In this document: positions 1-64,000 of the stretch, piece after piece | Layout: each line of letters starts with the position of its first letter | Position numbering within the stretch: position 1 is the stretch's first letter | Assembly (NCBI RefSeq): GCF_001593605.1 | Contig: NZ_CP012836.1 | Coordinates: 558,001 to 622,000, forward strand | Direction of reading: 5' to 3' | From: Algoriphagus sanaruensis | GTDB taxonomy: Bacteria > Bacteroidota > Bacteroidia > Cytophagales > Cyclobacteriaceae | DNA: 64,000 nucleotides | Notes under the pieces: generated by a model | Told to the model about the DNA's origin: nothing | The model's input: the letters and a program-made list of their open reading frames with translations, nothing else | Databases searched by the model: none | Program-made: the position numbers and the translations under genes

Positions 1-5
1 GGGAG

Positions 6-61
6 TTATCCACATCTCAATTGAGAGCTCTGAAAATCCAACTTGGCCATACTTATCCACA
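6..61. promoter_or_regulatory. two perfect DnaA boxes flanking a palindrome
   Basis: Positions 6-14 and 53-61 both read TTATCCACA, the exact consensus DnaA box, in the same orientation 47 bp apart. Between them lies a 12-bp perfect palindrome, TCTCAATTGAGA (15-26). The stretch 1-118 holds no visible gene. A role as a DnaA-binding regulatory or titration site is inference; isolated consensus boxes also occur by chance inside genes of this window (for example near 5060, 24087 and 25069). Confidence 0.4.
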
Positions 62-118
62 GCCCATAATCAAAATCCCAAAACTCGAAAAATCCTATTA
101 AGCTTATCATAGATCCAA

Positions 119-146
119 AACCTCAAGAATTTTCTTGGGGTTTTTT
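119..146 (+). terminator. terminator-like hairpin at the 3' end of the small membrane gene pair
   Basis: Arms 119-129 and 132-142 pair with one mismatch and are followed on the plus strand by a T-rich run (141-146, then more T). On the minus strand the hairpin overlaps the stop codon at 123 and has only a short T tract, so it may be bidirectional or may serve a plus-strand gene left of the window. Confidence 0.4.
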
Positions 147-377
147 CTTTTGGAATTTTTCTTTGTTAGGTCTCCAAAACCAGAAGAAATTGAAAATCGT
201 TATCCCCGCATTTATAAATATCAAGTGAATCCAGGTTTCCCTTTTCATAATTACCGAAAAGTCAAAAGTAAGCATAGGATAAACATAGGCTTGTACCAGG
301 ATGAAATACAAAACGCTAAAAATTAGTATTCCAATCCAAGTTGGTTTCCATTTTAGATAGGTTATTAAATCTTTCAT
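123..377 (-). CDS. small two-helix membrane protein, paralogue A
   Basis: An 84-residue protein of unknown function with two hydrophobic segments (about residues 15-33 and 51-70) and a Lys-rich C-terminal tail. The ATG at 377 is preferred over an upstream TTG at 401 because it aligns residue for residue with the start of the neighbouring paralogue at 398-649: both begin with MK, then a YLK motif. Shared motifs are AYVYP followed by LTFD, and RPN-EK near the end. It lies immediately downstream of the paralogue and is probably co-transcribed. No family was recognised. Confidence 0.6.
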   Translation of the reverse strand: MKDLITYLKWKPTWIGILIFSVLYFILVQAYVYPMLTFDFSVIMKRETWIHLIFINAGITIFNFFWFWRPNKEKFQKKKPQENS

Positions 378-397
378 AAGTAGAAAAATCTTGAGGC

Positions 398-649
398 TCA
401 ATTTTTTGGATTAGTATTCTCCTTTTTGAACAACTTTTCTCGATTTGGTCGAAAAAAGACGAAATAAAATCCAATCATAAATGGAATCTGCTTGAGAAAA
501 ACACGAATCCACACTATTGGGTCCAAGCCAACGCTTAGATCAAAGGTTAGCGTAGGATAAACATAAGCCTCCAACCAAAAAAAATCAATCAGAATAGAGA
601 TGACAAAAAGCCACCAAAATTTCTTTAAGTAGCCCAGAAATTCTTTCAT
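398..649 (-). CDS. small two-helix membrane protein, paralogue B
   Basis: An 83-residue protein similar along its whole length to the product of 123-377, with the same AYVYP, LTFD and RPN-EK motifs and the same arrangement of two membrane helices with a basic tail. The pair therefore arose by tandem duplication. It sits 14 nt downstream of the class A beta-lactamase-like gene on the same strand, so it may be the tail of that operon. Function unknown; the conserved Tyr/Pro/Asp residues between the helices may matter, but that is inference. Confidence 0.6.
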   Translation of the reverse strand: MKEFLGYLKKFWWLFVISILIDFFWLEAYVYPTLTFDLSVGLDPIVWIRVFLKQIPFMIGFYFVFFRPNREKLFKKENTNPKN

Positions 650-663
650 TCTTAAATATTCCC

Positions 664-1896
664 TTAATACTCAAACGTAAACCTACCCAAATCGGCAGGA
701 ATCTGCTTTTTCCTTTTTAATTCTCTTTGATGCAAATACTGCCCTAATTCCGCAAAAAATGGAAATCCAACCGCATCATATTCATATTGATCATCATTGA
801 GGATTTGGTCTGAATTCACATAGATGATTGCAGTCACAAAGAATTCAATCCCATGTTCAAAATCAACGAAATAGCTTCCATCCAGCAGGTGTCCATAAGC
901 TTGTCCTGTTTTGTTGAAAATTCGAATGGAAGCAGGAATTGGGTCCTTCGATAATCCATCCTTGTAAAATTTAGAATAGGTATCCCAATATTCAGATTGT
1001 GGATAACTTGGGAAATCGCTTTCTCCTGGGAGCATACTCATGTATTTCAAAACCAAAGAACGGTGTGCTTCATTAAGATTAAACCGCTCAACTCCCAAAA
1101 ATGCTTCTGGGAAAATCATCCGCTTCACTACGCCGTCGAAGTCTGTCAAAGAAAAGCGATTCTTATGAGTAAAATCCAAAGGTTCCTGAACTAGGGAATC
1201 ACCTAAATAATACCCATTTCCAATTTTGGGCTGGGCGCTATTAAAATAGATTTTGTCTGTAGTTCGTGCAGGAAGCTTCAAAATTGAATTCCCTAATGAA
1301 TCCTGAAAATAAACTGGATTAAACATCCGATTTTCCTCAGGACTTGCTGGAAAACTTAAGCGGTGATTAATCACAGTATGCAATAGACCCTTTTCCTTGA
1401 GTTTTTCATTGATATATTCCTGTCCCAGCAATTCATAAAGCCGATTATAAGCATCATTATCACTTACCAACAAAATCTTTTTTACGTAATGAGCGATACT
1501 AGGAAGGTTATTTTTGGCAGTAGAATCAGACCAAGCCGGAATTTGGGAAGGATGAACAGAATCCGTAAGCATAATACTTTCTGCAGATAAGTCGTCCATC
1601 CCTTGTTCCTCCAGCCATTCCAAGGCTAGGATAGCCACGGGAAGCTTGACCGTTGAAGCTGGATAAAAATATCGTGATTCGTCAAGGTTATAGGTATAGG
1701 AAATCATTAACGGATTTCCGTGTTCATTTCGATCAATTTGGGTATAAATGATCTGTACTTGATATAAGTTGGAATCAGCTAAAACCTTTTTTAAAACCGG
1801 GAAATCCTCCAAATTTTCTCGAAATGGGGCATCAGAATGCTGGCAGGAGGCTAAGCCAAATATGCTTAGGAATAAAATGAGGTTTAATTTATTCAT
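664..1896 (-). CDS. class A beta-lactamase-like serine hydrolase lipoprotein
   Basis: A 410-residue exported protein. The N-terminus is a lipoprotein signal with a lipobox ending at Cys18 (GLASC). The serine beta-lactamase/transpeptidase fold is shown by STVK (Ser81 to Lys84), SDN (145-147) and KTG (329-331), in the order and spacing of class A enzymes. It is longer than true class A beta-lactamases (about 290 residues), with a large insert between SDN and KTG and no clear omega-loop ExxLN, so a cell-wall or peptide hydrolase role is as likely as resistance. The start overlaps the stop of the upstream PLP enzyme (ATGA), showing translational coupling. Confidence 0.85.
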   Translation of the reverse strand: MNKLNLILFLSIFGLASCQHSDAPFRENLEDFPVLKKVLADSNLYQVQIIYTQIDRNEHGNPLMISYTYNLDESRYFYPASTVKLPVAILALEWLEEQGMDDLSAESIMLTDSVHPSQIPAWSDSTAKNNLPSIAHYVKKILLVSDNDAYNRLYELLGQEYINEKLKEKGLLHTVINHRLSFPASPEENRMFNPVYFQDSLGNSILKLPARTTDKIYFNSAQPKIGNGYYLGDSLVQEPLDFTHKNRFSLTDFDGVVKRMIFPEAFLGVERFNLNEAHRSLVLKYMSMLPGESDFPSYPQSEYWDTYSKFYKDGLSKDPIPASIRIFNKTGQAYGHLLDGSYFVDFEHGIEFFVTAIIYVNSDQILNDDQYEYDAVGFPFFAELGQYLHQRELKRKKQIPADLGRFTFEY

Positions 1897-2957
1897 CGGT
1901 CTTCTGAAAGTTGGTGCAAAGCATCATTGATCGCCATTAAATCCCCGAAGGTGTGGAATGCCGATACAACAATTCGATTTATAGTTGGACTCTGCGGTGT
2001 TGGATAAGCGAAAGAAGAAATCAAAAATCCCATCTGTCCTAGCCTTTCTGCCCAGCCATTTTCAGAAAGGACAAAAACCGGAAATTTTTCCGAGCCTAAA
2101 ACTGAGGACAGGAGGTTCGTTTCTTGATGAAATATCTGAGAATAGTGTCTAATCTTTTCGGCTTGGGCTTGATATAAATCTTGACAATCTAAGAATGCTT
2201 GAAGGTTGGCTGGAGAGCCTGGAGAAGCACCAGCAAAAATCTCCCTGGCTTTAATACTTGAAATTAAATCCTGCTTCCCTAGAATAATCCCAGCTGGCAT
2301 GGCCAAACCCTTTCCAAGGGAACCTGAAACCACTAGATCAAACGAAGAGTCAGCAAGCGAGCTATACGATCCAAAAACTTGATGTCCTAGGGTTCCAAAA
2401 GCATGACTATCGTCTATCAATAAAGTCACCTCATGCTTTTTTGAAATGTATTTTACCCAGGAATAATCATGAACCTCTGCTCGAAGTGGATCTACAGCAT
2501 TTCCCAAAATCAAAATTTTTTGAGCAGAAAGGGATTCAGCAAGCTCCAAACAGCGATTTTTCCATTGTATAAAACTGAATTGAATATCAGGTTTTAATGA
2601 CTCCGGTAAAATGGCCGGATGTGTATCAGGAGCAATCCAGCACAGATTTGTTTGAACTCGAAGCCTTTGAAGTGCCGCTTGACCTGCGAGATAACCTGAG
2701 CTCATGACTGCCGCAGATTCTGCTCCCGAATGTGTAGCAAAAAATTGTTCAAACTCCTCAAACAGACTCAAGCGCAGGTTATTGACCCTGCTTAATCCAT
2801 GATTGAATCCCCATTTTCGGATATTTTCAATCAAAATTTCCTCATACACTGACAAGCTCTCCATCCCCAAATAGGAGGTTCCACTGAAGTAAAGAAGTTT
2901 CCGTCCTTCTACTTCTAGGGTTCTTCCTATTCGGTGATTGAGCTGAAGCGGTTTCAA
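1893..2957 (-). CDS. PLP-dependent alpha-oxoamine synthase-like aminotransferase
   Basis: A 354-residue fold-type I PLP enzyme resembling 8-amino-7-oxononanoate synthase, serine palmitoyltransferase and glycine C-acetyltransferase. The family signatures are the IDDSHAFG motif (Asp182 and His185 contacting PLP) and SGSLGKG with the Schiff-base Lys216. Family members condense an amino acid with an acyl thioester and release CO2. The start is probably TTG at 2957, because the in-frame stop of the upstream VOC gene is only three codons away and the next Met falls after conserved sequence. No other biotin gene is nearby, so a role in biotin synthesis is doubtful. It is coupled to the beta-lactamase-like gene downstream. 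Confidence 0.8.
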   Translation of the reverse strand: MKPLQLNHRIGRTLEVEGRKLLYFSGTSYLGMESLSVYEEILIENIRKWGFNHGLSRVNNLRLSLFEEFEQFFATHSGAESAAVMSSGYLAGQAALQRLRVQTNLCWIAPDTHPAILPESLKPDIQFSFIQWKNRCLELAESLSAQKILILGNAVDPLRAEVHDYSWVKYISKKHEVTLLIDDSHAFGTLGHQVFGSYSSLADSSFDLVVSGSLGKGLAMPAGIILGKQDLISSIKAREIFAGASPGSPANLQAFLDCQDLYQAQAEKIRHYSQIFHQETNLLSSVLGSEKFPVFVLSENGWAERLGQMGFLISSFAYPTPQSPTINRIVVSAFHTFGDLMAINDALHQLSEDR

Positions 2958-2963
2958 TTGATT

Positions 2964-3386
2964 TTATTTTGCAAAAATCTGAGAAGGGTCCTGGAAGGAT
3001 TTAAATTCTAAGGCATTTCCACAAGGATCAAGGAAGAACATCGTTGCTTGCTCACCTACTTCACCTTTGAATCTGATATAGGGTTCAATCACGAATTCAA
3101 TTCCATGGGCTTTCAATTTATCTGCTAATTGATGCCAATCTTCCCAACCGAGAATTGCCCCAAAATGACGAACGGGAACATTCTTGCCATCCACCTCATT
3201 CGTTTTTGCATTAGCCAACTCTTCAGGCTTAATGTGCGCTGAAAGTTGGTGCCCGAAAAAATTAAAGTCAATCCACTTATCCGTACTTCTGCCAATATCG
3301 CATCCAAGCAGATCTCCGTAAAATTGACGTGTCTCTTCAATATCCCGAATCGGGAATGCTAAATGGAAGGGTTTAAATTCGCTCAT
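2964..3386 (-). CDS. VOC (glyoxalase/dioxygenase) family protein
   Basis: A 140-residue protein with the paired beta-alpha-beta-beta-beta modules of the vicinal oxygen chelate superfamily. The first module opens with [22 protein letters not shown] and the second ends with [15 protein letters not shown], where the late Glu is the usual metal ligand of this fold. Substrate cannot be told from sequence; relatives include glyoxalases, ring-cleaving dioxygenases and resistance proteins. It is the first gene of a minus-strand operon with the PLP enzyme 6 nt downstream. Confidence 0.85.
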
Positions 3387-3392
3387 ATTCCT

Positions 3393-3400
3393 TACTTTTG
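3393..3400 (+). promoter_or_regulatory. putative -7 box of the patatin gene
   Basis: TACTTTTG matches the Bacteroidota sigma-A -7 consensus TAnnTTTG, 46 bp upstream of the ATG at 3446. No convincing -33 TTG element was found at the expected distance, so the call rests on the -7 box alone. Confidence 0.35.
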
Positions 3401-3445
3401 GAGGTGATTTTTAATGCAATTAAGTGATTTTTCAGGCCTAAAGAT

Positions 3446-4345
3446 ATGTCAAAAAAGAAAACAGTTTCACTCGTTTTGAGCAGTGGCGGAGCAAGAGGAT
3501 TAGCCCATGTGGGAGTCATTGAAGAATTGGAAAAACGGGGCTATGAAATTCAAGAAATTGCAGGATGTTCAGCTGGTGCCTTGGTTGGCGGGATGTACGC
3601 TGCTGGCAAAATGAATGAATTCAAAGACTGGATTTGCAACCTTGACCGGATTGATGTGTTTTCGCTCATGGATTTTACATTTTCGAGCAAAGGCTTTATT
3701 AAAGGAGAGAAAGTATTCCAAGCGCTGAAAAAGGTAGTCCCTGATTGTATGATTGAAGATCTACCTTTGAAGTTTTCCTGCAATGCAGTAAACATTGATA
3801 GCGGAAAAGAACAACTATTTTCCAAAGGAAGTCTCTACAAAGCCATTCGCGCATCAGGAAGTATTCCCTCTGTTTTTTTACCTGCAAAGTATGATAAGCA
3901 ACACTTTATCGATGGAGGAGTGTTAAACCCAATTCCAATTTCATTGATTTCAAATCTGGAAAATATCGTGGTAGTAGTTGACGTGAATGGCTCTGAAGAG
4001 GACTTTCTAAAGCTTCCTAAAAAGTCTTCGCCAGAAAAATCTGGCCTTTCACTTCCCAGCTGGCTGAAAGAATATCAAAGGAAAATGAAGCAATTTTTCC
4101 CAGAGGAGAAAAAGGAAGAAAAAAAGGAGTCCTATTCAGCCTTGGATTTGGTTACCCGGTCTTTTGACCTGCTACAGGATCAGTATTGTAATTTGATCCT
4201 TGAAAAATATCCGATTGATGTGACTATAAAAATCTCCAGAAGTCAGGCAGGAACTCTTGAATTCCACCGCTCTGCAGAAATGATAGAAATCGGAAAATTA
4301 AAAGCAATTGAAGCCCTCGATCAATTTGAAGATGGAAATTCATGA
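3446..4345 (+). CDS. patatin-like phospholipase
   Basis: A 299-residue member of the patatin/RssA family of serine lipid acyl hydrolases, which cleave fatty acyl esters using a Ser-Asp dyad. The oxyanion-hole loop SGGARG is at residues 13-18, the nucleophile is Ser42 in GCSAG, and the catalytic Asp156 lies in DGG. No signal peptide is seen, so it is probably cytoplasmic. A Lys/Glu-rich insert near residues 190-230 is not part of the core fold. It overlaps the start of the methyltransferase gene by 14 nt, so the two are probably one transcript. Confidence 0.9.
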   Translation: MSKKKTVSLVLSSGGARGLAHVGVIEELEKRGYEIQEIAGCSAGALVGGMYAAGKMNEFKDWICNLDRIDVFSLMDFTFSSKGFIKGEKVFQALKKVVPDCMIEDLPLKFSCNAVNIDSGKEQLFSKGSLYKAIRASGSIPSVFLPAKYDKQHFIDGGVLNPIPISLISNLENIVVVVDVNGSEEDFLKLPKKSSPEKSGLSLPSWLKEYQRKMKQFFPEEKKEEKKESYSALDLVTRSFDLLQDQYCNLILEKYPIDVTIKISRSQAGTLEFHRSAEMIEIGKLKAIEALDQFEDGNS

Positions 4346-4949
4346 ACTCAATCATTTGCTCGGCAATGTGGATATCTACCTGTTGGACCAGATCCTAAAG
4401 GGAAGATTTTCCAAAGACATGAAAATCTTGGATGCAGGCTGTGGAGAAGGAAGAAATGCGGTATACTTTATTCAAAAAGGATATCAAATCTTTGGGATAG
4501 ACCCTAATGAATTAGCGATTCAATATTGCCGATACTTATCCAAAAGTTTGAATTCAACTTTTGACATCCATCGCTTTCAAGTTGGTCAGTTGGAAGAAAT
4601 TCCATTTCATTCGAATGCCTTTGATGCAGTGATATGTTCGGCTGTTCTACATTTTGCAGAAGATGTGGATAACTTCTGGGAAATGATTCAGGAAATACAT
4701 CGAGTGCTAAAACCTAAAGGTGTTTTTTGGTTTCGAATGACGACAGCTTTTGGAGGCATTTTGGATGAAAGTACTCATCTTGGAAATGGAAAATATGGCC
4801 TTCCAGATGGCACAGAGCGGTTTTTGTTTCTTCCTGAATATGTGGATAAATTGGCGAAAATCGGATTTTCAAGTTTAGAATCTTTGAAAACTGTCCTTAT
4901 TCCACACCAACGAGAAATGGGAGTTTTCTGCCTCGAAAAAACGCACTAA
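4332..4949 (+). CDS. class I SAM-dependent methyltransferase
   Basis: A 205-residue Rossmann-fold methyltransferase (Methyltransf_11 type). The SAM-binding motif I is LDAGCGEGRN (about residues 33-42), followed by GIDPN (motif II acidic loop) and the AVICSAVLHF segment of motif IV. The ATG at 4332 is chosen; an in-frame TTG at 4308 would add eight residues but deepen the overlap with the patatin gene. Substrate is unknown. Its convergence with the NRPS-like gene leaves only 3 nt between the stop codons. Confidence 0.85.
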   Translation: MEIHELNHLLGNVDIYLLDQILKGRFSKDMKILDAGCGEGRNAVYFIQKGYQIFGIDPNELAIQYCRYLSKSLNSTFDIHRFQVGQLEEIPFHSNAFDAVICSAVLHFAEDVDNFWEMIQEIHRVLKPKGVFWFRMTTAFGGILDESTHLGNGKYGLPDGTERFLFLPEYVDKLAKIGFSSLESLKTVLIPHQREMGVFCLEKTH

Positions 4950-4952
4950 CTC

Positions 4953-7421
4953 TTATTTTAAAAGGATGAACTCATTGATTTTTTGAGAAACTTCAGGGAT
5001 AAATTTGGGCGAATAGGCATCCAAATGACCTCCTTGAATATGTAAAATTTCAAACTTATCCACAGTGCTTTGCTTCCATAATTCAATGTCCTGAAGTGAA
5101 GTTGCCATGGAAAGATTGGAATAAACCAAAAGTAGGTTCGAAACCTTTTCTATTGGTGTAGTCTGTCTTAAAAACTCATGAACACTTTGATTGAAAAGTC
5201 CCTTTTCTTCGTTTGTGGCATGGGCATTCTTTTTAGCAAAACCCCAAAACAATTCAAAAGTCTTTTGAATGGCTTCTGAAATTGGTCTTTGGATAAATAA
5301 CCCTTTGAGGTAATTCACTCTGGATCGATTTGATCGATTAAGTTTTGGACCTTCTGTTCCAAAACTGTAAAAAGGAGAGTCCAAAAGAATAACCCCAAGT
5401 CCAAGTTTGCTCGCCACTTTTGCAGCCAACCAACCATTGAAACTTGATCCAATCAAATACGCATTTGTGTAAGGCATGAGCAAGTTTTCCAGTTCTTCTA
5501 AAATGGAAGCTGATGACTTTCCTTTTAGTATCGCAAAAATATCAATGCGCAAGGTTGCTGTGGAGAATTGTGGACTTGCCTCAAGCTGCTCCCTTAATGG
5601 AGAAAGTGAATCGTAGTACCCTGATTCCAAAAATAGTAACCATGTGAAAGCTTGATTTCTGGATCTTTTCGAAATTTCCAAGACCGGAAATTTCGGCTCG
5701 TCCAATTCCTGAATAGCTCTGGAAACTAGGGAAATCGTACGGTAGGTGTGGATCATTTGCAGCGGGAGTTCCTTGTTGAGCTCTTTGCTTAACTCTTCAA
5801 TAATGAAAGCTGCAAGCATTGAATTTCCACCCAGATCTAGGAAAAAATCAGCATCAAGCCGATCGATCATTATGTTCAATTCCCGAGTCCAAATCTCATA
5901 AACCAATTTAGTGGTAGTGTCCTGAATCTGAAGTTTTCTGGCCTTTAAAGCATGTTCATTCGCAATTTTTTCAAGACTAATTCGGTCCAGTTTGCCATGA
6001 GCATTCATGGGAAAAATATCCAAGGGGACATACAGCCTAGGCGCAGTCGTAAGATGAGATTGGGAATGAAAATGTTCACGGATTGCATGCTCGCTCCAGG
6101 ACTCTTGGCTCAAAATAAATGCGACTAAATAGGAGAATCCATGAGCATCATGAACCACGAGAACCTTGCATTCTGTGATTTGGGGCTGAGCAACATAAAT
6201 TTCTTCTCTGATTCGGCTCAAATCCACAAAAACCCCATTCACCTTTTGTTGGGTTTGATTTCTTCCTACGAGTTTCAGAGCACCTTCTTTATTGAAGAAT
6301 CCTAAATCACCCGTATGGTAAATTCGGTTTTGATCATCTACAGGATGGAATAAAATTTTCCTTTGGAACCAATACCCCAAGCTGATATACGGGGAATACA
6401 CCACAATTTCTCCGACTTCACCTAGATTGACTTCTGCATTAGTGTCATCCAGGAGTTTTACTTGCTTTTTTCGGACAGGAACTCCATCCTGAATTAGGTC
6501 AAATTGGGTGTTTTTGGGAGAACAAGAAGTTGCGGAGATCGTTCTAGTTTCTGTGCTTGCATAGGCTAATTGCAGCAAAACTGAATCTGGAAAATGGAAA
6601 GAAACCAATTTCAAATCTGAAGCCTGAATTGGCTCTCCACCGAGACATAAAAATCGGATAGAAGCCGTAAATTCTGAAAGACGATTTCCCAAAAGCAGAA
6701 CAATGCCCCGGAATGCAGTACTTGTCAAGGTGGCCATCGTCACTTCATATTTTTTCCAAAAACGCGGAATTTGTTCTAAGCCTTGCTCTGAAATAGCATG
6801 TACCACCAATGCAGCGCCTGAAAGCCAAGCAGGGAAAATACTGGCAAGTGAGGAGCTAAAGGAGGCAGCAAAAAGAAAGTCGATTCGGTCTTTTGAGGAA
6901 ATATGATTTTCTTCAATCTGACGATCCGTATCTTCCACTATTGATCGGTAATCATGCAAGACATACTTTGCTGATCCTGTACTTCCAGAAGTCGCATAGA
7001 CACAAAAAAATCGATCTTCCCAGTTATTTTCATTTTTCCACCATGGCTCCAAGGCAGATACAGAATCCTTTAAATCACTCATGGAGCAGGTTGCAACTGG
7101 GAGCGACTCAAAAGATTCGATATCTGTCAAGATTAGAGCTATGGGGACATGATCTAAAACTTCTTTTCCCTGATGATGGGGTAGAAAGAAAAAGTAATTT
7201 CCAGATAATAAGACCGCTAAGGCTGCAATAGCCTCCTCTGCCTTTGATTTTAAGGCGATCCCAATACAGGCCTGAGATAGATTCCTTTGCTGAAGTGATG
7301 CTGCGAGTTTTTTCGCCAGATTCAATAGTTCTGAATAAGTAAGTTGCAGCTCATCCGAAAGCAGTGCAGGATTTTCTGATTGATTTTCAGCAATCCAAAA
7401 AAACTTATCCCACATGCTCAT
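4953..7421 (-). CDS. NRPS-like protein: adenylation, peptidyl carrier and thioesterase domains
   Basis: An 822-residue single-module megaenzyme. The adenylation domain (about 1-500) has core motifs A3 (TSGSTGSAK, 144-152), A5 (ASTETR, 288-293), A7 (HTGD, 369-372) and A10 (GKLDR, 476-480). A carrier domain (about 505-575) carries the phosphopantetheine Ser534 in LGGNS. The C-terminal alpha/beta hydrolase (about 590-822) has a thioesterase-like nucleophile elbow GSSFNG (Ser660), Asp681 and His799. There is no condensation domain. It could activate an amino or aryl acid, load it on the carrier and release or dimerise it, as in related A-T-TE enzymes; the substrate is unknown. The start overlaps the stop of the GNAT gene by 17 nt, so the two are co-expressed. 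Confidence 0.9.
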   Translation of the reverse strand: MSMWDKFFWIAENQSENPALLSDELQLTYSELLNLAKKLAASLQQRNLSQACIGIALKSKAEEAIAALAVLLSGNYFFFLPHHQGKEVLDHVPIALILTDIESFESLPVATCSMSDLKDSVSALEPWWKNENNWEDRFFCVYATSGSTGSAKYVLHDYRSIVEDTDRQIEENHISSKDRIDFLFAASFSSSLASIFPAWLSGAALVVHAISEQGLEQIPRFWKKYEVTMATLTSTAFRGIVLLLGNRLSEFTASIRFLCLGGEPIQASDLKLVSFHFPDSVLLQLAYASTETRTISATSCSPKNTQFDLIQDGVPVRKKQVKLLDDTNAEVNLGEVGEIVVYSPYISLGYWFQRKILFHPVDDQNRIYHTGDLGFFNKEGALKLVGRNQTQQKVNGVFVDLSRIREEIYVAQPQITECKVLVVHDAHGFSYLVAFILSQESWSEHAIREHFHSQSHLTTAPRLYVPLDIFPMNAHGKLDRISLEKIANEHALKARKLQIQDTTTKLVYEIWTRELNIMIDRLDADFFLDLGGNSMLAAFIIEELSKELNKELPLQMIHTYRTISLVSRAIQELDEPKFPVLEISKRSRNQAFTWLLFLESGYYDSLSPLREQLEASPQFSTATLRIDIFAILKGKSSASILEELENLLMPYTNAYLIGSSFNGWLAAKVASKLGLGVILLDSPFYSFGTEGPKLNRSNRSRVNYLKGLFIQRPISEAIQKTFELFWGFAKKNAHATNEEKGLFNQSVHEFLRQTTPIEKVSNLLLVYSNLSMATSLQDIELWKQSTVDKFEILHIQGGHLDAYSPKFIPEVSQKINEFILLK

Positions 7422-8172
7422 ATACCTCTAGCTGCTGAGCTAAGGACATCCCTTGCTTGATCATATTTTGGTGGCTAATGCTCCCTTCATAAGCCCAAGA
7501 ATAAATCGGAAGATCAGGCTTACCAGATTGACATATTTTCATCCTATGAGCTAGAGAAGCTTTATGGAATCCCAAATTTCGATGGGATCTGTTGATAGCA
7601 CCCACTGAAAGAATCTGGACATTTTCATCCGAATACAGTCCGGATATCCCTACCGGATTTCCTTGAAAATTGACAAAAAAGAAAGAGATCCCGGGGATTC
7701 TGGATTTATGAAGAAAATTCTCCTCCACAGATTCAGCATGTCGGTTTTCAGCTTCAAAACAGCTTAAATAAAGCCAGGCAAATTCCTGAATCCGATCCTC
7801 AGTCACCCTCACTAACTCGATCTCAGGTGATACTGCGGCGCTTTTAACACTTTTTGGATCTATTTTCATGACAGAAATTCGCTTCACATTTTGATAGACG
7901 CCACTTTTCTGCAAAACCTCCTTTGAAACCAAATCTTGTGAATCAATCAAAACTTGATGTTGGTGCTGAAATGTATCTGCATAAAAACCCCTAATCAAAT
8001 CCAACATTTCAGGGCTTTCTATCCGACCGATGCAATAATTGAAATATTGGATTGGTGTAAATTTTAATAAGGTAAGCGCAGGAGTATGAGAAATCGAAAT
8101 CGTACTTCGTATCGACTGATTATTTCGAAAAGCTTCCAATCGAAGCAAATCATACTGAAGAAGGGTATTCAT
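7405..8172 (-). CDS. GNAT family N-acetyltransferase
   Basis: A 255-residue protein whose C-terminal half (about 120-255) has the GNAT fold: a beta strand GISFFFVNFQGNPVGISGLY followed by the acetyl-CoA-binding region with RSHRNLGFHKASLAH, which resembles the R/QxxGxG/A loop. The N-terminal half is less conserved and may be a second, degenerate GNAT repeat. It is the upstream partner of the NRPS-like gene, with overlapping reading frames, which suggests it acts on the same metabolite, perhaps as an acyltransferase taking acyl groups from the carrier domain. The acceptor is unknown. Confidence 0.75.
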   Translation of the reverse strand: MNTLLQYDLLRLEAFRNNQSIRSTISISHTPALTLLKFTPIQYFNYCIGRIESPEMLDLIRGFYADTFQHQHQVLIDSQDLVSKEVLQKSGVYQNVKRISVMKIDPKSVKSAAVSPEIELVRVTEDRIQEFAWLYLSCFEAENRHAESVEENFLHKSRIPGISFFFVNFQGNPVGISGLYSDENVQILSVGAINRSHRNLGFHKASLAHRMKICQSGKPDLPIYSWAYEGSISHQNMIKQGMSLAQQLEVYEHVG

Positions 8173-8348
8173 AAAAAAGAATTCGAAGAAGTTTCTGTGA
8201 TTTAGTCAGAATTGATCCCTAAGTAGAACAAAATTTCAGCTTTGGCAATGCAACCATTTTAAAGGTACAAATTAGGTAAATTAACGGGTAGGAAAGTACT
8301 TGAGCAGATAAAAAAAGCTGAATTCAGGCGCTTAAGACAGATTTTCCC

Positions 8349-8356
8349 TAAGTTTG
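8349..8356 (+). promoter_or_regulatory. putative -7 box of the TRIC-type channel gene
   Basis: TAAGTTTG matches TAnnTTTG and lies 19 bp upstream of the ATG at 8376, predicting a very short 5' leader. The remaining 8173-8375 spacer between divergent genes shows nothing else recognisable. Confidence 0.4.
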
Positions 8357-8375
8357 AACAATTCCTATTTTTAGA

Positions 8376-8978
8376 ATGAATCTCCAAAACGCACTTGAAC
8401 TCATCGGCACCTTTGTGTTTGCTATATCTGGCGCCTTAGCAGTGAGGGAAAAGGAGCATGACCTATTCGGAGCAGGATTTACAGGATTTATTACTGCAAT
8501 TGGGGGAGGTACATTACGCGATATTTTATTGGATAGCTATCCGTTAGTGTGGATTGGTGACATTCACTTTTTATACGCCATTTTATTGGGAATTTTTGCG
8601 GCATTTATTTTTCCGAATCTTTTGAGCCGCCTTCGGAAAACCTTCTTTTTATTTGACACTTTGGGAATTGGGTTTTTCACAGTTCTTGGCGTGGAAAAGG
8701 CACTTTCCTTGGGAGTACGGCCAGAAATTGCTGCAATAATGGGGATGTTTTCGGCAGTGATGGGTGGAGTCATTCGCGACACGCTAACGAATGATATCCC
8801 AATTCTTTTTCGCAAAGAGATTTACGCCTCTGCATGTTTGATCGGAGCCGTAATTTATTTGGTCCTAGATTACTTTGCTGTGGAACGGAATTTCAATTTG
8901 CTGATTTCCATGAGTGTGATCATTTCAATTCGTCTGATTGCTATGAAGTACAAGTTGAGCCTGCCTAGATTAGACTAA
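8376..8978 (+). CDS. trimeric intracellular cation channel (TRIC) family protein, UPF0126/YicG type
   Basis: A 200-residue integral membrane protein with about six to seven helices arranged as two repeated modules. Each repeat has a glycine-rich signature: AIGGGTLRDILLD (about 47-59) and AVMGGVIRDTLTND (about 127-140), the hallmark of the prokaryotic TRIC/UPF0126 family. Family members form potassium-permeable channels in archaea and bacteria; others of this superfamily have been linked to glycine transport, so the exact substrate is open. Gene spacing to the YitT gene is 127 bp, so it is likely its own unit. Confidence 0.88.
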   Translation: MNLQNALELIGTFVFAISGALAVREKEHDLFGAGFTGFITAIGGGTLRDILLDSYPLVWIGDIHFLYAILLGIFAAFIFPNLLSRLRKTFFLFDTLGIGFFTVLGVEKALSLGVRPEIAAIMGMFSAVMGGVIRDTLTNDIPILFRKEIYASACLIGAVIYLVLDYFAVERNFNLLISMSVIISIRLIAMKYKLSLPRLD

Positions 8979-9105
8979 TTATGCCTAAAAATTTTTTTGA
9001 CGAATGAATTTTAATATTTTCCCTAATCGAATCGACATCGAATCTTTCAAAAGAGCCAATGAACTCCATTGAATTGACCTATTATACTTTTTATCTCTTT
9101 GCTAA

Positions 9106-9999
9106 ATGAGCCTAAAAGCAAATTCTGTAGACTGGAAAGCTGTAGTTAATCCCAAATCTCTAATCTTGATGGTTTTGGGAGTTCTATGTTCTGCAGTGGC
9201 CTTGGAGGCGTTTATGCTTCCTAATAAATTTCTGGATGGAGGGGTTACAGGGATGGCCATCATTGTCAATCTGCATTACGATGTGAATTTGAATTTGCTG
9301 CTGATGCTGATCAATGCTCCATTTTTTGCGATTGCCTGGAAAAAAATTGGAAAAACTTTCACCGTTCAGTCCATCATCTCGGTAGTCCTTTTGATCATTG
9401 CTTTGGAGTTTATAGAGATTCCAGCGGTTACCGAAGACAAAGTCCTTATCGCGGTATTCGGTGGTGTCATGATGGGACTAGGGATTGGTTTGATTATTCG
9501 TGGAGGAGGATTGATTGATGGATTTGAAGTAATCACCACCTATTTTCAACGCAATTCGGCACTTTCTGCAAGTGAAATTACCATCTTCTTAAATTCCTTA
9601 ATCATGCTTTTTGCAGCACTCTTTTTTGGAATTGAAGCCGCGATGTATTCTATATTAACCTACTTCACTGCGATTAAAATGACTGATTATGTCGTGGAAG
9701 GATTTGAAGAATACACGGCGTTAACTATTATTTCCAAGGAAGATGAACGCGTGAAGGAATTGATTGTGAAAGATTTTGGAAAAGCGATCTCAGTATACAA
9801 GGGTGAACGCGGCTATTTACCGGATACGTTTCATATTCATCACCCTTGTGATATCATCATGACAGTGGTAACCCGTCTGGAAGTGCATCGAATCAAATTA
9901 GCCATACAACAAATTGATCCTAAGGCGTTTTTTTATGTACAGACGATCAAAGAAGTAAAAGGAGGAGTCATCAAACAAATAGGAAGCAAACACAACTGA
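9106..9999 (+). CDS. YitT family membrane protein (DUF161 with C-terminal DUF2179)
   Basis: A 297-residue protein with five to six membrane helices (about residues 15-205) and a soluble C-terminal DUF2179 domain (about 215-295), the usual YitT architecture. Characteristic stretches are FMLPNKFLDGGVTGMAI near residue 37 and IGLIIRGGGLIDGFE in the middle. Biochemical role is unknown for most of the family; a transport or small-molecule-sensing function is assumed. Its stop codon shares one base with the start of the HD hydrolase (TGATG), so the two are translationally coupled. Confidence 0.88.
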   Translation: MSLKANSVDWKAVVNPKSLILMVLGVLCSAVALEAFMLPNKFLDGGVTGMAIIVNLHYDVNLNLLLMLINAPFFAIAWKKIGKTFTVQSIISVVLLIIALEFIEIPAVTEDKVLIAVFGGVMMGLGIGLIIRGGGLIDGFEVITTYFQRNSALSASEITIFLNSLIMLFAALFFGIEAAMYSILTYFTAIKMTDYVVEGFEEYTALTIISKEDERVKELIVKDFGKAISVYKGERGYLPDTFHIHHPCDIIMTVVTRLEVHRIKLAIQQIDPKAFFYVQTIKEVKGGVIKQIGSKHN

Positions 10000-10580
10000 T
10001 GGTTTTCGAAGAAATAAAAAAGAAGATTTACGAAGACATTTTGGAAAAATTGCCTTCCCACCTGACCTATCACAATCTGGCTCATACAGCCTATGTATTA
10101 GATCGAGCCGTATTTTTGGCAGAGCAATCCAAAGTCAGTTCCGACGAACTCGAACTCTTACGATTAGCTGCACTTTTCCACGACACAGGATTTATTGAAA
10201 GTCCCAAAGATCATGAAGAAAGAGGATGCAAAATCGCAAGATCCTACCTTGCCGAATCCTACTCCGAAGAGCAACTGTCTCTTATTTGTGGGATGATTAT
10301 GGCAACTAAAATCCCTCAAAATCCACAAACTGAACTTGAGAAAATCCTTGCCGATGCCGATTTGGAATATTTAGGAACTGACCTTTTTGAAGAAATCGGG
10401 GAAAGTCTCTACAAGGAATTGAAACATTCGATTCCAGATTTTTCGCAGCAGGCTTGGGACGAGCTGCAGCTGGCATTTATGGAAAAGCACCATTTCCACA
10501 CTGATTATTGCCGGCAAAACCGCGAGCCTAAAAAGCAGGAAAATCTGCTGATAGTGAAGAAGAGATTGGGATTTGTTTAA
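9999..10580 (+). CDS. HD domain phosphohydrolase
   Basis: A 193-residue cytoplasmic protein with the metal-binding HD signature: His in YHNLAHT (about 24-30), the HD pair in LFHDTGF (about 65-71), a further His in DHEERG and a late Asp in LADADLEYLG. These are ligands for one or two divalent metals in phosphodiesterases and nucleotide hydrolases. The substrate is not predictable. It is coupled to the YitT gene upstream, and converges with eboF, whose stop lies within its last codons. Confidence 0.85.
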   Translation: MVFEEIKKKIYEDILEKLPSHLTYHNLAHTAYVLDRAVFLAEQSKVSSDELELLRLAALFHDTGFIESPKDHEERGCKIARSYLAESYSEEQLSLICGMIMATKIPQNPQTELEKILADADLEYLGTDLFEEIGESLYKELKHSIPDFSQQAWDELQLAFMEKHHFHTDYCRQNREPKKQENLLIVKKRLGFV

Positions 10581-11947
10581 CTGCGAACAGCCCTTAATAT
10601 TAAATCAAATACTTCAGTGGGTTGAATCCTATCGGATGAAATTAATTTAGAATCCCCCACCAAAAGCGGCTTGTCCAAATCTGACTCAGGAATGCGTCCA
10701 TGTGCCCCCTTCACTAAGGTTGCATCCAAAGGAATCACATCCATCAGGTAGCGAAAACCGAGCTTTTTCTTCAGGACTTTGGAGCCGATTTTTAGGATTG
10801 GAATTTTGATCGCAGGATCAAGCACGAGCTCGACAGGATCGTAACCAGGTTTTCGGTGGATATCCACACATCTAGCATAGTCGGGTGCTTTGGTATCGTC
10901 CAGCCAGAAATAATAAGTAAACCAAGAATCCGCATCCGCGATCACCACCAAATCCCCCGAACGGGCATGATCGATGTGGTAGTCTTTTTTTCCTTGGGCA
11001 TCCAGCACTTTTTCCACACCCGGAGTCTTTTCCAGCAGGGCTTTGACCTCGGAAAGTTTGGAGTGATCATTGACATGTACATGAGCCACTTGATGATCCG
11101 CTACCGCAAATACCGCCGATGTGCCGGAATCAAGCGTCTCCCTACCTAGCTCATTTTTCACCTGAATCCAGCCTTTTTCCCTGAAAATGCGGTTGAGATG
11201 CACTGGCTTACTCACACTTGTAATTCCATACTCCGAAAGCAACAAAACCTCAGCGCCTCTACTTTCAAAAAAGGTTATCAAGTCCCTGGCCAAATCGTCC
11301 ACCTCTTTAAGGTCCTTGGAGATTTTGGAAAAGTCGATCCCGTACTTCTGGAGGTTATAGTCCAAATGTGGAATATAGATGAGATTCAATGTAGGATTGT
11401 ACCATTCCTCTACCTTTTTGGCCGCCTCGGCGATCCATTTACTGGATTCGATGGTAGTATTCGGCCCCCAAAAAGTGAAGAGCGGAAACTGTCCCAACTC
11501 AGCCTGAAGCTTGTCTCGCAGCTCCATGGGTTGGCTGTGGCAATCGGGCAATTTGCGGCCATCTGCAGGATATAGCGGTCGCGGAGTTACAGCATAATCG
11601 GCGGATGAATACATATTGTACCACCAAAACAGATTCGCTACGGTAAAACCAGGATTCTCTTTCCGCAGGACTTCCCATACTTTTTCAGCTTGTACGAGCT
11701 TATTGGACTGACGCCAAAATTTAATCTCGCACTCATCCTGAAAGTACCAGCCATTGCCTACGATGCCGTTTTCCGTTGGCCACTTTCCGGTCAGATACAC
11801 AGATTGGGCCGAGCAGGTAACAGCAGGAAGTACGGGTTCGACCACAGCTTGCTTCTTGGATGCGATCCATTTTTTCAAAAAAGGCGTATGCTCTCCGATC
11901 ACTCGGGGAGTCAAGGCAACAATATCTAGAACGACGGTCTTTTTCAT
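10577..11947 (-). CDS. eboF: EboF-like alkaline phosphatase superfamily phosphodiesterase
   Basis: A 456-residue member of the type I phosphodiesterase/nucleotide pyrophosphatase family. Metal-site features include the N-terminal LDIVALTPRVIGEHTPFL, the nucleophile region PAVTCSAQSVYLTGKWP (Thr as nucleophile) and the later LLSEYGI and DHARSGDLVVIAD segments; the usual DHG is replaced by SEYGI. No signal peptide is present, so it is probably cytoplasmic. It is the last gene of the ebo cluster, where a phosphodiesterase of this type is the standard sixth member. A 189-bp spacer with repeats separates it from eboE, so it may have its own promoter. Confidence 0.8.
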   Translation of the reverse strand: MKKTVVLDIVALTPRVIGEHTPFLKKWIASKKQAVVEPVLPAVTCSAQSVYLTGKWPTENGIVGNGWYFQDECEIKFWRQSNKLVQAEKVWEVLRKENPGFTVANLFWWYNMYSSADYAVTPRPLYPADGRKLPDCHSQPMELRDKLQAELGQFPLFTFWGPNTTIESSKWIAEAAKKVEEWYNPTLNLIYIPHLDYNLQKYGIDFSKISKDLKEVDDLARDLITFFESRGAEVLLLSEYGITSVSKPVHLNRIFREKGWIQVKNELGRETLDSGTSAVFAVADHQVAHVHVNDHSKLSEVKALLEKTPGVEKVLDAQGKKDYHIDHARSGDLVVIADADSWFTYYFWLDDTKAPDYARCVDIHRKPGYDPVELVLDPAIKIPILKIGSKVLKKKLGFRYLMDVIPLDATLVKGAHGRIPESDLDKPLLVGDSKLISSDRIQPTEVFDLILRAVRS

Positions 11948-12001
11948 GGTTAAACTATCAAATCAAGGGGCTGAACCCAATTATGCCAATGTTAAAGAAC
12001 A

Positions 12002-12127
12002 GATTTACGAATTCAGAATTACGATTTACGACCTGTAATCGAAATTCAAACCTTATTCTCAAAAAGGTTAAATCCTGAGAAAAAGCCCCAAACTTCTCTC
12101 CACATCGTAAATCAAAAACCGTAAATC
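12002..12127. repeat. short dispersed repeats in the eboE-eboF spacer
   Basis: GATTTACGA occurs at 12002-12010 and 12023-12031, and its complement TCGTAAATC at 12105-12113 with a near copy CCGTAAATC at 12119-12127. The outer copies can form a large stem. The same nine bases recur in another spacer at 31679-31687. This resembles a degraded intergenic repeat family; whether it affects transcription between the two ebo genes is unknown. Confidence 0.55.
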
Positions 12128-12136
12128 AAGGAACAT

Positions 12137-13354
12137 TTAATCCTTCTTCAAGGTCTCTATCACCCAACTTAACTCCCTAGCAATTGAATCACCCAAGGTC
12201 AGGTGGGTATCTTCTGGCAGAACTTCCCAAGTATAGGTTTCTACTTCCAGATGTTGGGTAATCTCAGGATTGGATAAAATTTGATTGAGTACAAGGGAAA
12301 TATCGCTTTGTGTAGACTGGAATGAACCATAATTGTCCAAAAAGACCGGAACATGAAAATGAATTCGCCACTCCATATCCTTGGTTTTGCTTAAGTGCTC
12401 AATGGCCTGAGGCAAATCCGGATAAGAGGCAAACTGTCCATCTTTCCTACGTGCCACGACTTGATGAAGGTAGGTTGATTCGGCAAATTCTTCCAAGCGT
12501 TTCACAAGACTGAACCGTTCATTTGCTGAATTAGGAATCATTACCTTCAGCGCTGCTGAAATTTGAATTTTGCCAATCTGAATTCCGGCGGTTTTCAACT
12601 TTTGGAAAGTTTCTGCCGGGTTTTCATAAACGATAGCAAAATGACAAACATCGTAGCAAGCTTGGATATGCGTTTTTATGAGATTTTCTGCTTCCTCTTG
12701 CGAAATATCAAACTTGGAGGTTAATTCGGTTTTCCCTTTTGGCAATAACCATTTTTGAAAATAACTGATGAGCTCGTCGGAATTTTCAAGTATCCCATCC
12801 GGTTCTGGCTCAATATCTAAATGGAGAATTTTTCCTGTCTGCTTTTGGATGTTCACCAATTCTTCCACAACCTCAATTAGTTGATTGGTAGATTTTTCGA
12901 TGGCTTCATTCTTGGCCTTTTCAGATTTAAACCAATGTCTATACGAAAGCGGGGAAGTTGAAATTCCACCTTTCATACCTTCTGGAAGTAATTGAGCTAA
13001 AATCTGAAAACTCCGAATGGTATATTCCTTTCGTTCCGGAGTAGTCCAGTCTGGGGAATGCACATTTTCTTTTACCTTGGTTCGGTGAAAACCTCCATAT
13101 GGAAAGCAATTCAGGGTAAAAACATAAGCATTTGTCTTTTTTAGCCATTCCTGAAATTCCTTCATCCGCTCTGGACGCTCCAAAATCAGAGAAGCCTCAT
13201 GAGAAAGTCGAAGACCTATTCCAAATGGGCCTTTGTGTTTAAGGCGGTTCTTTACCTCAGGAATATAAATTTTGAGGTTTTCAAAAGTAGCATCCCAAGA
13301 TTCTCCTGGATGAATATTGCTGCAATAGCTAAGATGAAAGTCATTGATTTTCAT
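12137..13354 (-). CDS. eboE: metabolite traffic protein EboE (TIM-barrel, xylose isomerase-like)
   Basis: A 405-residue protein of the EboE family, with an AP-endonuclease-2/xylose isomerase TIM-barrel fold. Typical pieces are the N-terminal FHLSYCSNIHPGESW, an FPYGGFH strand, the metal-site-like LHLDIEPEPDG (about 180-190) and CYDVCHFAI (about 232-240), and the C-terminal VETYTWEVLP. In this superfamily the Glu, Asp and His of such strands bind a divalent metal. It lies between eboD, 13 nt upstream, and eboF. The cluster is implicated in moving a metabolite precursor to the periplasm; the reaction of EboE itself is not established. Confidence 0.9.
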   Translation of the reverse strand: MKINDFHLSYCSNIHPGESWDATFENLKIYIPEVKNRLKHKGPFGIGLRLSHEASLILERPERMKEFQEWLKKTNAYVFTLNCFPYGGFHRTKVKENVHSPDWTTPERKEYTIRSFQILAQLLPEGMKGGISTSPLSYRHWFKSEKAKNEAIEKSTNQLIEVVEELVNIQKQTGKILHLDIEPEPDGILENSDELISYFQKWLLPKGKTELTSKFDISQEEAENLIKTHIQACYDVCHFAIVYENPAETFQKLKTAGIQIGKIQISAALKVMIPNSANERFSLVKRLEEFAESTYLHQVVARRKDGQFASYPDLPQAIEHLSKTKDMEWRIHFHVPVFLDNYGSFQSTQSDISLVLNQILSNPEITQHLEVETYTWEVLPEDTHLTLGDSIARELSWVIETLKKD

Positions 13355-13367
13355 AGACTGGAAAAAT

Positions 13368-14522
13368 TCAGGATGTTTGGATGGCAGGCTTTTGCTCCAA
13401 GCTACGAAGGATTTCTACTGATTTAAAGATCAGGCTATGATCCATCTCATGCACCTCCACCCCTTTTCCCAACTTTTCCAATAGCATGATCGTCAACTGA
13501 CCACCTAAGTGTTCTTGGAATTCCTTGAGACCCTGAATTAAATTTTCGCCTTGAAGTTCTGGTGCAAAAAGCTCAAAACCGAGAGTATGCATCAAATGGA
13601 TAATCCGGTTGAAATCCGATTCAGAAATTCTCCCCTGCAAATAGGAATAGGCGGAATCCAAGGCAATTCCGATTGCCACCGCCTCTCCATGCCGGATACG
13701 GAAGTCACTCAATTTTTCCAACTTATGCGCAGCCCAATGTCCAAAATCCAGGGGTCTGGAACTTCCAAACTCAAAAGGATCTTTGCCAGCGATATGCTCC
13801 ATATGCATTTTAGCTGATCGAATAATATGGGCTTTCATGGGCTCCATCTCCCTGCGGGCAAGACCTTCTCCCACATTTTCCAACCATTCGAAAAAGCTCA
13901 AATCTTTGATTAACGCCACTTTGATAGCTTCGGAGATTCCTGCTCTCCAGTCACGGTCATCCAGTGTCTTGAGGAAATTGAAATCATTTAATACTGCCAC
14001 AGGAGGCACTAACGTCCCGAGGTAGTTCTTTTTTCCAAAGGCATTGACACTATTTTTGACCCCAACAGCAGAATCATTTTGGGACAAGACAGTTGTAGGA
14101 ATTCGAACCAGACGGATTCCCCGATGAGAGATAGCTGCCGCAAAACCCACCATATCCAATACAGCTCCACCACCGATCACAGCGATGTAAGAATGTCGAT
14201 CAATCCCATAAAGGTGGGTCGCTTCCACAATCCTTTGGTATTCAGATTCGTCATTTTTGCAAGCTTCTCCTCCGATCGCAAACATTGGTTCGGCGGCCAA
14301 CGTGAAGACATCCGTGTAGGCTGAAGCATATTTTTTCACTTCATCAATCAGATTTGGATGTGCCTCTGACACTCCACTGTCGATGACAAAGAGTACTTTG
14401 GGCAAGCGATCGCCACGAAGAACATTGGCGAGGATTTGATTTTGTGGATCAAATAGATTCTCAGTAAATGCTACCGGGTAGCGGAAAGGAACCGAAAAGG
14501 ATTGTTCGAGAATCGTATTCAT
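13368..14522 (-). CDS. eboD: EboD, 3-dehydroquinate synthase-like sugar phosphate cyclase
   Basis: A 384-residue AroB-superfamily protein. It has the NAD-binding IGGGAVLDMVGFAAA loop and the PTTVLSQNDSAVGVKN motif of dehydroquinate synthases, the DRDWRAGISEAIKVALI metal-site helix and the RHGEAVAIG segment with a ligand His. The ATG at 14522 is preferred; an in-frame TTG at 14558 would add twelve residues without family-like sequence. In ebo clusters this AroB-like protein is distinct from the housekeeping enzyme, so it may act on another sugar phosphate. No other shikimate gene is nearby, which supports the Ebo assignment. Confidence 0.88.
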   Translation of the reverse strand: MNTILEQSFSVPFRYPVAFTENLFDPQNQILANVLRGDRLPKVLFVIDSGVSEAHPNLIDEVKKYASAYTDVFTLAAEPMFAIGGEACKNDESEYQRIVEATHLYGIDRHSYIAVIGGGAVLDMVGFAAAISHRGIRLVRIPTTVLSQNDSAVGVKNSVNAFGKKNYLGTLVPPVAVLNDFNFLKTLDDRDWRAGISEAIKVALIKDLSFFEWLENVGEGLARREMEPMKAHIIRSAKMHMEHIAGKDPFEFGSSRPLDFGHWAAHKLEKLSDFRIRHGEAVAIGIALDSAYSYLQGRISESDFNRIIHLMHTLGFELFAPELQGENLIQGLKEFQEHLGGQLTIMLLEKLGKGVEVHEMDHSLIFKSVEILRSLEQKPAIQTS

Positions 14523-14591
14523 GATGCAGGGAAATAGGTTATTTGGGACTTCCTTCAAGACAATTTGTGAAGGAATTTGGTTTATTTTCGC

Positions 14592-15506
14592 TTAGGTTAC
14601 AGCAAATTTTTTGGCTAACCAAAGGGAAATGGGAAGAAGAAGCAAAATGACAATTCCAATGGACCAACCTGCAAACGCTGACGCCAAGGACGCATTCACA
14701 ATGATCAATGAAATCACTGCTGCTTTTACAGATTTACCGATGAATTTGGGCTCTTGCGTTCGAATCGCCTTTGCCAATGGTGGAAATAATAAATAGCCAA
14801 GCAAAGCTAAAAAAGGAACAACTTCTAGGTATCCCGCTCCTTCCAGATAGGTTAGACCTATGATTGCCAAAAATATCAACGAATACATCGCTGCTCCAGC
14901 AAAAAGGGCCTTTCTGTTTTTTCCATGGACCTCACCTCTGCTAATTATTGTAATAGCAGAAACATAGATCAAAGGCAAAATTCCGATCGGCCAGATTTTT
15001 TCTAAGACTTCAGGTGCAACACTTATTCCAAGGAGAAGATTACCTGTTCGACAAAGCCCCATATTGATGGGACCTAAAATCCGCTGATGCTTTCCCAAAT
15101 AATCATACAGCACAGCACAGGCTGCTACGGCAATCGCTAAAATTCCAGCAATTTGATTGACTTGAAAGGCGCAGAAAATCCCAAAAATCAAGAGGAAGGA
15201 AGACATCCAAAATGCTGCTTTTTTTGAAACTCTTCCGCTCGGAATTGGGCGCTCTGGTCGCTCAATGGCATCCAACTCAGAATCAGCTACATCGTTGAAA
15301 GCAACTCCACCTGCATACAAACCAATTGTACTCAATGAAAGCCAAATCAAATTCCACCAAAATTGCTGGTCTCCAAAATTCCAATTGTTGGCCATATACT
15401 CCCAAGCCCCAGCAATGGCAAAACCCGCCCAGATATCAGCGATCGCAGTGATCACATTGGCTGGGCGGGTCAATTGGAGGTATGCGAAAATCTTCGAATT
15501 GCTCAT
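14592..15506 (-). CDS. eboC: UbiA-like prenyltransferase EboC
   Basis: A 304-residue membrane protein with eight or nine helices, of the UbiA aromatic prenyltransferase superfamily. The first Asp-rich motif NDVADSELD (about 82-90), followed by ERPIPSG, is the classic prenyl-diphosphate/Mg site, while the second is reduced to YDYLGK. It starts 3 nt after the eboB stop, so they are in one operon. Membrane location fits the proposed role of the cluster in passing a metabolite across the inner membrane; whether EboC still transfers a prenyl group is not known. Confidence 0.9.
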   Translation of the reverse strand: MSNSKIFAYLQLTRPANVITAIADIWAGFAIAGAWEYMANNWNFGDQQFWWNLIWLSLSTIGLYAGGVAFNDVADSELDAIERPERPIPSGRVSKKAAFWMSSFLLIFGIFCAFQVNQIAGILAIAVAACAVLYDYLGKHQRILGPINMGLCRTGNLLLGISVAPEVLEKIWPIGILPLIYVSAITIISRGEVHGKNRKALFAGAAMYSLIFLAIIGLTYLEGAGYLEVVPFLALLGYLLFPPLAKAIRTQEPKFIGKSVKAAVISLIIVNASLASAFAGWSIGIVILLLLPISLWLAKKFAVT

Positions 15507-15509
15507 GGA

Positions 15510-16421
15510 TTAATTTTCTACCCGATCGGCAGGTCCCTCGACGCGTGGAACCTGACCACCACGAAGAACGGAATTTCCTCCCAGTTTTTTGGTCTGATCA
15601 ATAGGAGGAGCCTTTAACCAATCATCTTCGTGCATTTGGCCACTCAAACCAAAAACAGTAAGGGCGTTTTGATAAGTAGTCAATCGGACATGCTCCTCAG
15701 GAATCCCCATTTTTCGCATCAGATTGGCAGTCTTGGGCACTGCTATTGGGTCAGAAATTCCCCAATCAGCTGCCGAATTCACGATAATTCGCTCTGGTCC
15801 GTATTGTTTCACAATCTCAACCATACGCTCAGAACCCATTTTGGTATGTGGATATATCGTAAATGCAGCCCAGAAGCCACGATCCAAAACTTCCTTGACG
15901 GTTTCTTCATTGTTATGATCCACGACCACCCAACCTGGATCCATGCCATGCTCCTCAGCTACATCCATAGATCTAGTGGTCCCTTTCTTTTTATCCCGAT
16001 GGGGAGTATGAATAAGCACGGGGAGATTTACATCCTTGGCCAATTCAAGTTGAAGTCGATAGAATCGGTCTTCTGCTTCGGTTTGATCATCGTAGCCAAT
16101 TTCACCGATAGCAACCACGCCTTCTTTACCAGCATATAGGGGAAGTAATTCCATTACCTGCTCCGCCAAAGGCACATTATTGGCTTCCTTAGAGTTTAGG
16201 CCCATGGTACAATAATGGACGATTCCAAATTGGCTTGCTCGAAACCGCTCCCAACCTACCAATGTGGAAAAGTAGTCTTTGAAAGAACCTACTTCCGTTC
16301 GAGGCTGGCCCAACCAAAATGCCGGCTCAATCGTGGCCACAATCCCTGCTTTTCGCATAGCTTCGTAGTCATCCGTGGTTCTTGAGACCAAATGAATATG
16401 GGGATCGATATACATTTCCAT
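15510..16421 (-). CDS. eboB: EboB, TatD family metal-dependent hydrolase
   Basis: A 303-residue amidohydrolase-fold TIM barrel of the TatD type. The metal-binding HxH motif is DPHIHL (about 6-11), with further conserved Glu in AIGEIGYD, His in LIHTPHRDK, His in VDHNNEE and Asp in NSAADWG. Such proteins are two-metal hydrolases, but the ebo member has no proven substrate. Two Met codons at the start (16421 and 16415) are both plausible. It lies 49 nt downstream of eboA and 3 nt upstream of eboC. Confidence 0.9.
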   Translation of the reverse strand: MEMYIDPHIHLVSRTTDDYEAMRKAGIVATIEPAFWLGQPRTEVGSFKDYFSTLVGWERFRASQFGIVHYCTMGLNSKEANNVPLAEQVMELLPLYAGKEGVVAIGEIGYDDQTEAEDRFYRLQLELAKDVNLPVLIHTPHRDKKKGTTRSMDVAEEHGMDPGWVVVDHNNEETVKEVLDRGFWAAFTIYPHTKMGSERMVEIVKQYGPERIIVNSAADWGISDPIAVPKTANLMRKMGIPEEHVRLTTYQNALTVFGLSGQMHEDDWLKAPPIDQTKKLGGNSVLRGGQVPRVEGPADRVEN

Positions 16422-16470
16422 AAATAATTCAGAATTAATGAGTGATTAAAATTAAGTGAATTTGGCCCAA

Positions 16471-17358
16471 TCAGGCCTTTTTGTCCTGAAAATCCTTTCC
16501 GATTTTCTCCCATGAAATTTCTCCATATTCAATGGCAGAGACGGTTTCAGGAAACGATTTAAGCAAGTCCTTTGCTGGACCAAAATCAGCTTGGTAAGCT
16601 GCTAAAACTCCAGATTCGACCTCTAATTGGTCTTCGGAAAAGACGACTTTCTTCAAGTCTTCTAGCAATTTTTCATTCAGAAAAGGAACCACCAATCTCC
16701 ACAATTCAGGCATGACCGGTCGACCTGCTGCCCAGCGTTCATGAGCAAAATCAGAGGCAATTTCTGCAAGAGCTTGATTTCGTCTTTCATCTAATTGCTG
16801 AATTCGGAAGATCGGGCGCTGCATAAATATGGATTTGAGCACGAGTTGGTTCCAATTGGCTTCCGGAAAATAGGTAGGTGGAAAAGGATTATTTAAAGCA
16901 ATCGCATCAAAAATAAGTGTCATGTTGGTGCGACATCCGTCAATTGCTCGGGTTAACATCTCCTTTGGATACGGCATCAAAGGTAAAGCCGCATAAAGTG
17001 CTTGCTGTTCATGCATATCCCCAGTTTCAAAAAGCTGGTTGACAGCTTTTAGCCATGATTCCTTTTCTGGGGAAAATTCCAACACGAGCAGCGTTCTGGC
17101 AGTTTGCAACAAATCCCAATGGCTAGGATCAAATCCTTTCAACAGCTCATTAGCCCCAATTTTCTCATTTGCTGTTAAATTCAGATTGTCTTTTTTAAAA
17201 AAACGAGAGGCTTGAGAAAAAGCAAGAAAAAATTTAGAACTGGATAGGTCAGACCGATTCTTTTCTAATTGATTTTCGAGCCATTCCAAAGACTTTTGTT
17301 CAGCTCTATTTTGAAGCAGCGCTAGCAGAAATTCACTAGATTTATTTTGGGTTTGCAT
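16471..17358 (-). CDS. eboA: EboA family metabolite traffic protein
   Basis: A 295-residue alpha-helical protein recognised as EboA by position and by its Leu- and Arg-rich helical repeats, including the DLLQTARTLLVLEF and YAALPLMPYPKEMLTRAIDGCRTN segments. No enzyme motif is visible, and no signal peptide or membrane helix. The ATG at 17358 is preferred to an in-frame TTG at 17364. As first gene of the operon it is divergent from the O-acetyltransferase gene across 171 bp, where the ebo promoter must lie; no clear -7 box was found there. Confidence 0.85.
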   Translation of the reverse strand: MQTQNKSSEFLLALLQNRAEQKSLEWLENQLEKNRSDLSSSKFFLAFSQASRFFKKDNLNLTANEKIGANELLKGFDPSHWDLLQTARTLLVLEFSPEKESWLKAVNQLFETGDMHEQQALYAALPLMPYPKEMLTRAIDGCRTNMTLIFDAIALNNPFPPTYFPEANWNQLVLKSIFMQRPIFRIQQLDERRNQALAEIASDFAHERWAAGRPVMPELWRLVVPFLNEKLLEDLKKVVFSEDQLEVESGVLAAYQADFGPAKDLLKSFPETVSAIEYGEISWEKIGKDFQDKKA

Positions 17359-17529
17359 ATGCAATTCAGGTTTCTAATTCTCTTTTAAAGTACGACCAAA
17401 TCTGGCATTAATTCCAAACCAAAATATCGTGGTCGGCAGGAAAAAATAGCTTTCCTGACAAAAATCAGTGCTGGACTGTGCTGGCAAAATCCCTGAATAA
17501 AAGCTCGACATACTTAGATATGAAATTGA

Positions 17530-18108
17530 ATGAAAACAAACTTTGAAAAAATGCTCGCCGGGGAAGTATATGATTCAAGAGATCCTAAACTCCTTGAACT
17601 TTATCATCAAGCCAGGAGACTAATCCTAGCCTATAACAATAGCGACAGCAAAGACCGAGAGCTTCGACAGCAGCTTTTGAACCAACTTTTAGGAAAAATT
17701 GAAAATGGAGTATGGATCGAATCCCCTTTTTTCTGTGACTATGGAATCAACATAGAAATCGGAGAAAACACTTTTGTGAATACTAATTGTATGTTTCTCG
17801 ATGATAACAAAATCAGAATTGGAAAAAATGGACTGATCGCTCCTTATGTACAGATTTACACCGCAACTCATCCGCTAAAGGCCTCAGACCGAATTTACCA
17901 AGAAGGAAACAACACTCGCTACCATACCTCCACCAAGCCAGTCACCATCGGTGATAATGTCTGGATCGGAGGAAATTCAGTCATTTTTCCAGGAGTGACA
18001 ATTGGTAATAATGTAACCATCGGTGCTGGGTCTGTGGTAACCAAGGATATTCCAGACGATGTATTGGCTTTTGGAAATCCATGTGTAGTCCAAAAAATTC
18101 TAAAATAA
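17530..18108 (+). CDS. sugar O-acetyltransferase (maltose/galactoside acetyltransferase family)
   Basis: A 192-residue left-handed beta-helix (hexapeptide repeat) acetyltransferase. The N-terminal mac domain (about 4-60, with MLAGEVYDSRDPKL) is followed by NVNCMFLDD-type loops and the catalytic His in TATHPL (about residue 116). Late hexapeptides run from IGDNVWIGGNSVIFPGVTIG to the conserved GNPCVV end. It transfers acetyl from acetyl-CoA to a sugar hydroxyl in the cytoplasm. Full length for the family (about 185-200). It is divergent from eboA and may be unrelated to that cluster. Confidence 0.92.
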   Translation: MKTNFEKMLAGEVYDSRDPKLLELYHQARRLILAYNNSDSKDRELRQQLLNQLLGKIENGVWIESPFFCDYGINIEIGENTFVNTNCMFLDDNKIRIGKNGLIAPYVQIYTATHPLKASDRIYQEGNNTRYHTSTKPVTIGDNVWIGGNSVIFPGVTIGNNVTIGAGSVVTKDIPDDVLAFGNPCVVQKILK

Positions 18109-18196
18109 TTTTTATTCTGAGGCTCAATGAATTACCAAAAGACTTAGCTAAAGCTCTTTTAGAATTTATTTAGTCTTTTAATTTCGTTACTTGATT

Positions 18197-18553
18197 ATGA
18201 AATATTATTTAAGAATTATCCACTTTTTTATTGACTCAGCGGCATTTTTGATTTTTACTTTGATTACGGTAAAAATGCTAGAAAATAGCCTCCAAATAGA
18301 CGAATTGAAGGGGTTTCTAATTTTCTTCTACTTCTTCTATTATTTTATTTCCGAATTATTGTTTGGAAGAACCATTGGAAAACTACTGACTAAAACCAAG
18401 GTTATTTCTATAAAAAATAAACTAAAGCCCTCATTTACTCAGATCCTTGTCCGAACTCTATGCAGAGCTATACCCTTCTATTTCCTCTCGCAGCCACTGA
18501 TTGGAAAAGGCCTTCATGATCACTTTTCGAACACTATTTTAATTCATACCTAA
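18197..18553 (+). CDS. RDD family membrane protein
   Basis: A 118-residue protein with two or three membrane helices. The RDD signature is partly kept: HFFIDSAAF in helix 1 (conserved Asp), FGRTIGKLLTKTKVIS after helix 2, and LVRTLCRAIPF with the second conserved Arg. ATG at 18197 is used; a TTG two codons upstream (18191) is an alternative. RDD proteins are generally of unknown function, some being cation or proton antiporters. It is followed at 12 nt by the small lipoprotein gene. Confidence 0.75.
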   Translation: MKYYLRIIHFFIDSAAFLIFTLITVKMLENSLQIDELKGFLIFFYFFYYFISELLFGRTIGKLLTKTKVISIKNKLKPSFTQILVRTLCRAIPFYFLSQPLIGKGLHDHFSNTILIHT

Positions 18554-18565
18554 CCAATTTACTTT

Positions 18566-18796
18566 ATGAAAAAGGCAGTAAAACTTTTGTCTATCGGTCT
18601 ACTTGTCGTATCCATGTCCAGCTGTGCAACCATTTTTGGAGGTCCGGTCTCTGAATATCAGCGCACTAAACCAGGACCTGGCGAACCTCAACGAAAAGTA
18701 AGAGCCGGAGCTTTGATTGCAGACATTCTTCTCTTTTGGCCAGGTGCAATCGTCGATTTCGCAACAGGCGCCATCTACAAGCCCGAAGGAAAATAA
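18566..18796 (+). CDS. small lipoprotein
   Basis: A 76-residue exported protein with a lipobox (SMSSC, Cys at residue 19) after a hydrophobic signal. The mature part has a Gly/Pro/Lys-rich segment and a second hydrophobic stretch, IADILLFWPGAIVDFATGAIY, of the kind seen in short conserved lipoproteins of Bacteroidota. No functional family was recognised. It probably forms a two-gene unit with the RDD gene, ending at the terminator at 18803-18834. Confidence 0.75.
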   Translation: MKKAVKLLSIGLLVVSMSSCATIFGGPVSEYQRTKPGPGEPQRKVRAGALIADILLFWPGAIVDFATGAIYKPEGK

Positions 18797-18802
18797 AGAA
18801 CC

Positions 18803-18834
18803 AAAACCAGTCGAATCGGCTGGTTTTTGTTTTT
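18803..18834 (+). terminator. intrinsic terminator after the small lipoprotein gene
   Basis: An 11-bp stem (18803-18813 with 18817-18827, one G-U pair, 3-nt loop) is followed by a run of T broken once by G. It ends the RDD-lipoprotein unit. Confidence 0.85.
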
Positions 18835-18901
18835 TTGTTCCACAAACGGTTAAATGATATCTATTCCTCTCTTCTATTTTTAACTCCTAAACTAAACTCA
18901 A

Positions 18902-20446
18902 ATGAACAAGATCTATCGCTACGGACTGGGACTTTTGCTCTTGATTTCGGTCAAGGTACAAGCACAAAATCCAGTCATTGAGGCTATCATTCAAGAGGCA
19001 AATGAAAATTCACAACTGGAGACCTTAGCCCATGAACTTATGGATGGGATTGGTCCTCGTCTCGTGGGCTCACCACAAATGCAAAAAGCACACGATTGGG
19101 CAGTATCACAATATCAAGGTTGGGGAATTACAGCAAGAAATGAACAATGGGGAGAGTGGAAAGGCTGGGAGAGAGGCATCACTCATATCGATATGGTCGC
19201 TCCATGGACCCGGTCGCTTTCGGGTATGCAGCTTGCATGGAGTCCCGCTTCACCTAAAGGAGGGGTCGTCGGTGAAGTGGTCATGATTCCAGATTTGGCT
19301 GATTCAATCGCTTTTCAAAAATGGCTACCATCTGTCAAAGGAAAATATGTGATGATCTCTGCACCACAATTGACAGGAAGACCAGATTACAATTGGGAGA
19401 AATGGGCGAAAGAAGGCTCTTTGGACAAAATCAAAGAGGCTCAATCCCAATTGGATGCGGAATGGACGAACCGAATTTCTCGTACAGGTCTTAATCGAAG
19501 AACACTTCCCGAAGCTTTAGAAAATGCCGGAGCAGTTGGGATTCTGACTTCCTATTGGTCAAGAGCTTTTGGTGCAAATAAAATATTCTCTGCATCTACT
19601 AAAAAAATTCCAACGGTTGATATCTCCTTAGAAGATTATGGAATGCTTTTCAGATTAGTAGAAAGTGGTAAAAAGCCCCAAATCAATCTCAATGCACAAT
19701 CCAAAGAAACTGGGATTCAGCCCACATTTAATACTATCGCCGAAATCAAGGGAACCGAAAGACCAGATGAATATGTGATGCTTTCTGCCCATTTTGATTC
19801 ATGGGATGGAGGAACTGGTGCGACTGATAATGGAACTGGAACCATCTTGATGATGGAAGTCATGCGAGTCTTGAAAAAGGTTTATCCCAATCCAAAGCGG
19901 ACAATTTTGGTTGGTCATTGGGGTTCCGAAGAGCAAGGCCTAAATGGTTCTCGGGCGTTTGTCGAGGACCATCCTGAAATGATGGACAAAATCCAGGTAC
20001 TTTTCAATCAAGATAATGGAACAGGTCGGGTCGCTAATCTTTCTGGGCAGGGCTTTGTAGACAGCTATGAGTATTTGGGGCGTTGGCTAAACAAAGTACC
20101 TAGAACGATCACCTCTGAAATAGAAACAACCTTCCCGGGAAATCCTGGCGGGGGAGGTTCAGATTATGCCTCTTTTGTTGCTGCAGGAGTACCTGCATTT
20201 AACCTAAGCTCATTGAGCTGGGATTACAGTACACAGACATGGCATACCAACATGGATACCTATGACAAAATCGTGTTTGACGATGTCCGAAGTAATGTGA
20301 TTCTTGCAGCCATTATGGTTTACATGGCCTGCGAAGAACCAGAGATGGTTTCTCGAGAGAAACGAATCCCATTGAACTTCCGTACTGGTGAACCAACTGA
20401 ATGGCCGAGTCCAAGATCTCCGAATCGAAAAGGGGGAATGGATTAA
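18902..20446 (+). CDS. exported M28 family zinc aminopeptidase/carboxypeptidase Q-like
   Basis: A 514-residue secreted metallopeptidase with a signal peptide (about 1-21, cut after VQAQ). The co-catalytic zinc site reads His297 (AHFDSWD), Asp309 (GATDNGTG), Glu343 and Glu344 (SEEQGL), Asp371 (NQDNGTG) and a late His in WHTNMDTYD. The insert at about 110-280 corresponds to the PA (protease-associated) domain seen in carboxypeptidase Q-like enzymes. It hydrolyses N- or C-terminal residues of peptides in the periplasm or outside. It is flanked by its own terminator and is part of a stretch of exported hydrolases. Confidence 0.92.
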   Translation: MNKIYRYGLGLLLLISVKVQAQNPVIEAIIQEANENSQLETLAHELMDGIGPRLVGSPQMQKAHDWAVSQYQGWGITARNEQWGEWKGWERGITHIDMVAPWTRSLSGMQLAWSPASPKGGVVGEVVMIPDLADSIAFQKWLPSVKGKYVMISAPQLTGRPDYNWEKWAKEGSLDKIKEAQSQLDAEWTNRISRTGLNRRTLPEALENAGAVGILTSYWSRAFGANKIFSASTKKIPTVDISLEDYGMLFRLVESGKKPQINLNAQSKETGIQPTFNTIAEIKGTERPDEYVMLSAHFDSWDGGTGATDNGTGTILMMEVMRVLKKVYPNPKRTILVGHWGSEEQGLNGSRAFVEDHPEMMDKIQVLFNQDNGTGRVANLSGQGFVDSYEYLGRWLNKVPRTITSEIETTFPGNPGGGGSDYASFVAAGVPAFNLSSLSWDYSTQTWHTNMDTYDKIVFDDVRSNVILAAIMVYMACEEPEMVSREKRIPLNFRTGEPTEWPSPRSPNRKGGMD

Positions 20447-20453
20447 ATAACCT

Positions 20454-20487
20454 AAGGCTCGAGAAAAATTCTCGAGCCTTATTTTTT
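20454..20487 (+). terminator. strong intrinsic terminator after the M28 peptidase gene
   Basis: A perfect 12-bp stem (20454-20465 with 20469-20480, loop AAA) followed by ATTTTTTG on the plus strand. It also lies at the end of the converging phosphodiesterase gene, but the minus strand has no T run after it. Confidence 0.92.
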
Positions 20488-21444
20488 GTTTATCAAGGAA
20501 GTCCCATCCCAGTTTTTTCGTTGATTTTCAGGTACAGGAATCGACAAAAAATCAATCAATGTGGGTAGAATATCAGCCATTGCCGCTTGCCCAGAGTAAA
20601 ATCGCTGATTTAATTCCTGGCAATTACTTACCATCCAAGTCTCGCGTTCCGAATCACTTTGACCCCCGTGATCTTTTAAGTCGGGACCTTTCCTTCCATG
20701 ATCTGTGGTAATCCAAATGAGCCATTCTTCTTTAAAATTCTGCTCTCTATATTGGATTGCATTCCAAATTCTCCCGACTTGGCTATCTGCCAATTCAATC
20801 GCTTGGGTCAGTTGAGGGCTTTTTCCAAACCGATGCCCCATATCATCTGTATATTCTAAATATACCCAAGCAAGATCGGGAGCTTCCGTTTTTAAAACAT
20901 GAGCGGCCTCATACGAAACCAAATTATCAATCTTTTGGATGTAAAGTTTTTCCTCATCGTGTGGAAAAAGAACCGTGTCATTTTCAAACCCATCAAAAAC
21001 AAAATCCAAGGTTAAATTCCCAGTTTCAGGCAATCCTTCACCCAGCAACTTGGTGCGATTATCTTCCCATGTGGAAAAAATAGCAAGTTTTGCATCAGGC
21101 TTTGCTTCCCTCATCAACCTGAAGATCGTCCAATAAGAATAATTAGGTGCCTCGATTCCATTGCCCCAAACGTTATGTTTATTGGCCCAAGTCCCTGTTA
21201 ATAAAGAATTATATCCTACCGCAGAAATGGTTGGAGTTTCCGATGCACCCCCTTTTTCTCCACCCGTAAAGGCTCTGGCATATCCACCAATTTTGGCTAT
21301 TTGATCCAAGTTTGGCGTCACAGCTTTTTCAAGTTCAACTGCTGGAATCCCATCCAGAATAATGAAAACCACCTTTTTATCTTGGGAAAAACCAAAATTG
21401 GAATAAAGAAAAATCAACCCTAAACAAAGAATTCTACATAGCAT
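20479..21444 (-). CDS. exported alkaline phosphatase superfamily protein (type I phosphodiesterase)
   Basis: A 321-residue secreted protein with signal peptide (about 1-20, cut near GFSQ). Metal ligands and nucleophile of the nucleotide pyrophosphatase fold are seen as FIILDGIP (Asp), SETPTISAVGYNSLLTGTW (Thr or Ser nucleophile region), DDMGHRFG and TTDHGRKGPDLKDHGG (Asp, His, His). It probably hydrolyses phosphodiesters or phosphomonoesters in the periplasm. It is a different subfamily from EboF. It ends at the terminator hairpin shared with the M28 gene. Confidence 0.9.
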   Translation of the reverse strand: MLCRILCLGLIFLYSNFGFSQDKKVVFIILDGIPAVELEKAVTPNLDQIAKIGGYARAFTGGEKGGASETPTISAVGYNSLLTGTWANKHNVWGNGIEAPNYSYWTIFRLMREAKPDAKLAIFSTWEDNRTKLLGEGLPETGNLTLDFVFDGFENDTVLFPHDEEKLYIQKIDNLVSYEAAHVLKTEAPDLAWVYLEYTDDMGHRFGKSPQLTQAIELADSQVGRIWNAIQYREQNFKEEWLIWITTDHGRKGPDLKDHGGQSDSERETWMVSNCQELNQRFYSGQAAMADILPTLIDFLSIPVPENQRKNWDGTSLINKK

Positions 21445-21476
21445 ATTGTGAGAATTAGCGCAATTACTTCATGATT

Positions 21477-22811
21477 CTAATTATCTAAATACTTTTTTGC
21501 CCATTCCAGAAAAAACGGCCAATTAGGTCCTACCGTGTGTCCACCTTCATGTTGGCGGAAAGCAAGATCTCCTGAATCCAAGAAGGTTTGAATGGGAGGA
21601 AAATCTAGGGTAGGCAAGCCCTTTTTTCCAAGTAGTTCATAAACCGGTCCGGCCAATACTTCTGCTTCAAACATTCCTCGGGCATCAATCCATTGCCCCT
21701 CCACCTCAGGGGAACCCACCGAAATAAAAACAGGTCTAGGTGCACAAAGTGCGATCAATTCATGAGCATCTATGGGCAAATCATTTGGAGTAAGTGGTCC
21801 GGCATATTTGATAAAATTGGGAGTAAACCAATGATATTCACCAGAACCAGCAAGATTTTCAACCTGCTCACCAAAGGTCCTTCGAAGCAACTTAGCTCCG
21901 CCCGCTCCTGAAGAACCAATCAATCCAACTGCAAATCGATCATCGTAAGCCATGGTGACCAAGGCTGCTTTGCCATACCTCGATAATCCTTCAATCACCA
22001 CTTTTTTGGGATTAATTGTTTGATCTGTTTCCAGAAAATCAAGTGCCTTACCTGCTCCCCAAGCCCAAGCTTTTAGCGTCCCCCAATCTTCTAATTTTCT
22101 GGGCTGTCCTTTATTTACCAATCCAATGATTCCGGCACGAAGGCCTGCACCATGATCGGCCTGAAAGCTGGTAGGTATAATCACCCCGAAAGCCCAACCC
22201 TGTTCAAGAACTTGCTCTTGCCAACTGGGTCCTGATGGTGCTGGAGGCCGACGCATTCCTGCGGGCCAAATCCACCCAAACTCAAGCACTAAGGGAACTG
22301 GGGAATTTTTATGTTTAGGAACGCCGTATTCAAAATCAATTGAAACATCAATGGATAGGAACATAGAATTATCGACAATCCCTTTCATTTTTCGATAGCG
22401 CGTCTCTACACTACCAATAATGGTGTCTTTCTCCGAAACTACCTCCCAGACTACTCTTGGAAGGTTTTCAGGAGTTCGACCATACATTTCCCGGTCAAAC
22501 AATTCTTTCAATTCAGCCTTGCGCAAGTTCCAATCCATCGGGCTCTGTACCAAAGTTCCATTTTCAAACCTTAATGGATCTGGCATCGAAGTATACGTTT
22601 TGGCTTTTCGTTCATCTGAATTTGCTGCATTCGGCGCTTGGGGATTTCCAGAAGGACCCGCACGAAGGCTGTCAATTTTCAATTGCTGCATCATCAACCG
22701 ATGATCCGCTTGAGTGAGTTTATTTAGACTATCTCGTTGAGCTGGATTGGGTTGTGAATATGCGATTAGCGCTAAAATTCCCAGCAAAGAAGTTAGAATC
22801 CATCTTTTCAT
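21477..22811 (-). CDS. exported CE15-like glucuronoyl esterase / alpha-beta hydrolase
   Basis: A 444-residue secreted alpha/beta hydrolase (signal peptide about 1-19). The nucleophile elbow is GLSRYGKAAL, matching the G-x-S-R-x-G-K signature of carbohydrate esterase family 15; further CE15-type features are SSGAGGAKLLRRTFGE, the EYHWFTPNF helix, APRPVFISVGSPEVEGQW, and a catalytic His in EGGHTVG. CE15 enzymes cleave ester bonds between glucuronic acid of xylan and lignin alcohols. A Gln/Asn/Pro-rich linker near residues 20-75 precedes the fold. Carbohydrate use is plausible, but no other xylan gene is nearby. Confidence 0.82.
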   Translation of the reverse strand: MKRWILTSLLGILALIAYSQPNPAQRDSLNKLTQADHRLMMQQLKIDSLRAGPSGNPQAPNAANSDERKAKTYTSMPDPLRFENGTLVQSPMDWNLRKAELKELFDREMYGRTPENLPRVVWEVVSEKDTIIGSVETRYRKMKGIVDNSMFLSIDVSIDFEYGVPKHKNSPVPLVLEFGWIWPAGMRRPPAPSGPSWQEQVLEQGWAFGVIIPTSFQADHGAGLRAGIIGLVNKGQPRKLEDWGTLKAWAWGAGKALDFLETDQTINPKKVVIEGLSRYGKAALVTMAYDDRFAVGLIGSSGAGGAKLLRRTFGEQVENLAGSGEYHWFTPNFIKYAGPLTPNDLPIDAHELIALCAPRPVFISVGSPEVEGQWIDARGMFEAEVLAGPVYELLGKKGLPTLDFPPIQTFLDSGDLAFRQHEGGHTVGPNWPFFLEWAKKYLDN

Positions 22812-22997
22812 AATTCAGTCATTTTGTAGCCATTAATTTTTGAATTTCGGAGGCGAAAAGAGTTTGGCTCGAAATGCTGGAATAAGCTACTACTTTTTAA
22901 GATTTAAAAAGAAGATAATTGGCCCTAGCCAATATTCCATATCAAGAGTTTTGAAACGCTTCACCCCTTATGTAACTTGATCCAAAACCCCAACACT

Positions 22998-25064
22998 ATG
23001 AAGAAGATCCTATTGGTATGCTTTCTGATCATCGTTACCGTTCAAGTTCAGTCACAAACAGTTGCTGAATATATCTCGGCACCTTTTCCCACTTCTTTGA
23101 CTGCTGCTCCAGATGGGAAATCGATCGCATGGATTTTTAATGATCAAGGAGAACGAAATGTGTTCTATGCCAAAGCACCAAATTTTGAAACTAAGAAGTT
23201 GACGAATTTTCAAGGGGATATTGGAGTAGAGTTAAGCTCTTTGGTATTTTCTCCAGACTCTCAAACTTTACTTTTTATACGAGGAAATACTCGAAATTCA
23301 GCAGGACAGCCTGCTAATCCAGCGCAATTGCAAGAGGATACAGACCGAATGATTTATAGCATTCAGCTAGGTACAGGAGAAATAAAAAACCAGGGTAAAG
23401 GATATTCCCCAATTTTTCATCCAGAAGGCAAAATGATTTTCTTCCTTCAATCAGGCACCATTTATTCGAAATCCCTTGAAAATGATACTCCTGCTGAAAA
23501 AGTTCTGACAGCGAGAGGTTCTGCATCCCAGCTTTCCTTTTCTCCGGACGGGAACTATTTAGCCTTTACCTCCAATCGGGGGGACCATTCCTTTGTTGGA
23601 TTGTGGAATTTGGCTGAAAAAACCCTAAAATTTCCGGAAGCAAGCCTCGATCACGATAGCTATCCCGCTTGGAGCCCTGACGGAAAACAATTAGCCTACC
23701 TACGGGTACCCAACATCCTTAATCATCTTCCCTTTACCTCTTTGAAATCCGCCAATCCCTGGAGCATTCGGGTTTTAAACATAGAATCAATGATTGCAGA
23801 GGAAGTTTGGAAAGCCGACCCAGGAAAAGGTTCAGTCATGGTAGATGACCTTCCTGCAATCAATGAGCGACTTTGGTGGACAACTTCAGGATCTTTGATT
23901 TTTCCTTGGGAAAAAAACAATTGGATGCAACTCTATGCGGTAAATCTGAAAACAAAAGAAGTCAAACATCTCACGCCTGGAGAAGGCCAAGTGGAATGGG
24001 TTCAATCATCCTTCGATCAACAGGAAATCCTAATAACTCATAACATCGGTAACATTGATCGTCGACAAGTCTCTCGACTGGATTTATCCACACTTCAACT
24101 TCGCCCAGTTTCTGATCCTGAGGTAATCAACTGGGCTCCTGTAGCCGTAGAAAACGGGTTTGCCTATTTCGAGTCAAGCTGGAATCAGCCTGGGTGGCCT
24201 ACTTTAGAAATCAACGGTAAAAAGTCAAAACTCGCAGAATCCATGTTTCCATCGACTTTTGCAAAGGATTTTTCAAAACCTGAACCTATTATAATCAAAG
24301 CAAAAGATGGATTTGAAACCTATGGCCAGCTTTTCTTGCCACACAATTACGACTCAAAAAAGAAATATCCAGCAGTAATTTTTATCCATGGGGGAAGCCG
24401 CAGACAAATGCTCCTGGGCTACAACTATGGCTATTACTATTCCAACACTTATGGAGCACAGCAATTCTTTGCTTCTCAGGGTTATATCGCACTAACTCTT
24501 AATTACCGGAGCGGAATAGGATATGGAATGGATTTTAGAGAGGAGGCCAATTATGGTGCGGGAGGAGCAAGCGAGGTGCAAGATGTACTTGCAGCCGCTG
24601 ATTTTTTAGCATCCCGGACTGATGTGGATGCCAGCAGAATTGCTCCTTGGGGTGGAAGCTATGGGGGATATTTGACAGCTCATGCATTGTCCCAAGCCCC
24701 AGAAAAATTTCATGTAGGCGTAGATATTCATGGTGTGCATAACTGGAACAATGATATTCCAGTTTTTGCGCCTTGGTATGCTCCTGAAAAGTTTCCTAAA
24801 ATGGCAGAACTTGCATTTAAATCTTCACCTATGGCCTATGTGGATAAGTGGGTAGACCCTGTTCTCCTGATCCATGGAGATGATGACCGAAATGTACTTT
24901 TTTCTGAGAGTGTGGAATTAGCTGAAGTTCTTCGAAAACAAGGAGTTGAAGTCGAACAATTAATTTATCCTGACGAGGTTCATGCTTTTCTTTTATATCA
25001 AAACTGGGTAAAAGCATTTGATGCAACTTATCAGTTTATCACCAAACATTCTTTTGTAAAATGA
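22998..25064 (+). CDS. exported S9 family prolyl oligopeptidase (DPP IV-like)
   Basis: A 688-residue secreted serine peptidase. The ATG at 22998 begins a clean signal peptide; an in-frame TTG at 22977 would precede it with polar residues and is rejected. An N-terminal WD40-like beta-propeller (about 30-420, repeats such as SFSPDGNYLAFTSNRG and AWSPDGKQLAYLR) is followed by the catalytic domain with Ser in GGSYGG, Asp in HGDDDRNV and His in PDEVHAF. It cleaves short peptides after Pro or similar residues. The stop overlaps the start of the class C hydrolase (ATGA), so both are in one operon. Confidence 0.95.
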   Translation: MKKILLVCFLIIVTVQVQSQTVAEYISAPFPTSLTAAPDGKSIAWIFNDQGERNVFYAKAPNFETKKLTNFQGDIGVELSSLVFSPDSQTLLFIRGNTRNSAGQPANPAQLQEDTDRMIYSIQLGTGEIKNQGKGYSPIFHPEGKMIFFLQSGTIYSKSLENDTPAEKVLTARGSASQLSFSPDGNYLAFTSNRGDHSFVGLWNLAEKTLKFPEASLDHDSYPAWSPDGKQLAYLRVPNILNHLPFTSLKSANPWSIRVLNIESMIAEEVWKADPGKGSVMVDDLPAINERLWWTTSGSLIFPWEKNNWMQLYAVNLKTKEVKHLTPGEGQVEWVQSSFDQQEILITHNIGNIDRRQVSRLDLSTLQLRPVSDPEVINWAPVAVENGFAYFESSWNQPGWPTLEINGKKSKLAESMFPSTFAKDFSKPEPIIIKAKDGFETYGQLFLPHNYDSKKKYPAVIFIHGGSRRQMLLGYNYGYYYSNTYGAQQFFASQGYIALTLNYRSGIGYGMDFREEANYGAGGASEVQDVLAAADFLASRTDVDASRIAPWGGSYGGYLTAHALSQAPEKFHVGVDIHGVHNWNNDIPVFAPWYAPEKFPKMAELAFKSSPMAYVDKWVDPVLLIHGDDDRNVLFSESVELAEVLRKQGVEVEQLIYPDEVHAFLLYQNWVKAFDATYQFITKHSFVK

Positions 25065-26143
25065 AAAGTTTATCCACATGTTTCATCCTAATTTTCCTGT
25101 GGACAAATCCTATCCTTGCACAGAAAAAAATCTTAGAGTCAGCAATAGAAACTGCAGCATCCAATGGGTATTCAGGAGTAGTTCTAGTTGCAGAAAATGG
25201 GGAAATCCTTTTACAAAAAGCTGTTGGATTTAGAAGCTTTGAAAATCAAATTCCATTAAAAGAAAATGACGTTTTTGAAATGGCCTCCGTATCCAAGCAG
25301 TTCACTGCTATGGTGGTCATGATGTGTCAAGAAAAAGGCCTACTTAATTGGGATGATCCAGTGGAAAAGTTTTTGAATATTCCTTACAAGGGAATTACAG
25401 TAAGACATCTACTTACCCATACCAGCGGTTTACCCGATTATCAAGCAATCATGGACGCCCATTGGGATAAGAATAAAGTTGCGGGAAATAGGGAAATCAT
25501 GGAGTACTTAAATCGATTTGCTCCTCCGAAGAATTTTAATCCCGGAGAAAAGTATGAATACAGCAATACGGGCTATGTCTTATTGGCCAGCATTGCTGAA
25601 AAAGTGAGTGGCAAAGATTTTATTGAACTTTCCAATCAGTGGATTTTTAAACCCTTGGGAATGAATGATACGGATATTCGAAGCTTAGAAGAAAAGGCTC
25701 AAGTCGAAAATTTTGCTGCAGGACATTTAACGGATAGCTTAGGAAACTATGTGAACGCGAATAAATTTCATTCCTCGGACTACACGGTTTGGCTCGGAAA
25801 TCGGAAAGGCCCTGGGCGGGTCAGTAGTACTGCTGGAGATTTGCTTAAATGGGATCAGGCTTTATATCGTGGTAAATTGATTCAAAATACAACTTTGAAG
25901 GAGGCTTTTTCACCAATGATTCTAAATGATGGCTCAAAAAGTTTTTATGGTTTTGGATGGGAAATCGAACCAGAAAGTCCTTTCGGAAAAATGGTGATGC
26001 ATACTGGAGACAACCCAGGTTATCAAACGATCATCGTGCGATTTATTGATTCGAATAAAACCATCATTATTCTCAACAATAATTACCATCCTGACCAAAT
26101 GAAATTGGTCGAAGCAGCTACATTATCCCTCCATAAATGGTAA
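25061..26143 (+). CDS. exported class C beta-lactamase-like serine hydrolase
   Basis: A 360-residue secreted protein (signal peptide about 1-20, cut after ILAQ). It has the class C/PBP-like motifs SVSK (Ser76 to Lys79), YSNTGY (YxN) and HTGDNPG, which replaces the KTG/HxG box. Esterases and D-amino peptide hydrolases share this fold, and the context with a peptidase upstream makes peptidase or esterase activity more likely than antibiotic resistance. It is translationally coupled to the S9 peptidase gene and followed by the metallophosphoesterase gene 12 nt later. Confidence 0.88.
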   Translation: MKSLSTCFILIFLWTNPILAQKKILESAIETAASNGYSGVVLVAENGEILLQKAVGFRSFENQIPLKENDVFEMASVSKQFTAMVVMMCQEKGLLNWDDPVEKFLNIPYKGITVRHLLTHTSGLPDYQAIMDAHWDKNKVAGNREIMEYLNRFAPPKNFNPGEKYEYSNTGYVLLASIAEKVSGKDFIELSNQWIFKPLGMNDTDIRSLEEKAQVENFAAGHLTDSLGNYVNANKFHSSDYTVWLGNRKGPGRVSSTAGDLLKWDQALYRGKLIQNTTLKEAFSPMILNDGSKSFYGFGWEIEPESPFGKMVMHTGDNPGYQTIIVRFIDSNKTIIILNNNYHPDQMKLVEAATLSLHKW

Positions 26144-26155
26144 TCACCTTCCAGT

Positions 26156-27187
26156 ATGAAGCCTTATCAACTACCTGAATATCTAAAAATAACATTCAAG
26201 CCCTTATTGGGCATGCTAAGTATTTTGCTTTTTTTCTCTTGCAAGGAAAGCACTCCCTTTTTTATACATGACCTCACAGGCGAAGCCAAACCTTGGAACA
26301 AGGAAACTTTCGACAATGCCCCCGATAAGTTTTCATTTATTGTTCACAGCGATCTTACTGGTGGCGAAAGGCCTAGAATATATGATGTGGCAATCGCACA
26401 AATGAACCTCCTCAGACCCGAATTTATTGTCAATGTAGGTGACTTAATTGAGGGAGGAAGTCCTGACTCAAGTAGTTGGAAAACTCAATGGGATTCCTTT
26501 GATTTTAGAGCCAATCAAGCCAAAGCCCCCGTTTTTTATACTGGAGGCAACCATGATTTGACGGGAAATTTTGCCCAAGGAATTTGGAAAATGAGAAGAG
26601 GGAAAAATTATTACCATTTTCTTTATCAAAACACGCTTTTTCTAATTCTGGACAGTGAGGATCATGGCCCTGAACGAAATAATGAAATCGAACAAATTCG
26701 AAATGAGGGCATCTCAATCCTTAATGAAAAAGGAGAAGAAGCCTATGCTCAATCTGCCTATGCAAATCTTCCAGAAAGAAAATGGGGGAACATCAGTGAA
26801 TCTCAAAGGGATTACTTTTTAAGCGTGCTCGAGAAGAATCCAAAGGTTAAATGGACCTTTATTTTAGTTCATAAACCACTTTGGGAAAATCCAAAGCCTG
26901 GTAGATTTGCCGAAATCGAAGAAAAGCTGAAAGGTAGAAACTACACTGTTTTCAATGGGCATACGCATACCTTTCGTCCAATGCAAAGAAATGGAATGGA
27001 TTACATCAATTTAGCAACCACTGGAGGAGGACAAAATAATTCCTATGGCAGATCCATGGATCATTTTCTCTGGGTGACTGTGGATAATTCTGGAGTCAAC
27101 ATTGCCAATTTATTGATGGAAGGAGTTTTAGATAAATCAGGTCAAATCCCTGCTGGCGGAGATACTTTGGTTTTTGAAAAAAAGTAA
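26156..27187 (+). CDS. exported metallophosphoesterase lipoprotein
   Basis: A 343-residue calcineurin-like phosphoesterase. The N-terminus has a hydrophobic segment ending in FFSC, a possible lipobox at about residue 29. Metal-binding motifs: HSDLTGG (modified DxH, the Asp kept), VGDLIEGG (GDxxxxG), TGGNHDL (GNHD) and late FVLVHKPL- and NGHTHTF-type motifs. These bind a dinuclear centre that hydrolyses phosphate esters. Third gene of the probable S9-class C-phosphoesterase operon. The Met at 26156 is used, giving a longer than usual pre-signal region. Confidence 0.85.
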   Translation: MKPYQLPEYLKITFKPLLGMLSILLFFSCKESTPFFIHDLTGEAKPWNKETFDNAPDKFSFIVHSDLTGGERPRIYDVAIAQMNLLRPEFIVNVGDLIEGGSPDSSSWKTQWDSFDFRANQAKAPVFYTGGNHDLTGNFAQGIWKMRRGKNYYHFLYQNTLFLILDSEDHGPERNNEIEQIRNEGISILNEKGEEAYAQSAYANLPERKWGNISESQRDYFLSVLEKNPKVKWTFILVHKPLWENPKPGRFAEIEEKLKGRNYTVFNGHTHTFRPMQRNGMDYINLATTGGGQNNSYGRSMDHFLWVTVDNSGVNIANLLMEGVLDKSGQIPAGGDTLVFEKK

Positions 27188-27208
27188 GTGAACCAATTTT
27201 TTCCAGGC

Positions 27209-27733
27209 TCAAAACAAGTCTGAAAGATATTGAATCGCCTGATTGGATCGGGTCTTTCTATCCCCAGAAAGCACTTGCCAAGGAAAACCACTTTGTTCGG
27301 CGAGCATTTGATACTTTTCAAAGAAATATTGCCGCATTTCCAAATCCGGATGCTCACGAAGCGGGTCAGGCTCCCAGGGTAAATCAATGTCTGTGAGCAA
27401 AATCAAATCATAAACTCTTCGTTGCATTTCTTCCAAAACCCAAGAGTCAGTTTTTCCATATTTATGCTCAGACCAAACATGAATAACTCGCAAATCGGTA
27501 TCACAAAACAGGTAATTGCTAGCCCTTTCGACCAATGTATCCTCTTGTAAAATCTGCCCTTTAGCAATCTTCAATAAGTCCTCATATTCATAAGGACGAT
27601 CTATCTTTTCCAAATATTCCCGAGCAAATTCTGGAACCCAAGGTTCGCCAAAATGCTTACCTAAGTCCTCAGCTAGAGTACTTTTACCCGTTGATTCTGG
27701 GCCCAAAATCAATATCCGCTTAGGCTTTTGCAT
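27209..27733 (-). CDS. NadR-like AAA/ribosylnicotinamide kinase
   Basis: A 174-residue P-loop protein with Walker A GPESTGKSTLAE (about 11-22) and the FCDTDLRVIHVW segment (Walker B-like) of the NadR/Ttd14 kinase group; the E-Y-E-D and RQYFFEKYQM segments follow the family. It phosphorylates nicotinamide riboside to NMN. Its start overlaps the stop of pnuC by 14 nt, so uptake and phosphorylation are co-expressed. It lacks the HTH and adenylyltransferase domains of full NadR, as usual in Bacteroidota. Confidence 0.88.
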   Translation of the reverse strand: MQKPKRILILGPESTGKSTLAEDLGKHFGEPWVPEFAREYLEKIDRPYEYEDLLKIAKGQILQEDTLVERASNYLFCDTDLRVIHVWSEHKYGKTDSWVLEEMQRRVYDLILLTDIDLPWEPDPLREHPDLEMRQYFFEKYQMLAEQSGFPWQVLSGDRKTRSNQAIQYLSDLF

Positions 27734-28337
27734 AGGTTTTAGAAGATTTGATCCAAGCGACCAATCCCATTATGGCTAAAATGGTAAAAAAGAAAAACTG
27801 AAATGACGTGAGTATAAGGCCTTTGTAAAAATAAAGTGGAACAGAAACCAAATCCGTAAGGATCCAAAAAATCCAGTTTTCCACTTTCTTTTTGGCCATC
27901 AGCCACATCCCGACAAAGGCTGAAGCTGTGGTAAATGAATCCCAATAAGGCACATCACTATCTGTAAAATTACTTAAGATCAAAACCAATACAGGATAAG
28001 AAACAGCGAAAAGAAGAGCTGAAATGAGCCATCCTTTTCCATCGAGCCAGGTTACAGGCAAGACTACTTGATTGGCCTTGGGATGAGTCCATACATACCA
28101 TCCATAAATCGACATGCTAAAATAATAGGCATTGATCCCCATATCAGCATATAGCTTGTATTCAAAGCAAATCCAAACATAAATAAGTGTGGAGACGATC
28201 CCGGTCGGATACACCCAAATATGCTCTCGCATGGAATAAAAAACAGATGCAATTCCAAAAAAAACAGCTAAAGCTTCCAGCCAGGTCATATTCATCAATC
28301 CTGCTGCAACTCCGTCAATGAGAAATTGAAAATCCAT
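27720..28337 (-). CDS. pnuC: nicotinamide riboside transporter PnuC
   Basis: A 205-residue membrane protein with about seven helices. Recognisable PnuC features are the helix pair around [20 protein letters not shown] and [25 protein letters not shown], and the WYVW and [21 protein letters not shown] segments whose Trp/Asn residues line the substrate path. PnuC moves nicotinamide riboside by facilitated diffusion and depends on trapping by the kinase encoded immediately downstream. Full length for the family. Confidence 0.93.
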
Positions 28338-28524
28338 GATACGAAGAAAAGGATAATTATTCGAAGATTGGAAAATTGAAATATTGAAAGATTAGGGTCC
28401 TTAGCGCTCACTATTGGCAAACATACTCGGTAGATAGTACTTCGTACTTGGAACAAAAGCTTTTTGATTCCATACAAATCCAAACAAGATCCCAACTTTT
28501 CTCCCACTTGCCGGGTTTGATTGC

Positions 28525-28532
28525 TAACTTTG
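28525..28532 (+). promoter_or_regulatory. putative -7 box of uvrA, implying a leaderless transcript
   Basis: TAACTTTG matches TAnnTTTG and ends 7 bp upstream of the ATG at 28539. If used, transcription would start at or near the start codon. Confidence 0.4.
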
Positions 28533-28538
28533 CCAGCT

Positions 28539-31355
28539 ATGACTTTAAGCACTTTACCCGCTAAAATCGACATCGACTCCCTCGATCCCAAAGAATTTAT
28601 TATCATCAAAAACGCCCGGGTCAATAACCTTAAAAACCTGAGCGTTGCCATTCCCAGAAACCAATTTGTGGTTGTAACGGGACTTTCTGGATCGGGAAAA
28701 TCATCCTTGGCATTTGATACACTTTTTGCCGAAGGACAACGGATGTATGTGGAAAGCCTAAGTTCATACGCTAGGCAGTTCCTTGGCAGGATGGAAAAAC
28801 CAGAGGTGGAGTACATCAAAGGAGTAGCGCCTGCCATCGCAATTCAGCAAAAAGTCAGTACCAAAAACCCCCGATCAACCGTGGGGACAACCACCGAGAT
28901 CTACGATTACTTGAAGTTGCTTTTCGCTCGAGTAGGAAAGACTTATTCCCCGATTTCTGGGAAAGAAGTCAAGCACCACACGGTTACGGATATTGTGGAT
29001 TATGTGCTTGCATTTGAAGAGGGTGCGAAAGTCATGATTTCCTGTCCTCTTCAGATCGGAAGGGGAAGAAAAATCGAACAGGAACTCGAGCTCTTACTAC
29101 AAAAGGGATACACAAGGATCTTGATCGATGGCGAAGTTTACTTCGTAGAAGATCTATTGGGAGAAAAGAAAGTTCAAAAAGGAACCTATGAAATCCTGAT
29201 CGATCGAGCTACAGTCCGAAAAGACGATGAGGACAATCAGTTTCGTATTGCGGACTCTATTCAAACCGCCCTTTTCGAAGGTCATGGAGACTGCAAAATA
29301 ACCGTTCCTGATGTAGAAACACGCACTTTCTCTGATCGCTTTGAGCTGGATGGAATGAGTTTCGAACTTCCTTCGGTCAACTTTTTCTCCTTCAACAATC
29401 CTTACGGAGCTTGCAAAAGATGCGAAGGTTTCGGAAATGTCTTAGGGATCGATAGGGACTTGGTGATTCCAGACAAGGAACTTTCAGTCTATGAGGGAGC
29501 AATTGCTCCTTGGAGAGGGGAAAGTGGAAAAGGCTGGTTAGAACCACTTTTGAAGAAAGGAATTGAGTTTGATTTTCCTATCCATCGAGCTTACAATGAG
29601 CTAACCGAAAAAGAGCAGGAATTACTCTGGACTGGAAATAAATACTTCCAAGGTCTGAATGCCTTCTTTGAAGATTTGGAAAGTAAAACCTACAAAATCC
29701 AATACCGGGTGATGCTTTCCCGATTCAGGGGACGAACGACGTGTCCAGATTGCCGTGGAACGCGCCTCCGGAAAGACGCTAGTTTTGTCATGATAGACGG
29801 AAAATCCATCACAGATTTGGTTTTAATGCCTATTGAAGACGCTCTTCATTTTTTTAGAAATCTTCAACTCACTGAGCATGAAGCAAAAGTTGCAAACCGA
29901 CTTCTTAAAGAAATTATCAGTCGGCTTGAATTTATGGATCAAGTAGGGTTGGGCTATCTAACACTCAACCGACTCACTTCCACCCTTTCTGGAGGGGAAT
30001 ATCAGCGTATCAAATTGGCCACTTCCTTGGGTTCGGCGCTGGTTGGATCCATGTACATTCTCGACGAACCCAGCATCGGACTTCACCCTAGAGATACAGA
30101 TCGACTAGTAGGCGTACTAAAAGAGCTCAAAAATCTCGGCAATACCGTTATCGTGGTTGAGCATGAGGAAAAAGTCATGAAAGCTTCCGATCAGATCATC
30201 GATATCGGACCAGATGCAGGAGTGAAGGGTGGAGAGTTGCTTTTCCAAGGAAAAATCGAAGATCTGATCACGAGCGGAACCACCTATACGGCCAAATATC
30301 TCCGCGGTGAAGAGAAGATTTTCACCAAAACAGGCAACCGAAAGTGGAAGGACTCCATCACTGTCAAAGGTGCTCGTGAAAACAACCTGAAAAATTTGAA
30401 CGTCCAATTTCCACTCAACACCCTTACTGTGGTAACGGGAGTTTCCGGTTCAGGTAAATCCACCTTGATCAAAAAGGTACTTTATCCAGCTTTGGGAAAA
30501 ATGCTAGGCACAGTCATCGATGAAGGTGGAAAATACGACAAGATCGAAGGTGACTACAAGCGAATTACCCAAGTTGAGTTTGTAGATCAAGATCCTATCG
30601 GAAAATCCTCCCGATCCAATCCGGTAACCTACGTGAAGGCTTATGATGCGATCCGGAATCTCTTTTCCGAGCAACCACTCTCCAAGCAGCGTGGTTATAA
30701 ACCAGCATTTTTCTCCTTCAATGTGGACGGAGGTCGTTGTGAGGCTTGCCAAGGCGAAGGCACCATCACCGTGGAAATGCAATTCATGGCAGACATCCAT
30801 CTGACTTGCGAATCTTGCAAGGGAAAGCGCTTCAAGAATGAAATCCTTGAGGTCAAGTACAAAGACAAAAGTATTTCCGAAGTATTGGACATGACTATTG
30901 ACGAAGCTTTGGAATTTTTCAAAGGGAAAACCCAAATCGTCAATCGACTTCAACCGCTTCAGGAAGTGGGCCTAGGCTATATAGGCATGGGTCAAAGTTC
31001 GAACACCCTCTCAGGCGGAGAAGCTCAACGGGTGAAATTGGCCTCATTCCTAGGAAAAGGCGGAACCAAAACCGGAGATCACATTCTCTTTATTTTCGAC
31101 GAACCCACGACCGGACTTCATTTCCATGACATCAGCAAATTACTTCACAGTATCAATGCATTGATCGATCAAGGACACTCAGTCATTATCATCGAGCACA
31201 ATACCGAAGTGATCAAATCCGCAGATTGGGTCATCGATTTGGGTCCTGAGGGAGGGAACAAAGGCGGTCATCTGACTTTTGCAGGTACTCCTGAGGATTT
31301 GGCCAAAGAGGAGGAAAATTACACAGCGAAGTATTTGAGGGAAAGCTTTGTTTAA
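28539..31355 (+). CDS. uvrA: excinuclease ABC subunit UvrA
   Basis: A 938-residue DNA damage sensor with two ABC ATPase halves. Walker A motifs are GLSGSGKSS (about 48-56) and GVSGSGKST (about 637-645); signature LSGGE appears in each half. Zinc fingers have CxxC pairs at CKRCEGFG with CPDCRGTR, and CEACQGEG with CESCKGKR. The ATG at 28539 is chosen over an in-frame TTG at 28521 because of the overlapping promoter box. UvrA dimers with UvrB find bulky lesions for nucleotide excision repair. No other uvr gene is adjacent. Confidence 0.97.
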
Positions 31356-31367
31356 TCAAAATCTTTA

Positions 31368-31384
31368 AAGGGTTGCGAACCCTT
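31368..31384. other. small hairpin after uvrA
   Basis: AAGGGTT, GCG, AACCCTT form a perfect 7-bp stem 12 bp after the uvrA stop. There is no T run, so it may only protect the 3' end. Confidence 0.35.
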
Positions 31385-31410
31385 AGATGGTTATCTATAT
31401 TCGCAAACAC

Positions 31411-31428
31411 AATTGGAATCTTAGCTCA
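31411..31428 (+). repeat. 18-bp duplicate of the tRNA-Val 5' end
   Basis: The 18 bases here are identical to 31463-31480, which cover 4 bp of flank and the first 14 nt of the tRNA. The copy stops in the D arm and is followed by unrelated sequence, so it is a fragment, not a second tRNA. Confidence 0.8.
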
Positions 31429-31466
31429 TCCACGATAGCCATCGGGAGGTTTAGATCGTCAAAATT

Positions 31467-31541
31467 GGAATCTTAGCTCAGTTGGTTTAGAGCGCTGCTT
31501 TGACAGAGCAGAGGTCATGGGTTCGAATCCCTTAGATTCCA
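31467..31541 (+). tRNA. tRNA-Val (anticodon GAC)
   Basis: A full cloverleaf: 7-bp acceptor (31467-31473 with 31534-31540), D stem 76-79/90-93, anticodon stem 31495-31499/31507-31511 with GAC at 31502-31504, 5-nt variable loop, TTCGAAT T loop. The T stem has a T-T mismatch at its second pair (31518/31532). CCA is not encoded. Followed by a strong terminator. Confidence 0.95.
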
Positions 31542-31554
31542 CAGGATTAGCTAC

Positions 31555-31590
31555 AAAGGCACAAAGTCTCGAAGATTTTGTGCCTTTTTT
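31555..31590 (+). terminator. intrinsic terminator after tRNA-Val
   Basis: A perfect 11-bp stem (31555-31565 with 31577-31587) and a run of six T (31585-31590). Confidence 0.92.
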
Positions 31591-31874
31591 CATAAGCTTT
31601 AGTTTTTGAGAAGAAAGATCACAAATAATTGTTTTTCAAATTTTTACTGAAAAATTACCTTCAATTTTACCATGAAAATCGTAAATCAAACTTTCGATTT
31701 TCATGGTAAATACTTTTAAAAAATATATTTACAGCAGATCAACAAAGATTGGATTCGTTGATGTATCCAGATCTGTATCTATCATTATTCTGCGATTTTC
31801 TCTGCAATCATCTGAGGGAAAAATCTGTGATATCTGTGACTTTTTCTGTGTAAATCTGTGGGAAACTAACATGC
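31591..31874. other. gene-free spacer with a long inverted repeat and TCTGTG repeats
   Basis: No credible gene. It holds a perfect 16-bp inverted repeat (31666-31681 and 31695-31710, 13-nt loop) and four copies of TCTGTG within about 31822-31862. Both look like relics of intergenic repeat families. A short reading frame from 31703 overlaps the right arm and the end of the oxidoreductase gene and has no gene-like composition. Confidence 0.6.
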
Positions 31875-32849
31875 TTACATCACCACCACCCCTTTTCCCA
31901 GCATCTTCCGATCCAAGATCGCTTGCAAAGCATCTGGAGCTTCTTCCAGTGAATATTTGCTCCCGATATGCTGTTTGATTTTTCCTTCCTGAATCCAGGT
32001 GACGAGTTGACGGATATTCTGGAAACTAGCCTTGGCCTCCACTTTCGAAAACTGTCCCCAAAAAATGCCGATAATCGAACAGCCCTTGAGCAAAGGCAAG
32101 TTCATTGGAATTTGAGGTACTTCCCCGTTGGCAAAGCCGACAATCAGGTATCGCCCTTTCCAAGCCATTCCTCTAAGTGCCGATTCAGTGAATTTTCCTC
32201 CAACTGGATCATAAACCACATCAACCCCTTTGCCTTCGGTGAGTTCCTTGATGCGGTTTTTGAGATCTTCCGTTTCGTAGTTGAGGGTGAGATCGGCTCC
32301 TTTTTCGCGACATAGGGCAAGCTTCTCTTCTGAAGAGGCTGCCGCAATAACTTTGGCCCCCATCAATTTCCCTAGCTCCACTGCCGCTAAACCTACTCCG
32401 CCTGCTGCACCTAGTACGAGCAAAGTTTCTCCGGCTTGAAGATTTCCGCGATCCTTTAGCGCATGGTACGAAGTGCCATAGGTATAAAGTGTCGTAGCTG
32501 CCACTTCCGCAGAAAGTCCGGGAGGCAAAGGAAACACCCGATCTGCATCCACAGCGACCTTTTCCGCAAAACCTCCCCAGCCACAGAGTGCCAAAACTGG
32601 CTGTCCTATTTGGAATCCCTGTACCTGATCGCCCAATCCAATGATTTTTCCAGCCACTTCTCCTCCTGGAGCAAAAGGCAATTCTGGCTTAAACTGATAC
32701 TTGTTCTGTATGATGAGCACATCAGGAAAATTGACCCCGCAAGCCTCCACCGCGATGAGGATTTGATTTGGTGCAGGAAAGGGATTAGGGATTTCCTTTA
32801 CCGTTAAGGTATCAGGAAGGCCAAATTGGGTACAGAGTAATGCTTTCAT
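31875..32849 (-). CDS. NADPH:quinone oxidoreductase, zinc-free MDR family
   Basis: A 324-residue medium-chain dehydrogenase/reductase of the quinone oxidoreductase type. The catalytic GroES-like domain (1-120) lacks the Cys/His zinc ligands; the NADPH site is LVLGAAGGVGLAAVELGK (about 142-159) with AAASSEEK for the phosphate of NADPH. The motif VDVVYDPVGG is also typical. It reduces quinones or activated alkenes. ATG at 32849 is chosen over an in-frame TTG at 32855. Confidence 0.92.
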   Translation of the reverse strand: MKALLCTQFGLPDTLTVKEIPNPFPAPNQILIAVEACGVNFPDVLIIQNKYQFKPELPFAPGGEVAGKIIGLGDQVQGFQIGQPVLALCGWGGFAEKVAVDADRVFPLPPGLSAEVAATTLYTYGTSYHALKDRGNLQAGETLLVLGAAGGVGLAAVELGKLMGAKVIAAASSEEKLALCREKGADLTLNYETEDLKNRIKELTEGKGVDVVYDPVGGKFTESALRGMAWKGRYLIVGFANGEVPQIPMNLPLLKGCSIIGIFWGQFSKVEAKASFQNIRQLVTWIQEGKIKQHIGSKYSLEEAPDALQAILDRKMLGKGVVVM

Positions 32850-33168
32850 ATTCAAAGATTTGCCACGATTCTTTCCAGGAAGTCACAAAGGTTTTTTTAA
32901 ATTATCGATTTTAGGGGGATAGTTTATACCCTCCAATAGGAATTATGGTGAATCGCCGATTTTGATAAAAGGAATTGGTTCTTCCCCAATCAAATTAGAC
33001 ATTGATCAAATTCAATAGTTTTGATCAATTGTCTTTTTCAAGCAAGGAGATAGAATCCTAAAAATTTACTATGCGACCTCCGCGCCTTTGCGGTAAAATA
33101 AAAATCTCTAGGCAAATCCTCCCGAAAGGAATAATTTTGAACTCTTTAGAAACTTAAAACACCCAAAT
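32850..33168. other. 319-bp divergent spacer
   Basis: Between the oxidoreductase (minus) and M20 dipeptidase (plus) genes. It contains the terminator-like hairpin at 32997-33038 and, near 33070-33095, a GC-rich phrase with CTCCGCGCC and TTTGCGG of a type often seen in Bacteroidota spacers. No gene is visible and no clear promoter box was found. Confidence 0.5.
32997..33038 (+). terminator. terminator-like hairpin with no known gene upstream
   Basis: Arms 32997-33010 and 33020-33034 pair over 14 bp with a single bulged base; the inner 10 bp (ATTGATCAAA with TTTGATCAAT) are perfect. TTTT follows at 33035-33038. On the plus strand nothing precedes it except the start of a divergent gene. Confidence 0.5.
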
Positions 33169-34557
33169 ATGTCCGTAGCTGCTTTTATTGCCAACAACAA
33201 AGACCGCTTCCTCAATGAACTCCTGGATCTCCTTCGGATTCCCTCCGTCAGTGCTGATCCCAAATTCAAAAACGATGTCTTTGCGGCAGCTCAATTTGTC
33301 AAAGAATCACTTGAAAAAGCGGGGGCAGATATCGCTGAAATCTGCGAGACAGCAGGCTATCCCATCGTTTACGGTGAAAAAATCATTGATCCGGCCTTGC
33401 CAACAGTTCTTGTTTACGGACACTACGATGTGCAGCCTGCCGATCCTTATGAACTTTGGGATTCTCCTCCTTTCGAGCCAGTAATCAAAAACACGCCGAC
33501 CCATCCCGAAGGAGCCATTTTTGCACGCGGATCTGCAGACGACAAGGGCCAGTTTTATATGCACATCAAAGCATTTGAAGCGATGATGGCCTCTGGTGAT
33601 TTGCCTTGTAATGTCAAATTCATGATCGAAGGAGAAGAAGAAGTCGGTTCGGACAACTTGGACAAGTTTGTTTTGGAAAACAAAGAGCGACTGAAAGCTG
33701 ATGTGATTCTGATTTCCGATACCCACATGATCAGCATGCAGGATCCTTCCATCACCGTAGGGCTTCGAGGAATGGCCTACATGGAAGTCGAAGTGACAGG
33801 CTCGAATCGCGATCTTCACTCTGGAACGTACGGCGGAGCAGTGGCTAATCCCATCAATGTGCTGTGCAAAATGATTGCATCCATGAAGGATGAAAACGAG
33901 CACATCACTATTCCTGGATTTTATGAAAAAGTCCAGGAACTGACGGCTCAGCAACGTCAGCGATTGAACGAAGCACCATTTGATCTCGAAGAATACAAGG
34001 GTAAACTCGATATTGACGATGTCCATGGGGAAAAAGGCTACACCACCATCGAACGAGTAGGAATCCGGCCGACCTTGGATGTCAACGGAATTTGGGGTGG
34101 ATATACTGGGGAAGGCGCCAAAACCGTATTGCCTTCTAAGGCATTTGCTAAAATCTCGATGCGACTTGTACCTGATCAGGATTGGCATGAAATCGCTCAG
34201 CTGTTCGAAGCGCATTTCAAAGCCATCGCTCCAAAATCTGTAAAAGTAAAAGTAAAGGCACACCACGGAGGAGCTCCGGCTGTAGTTTCTGATTCGTCCA
34301 TCGGCTACCAAGCAGCTGAAGCTGCCATGGAAGAGACTTTTGGAAAAAGACCGATTCCAACACGTGAAGGTGGTTCGATTCCTATTGTGGCTTTGTTCCA
34401 GAAAGAATTGGGCAGTGATCCAATCCTATTCGGATTTGGATTAGATACGGATGCGCTACACTCACCAAACGAGCATTATGGAGTGAAAAACTACTTTATA
34501 GGTATCGAAACGATTGCTGCTTTCTTTAGACATTTTAGAAGTCTTAGCGGAAAGTGA
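33169..34557 (+). CDS. M20 family dipeptidase
   Basis: A 462-residue cytoplasmic metallopeptidase of the M20A/carnosinase-like group. Zinc ligands and catalytic residues: His in YGHYDVQP (about 84-91), Asp in GSADDKGQ, the Glu pair in EGEEEVGS, Asp in ISDTHM, and a late His in LHSPNEH. A lid/dimerisation domain (about 190-350) interrupts the catalytic fold, as usual. It releases amino acids from dipeptides. No signal peptide is present. Confidence 0.93.
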   Translation: MSVAAFIANNKDRFLNELLDLLRIPSVSADPKFKNDVFAAAQFVKESLEKAGADIAEICETAGYPIVYGEKIIDPALPTVLVYGHYDVQPADPYELWDSPPFEPVIKNTPTHPEGAIFARGSADDKGQFYMHIKAFEAMMASGDLPCNVKFMIEGEEEVGSDNLDKFVLENKERLKADVILISDTHMISMQDPSITVGLRGMAYMEVEVTGSNRDLHSGTYGGAVANPINVLCKMIASMKDENEHITIPGFYEKVQELTAQQRQRLNEAPFDLEEYKGKLDIDDVHGEKGYTTIERVGIRPTLDVNGIWGGYTGEGAKTVLPSKAFAKISMRLVPDQDWHEIAQLFEAHFKAIAPKSVKVKVKAHHGGAPAVVSDSSIGYQAAEAAMEETFGKRPIPTREGGSIPIVALFQKELGSDPILFGFGLDTDALHSPNEHYGVKNYFIGIETIAAFFRHFRSLSGK

Positions 34558-34645
34558 TCAAAGTCGCCAAAATCCTAGTGTAGGTGCGTTTAATTTGAAC
34601 ATCCCAACCTAAATCATTGTTTGCCAAAGTAAATCCCAACTTTGC

Positions 34646-36745
34646 ATGTCCCAAGCTTCCCAAAAAATCGGCTGGTTCTTACTTCCGGTTTTTCTTTTGA
34701 TCTCCCTTTTTTCCCAAGCTCAATTGGTAAAGCCTCCGAAATGGACCTTTACACTAGAGCCTAGAGACCTTCAAGTGGGAGAATCAGCAAGCCTAATTCT
34801 AGAAGCAGAAATTCCAGTAGGTTGGTATGTCTATTCCAATGACTTTGAAAAGGATCTAGGTCCGCTTTTGACTGAGTTTATACCTGCCGAATCGGGTGAT
34901 TTTGCGATTGCCACTAAGCTAAAAGCGATCAATCCTAGGAAAAAATTTGACGAAATCTGGGAAGGAGATGTGACCTATTTCATGGGAAAAGGGCGCTTTG
35001 AGCAGCCAATCATCATCAAATCTACCTCTGGAGTCGTCAAAGGGTCACTGGAATATCAAATGTGCTCTGACCTCACTGGTCAATGCATCAATTACGAGCA
35101 AGATATAGAGATTGAGTTCACTGCAAAGGAAGGAACTCCTAAAACACAGCCGTCTTCCGAAGAATCGTCTCCGACTAATTCCGAAAACACTGAAATAACG
35201 AACGAGACCATTTCCAAAGATTCCCTAATAACAGAAACTCCATTTTCTATTGCAGAAACCGAAGCAGTAGATATCGCTCAACCCATAGACTTTACTGCCG
35301 AAGGGGAAACGGAATCACTTTGGGGATTTATGGTATTGGCTTTTTTGGCGGGATTAGCCGCGTTGATTACACCATGCGTGTTTCCGATGATCCCGATGAC
35401 GGTAAGTTTCTTCACAGGACGCTCCAAAAAGCGATCAGAAGGAATACGTCAGGCATTCATTTATGGGATTTCTATCATTGCCATTTACACCATTGCCGGA
35501 ACGGCCGTAGCTTCGATTCAGGGTCCTGAGTTTGCGAATTGGCTGGCAACCCATTGGATTCCCAATGTTTTTTTCTTCTTGATCTTTATTGTTTTTGCAC
35601 TGGCGTTTTTAGGCATGTTCGAATTGACCTTGCCTTCCAGCTTAGTAAATAAGATGGATGCGAAAGCCGAAAAAGGCGGTTTGGGAGGCGTATTTTTCAT
35701 GGCCTTTACGCTTGTATTGGTTTCGTTTTCCTGCACCGGGCCGATTGTTGGGTCGATCCTGATTTCTTCTGCGGGAGGCGAACTGGTCAAGCCGGTATTA
35801 GGTATGTTTTCATTTGGGTTGGCTTTTGCCATTCCGTTTACCTTGTTTGCGATTTTCCCGGAATGGATGCAGCGACTTCCAAAATCCGGAGGTTGGCTTA
35901 ATTCTGTCAAAGTGGTCTTAGGCTTTTTGGAATTGGCATTGGCCTTCAAATTCCTATCTATCGCGGACCTCGTTTACCACTGGGGCATTTTGGATCGGGA
36001 TATTTTCCTTGCGATTTGGATTGTCATTTTCTCAGCTTTGGGACTTTACCTTTTGGGAAAAATCCGCTTACCTCACGATTCAAAGTTAGAGCATATCGGG
36101 GTACCACGCTTACTTCTGGCACTGTTGACCTTTGCCTTTGTAGTCCATATGATTCCTGGACTTTGGGGTGCTCCTCTCAAAATTTTAAGTGGTTACCTTC
36201 CTCCGATTACTACCCAACAGTTCAAAATCGAAGGAGGTATTTCCTTTGATGAACCATCGACAAATTCCCCCCAAGAAATCAAATACGGCGATCTCCTGAA
36301 GATTCCGCACGGAATTCCAGGCTATTTCGACTACGAACAAGCTTTGGAGGCTGCCAAGCGGGAAGGTAAACCTCTCTTGATCGACTTCACCGGACATGGC
36401 TGTGTGAATTGCCGAAAAATGGAGGAAAATGTCTGGGTCGATCTTCAAGTTTTGAAGCGGCTGAAAGAGGACTTTGTCATGGTCGCCCTCTACATCGACG
36501 AGCGACTGGAGCTTCCGGAAAACGAATGGTACACCTCGACCTATGACGGCAAATTGAAAAAGACCCTTGGCAAGCAAAACGCCGATTTCCAGATTACCCG
36601 ATTCAACAACAATGCCCAGCCCTATTATGTAATCCTAGATCATAATGAACAGCTCGTGGCTAAACCTAGAGGATACAACACGGATATCTCGGCCTTTGTG
36701 GAGTTTTTGGATGGGGCGAAAAAAGAGTTTGAATTGAGGAATTGA
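34646..36745 (+). CDS. dsbD: protein-disulfide reductase DsbD
   Basis: A 699-residue inner-membrane electron carrier. A signal peptide (about 1-25) is followed by the N-terminal DsbD-alpha domain with a Cys pair in MCSDLTGQC, an acidic Thr/Ser/Glu-rich linker (about 165-220), an eight-helix CcdA-like domain (about 225-510) with Cys in TPCVFPMIP and SFSCTGP, and a C-terminal thioredoxin domain with CVNCRK. Electrons pass from cytoplasmic thioredoxin to periplasmic thiols, keeping cytochrome maturation and disulfide isomerisation proteins reduced. Architecture is complete. Confidence 0.95.
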   Translation: MSQASQKIGWFLLPVFLLISLFSQAQLVKPPKWTFTLEPRDLQVGESASLILEAEIPVGWYVYSNDFEKDLGPLLTEFIPAESGDFAIATKLKAINPRKKFDEIWEGDVTYFMGKGRFEQPIIIKSTSGVVKGSLEYQMCSDLTGQCINYEQDIEIEFTAKEGTPKTQPSSEESSPTNSENTEITNETISKDSLITETPFSIAETEAVDIAQPIDFTAEGETESLWGFMVLAFLAGLAALITPCVFPMIPMTVSFFTGRSKKRSEGIRQAFIYGISIIAIYTIAGTAVASIQGPEFANWLATHWIPNVFFFLIFIVFALAFLGMFELTLPSSLVNKMDAKAEKGGLGGVFFMAFTLVLVSFSCTGPIVGSILISSAGGELVKPVLGMFSFGLAFAIPFTLFAIFPEWMQRLPKSGGWLNSVKVVLGFLELALAFKFLSIADLVYHWGILDRDIFLAIWIVIFSALGLYLLGKIRLPHDSKLEHIGVPRLLLALLTFAFVVHMIPGLWGAPLKILSGYLPPITTQQFKIEGGISFDEPSTNSPQEIKYGDLLKIPHGIPGYFDYEQALEAAKREGKPLLIDFTGHGCVNCRKMEENVWVDLQVLKRLKEDFVMVALYIDERLELPENEWYTSTYDGKLKKTLGKQNADFQITRFNNNAQPYYVILDHNEQLVAKPRGYNTDISAFVEFLDGAKKEFELRN

Positions 36746-36772
36746 GAATCGAACCGATCACACTCAATCGAT

Positions 36773-37423
36773 TTATCCTTCTATAATTCGATTTTTTACC
36801 GCTTTTTGAACTGCCTCCATCTTGTTGTGAACTTGCAGTTTGGCGTAAATATTCTCAATGTGTTTTCGGACAGTCTTTGGGGAAATGAATAAGTTTTCTC
36901 CGATTTGATTATAGTTAAGCCCTTTCGAAGTTTGTTCTAGAATCTCAATTTCTCGTGCGGTTAGGTTGGTTTCCTCTTTGGCTTCTTCGAAATTGGGCGG
37001 ATTACGAAGTAGTTTGAGTGCCTTCATCGCAATGGAAGGAGTCATCGCAGCACCGCCTTCAAGGGTATCCAAAATGCCTTGATGCAACGTAGGAGGATCA
37101 ACTTCTTTCAGGAAATATCCATGAGCACCTGCTTGGATGGCTTTGAAAATATGCTCATCGTTGTCAAAAACGGTAAGCATAATGATTTTTATCTGAGGAT
37201 ATTTTTGAGTCACCTTTTCCACAGCTTCGATTCCGTTCATCTTTGGCATTTCAATATCCATGAGAATGAGATGAATATTGGAATCTTGCTCAAGTTTGCC
37301 AATCAAATCCTGCCCATCTACTGCACAAAATTTCAGCTCCAAATCAGAGAATAAGGAAAGCTTTTCCCGAATAGCTTTGAGCAAGAAGCTATTGTCTTCA
37401 GCGATGACAAGTTTGATTTTCAT
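36773..37423 (-). CDS. NarL/FixJ-type response regulator
   Basis: A 216-residue two-component regulator. The receiver domain (1-120) has the acidic pocket AEDN, the phospho-acceptor Asp56 in MDIEMP and Lys in YFLKE. The LuxR-type helix-turn-helix (about 150-212) has LTAREIEILEQTSKGLNYNQIGENLFISPKTVRKH. No histidine kinase is adjacent, so it is an orphan in this window. Targets unknown. It converges with dsbD, 27 nt between stops. Confidence 0.93.
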   Translation of the reverse strand: MKIKLVIAEDNSFLLKAIREKLSLFSDLELKFCAVDGQDLIGKLEQDSNIHLILMDIEMPKMNGIEAVEKVTQKYPQIKIIMLTVFDNDEHIFKAIQAGAHGYFLKEVDPPTLHQGILDTLEGGAAMTPSIAMKALKLLRNPPNFEEAKEETNLTAREIEILEQTSKGLNYNQIGENLFISPKTVRKHIENIYAKLQVHNKMEAVQKAVKNRIIEG

Positions 37424-37450
37424 AGGAGGGTTTTAAAAATTAGGTTTAAA

Positions 37451-37496
37451 ATAAAAAAACGGCTTTCATCATCCTAAGAGACAAAAGCCGTTTTCA
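37451..37496 (-). terminator. intrinsic terminator after the S1/P1 nuclease gene
   Basis: Arms 37456-37466 and 37484-37494 pair perfectly (11 bp); reading on the minus strand a T run follows at 37459-37453. It ends the nuclease gene and lies upstream of the response regulator. Confidence 0.85.
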
Positions 37497-37513
37497 AAAA
37501 GAATTATCCAGGA

Positions 37514-38287
37514 TCAAGGATAAATATCCTCTAAAATCTGGGCAAGTCGCACACTTGCAGCAATCATTCGCTCCTCTGCGATATGATAGTTTTCGTACAT
37601 GTATTGATAGCTGATTTTCTTATTTTCAGGAAGCTTGTAAACCATCGGTCGGTAGCTTACTGCTTCTTTTAACCAGTCGAGCATGGTAGATGAACGATAG
37701 CTAGCATGCATTTCAGGAGTTAGTCTTCGATATAGTTCTTCGCCAATTTCGGTATAGCTCATACCCTGTCGGTCAATCATTCCGCTATCCCAAAGCGCGT
37801 GAAGATTCGTAGGTTGATTGAAGAATTCAATCTTTACATCATTCCCGCCTCGGTCATCACCAGTGCCCACATGCAGTGGTTGGTGAATATCCTCAACCAT
37901 ATGAATGAGCATTTTCAGCTTTTCAGATTCTGTCTTTGGATCCAAACCACCAGCCTTTAGCTCTGCTTTAATACGTTGAATAGCTTCATAAGCGTCGCCT
38001 GTTTTCTCCTGAGTACTGGGATCATATTCTCCGTTTTTACTATTGAGGTAATGCCAGGTAGTCGCGTAATCGTAGCTTCTGTCAGACCGGATATCATCCA
38101 TCCAAGTCCCACTTTTTCCCAAAGACATGGGATAAAGGATTTGCTCAATTTTCTTCTTGGTAGATTTTTTCATTTGCTTTTCAGCCATATACCCGATCAG
38201 GTAATGACCCAATTGTCCCCAAGCAAACGCCTGAGAAACCAAAAGACTTAGGAAAAGTGTGAGTGTAAGGGTTTGTATTCTTTTCAT
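37514..38287 (-). CDS. exported S1/P1 nuclease family protein
   Basis: A 257-residue zinc-dependent nuclease. The signal peptide ends at AFA, so the mature protein begins with Trp23, whose amino group binds zinc in this family. Further ligands: His in WGQLGH, Asp in WMDDIR, His in TWHYLN, IHMVEDIHQPLHVG with HxxxD, and HALWDS. It degrades single-stranded DNA/RNA and nucleotide 3' phosphates outside the cytoplasm. Full length. Confidence 0.95.
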   Translation of the reverse strand: MKRIQTLTLTLFLSLLVSQAFAWGQLGHYLIGYMAEKQMKKSTKKKIEQILYPMSLGKSGTWMDDIRSDRSYDYATTWHYLNSKNGEYDPSTQEKTGDAYEAIQRIKAELKAGGLDPKTESEKLKMLIHMVEDIHQPLHVGTGDDRGGNDVKIEFFNQPTNLHALWDSGMIDRQGMSYTEIGEELYRRLTPEMHASYRSSTMLDWLKEAVSYRPMVYKLPENKKISYQYMYENYHIAEERMIAASVRLAQILEDIYP

Positions 38288-38343
38288 AGTTGGAATAAAA
38301 AAGCGAAGATAAAACTTCGCTGAATCTTAGAGTTAAGAGAAAA

Positions 38344-39534
38344 TTAACCTTTTGAAAGTTCGGAAACTGCCAGCCAAGCCATCAAGCCTGAGCCTATCTC
38401 CAGAGCATCTTCTTCAATGTCAAAGGTCGGGGTATGTACACCCGAGGTGATTCCACGGGCCTCATTTCGGGTTCCTAATCGGTAAAAACAACCATCGATT
38501 TCTTGCGAATAAAACGCAAAATCCTCAGCAGCCATCCAGATATCCAGATCAAGGACATTCTCTTCACCCAGATATTCTCTTGCAGCATCCATTGATCTAG
38601 CTGTCAACTCAGGCTCATTTTTTAGAAATGGATAACCTTTTCTGATCTCAAAATCTAATTCTCCTCCCATACCTTCGACAATTCCTTTGGCGATTTGTAC
38701 CATTTTTTCATGAGCCTTAGCACGCCAAGATTCATCTAGGGTACGAAATGTACCTTGAATCTTGACTTCATTTGGAATCACATTTGTCGCTCCGTACGCT
38801 TCTACTCTTCCGAAAGATAAGACCGAAGGAATCTTGGGATTGGCCACCCGGCTAACGATCTGTTGCAAAGCCACAATCATGTGTGAGGCAATCAACACAG
38901 GATCAATAAAAGTCTCAGGCATTGCTCCATGCCCGCCTTTTCCTTTAACTGTGATGTAGATTTCATCCGTACTGGCCATGTATAAGCCCGGTCGAAATCC
39001 AACCTTTCCAGCGGGAATCATGGGCATAACATGCTGACCAATGATCGAGGAAGGTCTAGGATTTTCCAGAACTTTATCCTTAATCATCAATGATGCCCCA
39101 CCGGGAACAAGTTCTTCTCCTGGTTGGAAAATAAGTTTAATGGTTCCCTCAAACTGATCCTTAACTTCATTTAAAATTTTGGCTGCGCCCAAAAGAGAAG
39201 CGGTATGCGCATCATGTCCACAGGCATGCATGACACCCGGTGATTGAGACTTATACGGAACCTCATTGGCCTCTACAATAGGTAGAGCATCCATGTCTGC
39301 CCGAAGAGCGATTACTTTTTTCTCAGGATTTTTTCCCTTGATCAATGCAGACCAACCCGTGGTAGCTTTAGATTCAATTTCGGTGATTCCCATTTGTTGA
39401 AGTTTTTCTTCAACAAATGCCGCTGTTTTAAATTCTTTAAAGGAAAGCTCAGGATTGGCATGAAGATGTCTTCGGTTGGCGATGACTTCTTCTTTATACG
39501 CTTGAGCCAGGGATTTAATTCTGTCCTTGAGCAT
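38344..39534 (-). CDS. M20 amidohydrolase (N-acyl amino acid hydrolase type)
   Basis: A 396-residue member of the M20D aminoacylase/hippurate hydrolase/IAA-amino acid hydrolase group. The metal site includes HACGHDAHT (about residues 99-107) and the catalytic Glu pair in QPGEELVPGG, with a late His in SGVHTPTFDI. It hydrolyses N-acyl amino acids. No signal peptide is seen. It overlaps the end of the SPOR lipoprotein gene by 20 nt, placing it in the secA transcript. Confidence 0.92.
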   Translation of the reverse strand: MLKDRIKSLAQAYKEEVIANRRHLHANPELSFKEFKTAAFVEEKLQQMGITEIESKATTGWSALIKGKNPEKKVIALRADMDALPIVEANEVPYKSQSPGVMHACGHDAHTASLLGAAKILNEVKDQFEGTIKLIFQPGEELVPGGASLMIKDKVLENPRPSSIIGQHVMPMIPAGKVGFRPGLYMASTDEIYITVKGKGGHGAMPETFIDPVLIASHMIVALQQIVSRVANPKIPSVLSFGRVEAYGATNVIPNEVKIQGTFRTLDESWRAKAHEKMVQIAKGIVEGMGGELDFEIRKGYPFLKNEPELTARSMDAAREYLGEENVLDLDIWMAAEDFAFYSQEIDGCFYRLGTRNEARGITSGVHTPTFDIEEDALEIGSGLMAWLAVSELSKG

Positions 39535-40051
39535 TTTGATCGTTGGTTACTGGAGGTAGGTATTCCTTCCGCTGAAATCTATCTTGGATGATTCGAGCTG
39601 TTGGAAACTCCGATTTTAAGGTTGAAAAAATTCGTTGAGCTTCAAACTTATAGGCGTATTTGCCCACCTTGACCAAATACCTTGGCTGTTGGTATTGCAT
39701 TTCAGGTTCTATCTCAGGAAATGATGCTACTATTTCATCTCTGGTTTTAAATGCTTGATTACGATCGATTCCAGAATAAACCAGAACCGTAAACCCTCCA
39801 AAATAAGCCTCGGACTTATTCTTTTCATAGACGCCTTTTTGAATTTCTTTGAGAGCACCATCCACAGAAAGCTGTGAGGTGGAAGGCTGCACAACCTGCA
39901 CCTGTTGACGAAGCTGAAAATCAGGGTAATCCGGAAGATTCAAGGAAATCGATTCTTGGTAGTTAGCAAAGGATTCAGGACCAGACACATTGCTGGTTGA
40001 TTTGCACCCAACCAATAGAATTGCTAACCATAAAATCCTTGCTTTTCTCAT
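39515..40051 (-). CDS. SPOR domain-containing lipoprotein
   Basis: A 178-residue lipoprotein: the signal ends in LLVGC (Cys at about 16). The C-terminal 95 residues form a SPOR-like fold: YFGGFTVLVYSGIDRNQAFKTRDEI, YQQPRYLVKVGKYAYKFEAQRIFSTLKSEFP. SPOR domains bind glycan strands lacking stem peptides at division sites, which suggests a cell-wall role. It starts 3 nt after the secA stop. Confidence 0.82.
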   Translation of the reverse strand: MRKARILWLAILLVGCKSTSNVSGPESFANYQESISLNLPDYPDFQLRQQVQVVQPSTSQLSVDGALKEIQKGVYEKNKSEAYFGGFTVLVYSGIDRNQAFKTRDEIVASFPEIEPEMQYQQPRYLVKVGKYAYKFEAQRIFSTLKSEFPTARIIQDRFQRKEYLPPVTNDQNAQGQN

Positions 40052-40054
40052 AGC

Positions 40055-43000
40055 TTAACTGTGTTCGATTACTACACAACGACCCTCAACGATATCTTGC
40101 TCCACACTTTTGTATTTGACATCTGATTTGGTAGAACCATCTTGGTATTGAACGGTCACTTTATCATTTCTGCCATAGACCTTATCCGTTTTTCTTGGAG
40201 CTACGGGTTGTGGGGCAGGTCTTCCAGCTGTTGCTGCTGCCGCGGCTGCTCGGTTCGCACCTGGGTTAAGGGTGCTTCCTACTTCTGCTTTTGAGGCTTG
40301 GACTTTCTCAGCAGGACGTTGCACTTGTGCTTGTTGAACTTGAGCAGGATCTTGTTTTGGAAGATCTGCTCGGGTCAAGAAGGAAGTCATGTCCTCGTTA
40401 AGCTTTCCAATAAATCGCTTAAACATTTCAAATGCTTCAAATTTGTAGATCAAAAGCGGGTCCTTTTGTTCATATACGGCATTTTGAACGGACTGCTTCA
40501 AGTCGTCCATGTCTCGAAGATGCTCTTTCCAATTTTGGTCGATAATGGCCAAAACAACATTTTTCTCTAGAGAACGGATCAACTCATGACCTTCCGTGTG
40601 AATTGCTTTTTCCAAATTACAAACCACACCAATTTGTTTGATCCCATCCGAAATCGGCACCATAATGTCTTTCACAGTTGCTCCTCTCTCTTCGGATACT
40701 CGATTAAATACAGGAAGGGCAGCCTTTCGGATTTGATCGTTCTTTTGTGTGTAATTTTGGAAAGCAACTTGGTAAAGCTCTTGGGTCAACTTGGTAGCAT
40801 CCTTGGTTTTGAGATCATTTTCAGAAACTGGATAATCCACACCAAGAGTCGTGAAAATATTCATTCTCAGATTTTCAGCGTCTTCTGTCGACTTTCCTAC
40901 TTCGATGATACTTTCGCAGACATCATACAATACATTCAAAATATCCAACTCCAAACGATCTCCTTTAAGCGCGTTTCGTCTTCTTCGATAGACTACTTCC
41001 CGCTGAGAATTCATCACATCATCGTATTCCAAAAGTCGCTTTCGAATGCCAAAGTTGTTTTCTTCTACTTTTCGCTGAGCGCGCTCAATAGATTTGGTGA
41101 TCATGCTATGTTGGATTACTTCACCTTCCTCAAGGCCCATTCGATCCATCAATTTGGCAATACGATCCGAACCAAATAATCGCATCAAGCTATCCTCGAG
41201 AGAAACAAAAAACTGGGAAGAACCTACATCTCCTTGACGACCTGAACGACCTCTTAGCTGTCTATCAACACGGCGAGACTCATGTCTTTCCGTACCAATG
41301 ATGGCCAAACCTCCTGCTTTACGAGACTCAGGAGTTAATTTAATATCCGTTCCACGACCAGCCATGTTGGTTGCGATAGTCACAGTGCCTGGTTTACCCG
41401 CTTCTGCTACAATCTCTGCTTCTCTAGCATGCTGCTTAGCATTCAATACTTGGTGAGGGATTTTCTTCAAGGTAAGCATTCGGCTGAGTACCTCTGAGAT
41501 TTCAACTGAAGTCGTTCCGACTAGAACGGGTCTACCTTGAGCTACCAACTCGTTGATTTCATCAACCACCGCGTTGAACTTCTCTCGGACAGTTTTATAT
41601 ACCTTATCCTCTCTATCTTGACGAATGATTGGCTTATTGGTAGGAATGACAACTACATCGAGTTTGTAAATTTCCCAAAATTCTCCGGCTTCTGTCTCGG
41701 CTGTACCCGTCATACCACCTAGTTTGTGGTACATACGGAAATAATTTTGAAGTGTAATCGTGGCGTAGGTTTGGGTAGCGTCCTCCACTTTTACGTTTTC
41801 TTTAGCCTCAATTGCTTGATGCAATCCATCAGAATACCGTCGGCCTTCCATCACACGACCTGTCTGCTCATCCACAATTTTCACTTTTCCATCTACGATG
41901 ATGTACTCAGTATCTCGCTCAAACATACAGTAGGCCTTCAAAAGCTGATTAACCGTATGAATTCGTTGAGCCTTGACGCTGTAATCTTTGATGACTTCTT
42001 CCTTTCGAATTAATTTCTCTTTGTCATCAACCTCCTCATTCTTTTCCAATTCTGCAATTTCAACTCCGATATCAGGAAGAATGAAGAAGTTTGGATCTTC
42101 ATTTTTAGAAGTCATTGCCTCAATACCTCTATCGGTCAGATCTACCACATTGCTTTTCTCATCGATGGTAAACAATAATGGCTCATCTGCCTCAGGCATA
42201 TTCCGTTTGTTATCCTGGAGGTAATAATTCTCGGTTTTTTGAAGAATCACTCGAATACCAGGTTCAGAAAGGTATTTGATCAAAGGCTTGTATTTCGGAA
42301 TACCGCGATAGGCTCTGAAAAGTGCTAGTCCTCCGTCTTTTTCATTACCATCAGCAATCTGTTTCTTAGCCTGAGCTAAGAATCCCTGAACTAACTTCCG
42401 CTGCTCATCCACCAGAGCAGAAACGCGTGGCTTCATTTGATCAAATTCATGAATATCTCCCCTAGGAACTGGTCCAGAGATAATCAATGGAGTACGTGCA
42501 TCATCAATCAACACGGAGTCAACTTCATCGACCATTGCGAAATGGTGCTTTCCTTGAACCAAATCATCCGAATCCCGAGCCATATTATCTCGGAGATAGT
42601 CAAATCCAAATTCATTATTGGTTCCGTAGACAATATCTGAAGCGTAGGCTTTTTTTCTCCCAAAAGAATTAGGTTGATACTTATCGATACAATCGACAGT
42701 CAAACCGTGGAATTCAAAAAGTGGAGCATTCCACTCAGAATCCCGCTTAGCGAGATAATCATTGACAGTAACAAGGTGAACTCCTCTTCCTGAAAGTGCA
42801 TTCAAAAATGCAGGAAGAGTGGAAACCAAGGTTTTACCTTCACCAGTTGCCATTTCAGCGATTTTTCCTTTGTGAAGGACCATCCCACCAATTAGCTGCA
42901 CATCGTAATGGACCATATCCCAAACGACCTCATTTCCAGCAGCAATCCACTTGTTATGCCAAATTGCTTTATCGCCCTGGATTTCGACATTTGGCTTTCT

Positions 43001-43435
43001 ACTTGCCAATTCTCGATCATAAATATTGGCCGTAACTTCGAGTTTGCCGTTTTCTTTAAATCTGCGAGCGGTTTCTTTCACAATGGCAAAAGCCATGGTC
43101 ATGACTTCATCCAATACCACTTCTAGGTCCGCATCCCGGTCTTTTTCAAGCTTTTCAATCTCAGAAAAAAGCGTGTCTTTTTGTTGGATTTCCTGAATAG
43201 GCAGGGCTTCAATTTTGGATTTCCTGTCCAGAATTTGTGCATCGATATCTTTCAATCGATCATTGATTTTCTGACGGATTTCCAGAGTTTTTTCCCGAAG
43301 CTGATCGTCTGTTAAGGATTTCAATCCCGAAAAGTGCTGATTGATCTCGGTAACTTTGGGGAGAAGTTCTTTAATATCTCGGTCGGACTTGGTACCAAAA
43401 ATTTTGGCTAGTCCTTTAGCAATAAAATCTAGCAT
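40055..43435 (-). CDS. secA: preprotein translocase ATPase SecA
   Basis: A 1126-residue SecA motor that drives precursor proteins through SecYEG. Walker A MATGEGKTL and the DEAD-box-like MVDEVDSVLID are in nucleotide-binding domain 1; GTTSVEISEVLSRML and ATNMAGRGTDI mark domain 2; GRSGRQGD and SITKSIERAQRKVEENNFGIRKRLLEYDDVMNSQRE lie in the helical scaffold. It is longer than the E. coli protein (901) because of inserts near residues 335-450. The C-terminus has a Gln/Ala/Pro-rich linker and ends in RCVVIEHS instead of a Cys-rich zinc motif, a usual trait of Bacteroidota SecA. Confidence 0.97.
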   Translation of the reverse strand: MLDFIAKGLAKIFGTKSDRDIKELLPKVTEINQHFSGLKSLTDDQLREKTLEIRQKINDRLKDIDAQILDRKSKIEALPIQEIQQKDTLFSEIEKLEKDRDADLEVVLDEVMTMAFAIVKETARRFKENGKLEVTANIYDRELASRKPNVEIQGDKAIWHNKWIAAGNEVVWDMVHYDVQLIGGMVLHKGKIAEMATGEGKTLVSTLPAFLNALSGRGVHLVTVNDYLAKRDSEWNAPLFEFHGLTVDCIDKYQPNSFGRKKAYASDIVYGTNNEFGFDYLRDNMARDSDDLVQGKHHFAMVDEVDSVLIDDARTPLIISGPVPRGDIHEFDQMKPRVSALVDEQRKLVQGFLAQAKKQIADGNEKDGGLALFRAYRGIPKYKPLIKYLSEPGIRVILQKTENYYLQDNKRNMPEADEPLLFTIDEKSNVVDLTDRGIEAMTSKNEDPNFFILPDIGVEIAELEKNEEVDDKEKLIRKEEVIKDYSVKAQRIHTVNQLLKAYCMFERDTEYIIVDGKVKIVDEQTGRVMEGRRYSDGLHQAIEAKENVKVEDATQTYATITLQNYFRMYHKLGGMTGTAETEAGEFWEIYKLDVVVIPTNKPIIRQDREDKVYKTVREKFNAVVDEINELVAQGRPVLVGTTSVEISEVLSRMLTLKKIPHQVLNAKQHAREAEIVAEAGKPGTVTIATNMAGRGTDIKLTPESRKAGGLAIIGTERHESRRVDRQLRGRSGRQGDVGSSQFFVSLEDSLMRLFGSDRIAKLMDRMGLEEGEVIQHSMITKSIERAQRKVEENNFGIRKRLLEYDDVMNSQREVVYRRRRNALKGDRLELDILNVLYDVCESIIEVGKSTEDAENLRMNIFTTLGVDYPVSENDLKTKDATKLTQELYQVAFQNYTQKNDQIRKAALPVFNRVSEERGATVKDIMVPISDGIKQIGVVCNLEKAIHTEGHELIRSLEKNVVLAIIDQNWKEHLRDMDDLKQSVQNAVYEQKDPLLIYKFEAFEMFKRFIGKLNEDMTSFLTRADLPKQDPAQVQQAQVQRPAEKVQASKAEVGSTLNPGANRAAAAAATAGRPAPQPVAPRKTDKVYGRNDKVTVQYQDGSTKSDVKYKSVEQDIVEGRCVVIEHS

Positions 43436-43461
43436 GATAACGTAGTGATTCCCTTTTTTGG

Positions 43462-43488
43462 GGGCTTAAAAATAAGCCCTTTTTATTA
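43462..43488 (+). terminator. terminator-like hairpin in the secA-dapF spacer, plus orientation
   Basis: GGGCTTA, loop AAAA, TAAGCCC (43462-43479) is followed by TTTTTATTAT on the plus strand. Both neighbouring genes run on the minus strand, so the polarity is unexpected. Confidence 0.5.
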
Positions 43489-43537
43489 TAATTTATACTT
43501 GGTAAGCCTAGAGCCTGAGCCTAGTAAAGCGATAATT

Positions 43538-44311
43538 TTAACTATTGATTTTTCCTGAAAATACTTGCTGGGCTGGACCGATTAGCCAAATGTCGTGAAA
43601 GCCTTCATTGGCATTGCCTTGAAAGCGAACCGACAAGTTTCCTCCTGGCGTCTTTATTTTAACTTTTTGAAGATTGTTTTTAACCCCAAAAACCAAAGCG
43701 GCGGCAGTTACGCCAGTGCCACAGGAAAGCGTCTCATTTTCCACACCTCGCTCATAGGTTCGGACAAATACTTGATCTGCTTCAATTGGTTGAACAAAGT
43801 TGACATTAGTTCCTCCTGGGGAATAGCATGCGTCATACCGAATCTTTTTCCCTTCCTCATAAACTGGATAATCAAGCACATCCTCTACTAATCGGATGTG
43901 ATGAGGAGAGCCCGTATTGACGAAGAAGTCAAGGCCTTGTGAATCTATAGAAGAAACGTTACCCATCAATAATTCAACCCGATCCTCCACAATCACTGCT
44001 TCATGGGGCCCATCGATTGCCAAGAATTTGGTTTTTTGACCAATTATTCCAAGAAATGCAGAAAATGCCACTGCACACCGAGCCCCATTTCCACACATAC
44101 TTTGACTTCCATCTGCATTGAAATAAATCATTTCAAAATCGAAGTCGGGGTGGTTTCGAATCAAAATCAATCCATCTGATCCAATTCCAAATTTCCGATC
44201 ACAGAGCTTACGGACTTGGTCAAGATCTTGATCATCAAAGGTGATTTGCCGGTCATCGATCATGACAAAGTCATTCCCTGTGCCTTGGTATTTGTAAAAT
44301 TGGATTTCCAT
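43538..44311 (-). CDS. dapF: diaminopimelate epimerase
   Basis: A 257-residue PLP-independent epimerase of two similar domains. The acid/base Cys pair is Cys73 in MCGNGAR and Cys197 in LSCGTG, with FYKYQGTGNDFVMID at the start and NADGS. It converts LL- to meso-diaminopimelate for peptidoglycan and lysine synthesis. It lies about 100 nt upstream of secA and is divergent from the superoxide dismutase gene. Confidence 0.96.
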   Translation of the reverse strand: MEIQFYKYQGTGNDFVMIDDRQITFDDQDLDQVRKLCDRKFGIGSDGLILIRNHPDFDFEMIYFNADGSQSMCGNGARCAVAFSAFLGIIGQKTKFLAIDGPHEAVIVEDRVELLMGNVSSIDSQGLDFFVNTGSPHHIRLVEDVLDYPVYEEGKKIRYDACYSPGGTNVNFVQPIEADQVFVRTYERGVENETLSCGTGVTAAALVFGVKNNLQKVKIKTPGGNLSVRFQGNANEGFHDIWLIGPAQQVFSGKINS

Positions 44312-44394
44312 GGAGATACTGAATTAAAAACTCTTGGACAAAAACTTATCCAAGGTTTTTTCTAGGGTACAAACTTAATGAAGATGTCATAAAA

Positions 44395-44481
44395 TCAGAC
44401 GTATTGTCTGACTGACAGTTCCATTTTAGTCAGAATAAGGCTAGTTTTAACCAACATTCGGAATTATTTGAGGTTCCGAAT
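44395..44481. promoter_or_regulatory. overlapping inverted repeats upstream of the superoxide dismutase gene
   Basis: In the 207-bp divergent spacer: TCAGAC/GTCTGA (44395-44411), TCTGACT/AGTCAGA (44407-44434) and a perfect 8-bp ATTCGGAA/TTCCGAAT with 10-bp loop (44456-44481). A partial -7 match, TACCCTTG, follows near 44486. They are candidate operators for the dismutase or dapF gene. Confidence 0.45.
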
Positions 44482-44518
44482 TCGTTACCCTTGTAGTCAA
44501 ACCAAAAACTAACAGATC

Positions 44519-45256
44519 ATGCTAAGTCGAAGAGATTTTCTTTCCCATACCACCAAAGCCGGACTTACCCTTGGAATTCTTTCCTCACCACTAGCTGAGC
44601 TTCTGGCAAAAGGAATCGAAATTCCGAGTGAGTTTCCATTTGCAACTGGATTTGAGCAGAAGCCTTTAGGGTATGCTTATAATGCACTAGAACCACATAT
44701 TGATGCAAGAACGATGGAAATTCACTTCACCAAGCATGCCGCTGGATATGCTTCCAATGTTCAAGCAGCAGCAAAGGAAGAAGGTGTTGATACGAGCAAG
44801 CCTCTCGAAAATGTCTTAGGGCAGATTTCGAAATACTCTACCAAAATGCGAAACAATGCAGGCGGTCATTACAACCATGAACTGTTTTGGAGTGTGATGG
44901 GTCCAAATTCAGGTGGAAAGCCTGAGGGAAAGTTGATGGAGGCAATTACAGCTTCATTTGGATCCTATGAAGAATTTGTGACTCAATTTGAAACAGCCGC
45001 GAAAACTAGATTTGGTTCAGGCTGGGCTTGGCTAATCGTACAATCCGGAGGTAAGCTTGCAGTTTCATCTACTGCGAATCAGGACAATCCGCTTATGGAC
45101 ATCGTTGAAGTCAAAGGAACGCCGATTTTAGGATTGGATGTATGGGAGCATGCCTATTACCTTCATTATCAAAACAGAAGACCTGATTACGTTTCAGCCT
45201 TTTGGAACCTGGTAGATTGGAAGGCAGTTGCAGGACGATTTGAAGCGGCAGTTTAA
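44519..45256 (+). CDS. exported Mn-type superoxide dismutase with Tat signal
   Basis: A 245-residue Fe/Mn superoxide dismutase preceded by an about 35-residue leader with a twin-arginine motif, SRRDFL (Arg4, Arg5), and a hydrophobic segment. Metal ligands by family alignment are His69, His120, Asp207 and His211. Gln188 in TANQDNP and Gly-Gly in NNAGGHYNH are the arrangement usual for Mn-specific enzymes. It disproportionates superoxide, here probably in the periplasm, already folded with its metal. Inverted repeats lie in its promoter region. Confidence 0.93.
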
Positions 45257-45275
45257 TTCCAGAAAATCAAATTAA

Positions 45276-45302
45276 AAAAGGCCGGAAGTCCGGTCTTTTT
45301 AT
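45276..45302 (+). terminator. intrinsic terminator after the superoxide dismutase gene
   Basis: Stem 45278-45285 with 45290-45297 (8 bp, one G-U pair, loop AAGT) followed by TTTTT. Confidence 0.85.
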
Positions 45303-45332
45303 TTTATTTCAAGACTCAAAATCGAATCAATT

Positions 45333-45800
45333 ATGCAAGACCCCAAGTCACTTACTTCTGTAGCTTTATTCCATCAGACCTTTAAGCATCCTGTTCTGCC
45401 TGAACCGACCATTCCTTCTGAAACCCGATGTAATCTCAGAGTTTCCCTATTGGCAGAGGAACTAAAAGAATTAGAAGAGGCAATCGAAAATAAGGACATT
45501 GTTGAAATCGCAGATGCACTTTGCGACCTTCAATACGTTTTGTCTGGAGCCATTTTGGAATTTGGATTAGGTGAAAAATTCAAAACACTTTTCGACGAAG
45601 TTCAGCGCTCCAATATGAGCAAAGCATGCAAAACAGAGGAAGAAGCAAAAGCTACAGTAGCCCATTATGAGGCAAAAGGGACACCATGCTTTTACGAAAA
45701 AGAGGGGGATTTATTCCTAGTGTTTAGAGAGGGGGATCATAAAACCCTAAAATCGATAAATTATTCTCCTGCAGATCTAAAAAACATCCTGGAAAAATAA
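45333..45800 (+). CDS. MazG-like nucleoside triphosphate pyrophosphohydrolase family protein
   Basis: A 155-residue all-alpha NTP-pyrophosphatase-like protein. The Mg site is LLAEELKELEEAIENKD (ExxEE) with EIADALCDLQYVLSG (ExxD), the MazG/PRA-PH signature (about residues 35-70). The C-terminal third (about 105-155) carries a less conserved tail with two Cys. Such enzymes cleave non-canonical nucleotides to monophosphate and pyrophosphate. It has its own terminator. Confidence 0.9.
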   Translation: MQDPKSLTSVALFHQTFKHPVLPEPTIPSETRCNLRVSLLAEELKELEEAIENKDIVEIADALCDLQYVLSGAILEFGLGEKFKTLFDEVQRSNMSKACKTEEEAKATVAHYEAKGTPCFYEKEGDLFLVFREGDHKTLKSINYSPADLKNILEK

Positions 45801-45820
45801 ATTCTACTTCAGCTTGAATG

Positions 45821-45852
45821 AACCAGATTAGTTCTCTAATCTGGTTTTTTTA
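45821..45852 (+). terminator. intrinsic terminator after the MazG-like gene
   Basis: A perfect 11-bp stem (45821-45831 with 45836-45846, loop TTCT) followed by a run of seven T. Confidence 0.93.
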
Positions 45853-45907
45853 TGGAATTATTTGGTGGCTGCTATTTAGGAATTTTGGTTTGTAGATGCC
45901 TTAAATA

Positions 45908-45935
45908 CAAAAAGCCCCGCATTTCTGCGAGGCTT
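45908..45935 (-). terminator. intrinsic terminator after tRNA-Leu
   Basis: Arms 45912-45920 and 45927-45935 pair over 9 bp with one G-U pair; T residues follow on the minus strand. Confidence 0.85.
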
Positions 45936-45938
45936 ATG

Positions 45939-46022
45939 TACCAGGAGCGGGAATCGAACCCGCACGGCCTAATGGCCACAAGATTTTAAGTCTTGCGTGT
46001 CTACCTATTCCACCATCCCGGC
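45939..46022 (-). tRNA. tRNA-Leu (anticodon TAA)
   Basis: A class II tRNA with a long variable arm. On the minus strand the anticodon stem CAAGA/TCTTG encloses CTTAAAA, giving anticodon TAA. The acceptor is 46022-46016 with 45946-45940, including a G-U first pair; CCA is not encoded. It is about 80 nt downstream of tRNA-Gly. Confidence 0.95.
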
Positions 46023-46075
46023 TTCCTCTACTCGGTAGAGTCTCAATACTTGAGTAATTTAAAAGTATTGAAATG

Positions 46076-46100
46076 AAAAAGCCCTTTTTTCAAGGGCTTT
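46076..46100 (-). terminator. intrinsic terminator after tRNA-Gly
   Basis: Arms 46078-46086 and 46092-46100 pair perfectly (9 bp); T run on the minus strand (46080-46076). Confidence 0.85.
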
Positions 46101-46103
46101 GCG

Positions 46104-46176
<73 letters not shown>

Positions 46177-46303
46177 TTTTGGTTGACTGAACCGTTGTCC
46201 GAGTCATTTGTGGATGCAAAGGTAAAGCCGCAAAATATTTTTGCAAGCGTATTGCTTAGATTTTTTTTCAAAAAGAGTACACCCTCTTGATTTTCAGCTT
46301 CAT

Positions 46304-47101
46304 TTAAATATCCAAGGCGACCAGCATTTTGATCATTTCTGTCAAATTTCTCGCATTCACCTTTCTCAGGATATTTTTTCGGTGTGTCGAAACCGTATTC
46401 AAAGAAATATTCAAGGTTTCAGAAATTTCTTTGGACTCCAATCCCTCAAGAATCAATTTGGCAATTTCCTTTTCCTTTTGAGTAAGCTGTACAACTTTAT
46501 CCTGAGGAGAATTTTTGGTTACCAGAATTTTTGTACCATCATCCTTTAAATAGGTATAGCTCCAATCGTAACTCTGAACCTTGGGTGGAGTGGTTAATTG
46601 AATGATAATATGAAGATCAATAATAAAATTACCAGCATGATCAATGACATATGGTCTGGCTTTGGATGTCATCCAGGTAACTTTTTGGGTCTTTCGGTGC
46701 ACCCATCTCGTCGTATAGGAGAATTCAAAAGAATTTCGCTCGCTAATTGATAAGGAATGAAATGCTTTGAGAACAACCTCCTGAAATTTAAACAGCTCAG
46801 GCCTATCTTCTGGATGAATCATCGTGAACGAAGTCTCCATTCCTTTATTTCTAAACATCGACTCGGGATAACCCGTAATTTCCTCGATCCGTCCTGTGAA
46901 GAATGCCAGATTTAAATTGCGATAGTCAAAGCAAGCAATGACAATGCTCTCTTGAAGTCCGATACTTTTGCTTAAAGTCAGCAATTCATCTTTGAGCTTT
47001 TGCTCATCAATTTCTCCCTGGAACTGTTGCTCTTTCCAAGATTTGAAAAATCGTGTGTATTTATCCTGTTTTTTAAGGTCCTTAAGTAATACCTTATCCA
47101 T
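46304..47101 (-). CDS. PAS domain LuxR-type transcriptional regulator
   Basis: A 265-residue regulator. A PAS fold lies at about 55-170 (YRNLNLAFFTGRIEEITGYPESMFRN is the usual PAS core with the GYPxxM-like turn). The C-terminal LuxR/FixJ helix-turn-helix (about 200-262) reads LTQKEKEIAKLILEGLESKEISETLNISLNTVSTHRKNI. Unlike the regulator at 36773 there is no receiver domain, so it probably senses a ligand or partner protein through PAS. Targets unknown. It lies 58 nt downstream of mutS. Confidence 0.85.
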   Translation of the reverse strand: MDKVLLKDLKKQDKYTRFFKSWKEQQFQGEIDEQKLKDELLTLSKSIGLQESIVIACFDYRNLNLAFFTGRIEEITGYPESMFRNKGMETSFTMIHPEDRPELFKFQEVVLKAFHSLSISERNSFEFSYTTRWVHRKTQKVTWMTSKARPYVIDHAGNFIIDLHIIIQLTTPPKVQSYDWSYTYLKDDGTKILVTKNSPQDKVVQLTQKEKEIAKLILEGLESKEISETLNISLNTVSTHRKNILRKVNARNLTEMIKMLVALDI

Positions 47102-47159
47102 AGCAGGTCGTGTGTGTTAAGTTTATAAAGAAAGATAGCTGATAATCAATATTTTAATC

Positions 47160-49763
47160 TTAATCAAGCTTCTTTTTAATTTCATGCAACTTGAGCAAAG
47201 CCTCAATTGGTGAAATGGTATTGATGTCTACCTCTTCAATGATCTTTTTTGCTTCACTCATTTTTGGGTCTAATTCGAAAAGGCTTAATTGAAAATTATT
47301 CTTTGGTATGGATTTATAATTCTCCTTTTTCTCTTTCAAGGCCTTGTCTTTTTCAAGATGAGACATGATCTCGGAAGCTCTGAGTACTATTGGATTGGGC
47401 ATACCGGCCATCTGGGCCACATGTATTCCAAAACTATGTTCACTTCCTCCCTCCTTGAGTTTCCTCATAAAAATAACCTTGTTTCCGACTTCTTTGACGG
47501 CCACATTAAAGTTTTTTATACGAGGAAAATCACTCGCCAATTGGTTTAACTCGTGATAATGAGTGGCAAATAACGTTTTTGCCTTAAATGATGGGTGATT
47601 GTGGAGATACTCGACAATTGACCATGCGATGGAAATTCCATCATAGGTTGACGTTCCGCGACCAATTTCATCCATTAAAACTAAACTTCTATCCGAAAGG
47701 TTATTCAAGATACTTGCCGTCTCTGTCATTTCTACCATAAAGGTGGACTCACCCTTTGAAAGATTGTCTGAAGCGCCCACACGGGTAAAGACTTTATCAA
47801 TGATACCAATTCTTGCGTAGGAAGCAGGAACAAAAGATCCCATTTGGGCCATCAAAACGATTAAGGCTGTCTGTCGAAGCAAGGCAGATTTACCTGCCAT
47901 ATTTGGACCTGTTATGATAATAATCTGCTGACTATCGTTATCCAAATAAATGTCATTGGGAACATAGGATTCTCCGACGGGCAGCTGTTTCTCGATCACA
48001 GGATGTCTTCCATCTTTGATTTCCAAGGTATCAGTATCCGAAATTTTTGGCCTCGAGTATCCATTGGACAAGGCAACTTTCGCAAATGACAACAAGGCAT
48101 CTAAGGTCCCCAAAACCCGAGCGTTCTGCTGGATTTGTGTGACGTATTGGGCTGCTTCTTGAACCAATTCCAAGAAATACTTTTGCTCCAAGGCAATCAT
48201 ACGCTCTTCGGCATGAAGGATTTTCTCTTCGTAATCTTTTAGCTCTGGAGTAATGTAGCGTTCCGCATTTACCAATGTTTGTTTCCGGATCCATTCGGCA
48301 GGCACCTTATCCTTGTGTGCATGCGTTACTTCTAGGTAGTAGCCAAAAACTTTGTTATAGGATATTTTAAGCGAAGAAATTCCTGTATTCTGAACCTCTC
48401 TTTGCTGGATTTGTACCAAAAAATCTTTCCCCTTATTGGCTAATCCACGGTATTCGTCCAATTCCTCATCTACTCCGTCTTTGATCACTCCGCCTTGATG
48501 TACAAGCATAGGGGCATCTTCGAAAAGCTCCTTTTCTATTTTTTCAAGAAGAAAATCGCAAGGATTGATTTGATCAGATAGCCTCTTGAGAGTCGAATTA
48601 TCCTGTGTCTTGAGAATTTCTTTGATCGGAAGCGATGCTTTGAGTGCTCGCTTAATTTGGTTCATTTCTCTGGGATTCACTCTCCCAACCACAACCTTGG
48701 AAATCAAGCGCTCCAAATCACCAATATGCTTCAATTGCCCCAAGATCTGATCGATTGAGGATTCATGCTGATGAAAAAAATCAACAACATTGAGTCTCTC
48801 CTCGATCAATTGCTTCTCTTTTAGAGGCAATACCATCCATTTCTTCATCATCCTTGAACCCATTGGGGTAACAGTCTGATCTAAGATTTGGATCAAGGGT
48901 ACACCACCTTCGTGCTGAGGATAGACTAGCTCAAGATTTCTGATCGTAAACTTGTCCAACCAAACATATTTTTCTTCAGCAATCCTGGAAATAGCCGATA
49001 TATGTTGAACCTCCTTATGTTCAGTCTCCTCTAAGTAATATAAAATCGCCCCTGCGGCTACTGTTCCGAATTGTAGATCCTCAATTCCAAATCCCTTGAG
49101 GTTGGCTGTTCCAAAATGGGTTTTGAGTTTTTCATAGGTAAAATCATATTGATAGACCCAATCTTCACAATGGAAGGTGATAAATTCATTTTTGAAGAGC
49201 TCTGATGCTTTTTGCTTCGCGGCCTTTGAAAAAATTACTTCAGAGGGAGCGAAACTTTGCAGTAGCTTTTCGATATAGGGAGCATTTCCTTCCGCACACA
49301 TAAACTCGCCAGTAGATACATCCAAAAATGCTATTCCATGGGTATCCTTTCCAAAATGTATGGAAGCGAGGTAATTGTTTTTTCGAGTGTCGAGGACTTG
49401 ATCATTGTAAGACAGCCCTGGTGTCACTAACTCAGTGACTCCCCGTTTTACAATTCCCTTAACCATTTTGGGGTCTTCCAATTGATCACAAATAGCCACT
49501 CGGTTACCTGCTCGGACCAATTTGGGAAGGTAATTATCCAAGGAATGATGCGGAAATCCAGCCAATTCAATGTGAGAAGCGGCTCCGTTTGCCCGCTTAG
49601 TAAGTACGATGTCCAAGACCTTACTTGCCACCACAGCATCTTCGCCGAAAGTTTCATAAAAATCTCCAACTCTAAACAACAGCAATGCTCCAGGGTGTTT
49701 GGCTTTGATTGCATTGTATTGTTTCATCAATGGAGTTTCTTGTCCGTCTTTGGATCTGCTCAT
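47160..49763 (-). CDS. mutS: DNA mismatch repair protein MutS
   Basis: An 867-residue MutS1. The mismatch-probing FYE motif (Phe35, Tyr36, Glu37 in GDFYETFG) is at the N-terminus. Walker [14 protein letters not shown], the [14 protein letters not shown]alker B and the FATHYHEL signature form the C-terminal ATPase. The protein finds mismatches as a dimer and recruits MutL. The start at 49763 faces the methylase gene at 49843, giving an 80-bp divergent spacer. Confidence 0.97.
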
Positions 49764-49784
49764 GCGGGAAAAAGAGAATAATGG

Positions 49785-49792
49785 TACTTTTG
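49785..49792 (+). promoter_or_regulatory. putative -7 box of the SpoU methylase gene
   Basis: TACTTTTG matches TAnnTTTG, 51 bp upstream of the ATG at 49843. Confidence 0.35.
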
Positions 49793-49842
49793 ATTCAGAA
49801 TGAGGCTTGAAATTAGCCTATTGGGTGAGTCAAACAAAAAAC

Positions 49843-50376
49843 ATGAAGAAATTAAGTATGGATGAACTCGATCGGCTTTCGGTCGAGGAGTTTAAATCAG
49901 TAGAAAAATCACCACTCGTTCTCGTATTAGACAATATTCGAAGTTTGAACAATGTTGGCTCTGCTTTTCGGACTGGAGATGCATTTCGTGTTGAGAAAAT
50001 TTACCTATGCGGAATCACCGGAACTCCGCCCCATCGAGATATTCAAAAAACGGCCTTAGGAGCCACAGAATCAGTGGATTGGGAATATTTTCCCACTACC
50101 CTTCAGGCTTTGGAAAAATTGAAGAATGAGGGATTTATAGTTTGTAGTTTGGAACAAGTTCAAAATTCAACCAAACTCAACGAATTCCAACCAATTAGTA
50201 ACGAGAATTATGCCTTAGTATTCGGAAATGAAGTATTTGGAGTAGAGGAGGAGGTACTATCAGTCTCCGATCATGTTTTGGAAATCCCTCAATTTGGCAC
50301 CAAGCACTCGCTTAATATTTCAGTAACGCTAGGGATTGCTGTATGGGATATTTTGTCAAAACTCAAGCGTTTTTGA
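49843..50376 (+). CDS. SpoU/TrmH family RNA 2'-O-ribose methyltransferase
   Basis: A 177-residue SPOUT-fold methylase. Motif 1 is LDNIRSLNNVGSAFRTGDAF (Asn and Arg of catalysis), motif 2 ALVFGNEVFGV and motif 3 LEIPQFGTKHSLNISVTLGIAVWD, in the order of the TrmH group. It lacks an N-terminal RNA-binding extension, so it is among the short family members; the target nucleotide is uncertain. ATG at 49843 is preferred over TTG at 49807. It converges with the thioesterase gene. Confidence 0.9.
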   Translation: MKKLSMDELDRLSVEEFKSVEKSPLVLVLDNIRSLNNVGSAFRTGDAFRVEKIYLCGITGTPPHRDIQKTALGATESVDWEYFPTTLQALEKLKNEGFIVCSLEQVQNSTKLNEFQPISNENYALVFGNEVFGVEEEVLSVSDHVLEIPQFGTKHSLNISVTLGIAVWDILSKLKRF

Positions 50377-50411
50377 TTTTTTATCAATCAAATTTCAAGG
50401 GAAAAAAGCAC

Positions 50412-50870
50412 TCAAAACCCCAAATCTGAAAGTTTAACATGTGTTTTGATCAGGTTAGAACTAGCTTTGGCTACAATCTTACCTGATTCCTTTCGGATGA
50501 TAGCTTCCCAGTGATTCAGATTAGACCCAGACCTCACGAGTTTAGCTGCGACTTCGAGGTTTTCACCAATTTGCGCCGAGGATAAAAAGTCCACATTTAA
50601 GTTGATGCTGGTCATCAAGTATTCAGATCCAGCAACAAAATTTCCCATCCCAATCACATCATCTAGCATTAACGAAGCGATCCCACCGTGAAGGATCTTT
50701 CCTGGGTTACACATCTCAGGCCTCACCGTGTATTGGACTTTGATATGATGCTGATCTACATCGAGAAGAATTCCTGCCAACCAATTGCCCGCGGCGGATG
50801 GAGTTTTATCCAGAGTTTTTCCAATTAATGATTTGAAATAGGTGAGCTGAGGACTAAAGTTATTTTCCAC
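50412..50870 (-). CDS. PaaI-type hotdog thioesterase
   Basis: A 152-residue hotdog-fold acyl-CoA thioesterase. The PaaI signature PGKILHGGIASLMLDDVIG (about 54-72) holds the catalytic region with HGG and an acidic residue. The only suitable start is GTG at 50870, inside the last codons of the upstream gene, showing translational coupling. Substrate not predictable. Confidence 0.87.
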   Translation of the reverse strand: MENNFSPQLTYFKSLIGKTLDKTPSAAGNWLAGILLDVDQHHIKVQYTVRPEMCNPGKILHGGIASLMLDDVIGMGNFVAGSEYLMTSINLNVDFLSSAQIGENLEVAAKLVRSGSNLNHWEAIIRKESGKIVAKASSNLIKTHVKLSDLGF

Positions 50871-51456
50871 TGGAAATCGGATTATTGATCAATCGAAAAT
50901 AGTCTTCTGAAATGGTTTTAAAAATTTCTTTTTCTTGATCTGTCTTCCAAAGTGAAAATATATCTGTTTCAGTTTTTAGGTTAACCCATCGATTTTCCTC
51001 TGAGTAAGGGACCAGTTTTTGGATAAGCGTGAAGTGGTCCAGATTATTTCCATCATTAAATTCTATCCATTCTGAATGTCCATTATCCACTAATTCAAGT
51101 TGGATTGGGTAGGAAGCATTTTCCAATTCAAAATAAAGATAGGCTTCATCCTTTAGAGGATTAAGAATAATGATGGGAAAGAAATTTGGCGTATTATTCT
51201 CATAAAGCCATTTATTATGTCTGAATAAGGTCATACCTGCTTCTTTTCGAAGCTCTCGATCGTAATGAATGCCTCGAACATTCAAAAAATACAATCGGTC
51301 CGAATCCGCAACTTTAAAGGTCTTGTCCTCTCCAGAGTTATTTGCCCTATAGCCGTTGAAAAAAGAAAGAACCAATACCAAACCGAAAGCTGAGAGAAAA
51401 AAGATTTTAACGATTCGAATCAGTTCGGGAGTAAATACTGGATCATTCGCAGGCAT
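50860..51456 (-). CDS. conserved hypothetical membrane-anchored protein
   Basis: A 198-residue protein with one N-terminal membrane helix (about residues 15-33, IVKIFFLSAFGLVLVLSFF) and a soluble, probably periplasmic, domain of beta-rich character (about 45-198). No family was recognised. It is followed by the thioesterase gene with an 11-nt overlap and preceded by the SDR gene at 48 nt. Confidence 0.65.
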   Translation of the reverse strand: MPANDPVFTPELIRIVKIFFLSAFGLVLVLSFFNGYRANNSGEDKTFKVADSDRLYFLNVRGIHYDRELRKEAGMTLFRHNKWLYENNTPNFFPIIILNPLKDEAYLYFELENASYPIQLELVDNGHSEWIEFNDGNNLDHFTLIQKLVPYSEENRWVNLKTETDIFSLWKTDQEKEIFKTISEDYFRLINNPISSGK

Positions 51457-51504
51457 AAATGGACTTTACTTTTACAACTCCAGGTCTAAATTGGAGGTTT
51501 AAAA

Positions 51505-52263
51505 TTATCGAACATAAGATCCAGCATTGATATCAATGGAGGTACCCGTGGCATGATCTGCTAGTCCAGAACACAATAAAGTGACCATGGGAGCGATGTC
51601 TTCAGGAAGTGTTAATTCATTGAGGGCAATGTCTTTTAGGGCAAAATCTTCCCCATACTCAGAAAGAATCTCATTGGCCATATCGGTACGCGTAAATCCA
51701 GGAGCGATCAAGAATGCCTTAATTCCAAGTTTACCATAATGTCTTGCAATTGAGCGAGTTAAGCTTACCAATGCTCCCTTTGAGGCTGCATAAGCAAGAT
51801 AATCTGGAGTATCTCCGCGAAATGCTGCTCTGGAAGAAATCATGATAATCCGGCCATTTTGCAGTGGTTTTGCTTGATCTATGAACTCTTTGGTCAAAAT
51901 TCCCACAGCAGTCGAATTGACGGCCATTACTTTCTCCCAAATTTGAAGCCATTCATCTGTAGGAAGGGAATCAGGGGCTGCCGGGGAAATTCCAGCATTA
52001 TTAACCAATCCAGTCAAGGGCCCATATTTTGCTACTAGCCTCGGAATGAATCCTACAACCTCACTTGAATTGGAAAGATCACAGGATTCTAAATAGGCAG
52101 GGGACTTAAGTTGGGAAAGTAAAGACTCTGCTTCTTCCTTATTTGAGTTGTAATGGATGATAACCTCAGCCCCAGAATCGGAAAGTTGTCTGGCAATAGC
52201 TCTACCGATTCCACGTGAAGCTCCAGTAACTAGAATCCGTTGGTTTTTTAGTGAGATATTCAT
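51505..52263 (-). CDS. SDR family oxidoreductase (FabG-like)
   Basis: A 252-residue short-chain dehydrogenase/reductase. The cofactor motif is VTGASRGIGRA (about 12-22), the NNAG motif follows (LVNNAGISP), and the catalytic Ser-Tyr-Lys triad is in MISSRAAF and YLAYAASKGA. The end, ATGTSIDINAGSYVR, is typical of FabG-like ketoreductases. It may reduce a 3-oxoacyl or related substrate. It belongs to a minus-strand string with the DinB-like and comF genes. Confidence 0.92.
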   Translation of the reverse strand: MNISLKNQRILVTGASRGIGRAIARQLSDSGAEVIIHYNSNKEEAESLLSQLKSPAYLESCDLSNSSEVVGFIPRLVAKYGPLTGLVNNAGISPAAPDSLPTDEWLQIWEKVMAVNSTAVGILTKEFIDQAKPLQNGRIIMISSRAAFRGDTPDYLAYAASKGALVSLTRSIARHYGKLGIKAFLIAPGFTRTDMANEILSEYGEDFALKDIALNELTLPEDIAPMVTLLCSGLADHATGTSIDINAGSYVR

Positions 52264-52272
52264 GATGTGTGC

Positions 52273-52806
52273 TTATTGGTCAAAATTCCTAAGAACAAGA
52301 TGCTGGACATGAGCTAAATGATGCTGTCCATGCCAGGCATACATTAAAGCGACCTCTGATAATGATTGACTTCTATTTTTTTCGGGATGAAAGTAAGTCC
52401 TTTCAAAATCCTCAGATTTCATCGATTTGAGTAAAGTCACCCATTTAGCATGGATAATTCGGATGGTTGTCAAAGCTGATTCAACAGGAAATGAATAATC
52501 AGTCAACTTAGCCCATTCAGCTTCATCATAGGGTTTGATTACCGGATTATCCTCGGTGAGGGCAAGTTTAAACCTAAAAAAAGCATTGAGATGACTATCT
52601 GAACAGTGATGAACCAATTGTCTCACCGTCCAGCCACCAGGTCGATATGGTGTATCCAATTGGGCTGGGGTAAGTGGGCTTACGGCAGAAAATAGTTTTA
52701 TTGGAAATTCTTCAATGAAATGAATTGCCCCTTGGATAGATTCTGAGGTGATTATTTCAGGAACTTGAAACTTCCCGACTGGGTATTTAAGAAACTCGAT
52801 GTCCAT
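52273..52806 (-). CDS. YfiT-like bacillithiol S-transferase family protein (DinB fold)
   Basis: A 177-residue four-helix bundle of the DinB/YfiT superfamily. The three metal-binding His are in QLVHHCSDSH and YAWHGQHHLAH. YfiT/BstA-type members conjugate bacillithiol to electrophiles, and this protein's PVGKFQVP opening and PGGWTVRQLVHH match that subgroup. It lies 9 nt upstream of the SDR gene and 14 nt downstream of comF. Bacillithiol biosynthesis genes are not in this window. Confidence 0.85.
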   Translation of the reverse strand: MDIEFLKYPVGKFQVPEIITSESIQGAIHFIEEFPIKLFSAVSPLTPAQLDTPYRPGGWTVRQLVHHCSDSHLNAFFRFKLALTEDNPVIKPYDEAEWAKLTDYSFPVESALTTIRIIHAKWVTLLKSMKSEDFERTYFHPEKNRSQSLSEVALMYAWHGQHHLAHVQHLVLRNFDQ

Positions 52807-52820
52807 TATTTTTACGATTT

Positions 52821-53516
52821 TTACTTACCGCCTGCAGCGATAGTGGCCAAATCTACATGTTTTGCACCATTGGCCAAAAGAACCTGTGCACATGCAATAA
52901 GCGTGGCGCCAGTGGTAATTACATCATCAACCAAAAGAATTTTAGCGCCATTTAGGTTCTGATTGATTTTCAAATCAAACACCTCTTCGACATTTTCAAG
53001 ACGCTGAAGTCTGGATTTTTTGGTCTGAGTTTCGGTAAACACCTTTCTAATTAAAAGATCTTGAACTTTGATTCCGAGAGAATTAGATAATCCTAGTGCA
53101 AATTTTTCACTTTGATTATAACCTCTTCGTTTAAGTTTTAAAGGATGCAAAGGGACAGGAACAATCACATCCCATTCAGAAACATAATTCATTTTGGATA
53201 ATTCAAGCCCGTAGAGCGTTCCAAGATGCACCGCAATTTCAGGTTTGTGCTGATACTTCAATTTGTGAAGGAGTTTTTGACTTACTCCCTTTTTGGTAAA
53301 TCGAAGAAAGGAAATCACTCGATTTACAAGCATGAGTCCTTGAAGTTTAACAGTCAATTCATTATCCATAGCGCGAAGATGAAAGCTTGCTTTTGGAAGC
53401 TGTCCTTCACATACCAAGCAAAAGCAAATTTCTTGATCGTGTAGGGCGGTTCCGCATACCTCGCAGCACCGAGGAAAAATCAAATCCAAAAAATCATTTA
53501 GCCAAGTAAAACGCAT
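52821..53516 (-). CDS. ComF family phosphoribosyltransferase-like protein
   Basis: A 231-residue protein with an N-terminal zinc-finger-like CxxC pair (CEVCG, later CLVC) and a C-terminal type I phosphoribosyltransferase fold with the PRPP loop ILLVDDVITTGATL. The family is linked to DNA uptake (ComF in Bacillus), but its reaction is unclear in most bacteria. It is the first gene of a minus-strand string ending with the thioesterase gene. Confidence 0.93.
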   Translation of the reverse strand: MRFTWLNDFLDLIFPRCCEVCGTALHDQEICFCLVCEGQLPKASFHLRAMDNELTVKLQGLMLVNRVISFLRFTKKGVSQKLLHKLKYQHKPEIAVHLGTLYGLELSKMNYVSEWDVIVPVPLHPLKLKRRGYNQSEKFALGLSNSLGIKVQDLLIRKVFTETQTKKSRLQRLENVEEVFDLKINQNLNGAKILLVDDVITTGATLIACAQVLLANGAKHVDLATIAAGGK

Positions 53517-53596
53517 AAGGCAAAAAGTCTGTTATGTATGCTTCGGATAGAATACCCGTATATTTACTGCTTAGACAATAAATCATTGTTAAATTA

Positions 53597-53941
53597 ATGA
53601 ATCTAATAGAAGAATTCAACGCATATCGGGCTCAGATGAATGAGCGAATATTGTCTGAAGACAATAAAGTAATTAAGCGGTTTTTCAATTTGGACACCAA
53701 TACCTACGCTGAGGGGGAATTAGATGTCAAAACCAAAGAAATGATCGGCTTAGCTTGCTCCATGGTATTGAGATGCGATGATTGTATCAAATATCATTTA
53801 GGAAAATCCTTTGAGGCAGGAGTGTCAAGAAAAGAAGTTTTTGAAGTATTTTCCATTTCAATGATCATTGGTGGCTCCATTGTAATCCCTCATTTGAGAA
53901 GGGCTGTAGAATATTGGGAAGAACTTGAAAAACAGGGCTAA
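53597..53941 (+). CDS. carboxymuconolactone decarboxylase/AhpD-like protein
   Basis: A 114-residue helical protein with the redox motif RCDDCIKYHLG: CxxC with a His five residues later, as in AhpD-like alkylhydroperoxidases. A thiol peroxidase-linked role is likely; substrate unknown. First gene of a tight plus-strand operon that runs to about 60.4 kb, with the next gene 2 nt downstream. Confidence 0.88.
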   Translation: MNLIEEFNAYRAQMNERILSEDNKVIKRFFNLDTNTYAEGELDVKTKEMIGLACSMVLRCDDCIKYHLGKSFEAGVSRKEVFEVFSISMIIGGSIVIPHLRRAVEYWEELEKQG

Positions 53942-53943
53942 TC

Positions 53944-54303
53944 ATGTTTAAAAGAGATCTAGACCTAGAAAGACGATGGTCGAAGCTACTCGATGGACTG
54001 AAAGAAACCGTTGGAAAAAAACCTAATGACTTAAATGGAGTATTATTTCTAATCGGGGTACAAGAATTAGGTCAAGGAACAAAAAACTTCTCCAAGGAAC
54101 AAAAGCAAGATTTAATGCATATAGCTATTTGCAAAGTACTTAGCTATGCCGGATTTTATGAACTTGATTTTGTTGATCAAGAGGGTTGGCCACATTGGAA
54201 GCTTGTGAAAGAATTACCGCACTTTGATCTTTTGGAGCAAGAGAAACTTCTCAAACTTCAAGTCATGGAATACTTTGAAAAGGAATATCAAATCGAGTTG
54301 TAA
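53944..54303 (+). CDS. conserved hypothetical protein
   Basis: A 119-residue, mainly helical protein with no recognised domain. It begins FKRDLDLERRWSKLLDGLKE and is rich in charged residues with a Trp-rich DQEGWPHWKLVKELP segment near residues 78-92. It shares one base with the start of the exonuclease gene (TAATG). Its placement in a housekeeping operon suggests conservation in the phylum. Confidence 0.65.
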   Translation: MFKRDLDLERRWSKLLDGLKETVGKKPNDLNGVLFLIGVQELGQGTKNFSKEQKQDLMHIAICKVLSYAGFYELDFVDQEGWPHWKLVKELPHFDLLEQEKLLKLQVMEYFEKEYQIEL

Positions 54304-55070
54304 TGAAATTAATCTCCTATAATGTAAACGGTATCCGATCAGCCATAAACAAAGGTTTTGTGGAGTGGCTAGAGGAAGAAAATCCAGATGTCATTGGTTT
54401 ACAGGAAATTAAAGCTCAGGAAAAGGATGTAGACCCAATCATATTTCAAGAATTAGGCTATGAACTTTATTGGTTTCCAGCCTTAAAAAAGGGATATAGT
54501 GGTGTTGCCATATTTACCAAAATAAAACCCAAATCTGTAAAGTATGGTATGGGAATCCAAAAGTATGATGAAGAGGGGAGAATGATTCAAGCTGAATTTG
54601 AGGACTTTTCATTTATCTCTTCTTATTTCCCATCTGGAACTACAGGAGATGTAAGACAGGATTTTAAATATGAGTTTTTAGATGATGTATATGGATATAT
54701 GCAAGATCTAAGAAAGGATCATCCCAATTTGATCCTAAGTGGTGACTATAATATTTGTCACAAGGCAATAGATATTCATAATCCTGTTTCAAATAAAAAC
54801 TCTTCAGGGTTTTTACCAGAAGAACGTGCTTGGATGGATAAGTTTACCAATTCCGGATTCATAGACACCTTTAGACACTTCAACCCAAACCCTCACCATT
54901 ATACTTGGTGGAGTTTCAGAGCAAATTCAAGAGCTAAAAATCTCGGATGGAGGATAGATTATCACATGGCCAGCCAAGAAATGGAAAACAAACTGAAAAG
55001 TGCTGTAATTTTGCAAGATGTAAAGCATTCAGATCACTGTCCGATTGTTTTAGAAATAGAAACAAAATAA
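54303..55070 (+). CDS. xth: exodeoxyribonuclease III / AP endonuclease
   Basis: A 255-residue EEP-family nuclease. Catalytic motifs: NVNGIRSA (Asn), GLQEIKAQ (Glu, metal), SGDYNICH (Asp, Asn), GWRIDYHM (Asp) and KHSDHCPI (Asp-His) in the order of ExoIII. It incises AP sites and removes 3' blocks in base excision repair. Full length. Confidence 0.95.
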   Translation: MKLISYNVNGIRSAINKGFVEWLEEENPDVIGLQEIKAQEKDVDPIIFQELGYELYWFPALKKGYSGVAIFTKIKPKSVKYGMGIQKYDEEGRMIQAEFEDFSFISSYFPSGTTGDVRQDFKYEFLDDVYGYMQDLRKDHPNLILSGDYNICHKAIDIHNPVSNKNSSGFLPEERAWMDKFTNSGFIDTFRHFNPNPHHYTWWSFRANSRAKNLGWRIDYHMASQEMENKLKSAVILQDVKHSDHCPIVLEIETK

Positions 55071-55104
55071 TCCAAGAAAAAATAGATCAAAGACATATTC
55101 TCAA

Positions 55105-55506
55105 ATGAAATCTATAAAAATTTCAATCCCCTCTTTAATCGAGAACATAAAAATTATCGAGAGCTTTATTGATAACGCGAAAGATAATTTTGAAATAAAC
55201 GATGACATTTATGGGAATATCATGATTTCAGTGACTGAGTGTATTAGTAATGCAATCATTCATGGAAATAAGCAAGACAAAACAAAACTTGTCCATCTAG
55301 AACTTAAGATGGAAGATGATCAATTAAAATTTATCATTGAAGATGAAGGTAGTGGATTTGATGCTGCAGAATTACCAGATCCAACTTCGCCTGAAAATAT
55401 TGAAAAGACTGGGGGAAGAGGAATCTTCTTGATCAAGCATTTAAGTGATGAACTCAAATTCGAAAATGGTGGCAAGACAGCCATTCTTTCGTTTTACATG
55501 GATTAA
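55105..55506 (+). CDS. RsbW/anti-sigma-like ATP-binding protein
   Basis: A 133-residue HATPase_c domain of the serine protein kinase/anti-sigma type. N box ECISNAIIHGNK (Glu and Asn for Mg-ATP), G1 box IEDEGSGFD and G2 box GGRGIFLIKHLSDEL are all present. Such proteins phosphorylate an anti-sigma antagonist, but no sigma factor or STAS gene is next to it, so its partner is unknown. It starts 34 nt after the exonuclease gene and ends 2 nt before ybeY. Confidence 0.87.
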   Translation: MKSIKISIPSLIENIKIIESFIDNAKDNFEINDDIYGNIMISVTECISNAIIHGNKQDKTKLVHLELKMEDDQLKFIIEDEGSGFDAAELPDPTSPENIEKTGGRGIFLIKHLSDELKFENGGKTAILSFYMD

Positions 55507-55508
55507 CA

Positions 55509-55934
55509 ATGGCCATAAACTTCTTCACAGAGGATATCGACTTTGAATTACCTCAAAAATTGAAACACAAAAATTGGCTAAAGGAACTTGCCAAAACTGA
55601 AGGATATAAGATTTTAGAACTTAATTATATTTTTTGTTCAGACGAATATCTTTTTCAAATCAACGTGGAATATCTCAATCATGATGATTACACAGATATC
55701 ATCACATTTGATAATTCGGAAGATGAAAAAACAATCGAAGGGGATATTTTTATCAGCATTGATCGAGTGAAAGAAAACGCAACCAAATTAGATCAAGACT
55801 TTAATAAAGAATTAAATCGAGTAATATCTCACGGAGCTCTTCACCTCATGGGATATAAGGACAAAAGTGAAAGCGAATCGCAAAAAATGAGATTAATGGA
55901 AGATTTAGCCATTACTCTTTATGAACAACTGTAA
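55509..55934 (+). CDS. ybeY: endoribonuclease YbeY
   Basis: A 141-residue metalloprotein acting in 16S rRNA 3' end maturation and ribosome quality control. The metal site is SHGALHLMGYKDKS (His108, His112; the usual third His position is Lys-Asp-Lys here, a variant normal in Bacteroidota). NHDDYTDIITFD is also typical. The stop codon at 55932-55934 overlaps the first parS palindrome by one base. Confidence 0.95.
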   Translation: MAINFFTEDIDFELPQKLKHKNWLKELAKTEGYKILELNYIFCSDEYLFQINVEYLNHDDYTDIITFDNSEDEKTIEGDIFISIDRVKENATKLDQDFNKELNRVISHGALHLMGYKDKSESESQKMRLMEDLAITLYEQL

Positions 55935-55953
55935 CTGTTTCACGTGAAACAGT
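55934..55953. other. parS: parS centromere site 1
   Basis: A 20-bp perfect palindrome whose core, TGTTTCACGTGAAACA (55936-55951), matches the ParB-binding parS consensus exactly. It begins at the last base of ybeY's stop codon. Confidence 0.9.
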
Positions 55954-55977
55954 AAAATCGAAAACAAAGCATTAATC

Positions 55978-55995
55978 GTGTTTCACGTGAAACAC
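55978..55995. other. parS: parS centromere site 2
   Basis: An 18-bp perfect palindrome with the same core (55979-55994), 43 bp centre to centre from site 1, about four helical turns, so both lie on one DNA face. 16 bp lie between it and the mnmG start codon at 56012. Confidence 0.9.
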
Positions 55996-56011
55996 CTAAT
56001 TATAAAAAATC

Positions 56012-57877
56012 ATGTTTCCAAAATATGATGTAATTGTGGTAGGTGCAGGCCACGCTGGCTGTGAAGCAGCACATGCAGCTGCTCAAATGGGTTCAAAAGT
56101 TCTACTATGTACTATGAACATGAACACCATAGCACAAATGTCCTGTAATCCAGCAATGGGCGGAGTCGCTAAAGGACAAATAGTAAGAGAGATTGATGCC
56201 CTTGGGGGAATGTCTGGAATCATTTCAGACAAATCAATGATCCAATTTAGAATGCTAAATAGATCAAAAGGTCCTGCTATGTGGTCACCAAGAACTCAAA
56301 ACGACCGAATGAGATTTGCTGAAGAATGGAGATTAGCTTTAGAACAAACTCCAAACGTAGATTTTTGGCAAGAAATGATCACTGGTATCCTGGTCAAAGA
56401 CGGAAGAGTGAGAGGAGTTAGAACAGGAATCGGAATAGAAATTGAAAGCGAATCAGTAGTACTAACTAATGGAACGTTCTTAAATGGAATAATCCATATT
56501 GGCGAGAAGCAGTTTGGAGGAGGAAGAACAGGAGAATCTGCTGCAAAGGGAATTACCGAACAACTAGTGAGCTTGGGTTTTGAAGCAGGAAGAATGAAAA
56601 CCGGTACACCCCCTCGTGTAGACGGTAGAAGCCTTGATTATTCTAAAATGGAAGAACAATTTGGAGATGAACAACCAGAAAAGTTCTCATACCTAGATGA
56701 AACAAAGCCTCTGGAAACACAAAAAAGCTGTTGGATAACCTATACAAACAAAGAAGTACACAGCACATTAGAAACAGGTTTTGATCGTTCACCCATGTTT
56801 AATGGCCGAATACAGGGGTTAGGCCCTCGATATTGCCCCAGTATTGAAGACAAAATCAATCGATTTGCCGAACGAGAAAGACATCAAATATTTGTGGAAC
56901 CAGAAGGTTGGAATACGGTGGAAATCTATGTAAATGGATTCTCAACTTCTTTACCAGAAGATGTGCAATACAAGGCACTAAGACAAATTCCGGGTTTTGA
57001 ACAAGCAAAAATGTTCAGACCAGGTTACGCTATAGAATATGATTTCTTTCCACCGACACAACTTAAATTGACTCTTGAAACACAACAGATAGAGAATTTA
57101 TTTTTCGCCGGGCAGATCAATGGAACAACAGGATACGAAGAAGCTGCTTCACAAGGATTAATTGCAGGAATAAATGCAAGTCTAAAAGTTCAAGAAAAAG
57201 ATCCATTTATCTTGAAAAGATCGGATGCATATATCGGCGTTCTCATCGATGACCTTATTACAAAAGGTACAGAAGAGCCTTATCGAATGTTTACTTCAAG
57301 AGCAGAATTCCGTCTTTTGTTAAGACAGGATAATGCTGATTTGAGACTGACAGAATTAGGACATAAGATAGGACTTGCTACAGAGTCACGATTGCAAAAG
57401 ACATTAGAAAAGAAATCGGAGACCCATAAACTCATCAATGATTTGAGACAAAAGCGAATCAGTCCAGAGCAAATTAATGCTGGACTCGACCAAATTGGAA
57501 CAGCTCAAATCGCAGAAAAAATCTCATTAGAAAAACTTTTAAAGAGACCTCAAATAGGTATGGAAGAATTGAAAACACTAGATTCTGAAATAAAAACCTA
57601 TTTGGAGAAATATTCTAAGGAAGTTCTTGAACAAGCAGAAGTTCAGATAAAATATGACAGCTACATTGATAAGGAGCAGCAAATGGTAGAAAAACTTTCC
57701 AACATGGAAAATTTCAGAATACCTCAACAATTCGATTACCTCAATATAACTGCTTTATCAGCTGAAGGAAGACAGAAATTAAATAAGATTAAACCAGAGA
57801 CCTTGGGACAAGCCTCAAGAATAAGCGGTGTTTCACCAGCTGACTTATCGATTTTGACCGTCTATTTAGGAAGATAA
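56012..57877 (+). CDS. mnmG: tRNA uridine-34 carboxymethylaminomethyl enzyme MnmG
   Basis: A 621-residue FAD protein that with MnmE installs the cmnm5 group on U34 of certain tRNAs. The FAD-binding Rossmann motif is VVGAGHAGCEAA (about 7-18); catalytic Cys regions lie in SCNPAMGG and RYCPSIEDK; the C-terminal helical domain starts near residue 440 (TSRAEFRLLLRQDNADLRL). mnmG (gidA) lies next to the origin in many bacteria, in line with the parS and oriC candidates. Arg codons are mostly AGA, unlike many genes before 53 kb. Confidence 0.97.
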   Translation: MFPKYDVIVVGAGHAGCEAAHAAAQMGSKVLLCTMNMNTIAQMSCNPAMGGVAKGQIVREIDALGGMSGIISDKSMIQFRMLNRSKGPAMWSPRTQNDRMRFAEEWRLALEQTPNVDFWQEMITGILVKDGRVRGVRTGIGIEIESESVVLTNGTFLNGIIHIGEKQFGGGRTGESAAKGITEQLVSLGFEAGRMKTGTPPRVDGRSLDYSKMEEQFGDEQPEKFSYLDETKPLETQKSCWITYTNKEVHSTLETGFDRSPMFNGRIQGLGPRYCPSIEDKINRFAERERHQIFVEPEGWNTVEIYVNGFSTSLPEDVQYKALRQIPGFEQAKMFRPGYAIEYDFFPPTQLKLTLETQQIENLFFAGQINGTTGYEEAASQGLIAGINASLKVQEKDPFILKRSDAYIGVLIDDLITKGTEEPYRMFTSRAEFRLLLRQDNADLRLTELGHKIGLATESRLQKTLEKKSETHKLINDLRQKRISPEQINAGLDQIGTAQIAEKISLEKLLKRPQIGMEELKTLDSEIKTYLEKYSKEVLEQAEVQIKYDSYIDKEQQMVEKLSNMENFRIPQQFDYLNITALSAEGRQKLNKIKPETLGQASRISGVSPADLSILTVYLGR

Positions 57878-57878
57878 C

Positions 57879-58769
57879 ATGTCAGAAAGACTATTAAAAT
57901 GCCCACTCTGTAAAAGTGGGCATTTTCTTAACCATATGGAATTAAAGGATTACGCGGTAAGCCAAGAAAACTTTATCATTTGTAGATGCAATAGTTGTGA
58001 ACTCTTATTCACAAACCCAAGACCTACAGAAGAAGAGATTGTACCCTATTACGATTTTCCAGACTATTTTTCACATGATGATAAATCAAAAAATCTGACA
58101 CATTGGCTTTACAACCAAATCAGAAAAATTTCAATTCAGAAAAAGATACGATTAATTGAAGATTTAGCACCTATAGGAAGACTTCTAGACTATGGTTGCG
58201 GAACAGGGGAATTCTTACATGAAGCCAATCTGAATCAATGGAAAGTAGTGGGGATAGAACCAAATCCAAAAGCTAGAGAACAAGCTAATTTGAAGCTGGA
58301 TAAAAAGGTGTATTCGACCATAAATGAAATTAAAACGGATACTCAATTCAATGTAATTACTCTTTTTCATGTTTTAGAGCATATTCACCAATTAAGAAAA
58401 ACAATCAAACAATTAATAAAGCACTTAAAACCAAATGGTTATATCCTATTGGCTATTCCAAACCATGAGTCAGGAGACGCAAAAAATTATGGAAAATATT
58501 GGGCAGGATGGGACGTTCCACGGCACTTATACCATTTTAACTCTAAGAGTATGGAGGCCTTAGGAAAAGAATTTGATCTTTCATTAGAAGAAATAAGGCC
58601 GATGCCATTTGATGCCTTTTACGTTTCCCTACTTTCAGAAAAATATAAAGGAAATACATCATTTTTTGGTTCGTATACCAAAGGTTTGATTAATGGTCTG
58701 AAATCAAACTTAAGCACAGAAAGACCAGGAGACTATTCTAGCAACATTTATATATTCTCAAAAAAATGA
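57879..58769 (+). CDS. class I SAM methyltransferase with N-terminal zinc motif
   Basis: A 296-residue protein with an N-terminal CPLCKSG and CNSC pair, likely a zinc ribbon (residues 8-36), followed by a methyltransferase domain with motif I LDYGCGTGEFL (about 103-113), GIEPNPKA and VITLFHVLEHIHQL. It resembles SAM methyltransferases acting on small molecules or glycans; substrate unknown. It is 1 nt after mnmG and its stop overlaps the next start by 4 nt. Confidence 0.87.
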   Translation: MSERLLKCPLCKSGHFLNHMELKDYAVSQENFIICRCNSCELLFTNPRPTEEEIVPYYDFPDYFSHDDKSKNLTHWLYNQIRKISIQKKIRLIEDLAPIGRLLDYGCGTGEFLHEANLNQWKVVGIEPNPKAREQANLKLDKKVYSTINEIKTDTQFNVITLFHVLEHIHQLRKTIKQLIKHLKPNGYILLAIPNHESGDAKNYGKYWAGWDVPRHLYHFNSKSMEALGKEFDLSLEEIRPMPFDAFYVSLLSEKYKGNTSFFGSYTKGLINGLKSNLSTERPGDYSSNIYIFSKK

Positions 58770-60430
58770 ACTTGAAAAATCTAGTTTATTTTATTGCCAT
58801 AATTTTGATCATTTCCTCTTGTGCGAAACAAAGTACTCCCATGGGTGGACCTAGAGACGAAGATCCTCCACAACTAATAGAATCAAATCCAAAAGGTCAA
58901 TCTACAGAAGTAAAACCAGCCAGTATCGAATTGATTTTTGATGAATACATCAAATTGGACAATCCTACCAAAGGAATCGTAATTACTCCAAGAATTGATA
59001 AGGATAAAGTAACATTCACAGCTTTAAAAAATAAAGTGATTGTGGAGCTAGATCAAGAATTAGAAGATTCCACAACATACGTATTCAATTTCCAAAAATC
59101 AGTGATAGACATATCAGAGGAGAACCCTGCTGAGAACTTAAAACTCGTTTTTTCAACCGGAAAAACAATTGACAGTCTTTCTATATCAGGCAATATAAAT
59201 TACCTTTTTCAAGAAAAGAAAATAGATTATAACAACACCATAATTGGCGTTTATCCTCTCAGCGATACCACCAACTTATTTAACGAACAACCCTATTACT
59301 TGACAAGAGCAGACTCGGCAGGAAAATTCCAAGTAGGAAATATTAAAAATGGAAAGTATCGACTATATGCTTGGAACGATATCAATGGAAGCTTGAAAGC
59401 AGAAAATAAATCCGAGGAATATGACTTCCTGAATGATACCCTCACTATAGACCATAATATTGAAGGTATTCAATTTAACCTAGCAAAATCGGATTTAACT
59501 CCCATACGGATTCTTCGTTCAGGACCTTTTGGACAGAATTACGAAATTATTTTAAACAGAGATCCTGCTGAATTAAAAATTCAGAACGACGGATTAGGTC
59601 AAGAATATTTCTATACTATAGAAGATAAAAGGATACGACTATTCTCTAAATCAATCCAAACTGACAGCATTCCATTTCAACTTTCATTACTCGACTCAGT
59701 AGGATCACAAAAGGATAGCTTAATATTCGCAAAGTTCAATACATCTGAAAGGAAACCGGAAAAGGTTACACAATCTGTAAACTCCGGAAAAAGCTTTTAC
59801 AAGGACTTGGAAATAGAAATCAAGTTTAACAAACCCATCGTTGACATAAATACGGACTCACTTTATGTCCAATATGATTCAGCTGGAATAATTCCGATTG
59901 AAAAGAGCTTCATATCAATCTCAGACTCTTCCAAAAGAGATTTGATTAAAATAAACCTATCCTTACCTGACTCAATATCAAAAGAGATAATAACCTTAAA
60001 AGCGGCTGATTCGACTTTCCAAGATATAGAAGGACAATACAATTTAGAGCCAATAGCAGCTAACTACAGAAAGCTTAAAAGAGAAGGGTTAGCAGACGCA
60101 ATTAGTGGTAAGATTGAGGGCGCAGAACCTCCATTTATTGTTCAACTACTCGATCAAAAAAACCAATTAATTAAAGAATCATACATTGAAAAGAACCAAA
60201 ATTATTCCTTCAGCCTATTACAACCAGGGACTTTTATCATCAGAATAATAGAAGATACAAATGGCAATAAAAGATGGGATCCTTCAAATATTAATTCAAA
60301 TCGGAATGCTGAACGCGTCTTCTATTTCACTAACGAAGAAGGCAAAAAAGACATTATAATTAGAGGAGGATGGACACTTGAAGATCAAAATATTCAAGGA
60401 ATTGAGAAAACTGGTATAACAAACAAGTAA
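58766..60430 (+). CDS. Ig-like domain lipoprotein
   Basis: A 554-residue lipoprotein: the signal ends in ISSC (Cys at about 19), followed by MGGPRDEDPPQLIESNP, the usual start of SbsA-type Ig-like domain proteins of Bacteroidota. The Ig-like domain covers about 35-125; further beta-rich repeats follow, and a Cna/CarboxypepD-like stretch (DTNGNKRWDPSN, about 500-512) lies near the C-terminus. Outer-membrane or surface anchoring is likely. Last gene of the operon, before the oriC-like gap. Confidence 0.88.
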   Translation: MNLKNLVYFIAIILIISSCAKQSTPMGGPRDEDPPQLIESNPKGQSTEVKPASIELIFDEYIKLDNPTKGIVITPRIDKDKVTFTALKNKVIVELDQELEDSTTYVFNFQKSVIDISEENPAENLKLVFSTGKTIDSLSISGNINYLFQEKKIDYNNTIIGVYPLSDTTNLFNEQPYYLTRADSAGKFQVGNIKNGKYRLYAWNDINGSLKAENKSEEYDFLNDTLTIDHNIEGIQFNLAKSDLTPIRILRSGPFGQNYEIILNRDPAELKIQNDGLGQEYFYTIEDKRIRLFSKSIQTDSIPFQLSLLDSVGSQKDSLIFAKFNTSERKPEKVTQSVNSGKSFYKDLEIEIKFNKPIVDINTDSLYVQYDSAGIIPIEKSFISISDSSKRDLIKINLSLPDSISKEIITLKAADSTFQDIEGQYNLEPIAANYRKLKREGLADAISGKIEGAEPPFIVQLLDQKNQLIKESYIEKNQNYSFSLLQPGTFIIRIIEDTNGNKRWDPSNINSNRNAERVFYFTNEEGKKDIIIRGGWTLEDQNIQGIEKTGITNK

Positions 60431-60904
60431 AAAGATAGTGGACAAGTGATCTAATTAGTGTGGATAAAGAGGAAATAAGAATTAATAAAACCAAGAATAT
60501 CCACAAAAGACTAATTGAAAAATCAGAAACCGAGAGGAGCTGGGGAAAAGCCTCAACTAGTCCACAATCAGATTTTGAGAAATCAACAGATCAAAAGTTA
60601 ACACAGACGATGAAACGATAATCCACAGAAATGAATCATATCTACTAATTAATTGAAAATCATTGAATTAAATGTGGAAAAAAAGTTAATAACCAATTAA
60701 TTATAACCAATAAAGACCAACCAATTGTTAAGAGTCAAACCAATATGATCTTTTCCACAAATTCACATGCTTAATAACCTTAATAGATTTTTTATTTAAA
60801 TAAAATAATAGAATTATAGAGCTGTGAATTCTGTGGAAATCTTGATGTTGTGAATCCGTATAGGTTTTGGTAATATTAGAAAAGTAAACCCAAACCAAAA
60901 TACC
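60431..60904. other. oriC: candidate chromosomal replication origin (oriC)
   Basis: A 474-bp gene-free, AT-rich gap with many DnaA-box-like 9-mers. One perfect box TTATCCACA (minus, 60459-60467); single-mismatch boxes at 60497-60505 (ATATCCACA), 60619-60627 (TAATCCACA), 60673-60681 (minus, TTTTCCACA) and 60751-60759 (TTTTCCACA); two-mismatch boxes at 60558-60566 and 60832-60840. An almost pure A/T stretch at 60781-60818 could be the unwinding element. It lies 4.5 kb from the parS pair. Origin activity is inferred, not shown. Confidence 0.75.
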
Positions 60905-62653
60905 ATGGAACTCAATCGTCTGTTTGACCTGATTCCCTATCAGATTAAGAAGTACAATAAGGAAATTGCCTTAGGAAGAAAAGAAAACGGAGAATGGAAA
61001 ACTTATTCTTCCAATGACCTCAAGCGAATAGTTGATAACTTAAGCATAGGATTTTTAAGTTCCGGAATTTCTAAGGGAGATAAAGTAGCCATCATTTCCG
61101 AAAACAGACCTGAGTGGAATTTTATTGATCTTGCTCTGCAGCAAATAGGCGCTATATCAGTGCCGATGTATCCAACCATCACCTCAGATGATTATGCTTA
61201 CATTTTTGATCATGCAGAAGTCAAAATGATTTTTGTAGGCGACCTTACCATTTATCAAAAAGCAGCAGATGTAGCAAATGAGCGGAAAATTTTCTCTTTC
61301 GATCAACTGGATGGAGTTGAACATTGGACTGCCCTAGAGAATAAAGGAGAAAATGGTGATTTAGCTTCGCTTGAAGCAAGTAAATCCGAAGTTAAACCCA
61401 ATGATCTGTTTACAATAATTTATACCTCAGGTACTACCGGTAGACCCAAAGGTGTCATGCTTACTCATCATAACGTGCTATCCAACTTAATCTCGGTATC
61501 GCATATTATGTCTCCTCCTGAGGGAACCTCCAAGGTGTTAAGCTTTCTACCTCTTTGCCATATTTTTGAAAGAACTGCTTCATTCTGTTTTATTTACCTG
61601 GGTTATTCAGTTTACTATGCTGAAAACTTGGATAAAATCGGGGATAACCTCAAAGAAGTTCAGCCTCATGTATTCAATACAGTTCCTAGACTCTTAGAGA
61701 AGGTATATGATAAGATTGTGGCTAAGGGCTATGAATTGTCCGGCGTAAAAAAGAAACTCTTCTTCTGGGCTTTAAATTTGGGATTGAAATATGATCCGTC
61801 TACTTCAATGGGTTCATGGTATGATTTTCAACTTAAAATAGCCAATAAGCTAATTTTTTCGAAGTGGAGAGAAGCTCTAGGAGGGAATATCATGCAGATC
61901 AATTCGGGAGCTTCAGCTCTACAGCCTAGATTAGCTAGAGTATTTTGGGCTGCAGGAATCAAAGTATGTGAAGGATATGGACTAACTGAGACTTCACCAG
62001 TAATCACTGCATCAATCGGAACCTATGAAGAAATCCGAATTGGCTATGTAGGAAAGATTGTAAAAGATGTCCAAGTCAAAATCGCGGACGATGGAGAAAT
62101 CCTAGTCAAAGGTCCCAATGTAATGCAGGGATATTACAAAGACCCAGATATGACTTCAGAGGTGATCAAAAATGGCTGGTTTCATACAGGAGATATTGGT
62201 GAGCTTGATGGTCAATATCTTAAGATTACAGACCGTAAAAAGGAAATGTTTAAAACCTCTGGAGGGAAATACATTGCACCTCAAGTCATGGAAAATAAGT
62301 TTAAGGAATCCCTATTGATCGAGCAGCTTATCGTAGTAGGAGATGGTAAGAATTACCCAGCCGCATTGATTGTACCCAGCTTCGAAGGTCTAAGAGAATA
62401 CTGCAAGCGAAAGGATATTCCTTATACTACCGATCAGGAAATGGTTAAAAAACTTGAGATTCTAGAAAAATACCAATCTGAGTTAGATCATTACAACAAA
62501 TTTTTTGGGAAATGGGAACAGATCAAACGTTTCAAACTTCTTGATCAACCTTGGGGAATTGAAACAGGTGAACTGACACCTACCATGAAATTGAAGCGAA
62601 AAGTCATTACTCAAAAGTATCAAGATAAAATTGAATCGATTTATCAGGCTTAA
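60905..62653 (+). CDS. long-chain fatty acid-CoA ligase
   Basis: A 582-residue AMP-forming acyl-CoA synthetase of the FadD15-like group. ATP-binding YTSGTTGRPKGVMLTH (about 177-192), the EGYGLTETSPV (about 356-366), the FHTGDIG motif and KTSGGKYIAPQ of the hinge/C-terminal region are all present. It activates fatty acids with CoA and fits the beta-oxidation genes that follow at 62.9-64 kb. Confidence 0.95.
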   Translation: MELNRLFDLIPYQIKKYNKEIALGRKENGEWKTYSSNDLKRIVDNLSIGFLSSGISKGDKVAIISENRPEWNFIDLALQQIGAISVPMYPTITSDDYAYIFDHAEVKMIFVGDLTIYQKAADVANERKIFSFDQLDGVEHWTALENKGENGDLASLEASKSEVKPNDLFTIIYTSGTTGRPKGVMLTHHNVLSNLISVSHIMSPPEGTSKVLSFLPLCHIFERTASFCFIYLGYSVYYAENLDKIGDNLKEVQPHVFNTVPRLLEKVYDKIVAKGYELSGVKKKLFFWALNLGLKYDPSTSMGSWYDFQLKIANKLIFSKWREALGGNIMQINSGASALQPRLARVFWAAGIKVCEGYGLTETSPVITASIGTYEEIRIGYVGKIVKDVQVKIADDGEILVKGPNVMQGYYKDPDMTSEVIKNGWFHTGDIGELDGQYLKITDRKKEMFKTSGGKYIAPQVMENKFKESLLIEQLIVVGDGKNYPAALIVPSFEGLREYCKRKDIPYTTDQEMVKKLEILEKYQSELDHYNKFFGKWEQIKRFKLLDQPWGIETGELTPTMKLKRKVITQKYQDKIESIYQA

Positions 62654-62818
62654 TCTTCTGAATACTTGATATTTATAAAAATTTGAGAAAAATCAAACTT
62701 CAAAATTATTTATTGAGTTAAGTGTATTTGAATAGTAAAATTCTGTTTTTTCCTTAAATATCACTTTAATTCAATCTTATATTTTGAAAAAATCGAATTC
62801 ATCAATTAATAATTTGTG

Positions 62819-62857
62819 ATGCATGCATAACTATTGTTAAAAATAGTATGCATGCAT
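62819..62857. promoter_or_regulatory. inverted-repeat operator upstream of the MarR gene
   Basis: ATGCATGCAT at 62819-62828 and 62848-62857, each flanked inward by ACTATT/AATAGT sequence (with one extra A on the left), forms a 16-bp imperfect inverted repeat with a 6-bp centre. It lies about 50 bp upstream of the regulator's start and is a likely autoregulatory operator. Confidence 0.6.
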
Positions 62858-62907
62858 ACAAAATTTTTCTAACTTAGGTCTCTTTGAATTTTTACCCATT
62901 TGCAGAG

Positions 62908-63369
62908 ATGAAAAGAGAAGAGACGGTTGATTACCATATTAAAAGTGCCTGGCATGCTATCTCTCGCATGTACAATCAACAAGCGGCTGAGGAAGGATTT
63001 ACAACCGCAATAGGATTTGTACTGATTAATATTAATTCAAAAGAAGGAACCCCAGCTACTAAGATTGCTCCACTGATTGGATTGGAAACCAGGAGTCTTA
63101 CCCGAATGCTTAAGACCATGGAAGAAAAGGGATTAATCTACAAAAAGGCTGATCCCATAGATAAGCGATCCGTAAGGATTTTTTTAACTGAAGAAGGAAA
63201 GCAAAAAAAAGAACGCTCTATCAACACCATTATGGATTTTAATTTTCAAGTCCGAGAATTTGTTTCAGAAGAAGAGCTCCAATCCTTTTTTGGGGTGTTT
63301 GAAAAAATCCAACAAGTAATAGAAAGAATCAACGAAAACCATATCACAAAACCCTTATTTGAAATATAA
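62908..63369 (+). CDS. MarR family transcriptional regulator
   Basis: A 153-residue winged-helix regulator. Helix-turn-helix and wing (about 45-100) with the TPATKIAPLIGLETRSLTRMLKTMEEKGLIYKKADPIDKRSVRIFLTEEG segment of the MarR fold, including the DKRS wing tip. ATG at 62908 is preferred; an in-frame TTG at 62884 would add eight residues. It precedes a beta-oxidation gene and follows an acyl-CoA ligase, so it probably responds to acyl-CoA or fatty acids and controls these genes. Confidence 0.9.
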   Translation: MKREETVDYHIKSAWHAISRMYNQQAAEEGFTTAIGFVLININSKEGTPATKIAPLIGLETRSLTRMLKTMEEKGLIYKKADPIDKRSVRIFLTEEGKQKKERSINTIMDFNFQVREFVSEEELQSFFGVFEKIQQVIERINENHITKPLFEI

Positions 63370-63413
63370 ACCCAAACTCATTTTCAAATCTTAACTACCA
63401 AAAACTCAAAATA

Positions 63414-64000
63414 ATGAACAGAACCATCAAAAAAGTCGCCGTATTAGGTTCGGGCGTGATGGGCTCGAGAATAGCCTGTCATTTCGCGAATATCGGTGTT
63501 CAAGTACTTTTATTGGATATTGTTCCCTTTGAACTTACCGAGGATGAACAAAAAAAGGGATTGACAAAGGAGCATCCAGCTGTCAAAAATCGCATTGTCA
63601 CAGCTGCCTTGCAGAATACCCTTAAGTCTAATCCAAGTGCCATCTATGACAAATCATTTGCTTCCAGAATCACCACTGGAAATTTTGATGATGATCTGCC
63701 TAAGATCAAAGATTACGATTGGGTCATCGAAGTCGTGGTTGAGCGACTGGACATTAAGCAACAACTATTCGAAAAGGTAGAGAAGTACCGAAAACCCGGT
63801 ACCTTGATTACTTCCAACACTTCGGGTATTCCCATGCATTTAATGTGTGAAGGTAGATCTGAGAATTTCCAAGCTCACTTTGCAGGAACCCACTTTTTCA
63901 ATCCTCCTCGGTACTTGCGTCTTTTGGAAATCATCCCTGGACCTAAATCTAATCCAGAGATTATTGATTTCTTGATGGATTACGGAGACCGATATCTGGG
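63414..64000 (+). CDS. 3-hydroxyacyl-CoA dehydrogenase (FadB/FadJ-like), 5' part
   Basis: The first 195 residues of a gene that runs off the window. The N-terminus VAVLGSGVMGSRIACHFA (about 8-25) is the NAD-binding motif of 3-hydroxyacyl-CoA dehydrogenases; VVERLDIKQQLF and SNTSGIPM with HFFNPPRYLRLLEI are the usual following segments. It oxidises 3-hydroxyacyl-CoA in beta-oxidation. It lies 44 nt downstream of the MarR gene and is probably in its operon; the downstream thiolase or acyl-CoA dehydrogenase would be outside the window. Confidence 0.93.
   Translation, partial: MNRTIKKVAVLGSGVMGSRIACHFANIGVQVLLLDIVPFELTEDEQKKGLTKEHPAVKNRIVTAALQNTLKSNPSAIYDKSFASRITTGNFDDDLPKIKDYDWVIEVVVERLDIKQQLFEKVEKYRKPGTLITSNTSGIPMHLMCEGRSENFQAHFAGTHFFNPPRYLRLLEIIPGPKSNPEIIDFLMDYGDRYL

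Follow-up and report, generated by a model that had tools for sequence, protein, structure and literature searches.

Clusters of ebo genes occur in several bacterial phyla and in some algal plastids (PMC5133447), and their deletion in Nostoc disturbs transport even though none of the genes obviously encodes a transporter (PMC6282210). What does such a cluster make or move? We addressed this question in Algoriphagus sanaruensis (Cyclobacteriaceae) within a window of 64,000 nucleotides, the whole stretch of DNA that was analyzed, where an earlier note had placed six ebo genes in order on one strand at 10577..17358. That placement held, with the full set eboA-B-C-D-E-F lying intact and in sequence on the minus strand. 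The features considered here are the following:

eboA, 16471-17358, minus strand: 295 aa from an ATG start (the mechanical ORF reaches 17364)
eboB, 15510-16421, minus strand: TatD/amidohydrolase-like enzyme (PF01026)
eboC, 14592-15506, minus strand: UbiA-superfamily membrane prenyltransferase (NF035940)
eboD, 13368-14522, minus strand: sugar phosphate cyclase, as judged from sequence, with an ATG start (the mechanical ORF reaches 14558)
eboE, 12137-13354, minus strand: xylose-isomerase-like TIM-barrel enzyme (NF035939), fold per literature
eboE-eboF gap, 11948-12136, no strand: 189 bp
eboF, 10577-11947, minus strand: alkaline-phosphatase-like phosphodiesterase/phosphatase (PF01663)
GNAT-like protein, 7405-8172, minus strand: outside ebo, labeled by eye
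NRPS-like adenylation-carrier protein, 4953-7421, minus strand: Pfam AMP-binding and PP-binding, outside ebo

Intergenic gaps, taken from mechanical ORFs, were 49 bp (A-B), 3 bp (B-C), 33 bp (C-D), 13 bp (D-E) and 189 bp (E-F). The last of these measured 178-202 bp in four near relatives and had a median of 1 bp over 102 measurable loci; sequence inspection revealed several ATTTACG / CGTAAAT words inside it in A. sanaruensis.

Profile searches bore out the Ebo assignments in part. EboC (NF035940, 402 bits) and EboE (NF035939, 508 bits) both exceeded the NCBIfam cut-off of 250, and EboA exceeded that of the domain model NF035938 (175 bits, cut-off 50) and missed the stricter family model NF035937 (242 bits, cut-off 320); on these scores EboA is an EboA domain-containing protein that falls outside the narrower NF035937 subfamily. 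EboB and EboF matched broad families only, with TatD_DNase (PF01026, 61.5 bits vs. a cut-off of 27) and Phosphodiest (PF01663, 193.6 bits vs. 23), respectively, being the sole models above a cut-off. EboD matched PF01761/PF24621 in Pfam and passed PRK06203, named 3-dehydroquinate synthase by NCBI (559 bits vs. 333), but fell below the cut-off of the aroB model TIGR01357 (225 bits vs. 305). EboB, EboD, and EboF thereby fit the broad families given for them in 2016 (PF01026, PF01761, and PF01663, respectively). Since no model specific to EboB, EboD or EboF was among the Pfam and NCBIfam matches listed, the identity of these three proteins depends on gene order and homologous loci. Sequence searches gave no solved relative for EboE (profile A1, E<=1) or for EboF (E<=1e-3).

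A second gene in the same genome encodes an above-cut-off AroB (336 bits on TIGR01357, cut-off 305). Relative to this protein, EboD retains E210, H274, H290, K168, N178, and D162 and carries the changes K204 to H252, R218 to S267, N222 to D271, and K303 to E349, with H252 and D271 invariant in 120 of 120 alignment rows. These residues and scores indicate that EboD is a sugar phosphate cyclase distinct from the housekeeping 3-dehydroquinate synthase of the genome.

Predicted active sites are conserved in the remaining enzymes as well. In EboB, His8, His10, Glu107, His138, His169, and Asp219, which by analogy with the TatD family we take to be metal ligands, were invariant in all 112 alignment rows. 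The N71-D72-x2-D75-x3-D79 motif of EboC was intact in 115 of 117 rows, the other 2 having a gap at this position, and E182, D235, H238, H297, H332, H334, E370, and E372 of EboE were invariant throughout (123/123). EboF showed the same constancy at T44, D196, Y240, D284, and H285 (122/122 rows) and near constancy at E239 (121/122); its residue 8, on the other hand, was D in 70 and N in 52 of 122 rows, so that the metal site may vary. EboA, for which a TPR scaffold is the published guess, is predicted to be an all-helical solenoid of the HEAT/ARM-like type in which several polar residues are invariant. The fold searches are not taken to give any TPR, AlkD or transporter identity (for TMEM220, discussed below, the MPC and SemiSWEET three-helix transporters were considered).

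Gene order and neighbors were compared, as the earlier note had proposed, in 103 loci picked by EboE (115 minus 11 duplicates and minus L148, which has no called EboE), and exact ABCDEF order was observed in 85 of them. EboE relatives at E<=1e-3 numbered at least 7,996 among 8,000 candidates scored, and this abundance together with the recurrence of the block in exact order excludes a chance origin of the cluster. It is an ordinary complete ebo copy in the published Bacteroidota order, which the literature regards as ancestral for that phylum, and it is not new. The most frequent non-ebo neighbors over the 103 loci were an M28 peptidase (32), YitT (28), and an HD protein (23), the M28 gene being restricted in this position to Algoriphagus and four kin, and any one non-ebo neighbor family was limited to at most 8 of the 41 genus labels. 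Conserved cargo genes flanking ebo were therefore rejected, none having been found over these loci. The remark that no cargo pathway is recognizable beside the cluster thus stands in the sense that none is conserved, but it describes nothing peculiar to this organism. VioB-like ferritin genes (PF12902) lie upstream of ebo in Mycetohabitans and Aureibacter; this family was present in just 6 of 148 family genomes, 3 of them ebo-positive, and absent from the A. sanaruensis genome. The absence of a scytonemin gene nearby was likewise borne out among the matches listed for 23 proteins of the window (Pfam and NCBIfam were each searched with 20 of these, 17 being common to both; best 25 matches for match-rich proteins).

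The surroundings are not entirely devoid of candidate genes, since the NRPS-like and GNAT-like genes, the most biosynthetic-looking near ebo in the scanned part of the window, begin 2.4 kb past eboF (the GNAT-like protein had no family match). That their product (4953-8172) is the cargo in A. sanaruensis is nonetheless very improbable, as the pair is split from eboF by three plus-strand genes, interrupts two flanking genes that adjoin each other in 9/9 other loci having both, and includes an NRPS-like gene whose full-length relatives were found in only 6 of 72 genus genomes, its own included. To judge from this layout and distribution, both genes are a local insertion outside ebo.

In the paper that gave ebo its name, the genes were predicted to encode an isoprenoid-cyclitol pathway (Yurchenko 2016, PMC5133447). 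We consider the chances about even that the product of ebo is a membrane compound, prenylated and of cyclitol or aromatic type, which assists hydrophobic metabolites in passing through the inner membrane. In this scheme, for which we infer the native substrates, product, carrier role, and cargo, the substrate cyclized by EboD would be not DAHP but another sugar phosphate, probably sedoheptulose 7-phosphate; EboE and EboB would alter the ring product, EboC would prenylate it in the inner membrane (with farnesyl in vitro), EboF would take off or cleave a phosphate group, and EboA would bind substrate or keep the enzymes together. The compound would serve as a lipid cofactor or carrier by which hydrophobic aromatic metabolites reach the periplasm, and in Bacteroidota a TMEM220-family protein, encoded elsewhere in the A. 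sanaruensis genome, would probably share in the membrane step. The sole ebo reaction in the cited literature, as given in the available sections of PMC9235831, is that of EboC, which farnesylated aromatic acceptors supplied to it in vitro, and no isolated ebo product is reported in the ebo literature cited; as the activity was seen on quinolines and not on a cyclitol, the isoprenoid-cyclitol step is without direct support.

These acceptor preferences could also mean that ebo is the pathway of one secreted secondary metabolite, e.g., a farnesylated tryptophan-derived quinoline or indole, the scytonemin phenotype being indirect. Of 14 acceptors tested, Maribacter EboC favors 8-hydroxyquinoline-2-carboxylate (8-HQA) and quinaldic acid, and the Zobellia and Algoriphagus enzymes, the latter from A. 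machipongonensis PR1, farnesylate 8-HQA too (PMC9235831, available sections). Furthermore, the EDB cluster of Pseudomonas fluorescens, which includes a full ebo cluster (PMC6282210), gave rise to indole compounds in E. coli according to a review (PMC9655573), and the A. sanaruensis genome has a kynureninase. However, kynureninase (E<=1e-3) was found in 49 of 53 ebo-positive and 85 of 95 ebo-negative genomes of the family sample, one ebo-positive genome (G010, 99% complete) had no kynureninase match, and the kynurenine pathway, showing no association with ebo in this sample, was rejected as a marker of quinoline cargo. No tailoring enzyme or exporter family recurred next to ebo in more than 8 of the 41 genus labels, and Nostoc mutants pile up the scytonemin monomer, which scyA-C alone produce in E. 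coli (PMC6282210, available sections); we therefore regard a secreted product as rather unlikely.

The Nostoc work, which speaks for the carrier reading, also fits the possibility that the Ebo proteins assemble into a transport complex and themselves move small molecules over the inner membrane with no new compound being made. Deletion of eboA, B, C, E, F or the whole cluster (not D) resulted in a single phenotype, the monomer trapped in the cytoplasm, with no gene-specific intermediate in the sections available (PMC6282210), and the predicted helical solenoid of EboA would suit a scaffold. A structural role, though, needs no catalytic residues, whereas EboB, EboC, EboD, and EboE are invariant at their predicted catalytic positions, and the Pfam matches of the six proteins include no transporter family, which makes a pure transport complex improbable. 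The statement that ebo moves a scytonemin precursor to the periplasm thus needs narrowing: the phenotype exists, but it is one phenotype in one organism, where lipid-linked monomer was not found in the sections available and a lipid carrier produced by ebo is the authors' hypothesis (PMC6282210).

For the membrane step of a prenylated carrier, the new lead is a statistical and positional link between ebo and TMEM220, a name that the main text of Yurchenko 2016 (PMC5133447) does not contain. Counted at E<=1e-3, this membrane protein family (PF15071) was present in 51 of 53 ebo-positive vs. 33 of 95 ebo-negative genomes of the family sample, kinship being ignored; in that sample and in the phylum sample (24 ebo-positive and 272 ebo-negative genomes), one match each, G037 and G230, both ebo-negative, was under the curated cut-off. 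As controls in the family sample, the phytoene-synthase family PF00494 showed 51/53 vs. 83/95 (p 0.09) and rhodopsin PF01036 showed 27/53 vs. 26/95 (p 0.007), with rhodopsin in the phylum sample at 8/24 vs. 34/272 (counted by eye); since rhodopsin is also associated, weakly, lifestyle or ancestry may account for part of the TMEM220 signal. Of 74 ebo-positive genomes, 20 had TMEM220 no more than 6 kb from eboE. Three arrangements were seen among them, and in the tightest the gene overlaps eboF by 4 bp on the same strand; in A. sanaruensis TMEM220 and ebo are 2.9 Mb apart. The association is shown, yet TMEM220 is missing from 2 of the 53 ebo-positive family-sample genomes and from 6 of the 24 in the phylum sample, so it is no universal requirement. 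The idea of an ebo-only partner was rejected as well, given the 33 ebo-negative carriers, the ThuA/glucose-dehydrogenase-type and other genes that TMEM220 also adjoins, and at least five changes of ebo-linked label on well-supported branches of its gene tree. We infer, tentatively and with somewhat less than even confidence, that TMEM220 may be an unrecognized seventh ebo component of Bacteroidota that carries out or supports the membrane step, possibly as the missing translocator. Human TMEM220 has been reported to be a Golgi protein needed for normal secretion, and if our proposal is true, the TMEM220 family, also in humans, gains a bacterial pathway context.

The cluster itself is a further example of a family that has been recognized since 2016. 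Solving ebo would matter, as the enzymes suggest an undescribed membrane compound, and A. sanaruensis is practical for a product search: it is not a cyanobacterium, its genome is a single contig, its operon is intact, and its EboC belongs to a genus from which one such enzyme has been assayed. Compared with the ebo clusters of Bacteroidota and eustigmatophyte plastids (PMC5133447), it shares the six families, the ABCDEF order, and the single strand, so that cluster make-up is equal, but its eboF is set off by 189 bp. The Ubi-297/EboC enzymes of Maribacter, Zobellia, and A. machipongonensis PR1 are of a like prenyltransferase type and also lie in an ebo cluster; the assayed Algoriphagus enzyme comes from the same named genus, whereas A. 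sanaruensis EboC is known from its sequence (PMC9235831, available sections). In the EDB cluster of P. fluorescens NZI7 the full ebo set is tied to indole production and nematode repulsion, according to the portion available of a review (PMC9655573). Finally, Nostoc punctiforme has homologous eboA, B, C, E, and F, but in that cyanobacterium eboD is a nearby gene of reverse orientation and the cluster is linked to scytonemin (Klicki 2018, PMC6282210), whereas in A. sanaruensis eboD is inside the operon and the matches listed for the scanned neighborhood include no scytonemin gene.

All six ebo genes that the earlier note had read in the window, in A-to-F order on one strand, are intact there and lie on the minus strand. 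Two of the genes are placed by their ATG starts as follows.

16471-17358, minus strand: eboA, with an ATG start and a product of 295 aa
13368-14522, minus strand: eboD, with an ATG start

The 295 aa of the eboA product are the length usual among the homologues listed. The expected placement of the proteins in the Ebo families was borne out to different degrees by profile searches: EboC and EboE exceeded their NCBIfam equivalog cut-offs, EboA scored above the cut-off of the EboA domain model and below the stricter EboA family model, and EboB, EboD and EboF matched the broad families of the original ebo description. The window cluster is a typical ebo operon that was correctly read and is ordinary as a cluster.

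Those close relatives that carry a genus label are from Algoriphagus. EboE was present in 53 of the 148 genomes of the family group and in 24 of the 296 genomes of the phylum group, and the distribution of ebo is therefore patchy. For the comparison of gene order and neighbors, the best 80 of 584 confirmed loci, stretches from 34 of the 53 ebo-positive family-group genomes and the window itself were pooled, and 103 loci remained after removal of 11 duplicates and of one locus in which no EboE was called. The exact A-B-C-D-E-F order was found in 85 of these 103 loci, with the remaining 18 showing absent end genes, inserted ORFs or uncalled genes. In four of the 18 deviating loci the expected place of eboB is taken by an ORF on the opposite strand, which is probably an artefact of simple gene calling.

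The earlier note had also seen no recognizable cargo pathway beside the cluster, and this observation extends to the compared loci, where no non-ebo neighbor family exceeds 8 of 41 genus labels. The open question of ebo function is general to the family and not special to the window's genome. Beyond the eboF end of the operon, the window holds a pair of biosynthetic-looking genes.

4953-8172: an NRPS-like adenylation-carrier protein gene and a GNAT-like gene

This pair splits two genes that are adjacent in all nine of the other loci having both. The NRPS-like gene is sporadic in the genus: 6 of 72 genomes, counting the window's own, have a full-length relative of it. At the other end, 3 kb from eboA, a second gene of the PF01663 phosphodiesterase family (20479-21444) encodes a product with an N terminus that appears signal-like by eye; this gene was seen again near ebo, in 17 of the 103 loci, under four labels and with Algoriphagus-type synteny.

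Other neighbors are confined to sub-lineages. Genes of the Gfo/Idh/MocA, TIM-barrel and DUF4432 families precede eboA in Cyclobacterium and Lunatimonas, and perhaps serve sugar or cyclitol catabolism. In L125 (1033-5747) and like loci, DUF4432, one gene of no assigned family, TIM-barrel and Gfo/Idh/MocA genes lie on the same strand as eboA, and in the Cyclobacterium and Lunatimonas loci with this set the gap between the last upstream gene and eboA is 174-573 bp. DUF4221 genes follow eboF in some Algoriphagus; arrays of related genes lie immediately 3' of eboF in several members of the genus (L070:12858-20882, also L073 and L083), and the one array member scanned was DUF4221. Just upstream of ebo, Mycetohabitans endofungorum (L178:4051-7069) and Aureibacter tunicatorum (L179:3064-6124) carry genes for an unassigned protein, of 633 aa and 587 aa, respectively, each with a PF12902 ferritin-like protein, possibly a cargo pathway of another kind. 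In Ketogulonicigenium vulgare (L177:6679-8725), two Gfo/Idh/MocA oxidoreductase genes lie ahead of eboD on the same strand, and the gene borders overlap.

The non-ebo neighbor family of widest spread, reaching 8 of the 41 genus labels among the 103 loci, is TMEM220, a family of membrane proteins that co-occurs with ebo. Its gene is often within or adjoining the ebo operon (loci L204-L211, L125 and L139); this holds for Cyclobacteriaceae, Salegentibacter and genomes from other orders of the class, but in the window's genome the gene is distant from ebo.

G000:C1:3459975-3460268 (L184): TMEM220-family protein gene of the window's genome

The TMEM220 association is the part of these results that merits following.

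Earlier publications already describe this type of cluster, its missing cargo and EboC activity in Algoriphagus (PMC5133447; PMC6282210; PMC9235831). According to PMC5133447, where the operon was named, ABCDEF is the ancestral gene order in Bacteroidetes; the same paper predicts an isoprenoid-cyclitol as the ebo product. In Nostoc, the scytonemin monomer stays cytoplasmic in the ebo deletions tested, and an ebo-made lipid carrier was proposed (PMC6282210). Assays of a Maribacter EboC homologue showed a preference for 8-hydroxyquinoline-2-carboxylate (8-HQA) and quinaldic acid, and 8-HQA was likewise farnesylated by the EboC homologues of Zobellia and Algoriphagus machipongonensis PR1 (PMC9235831).
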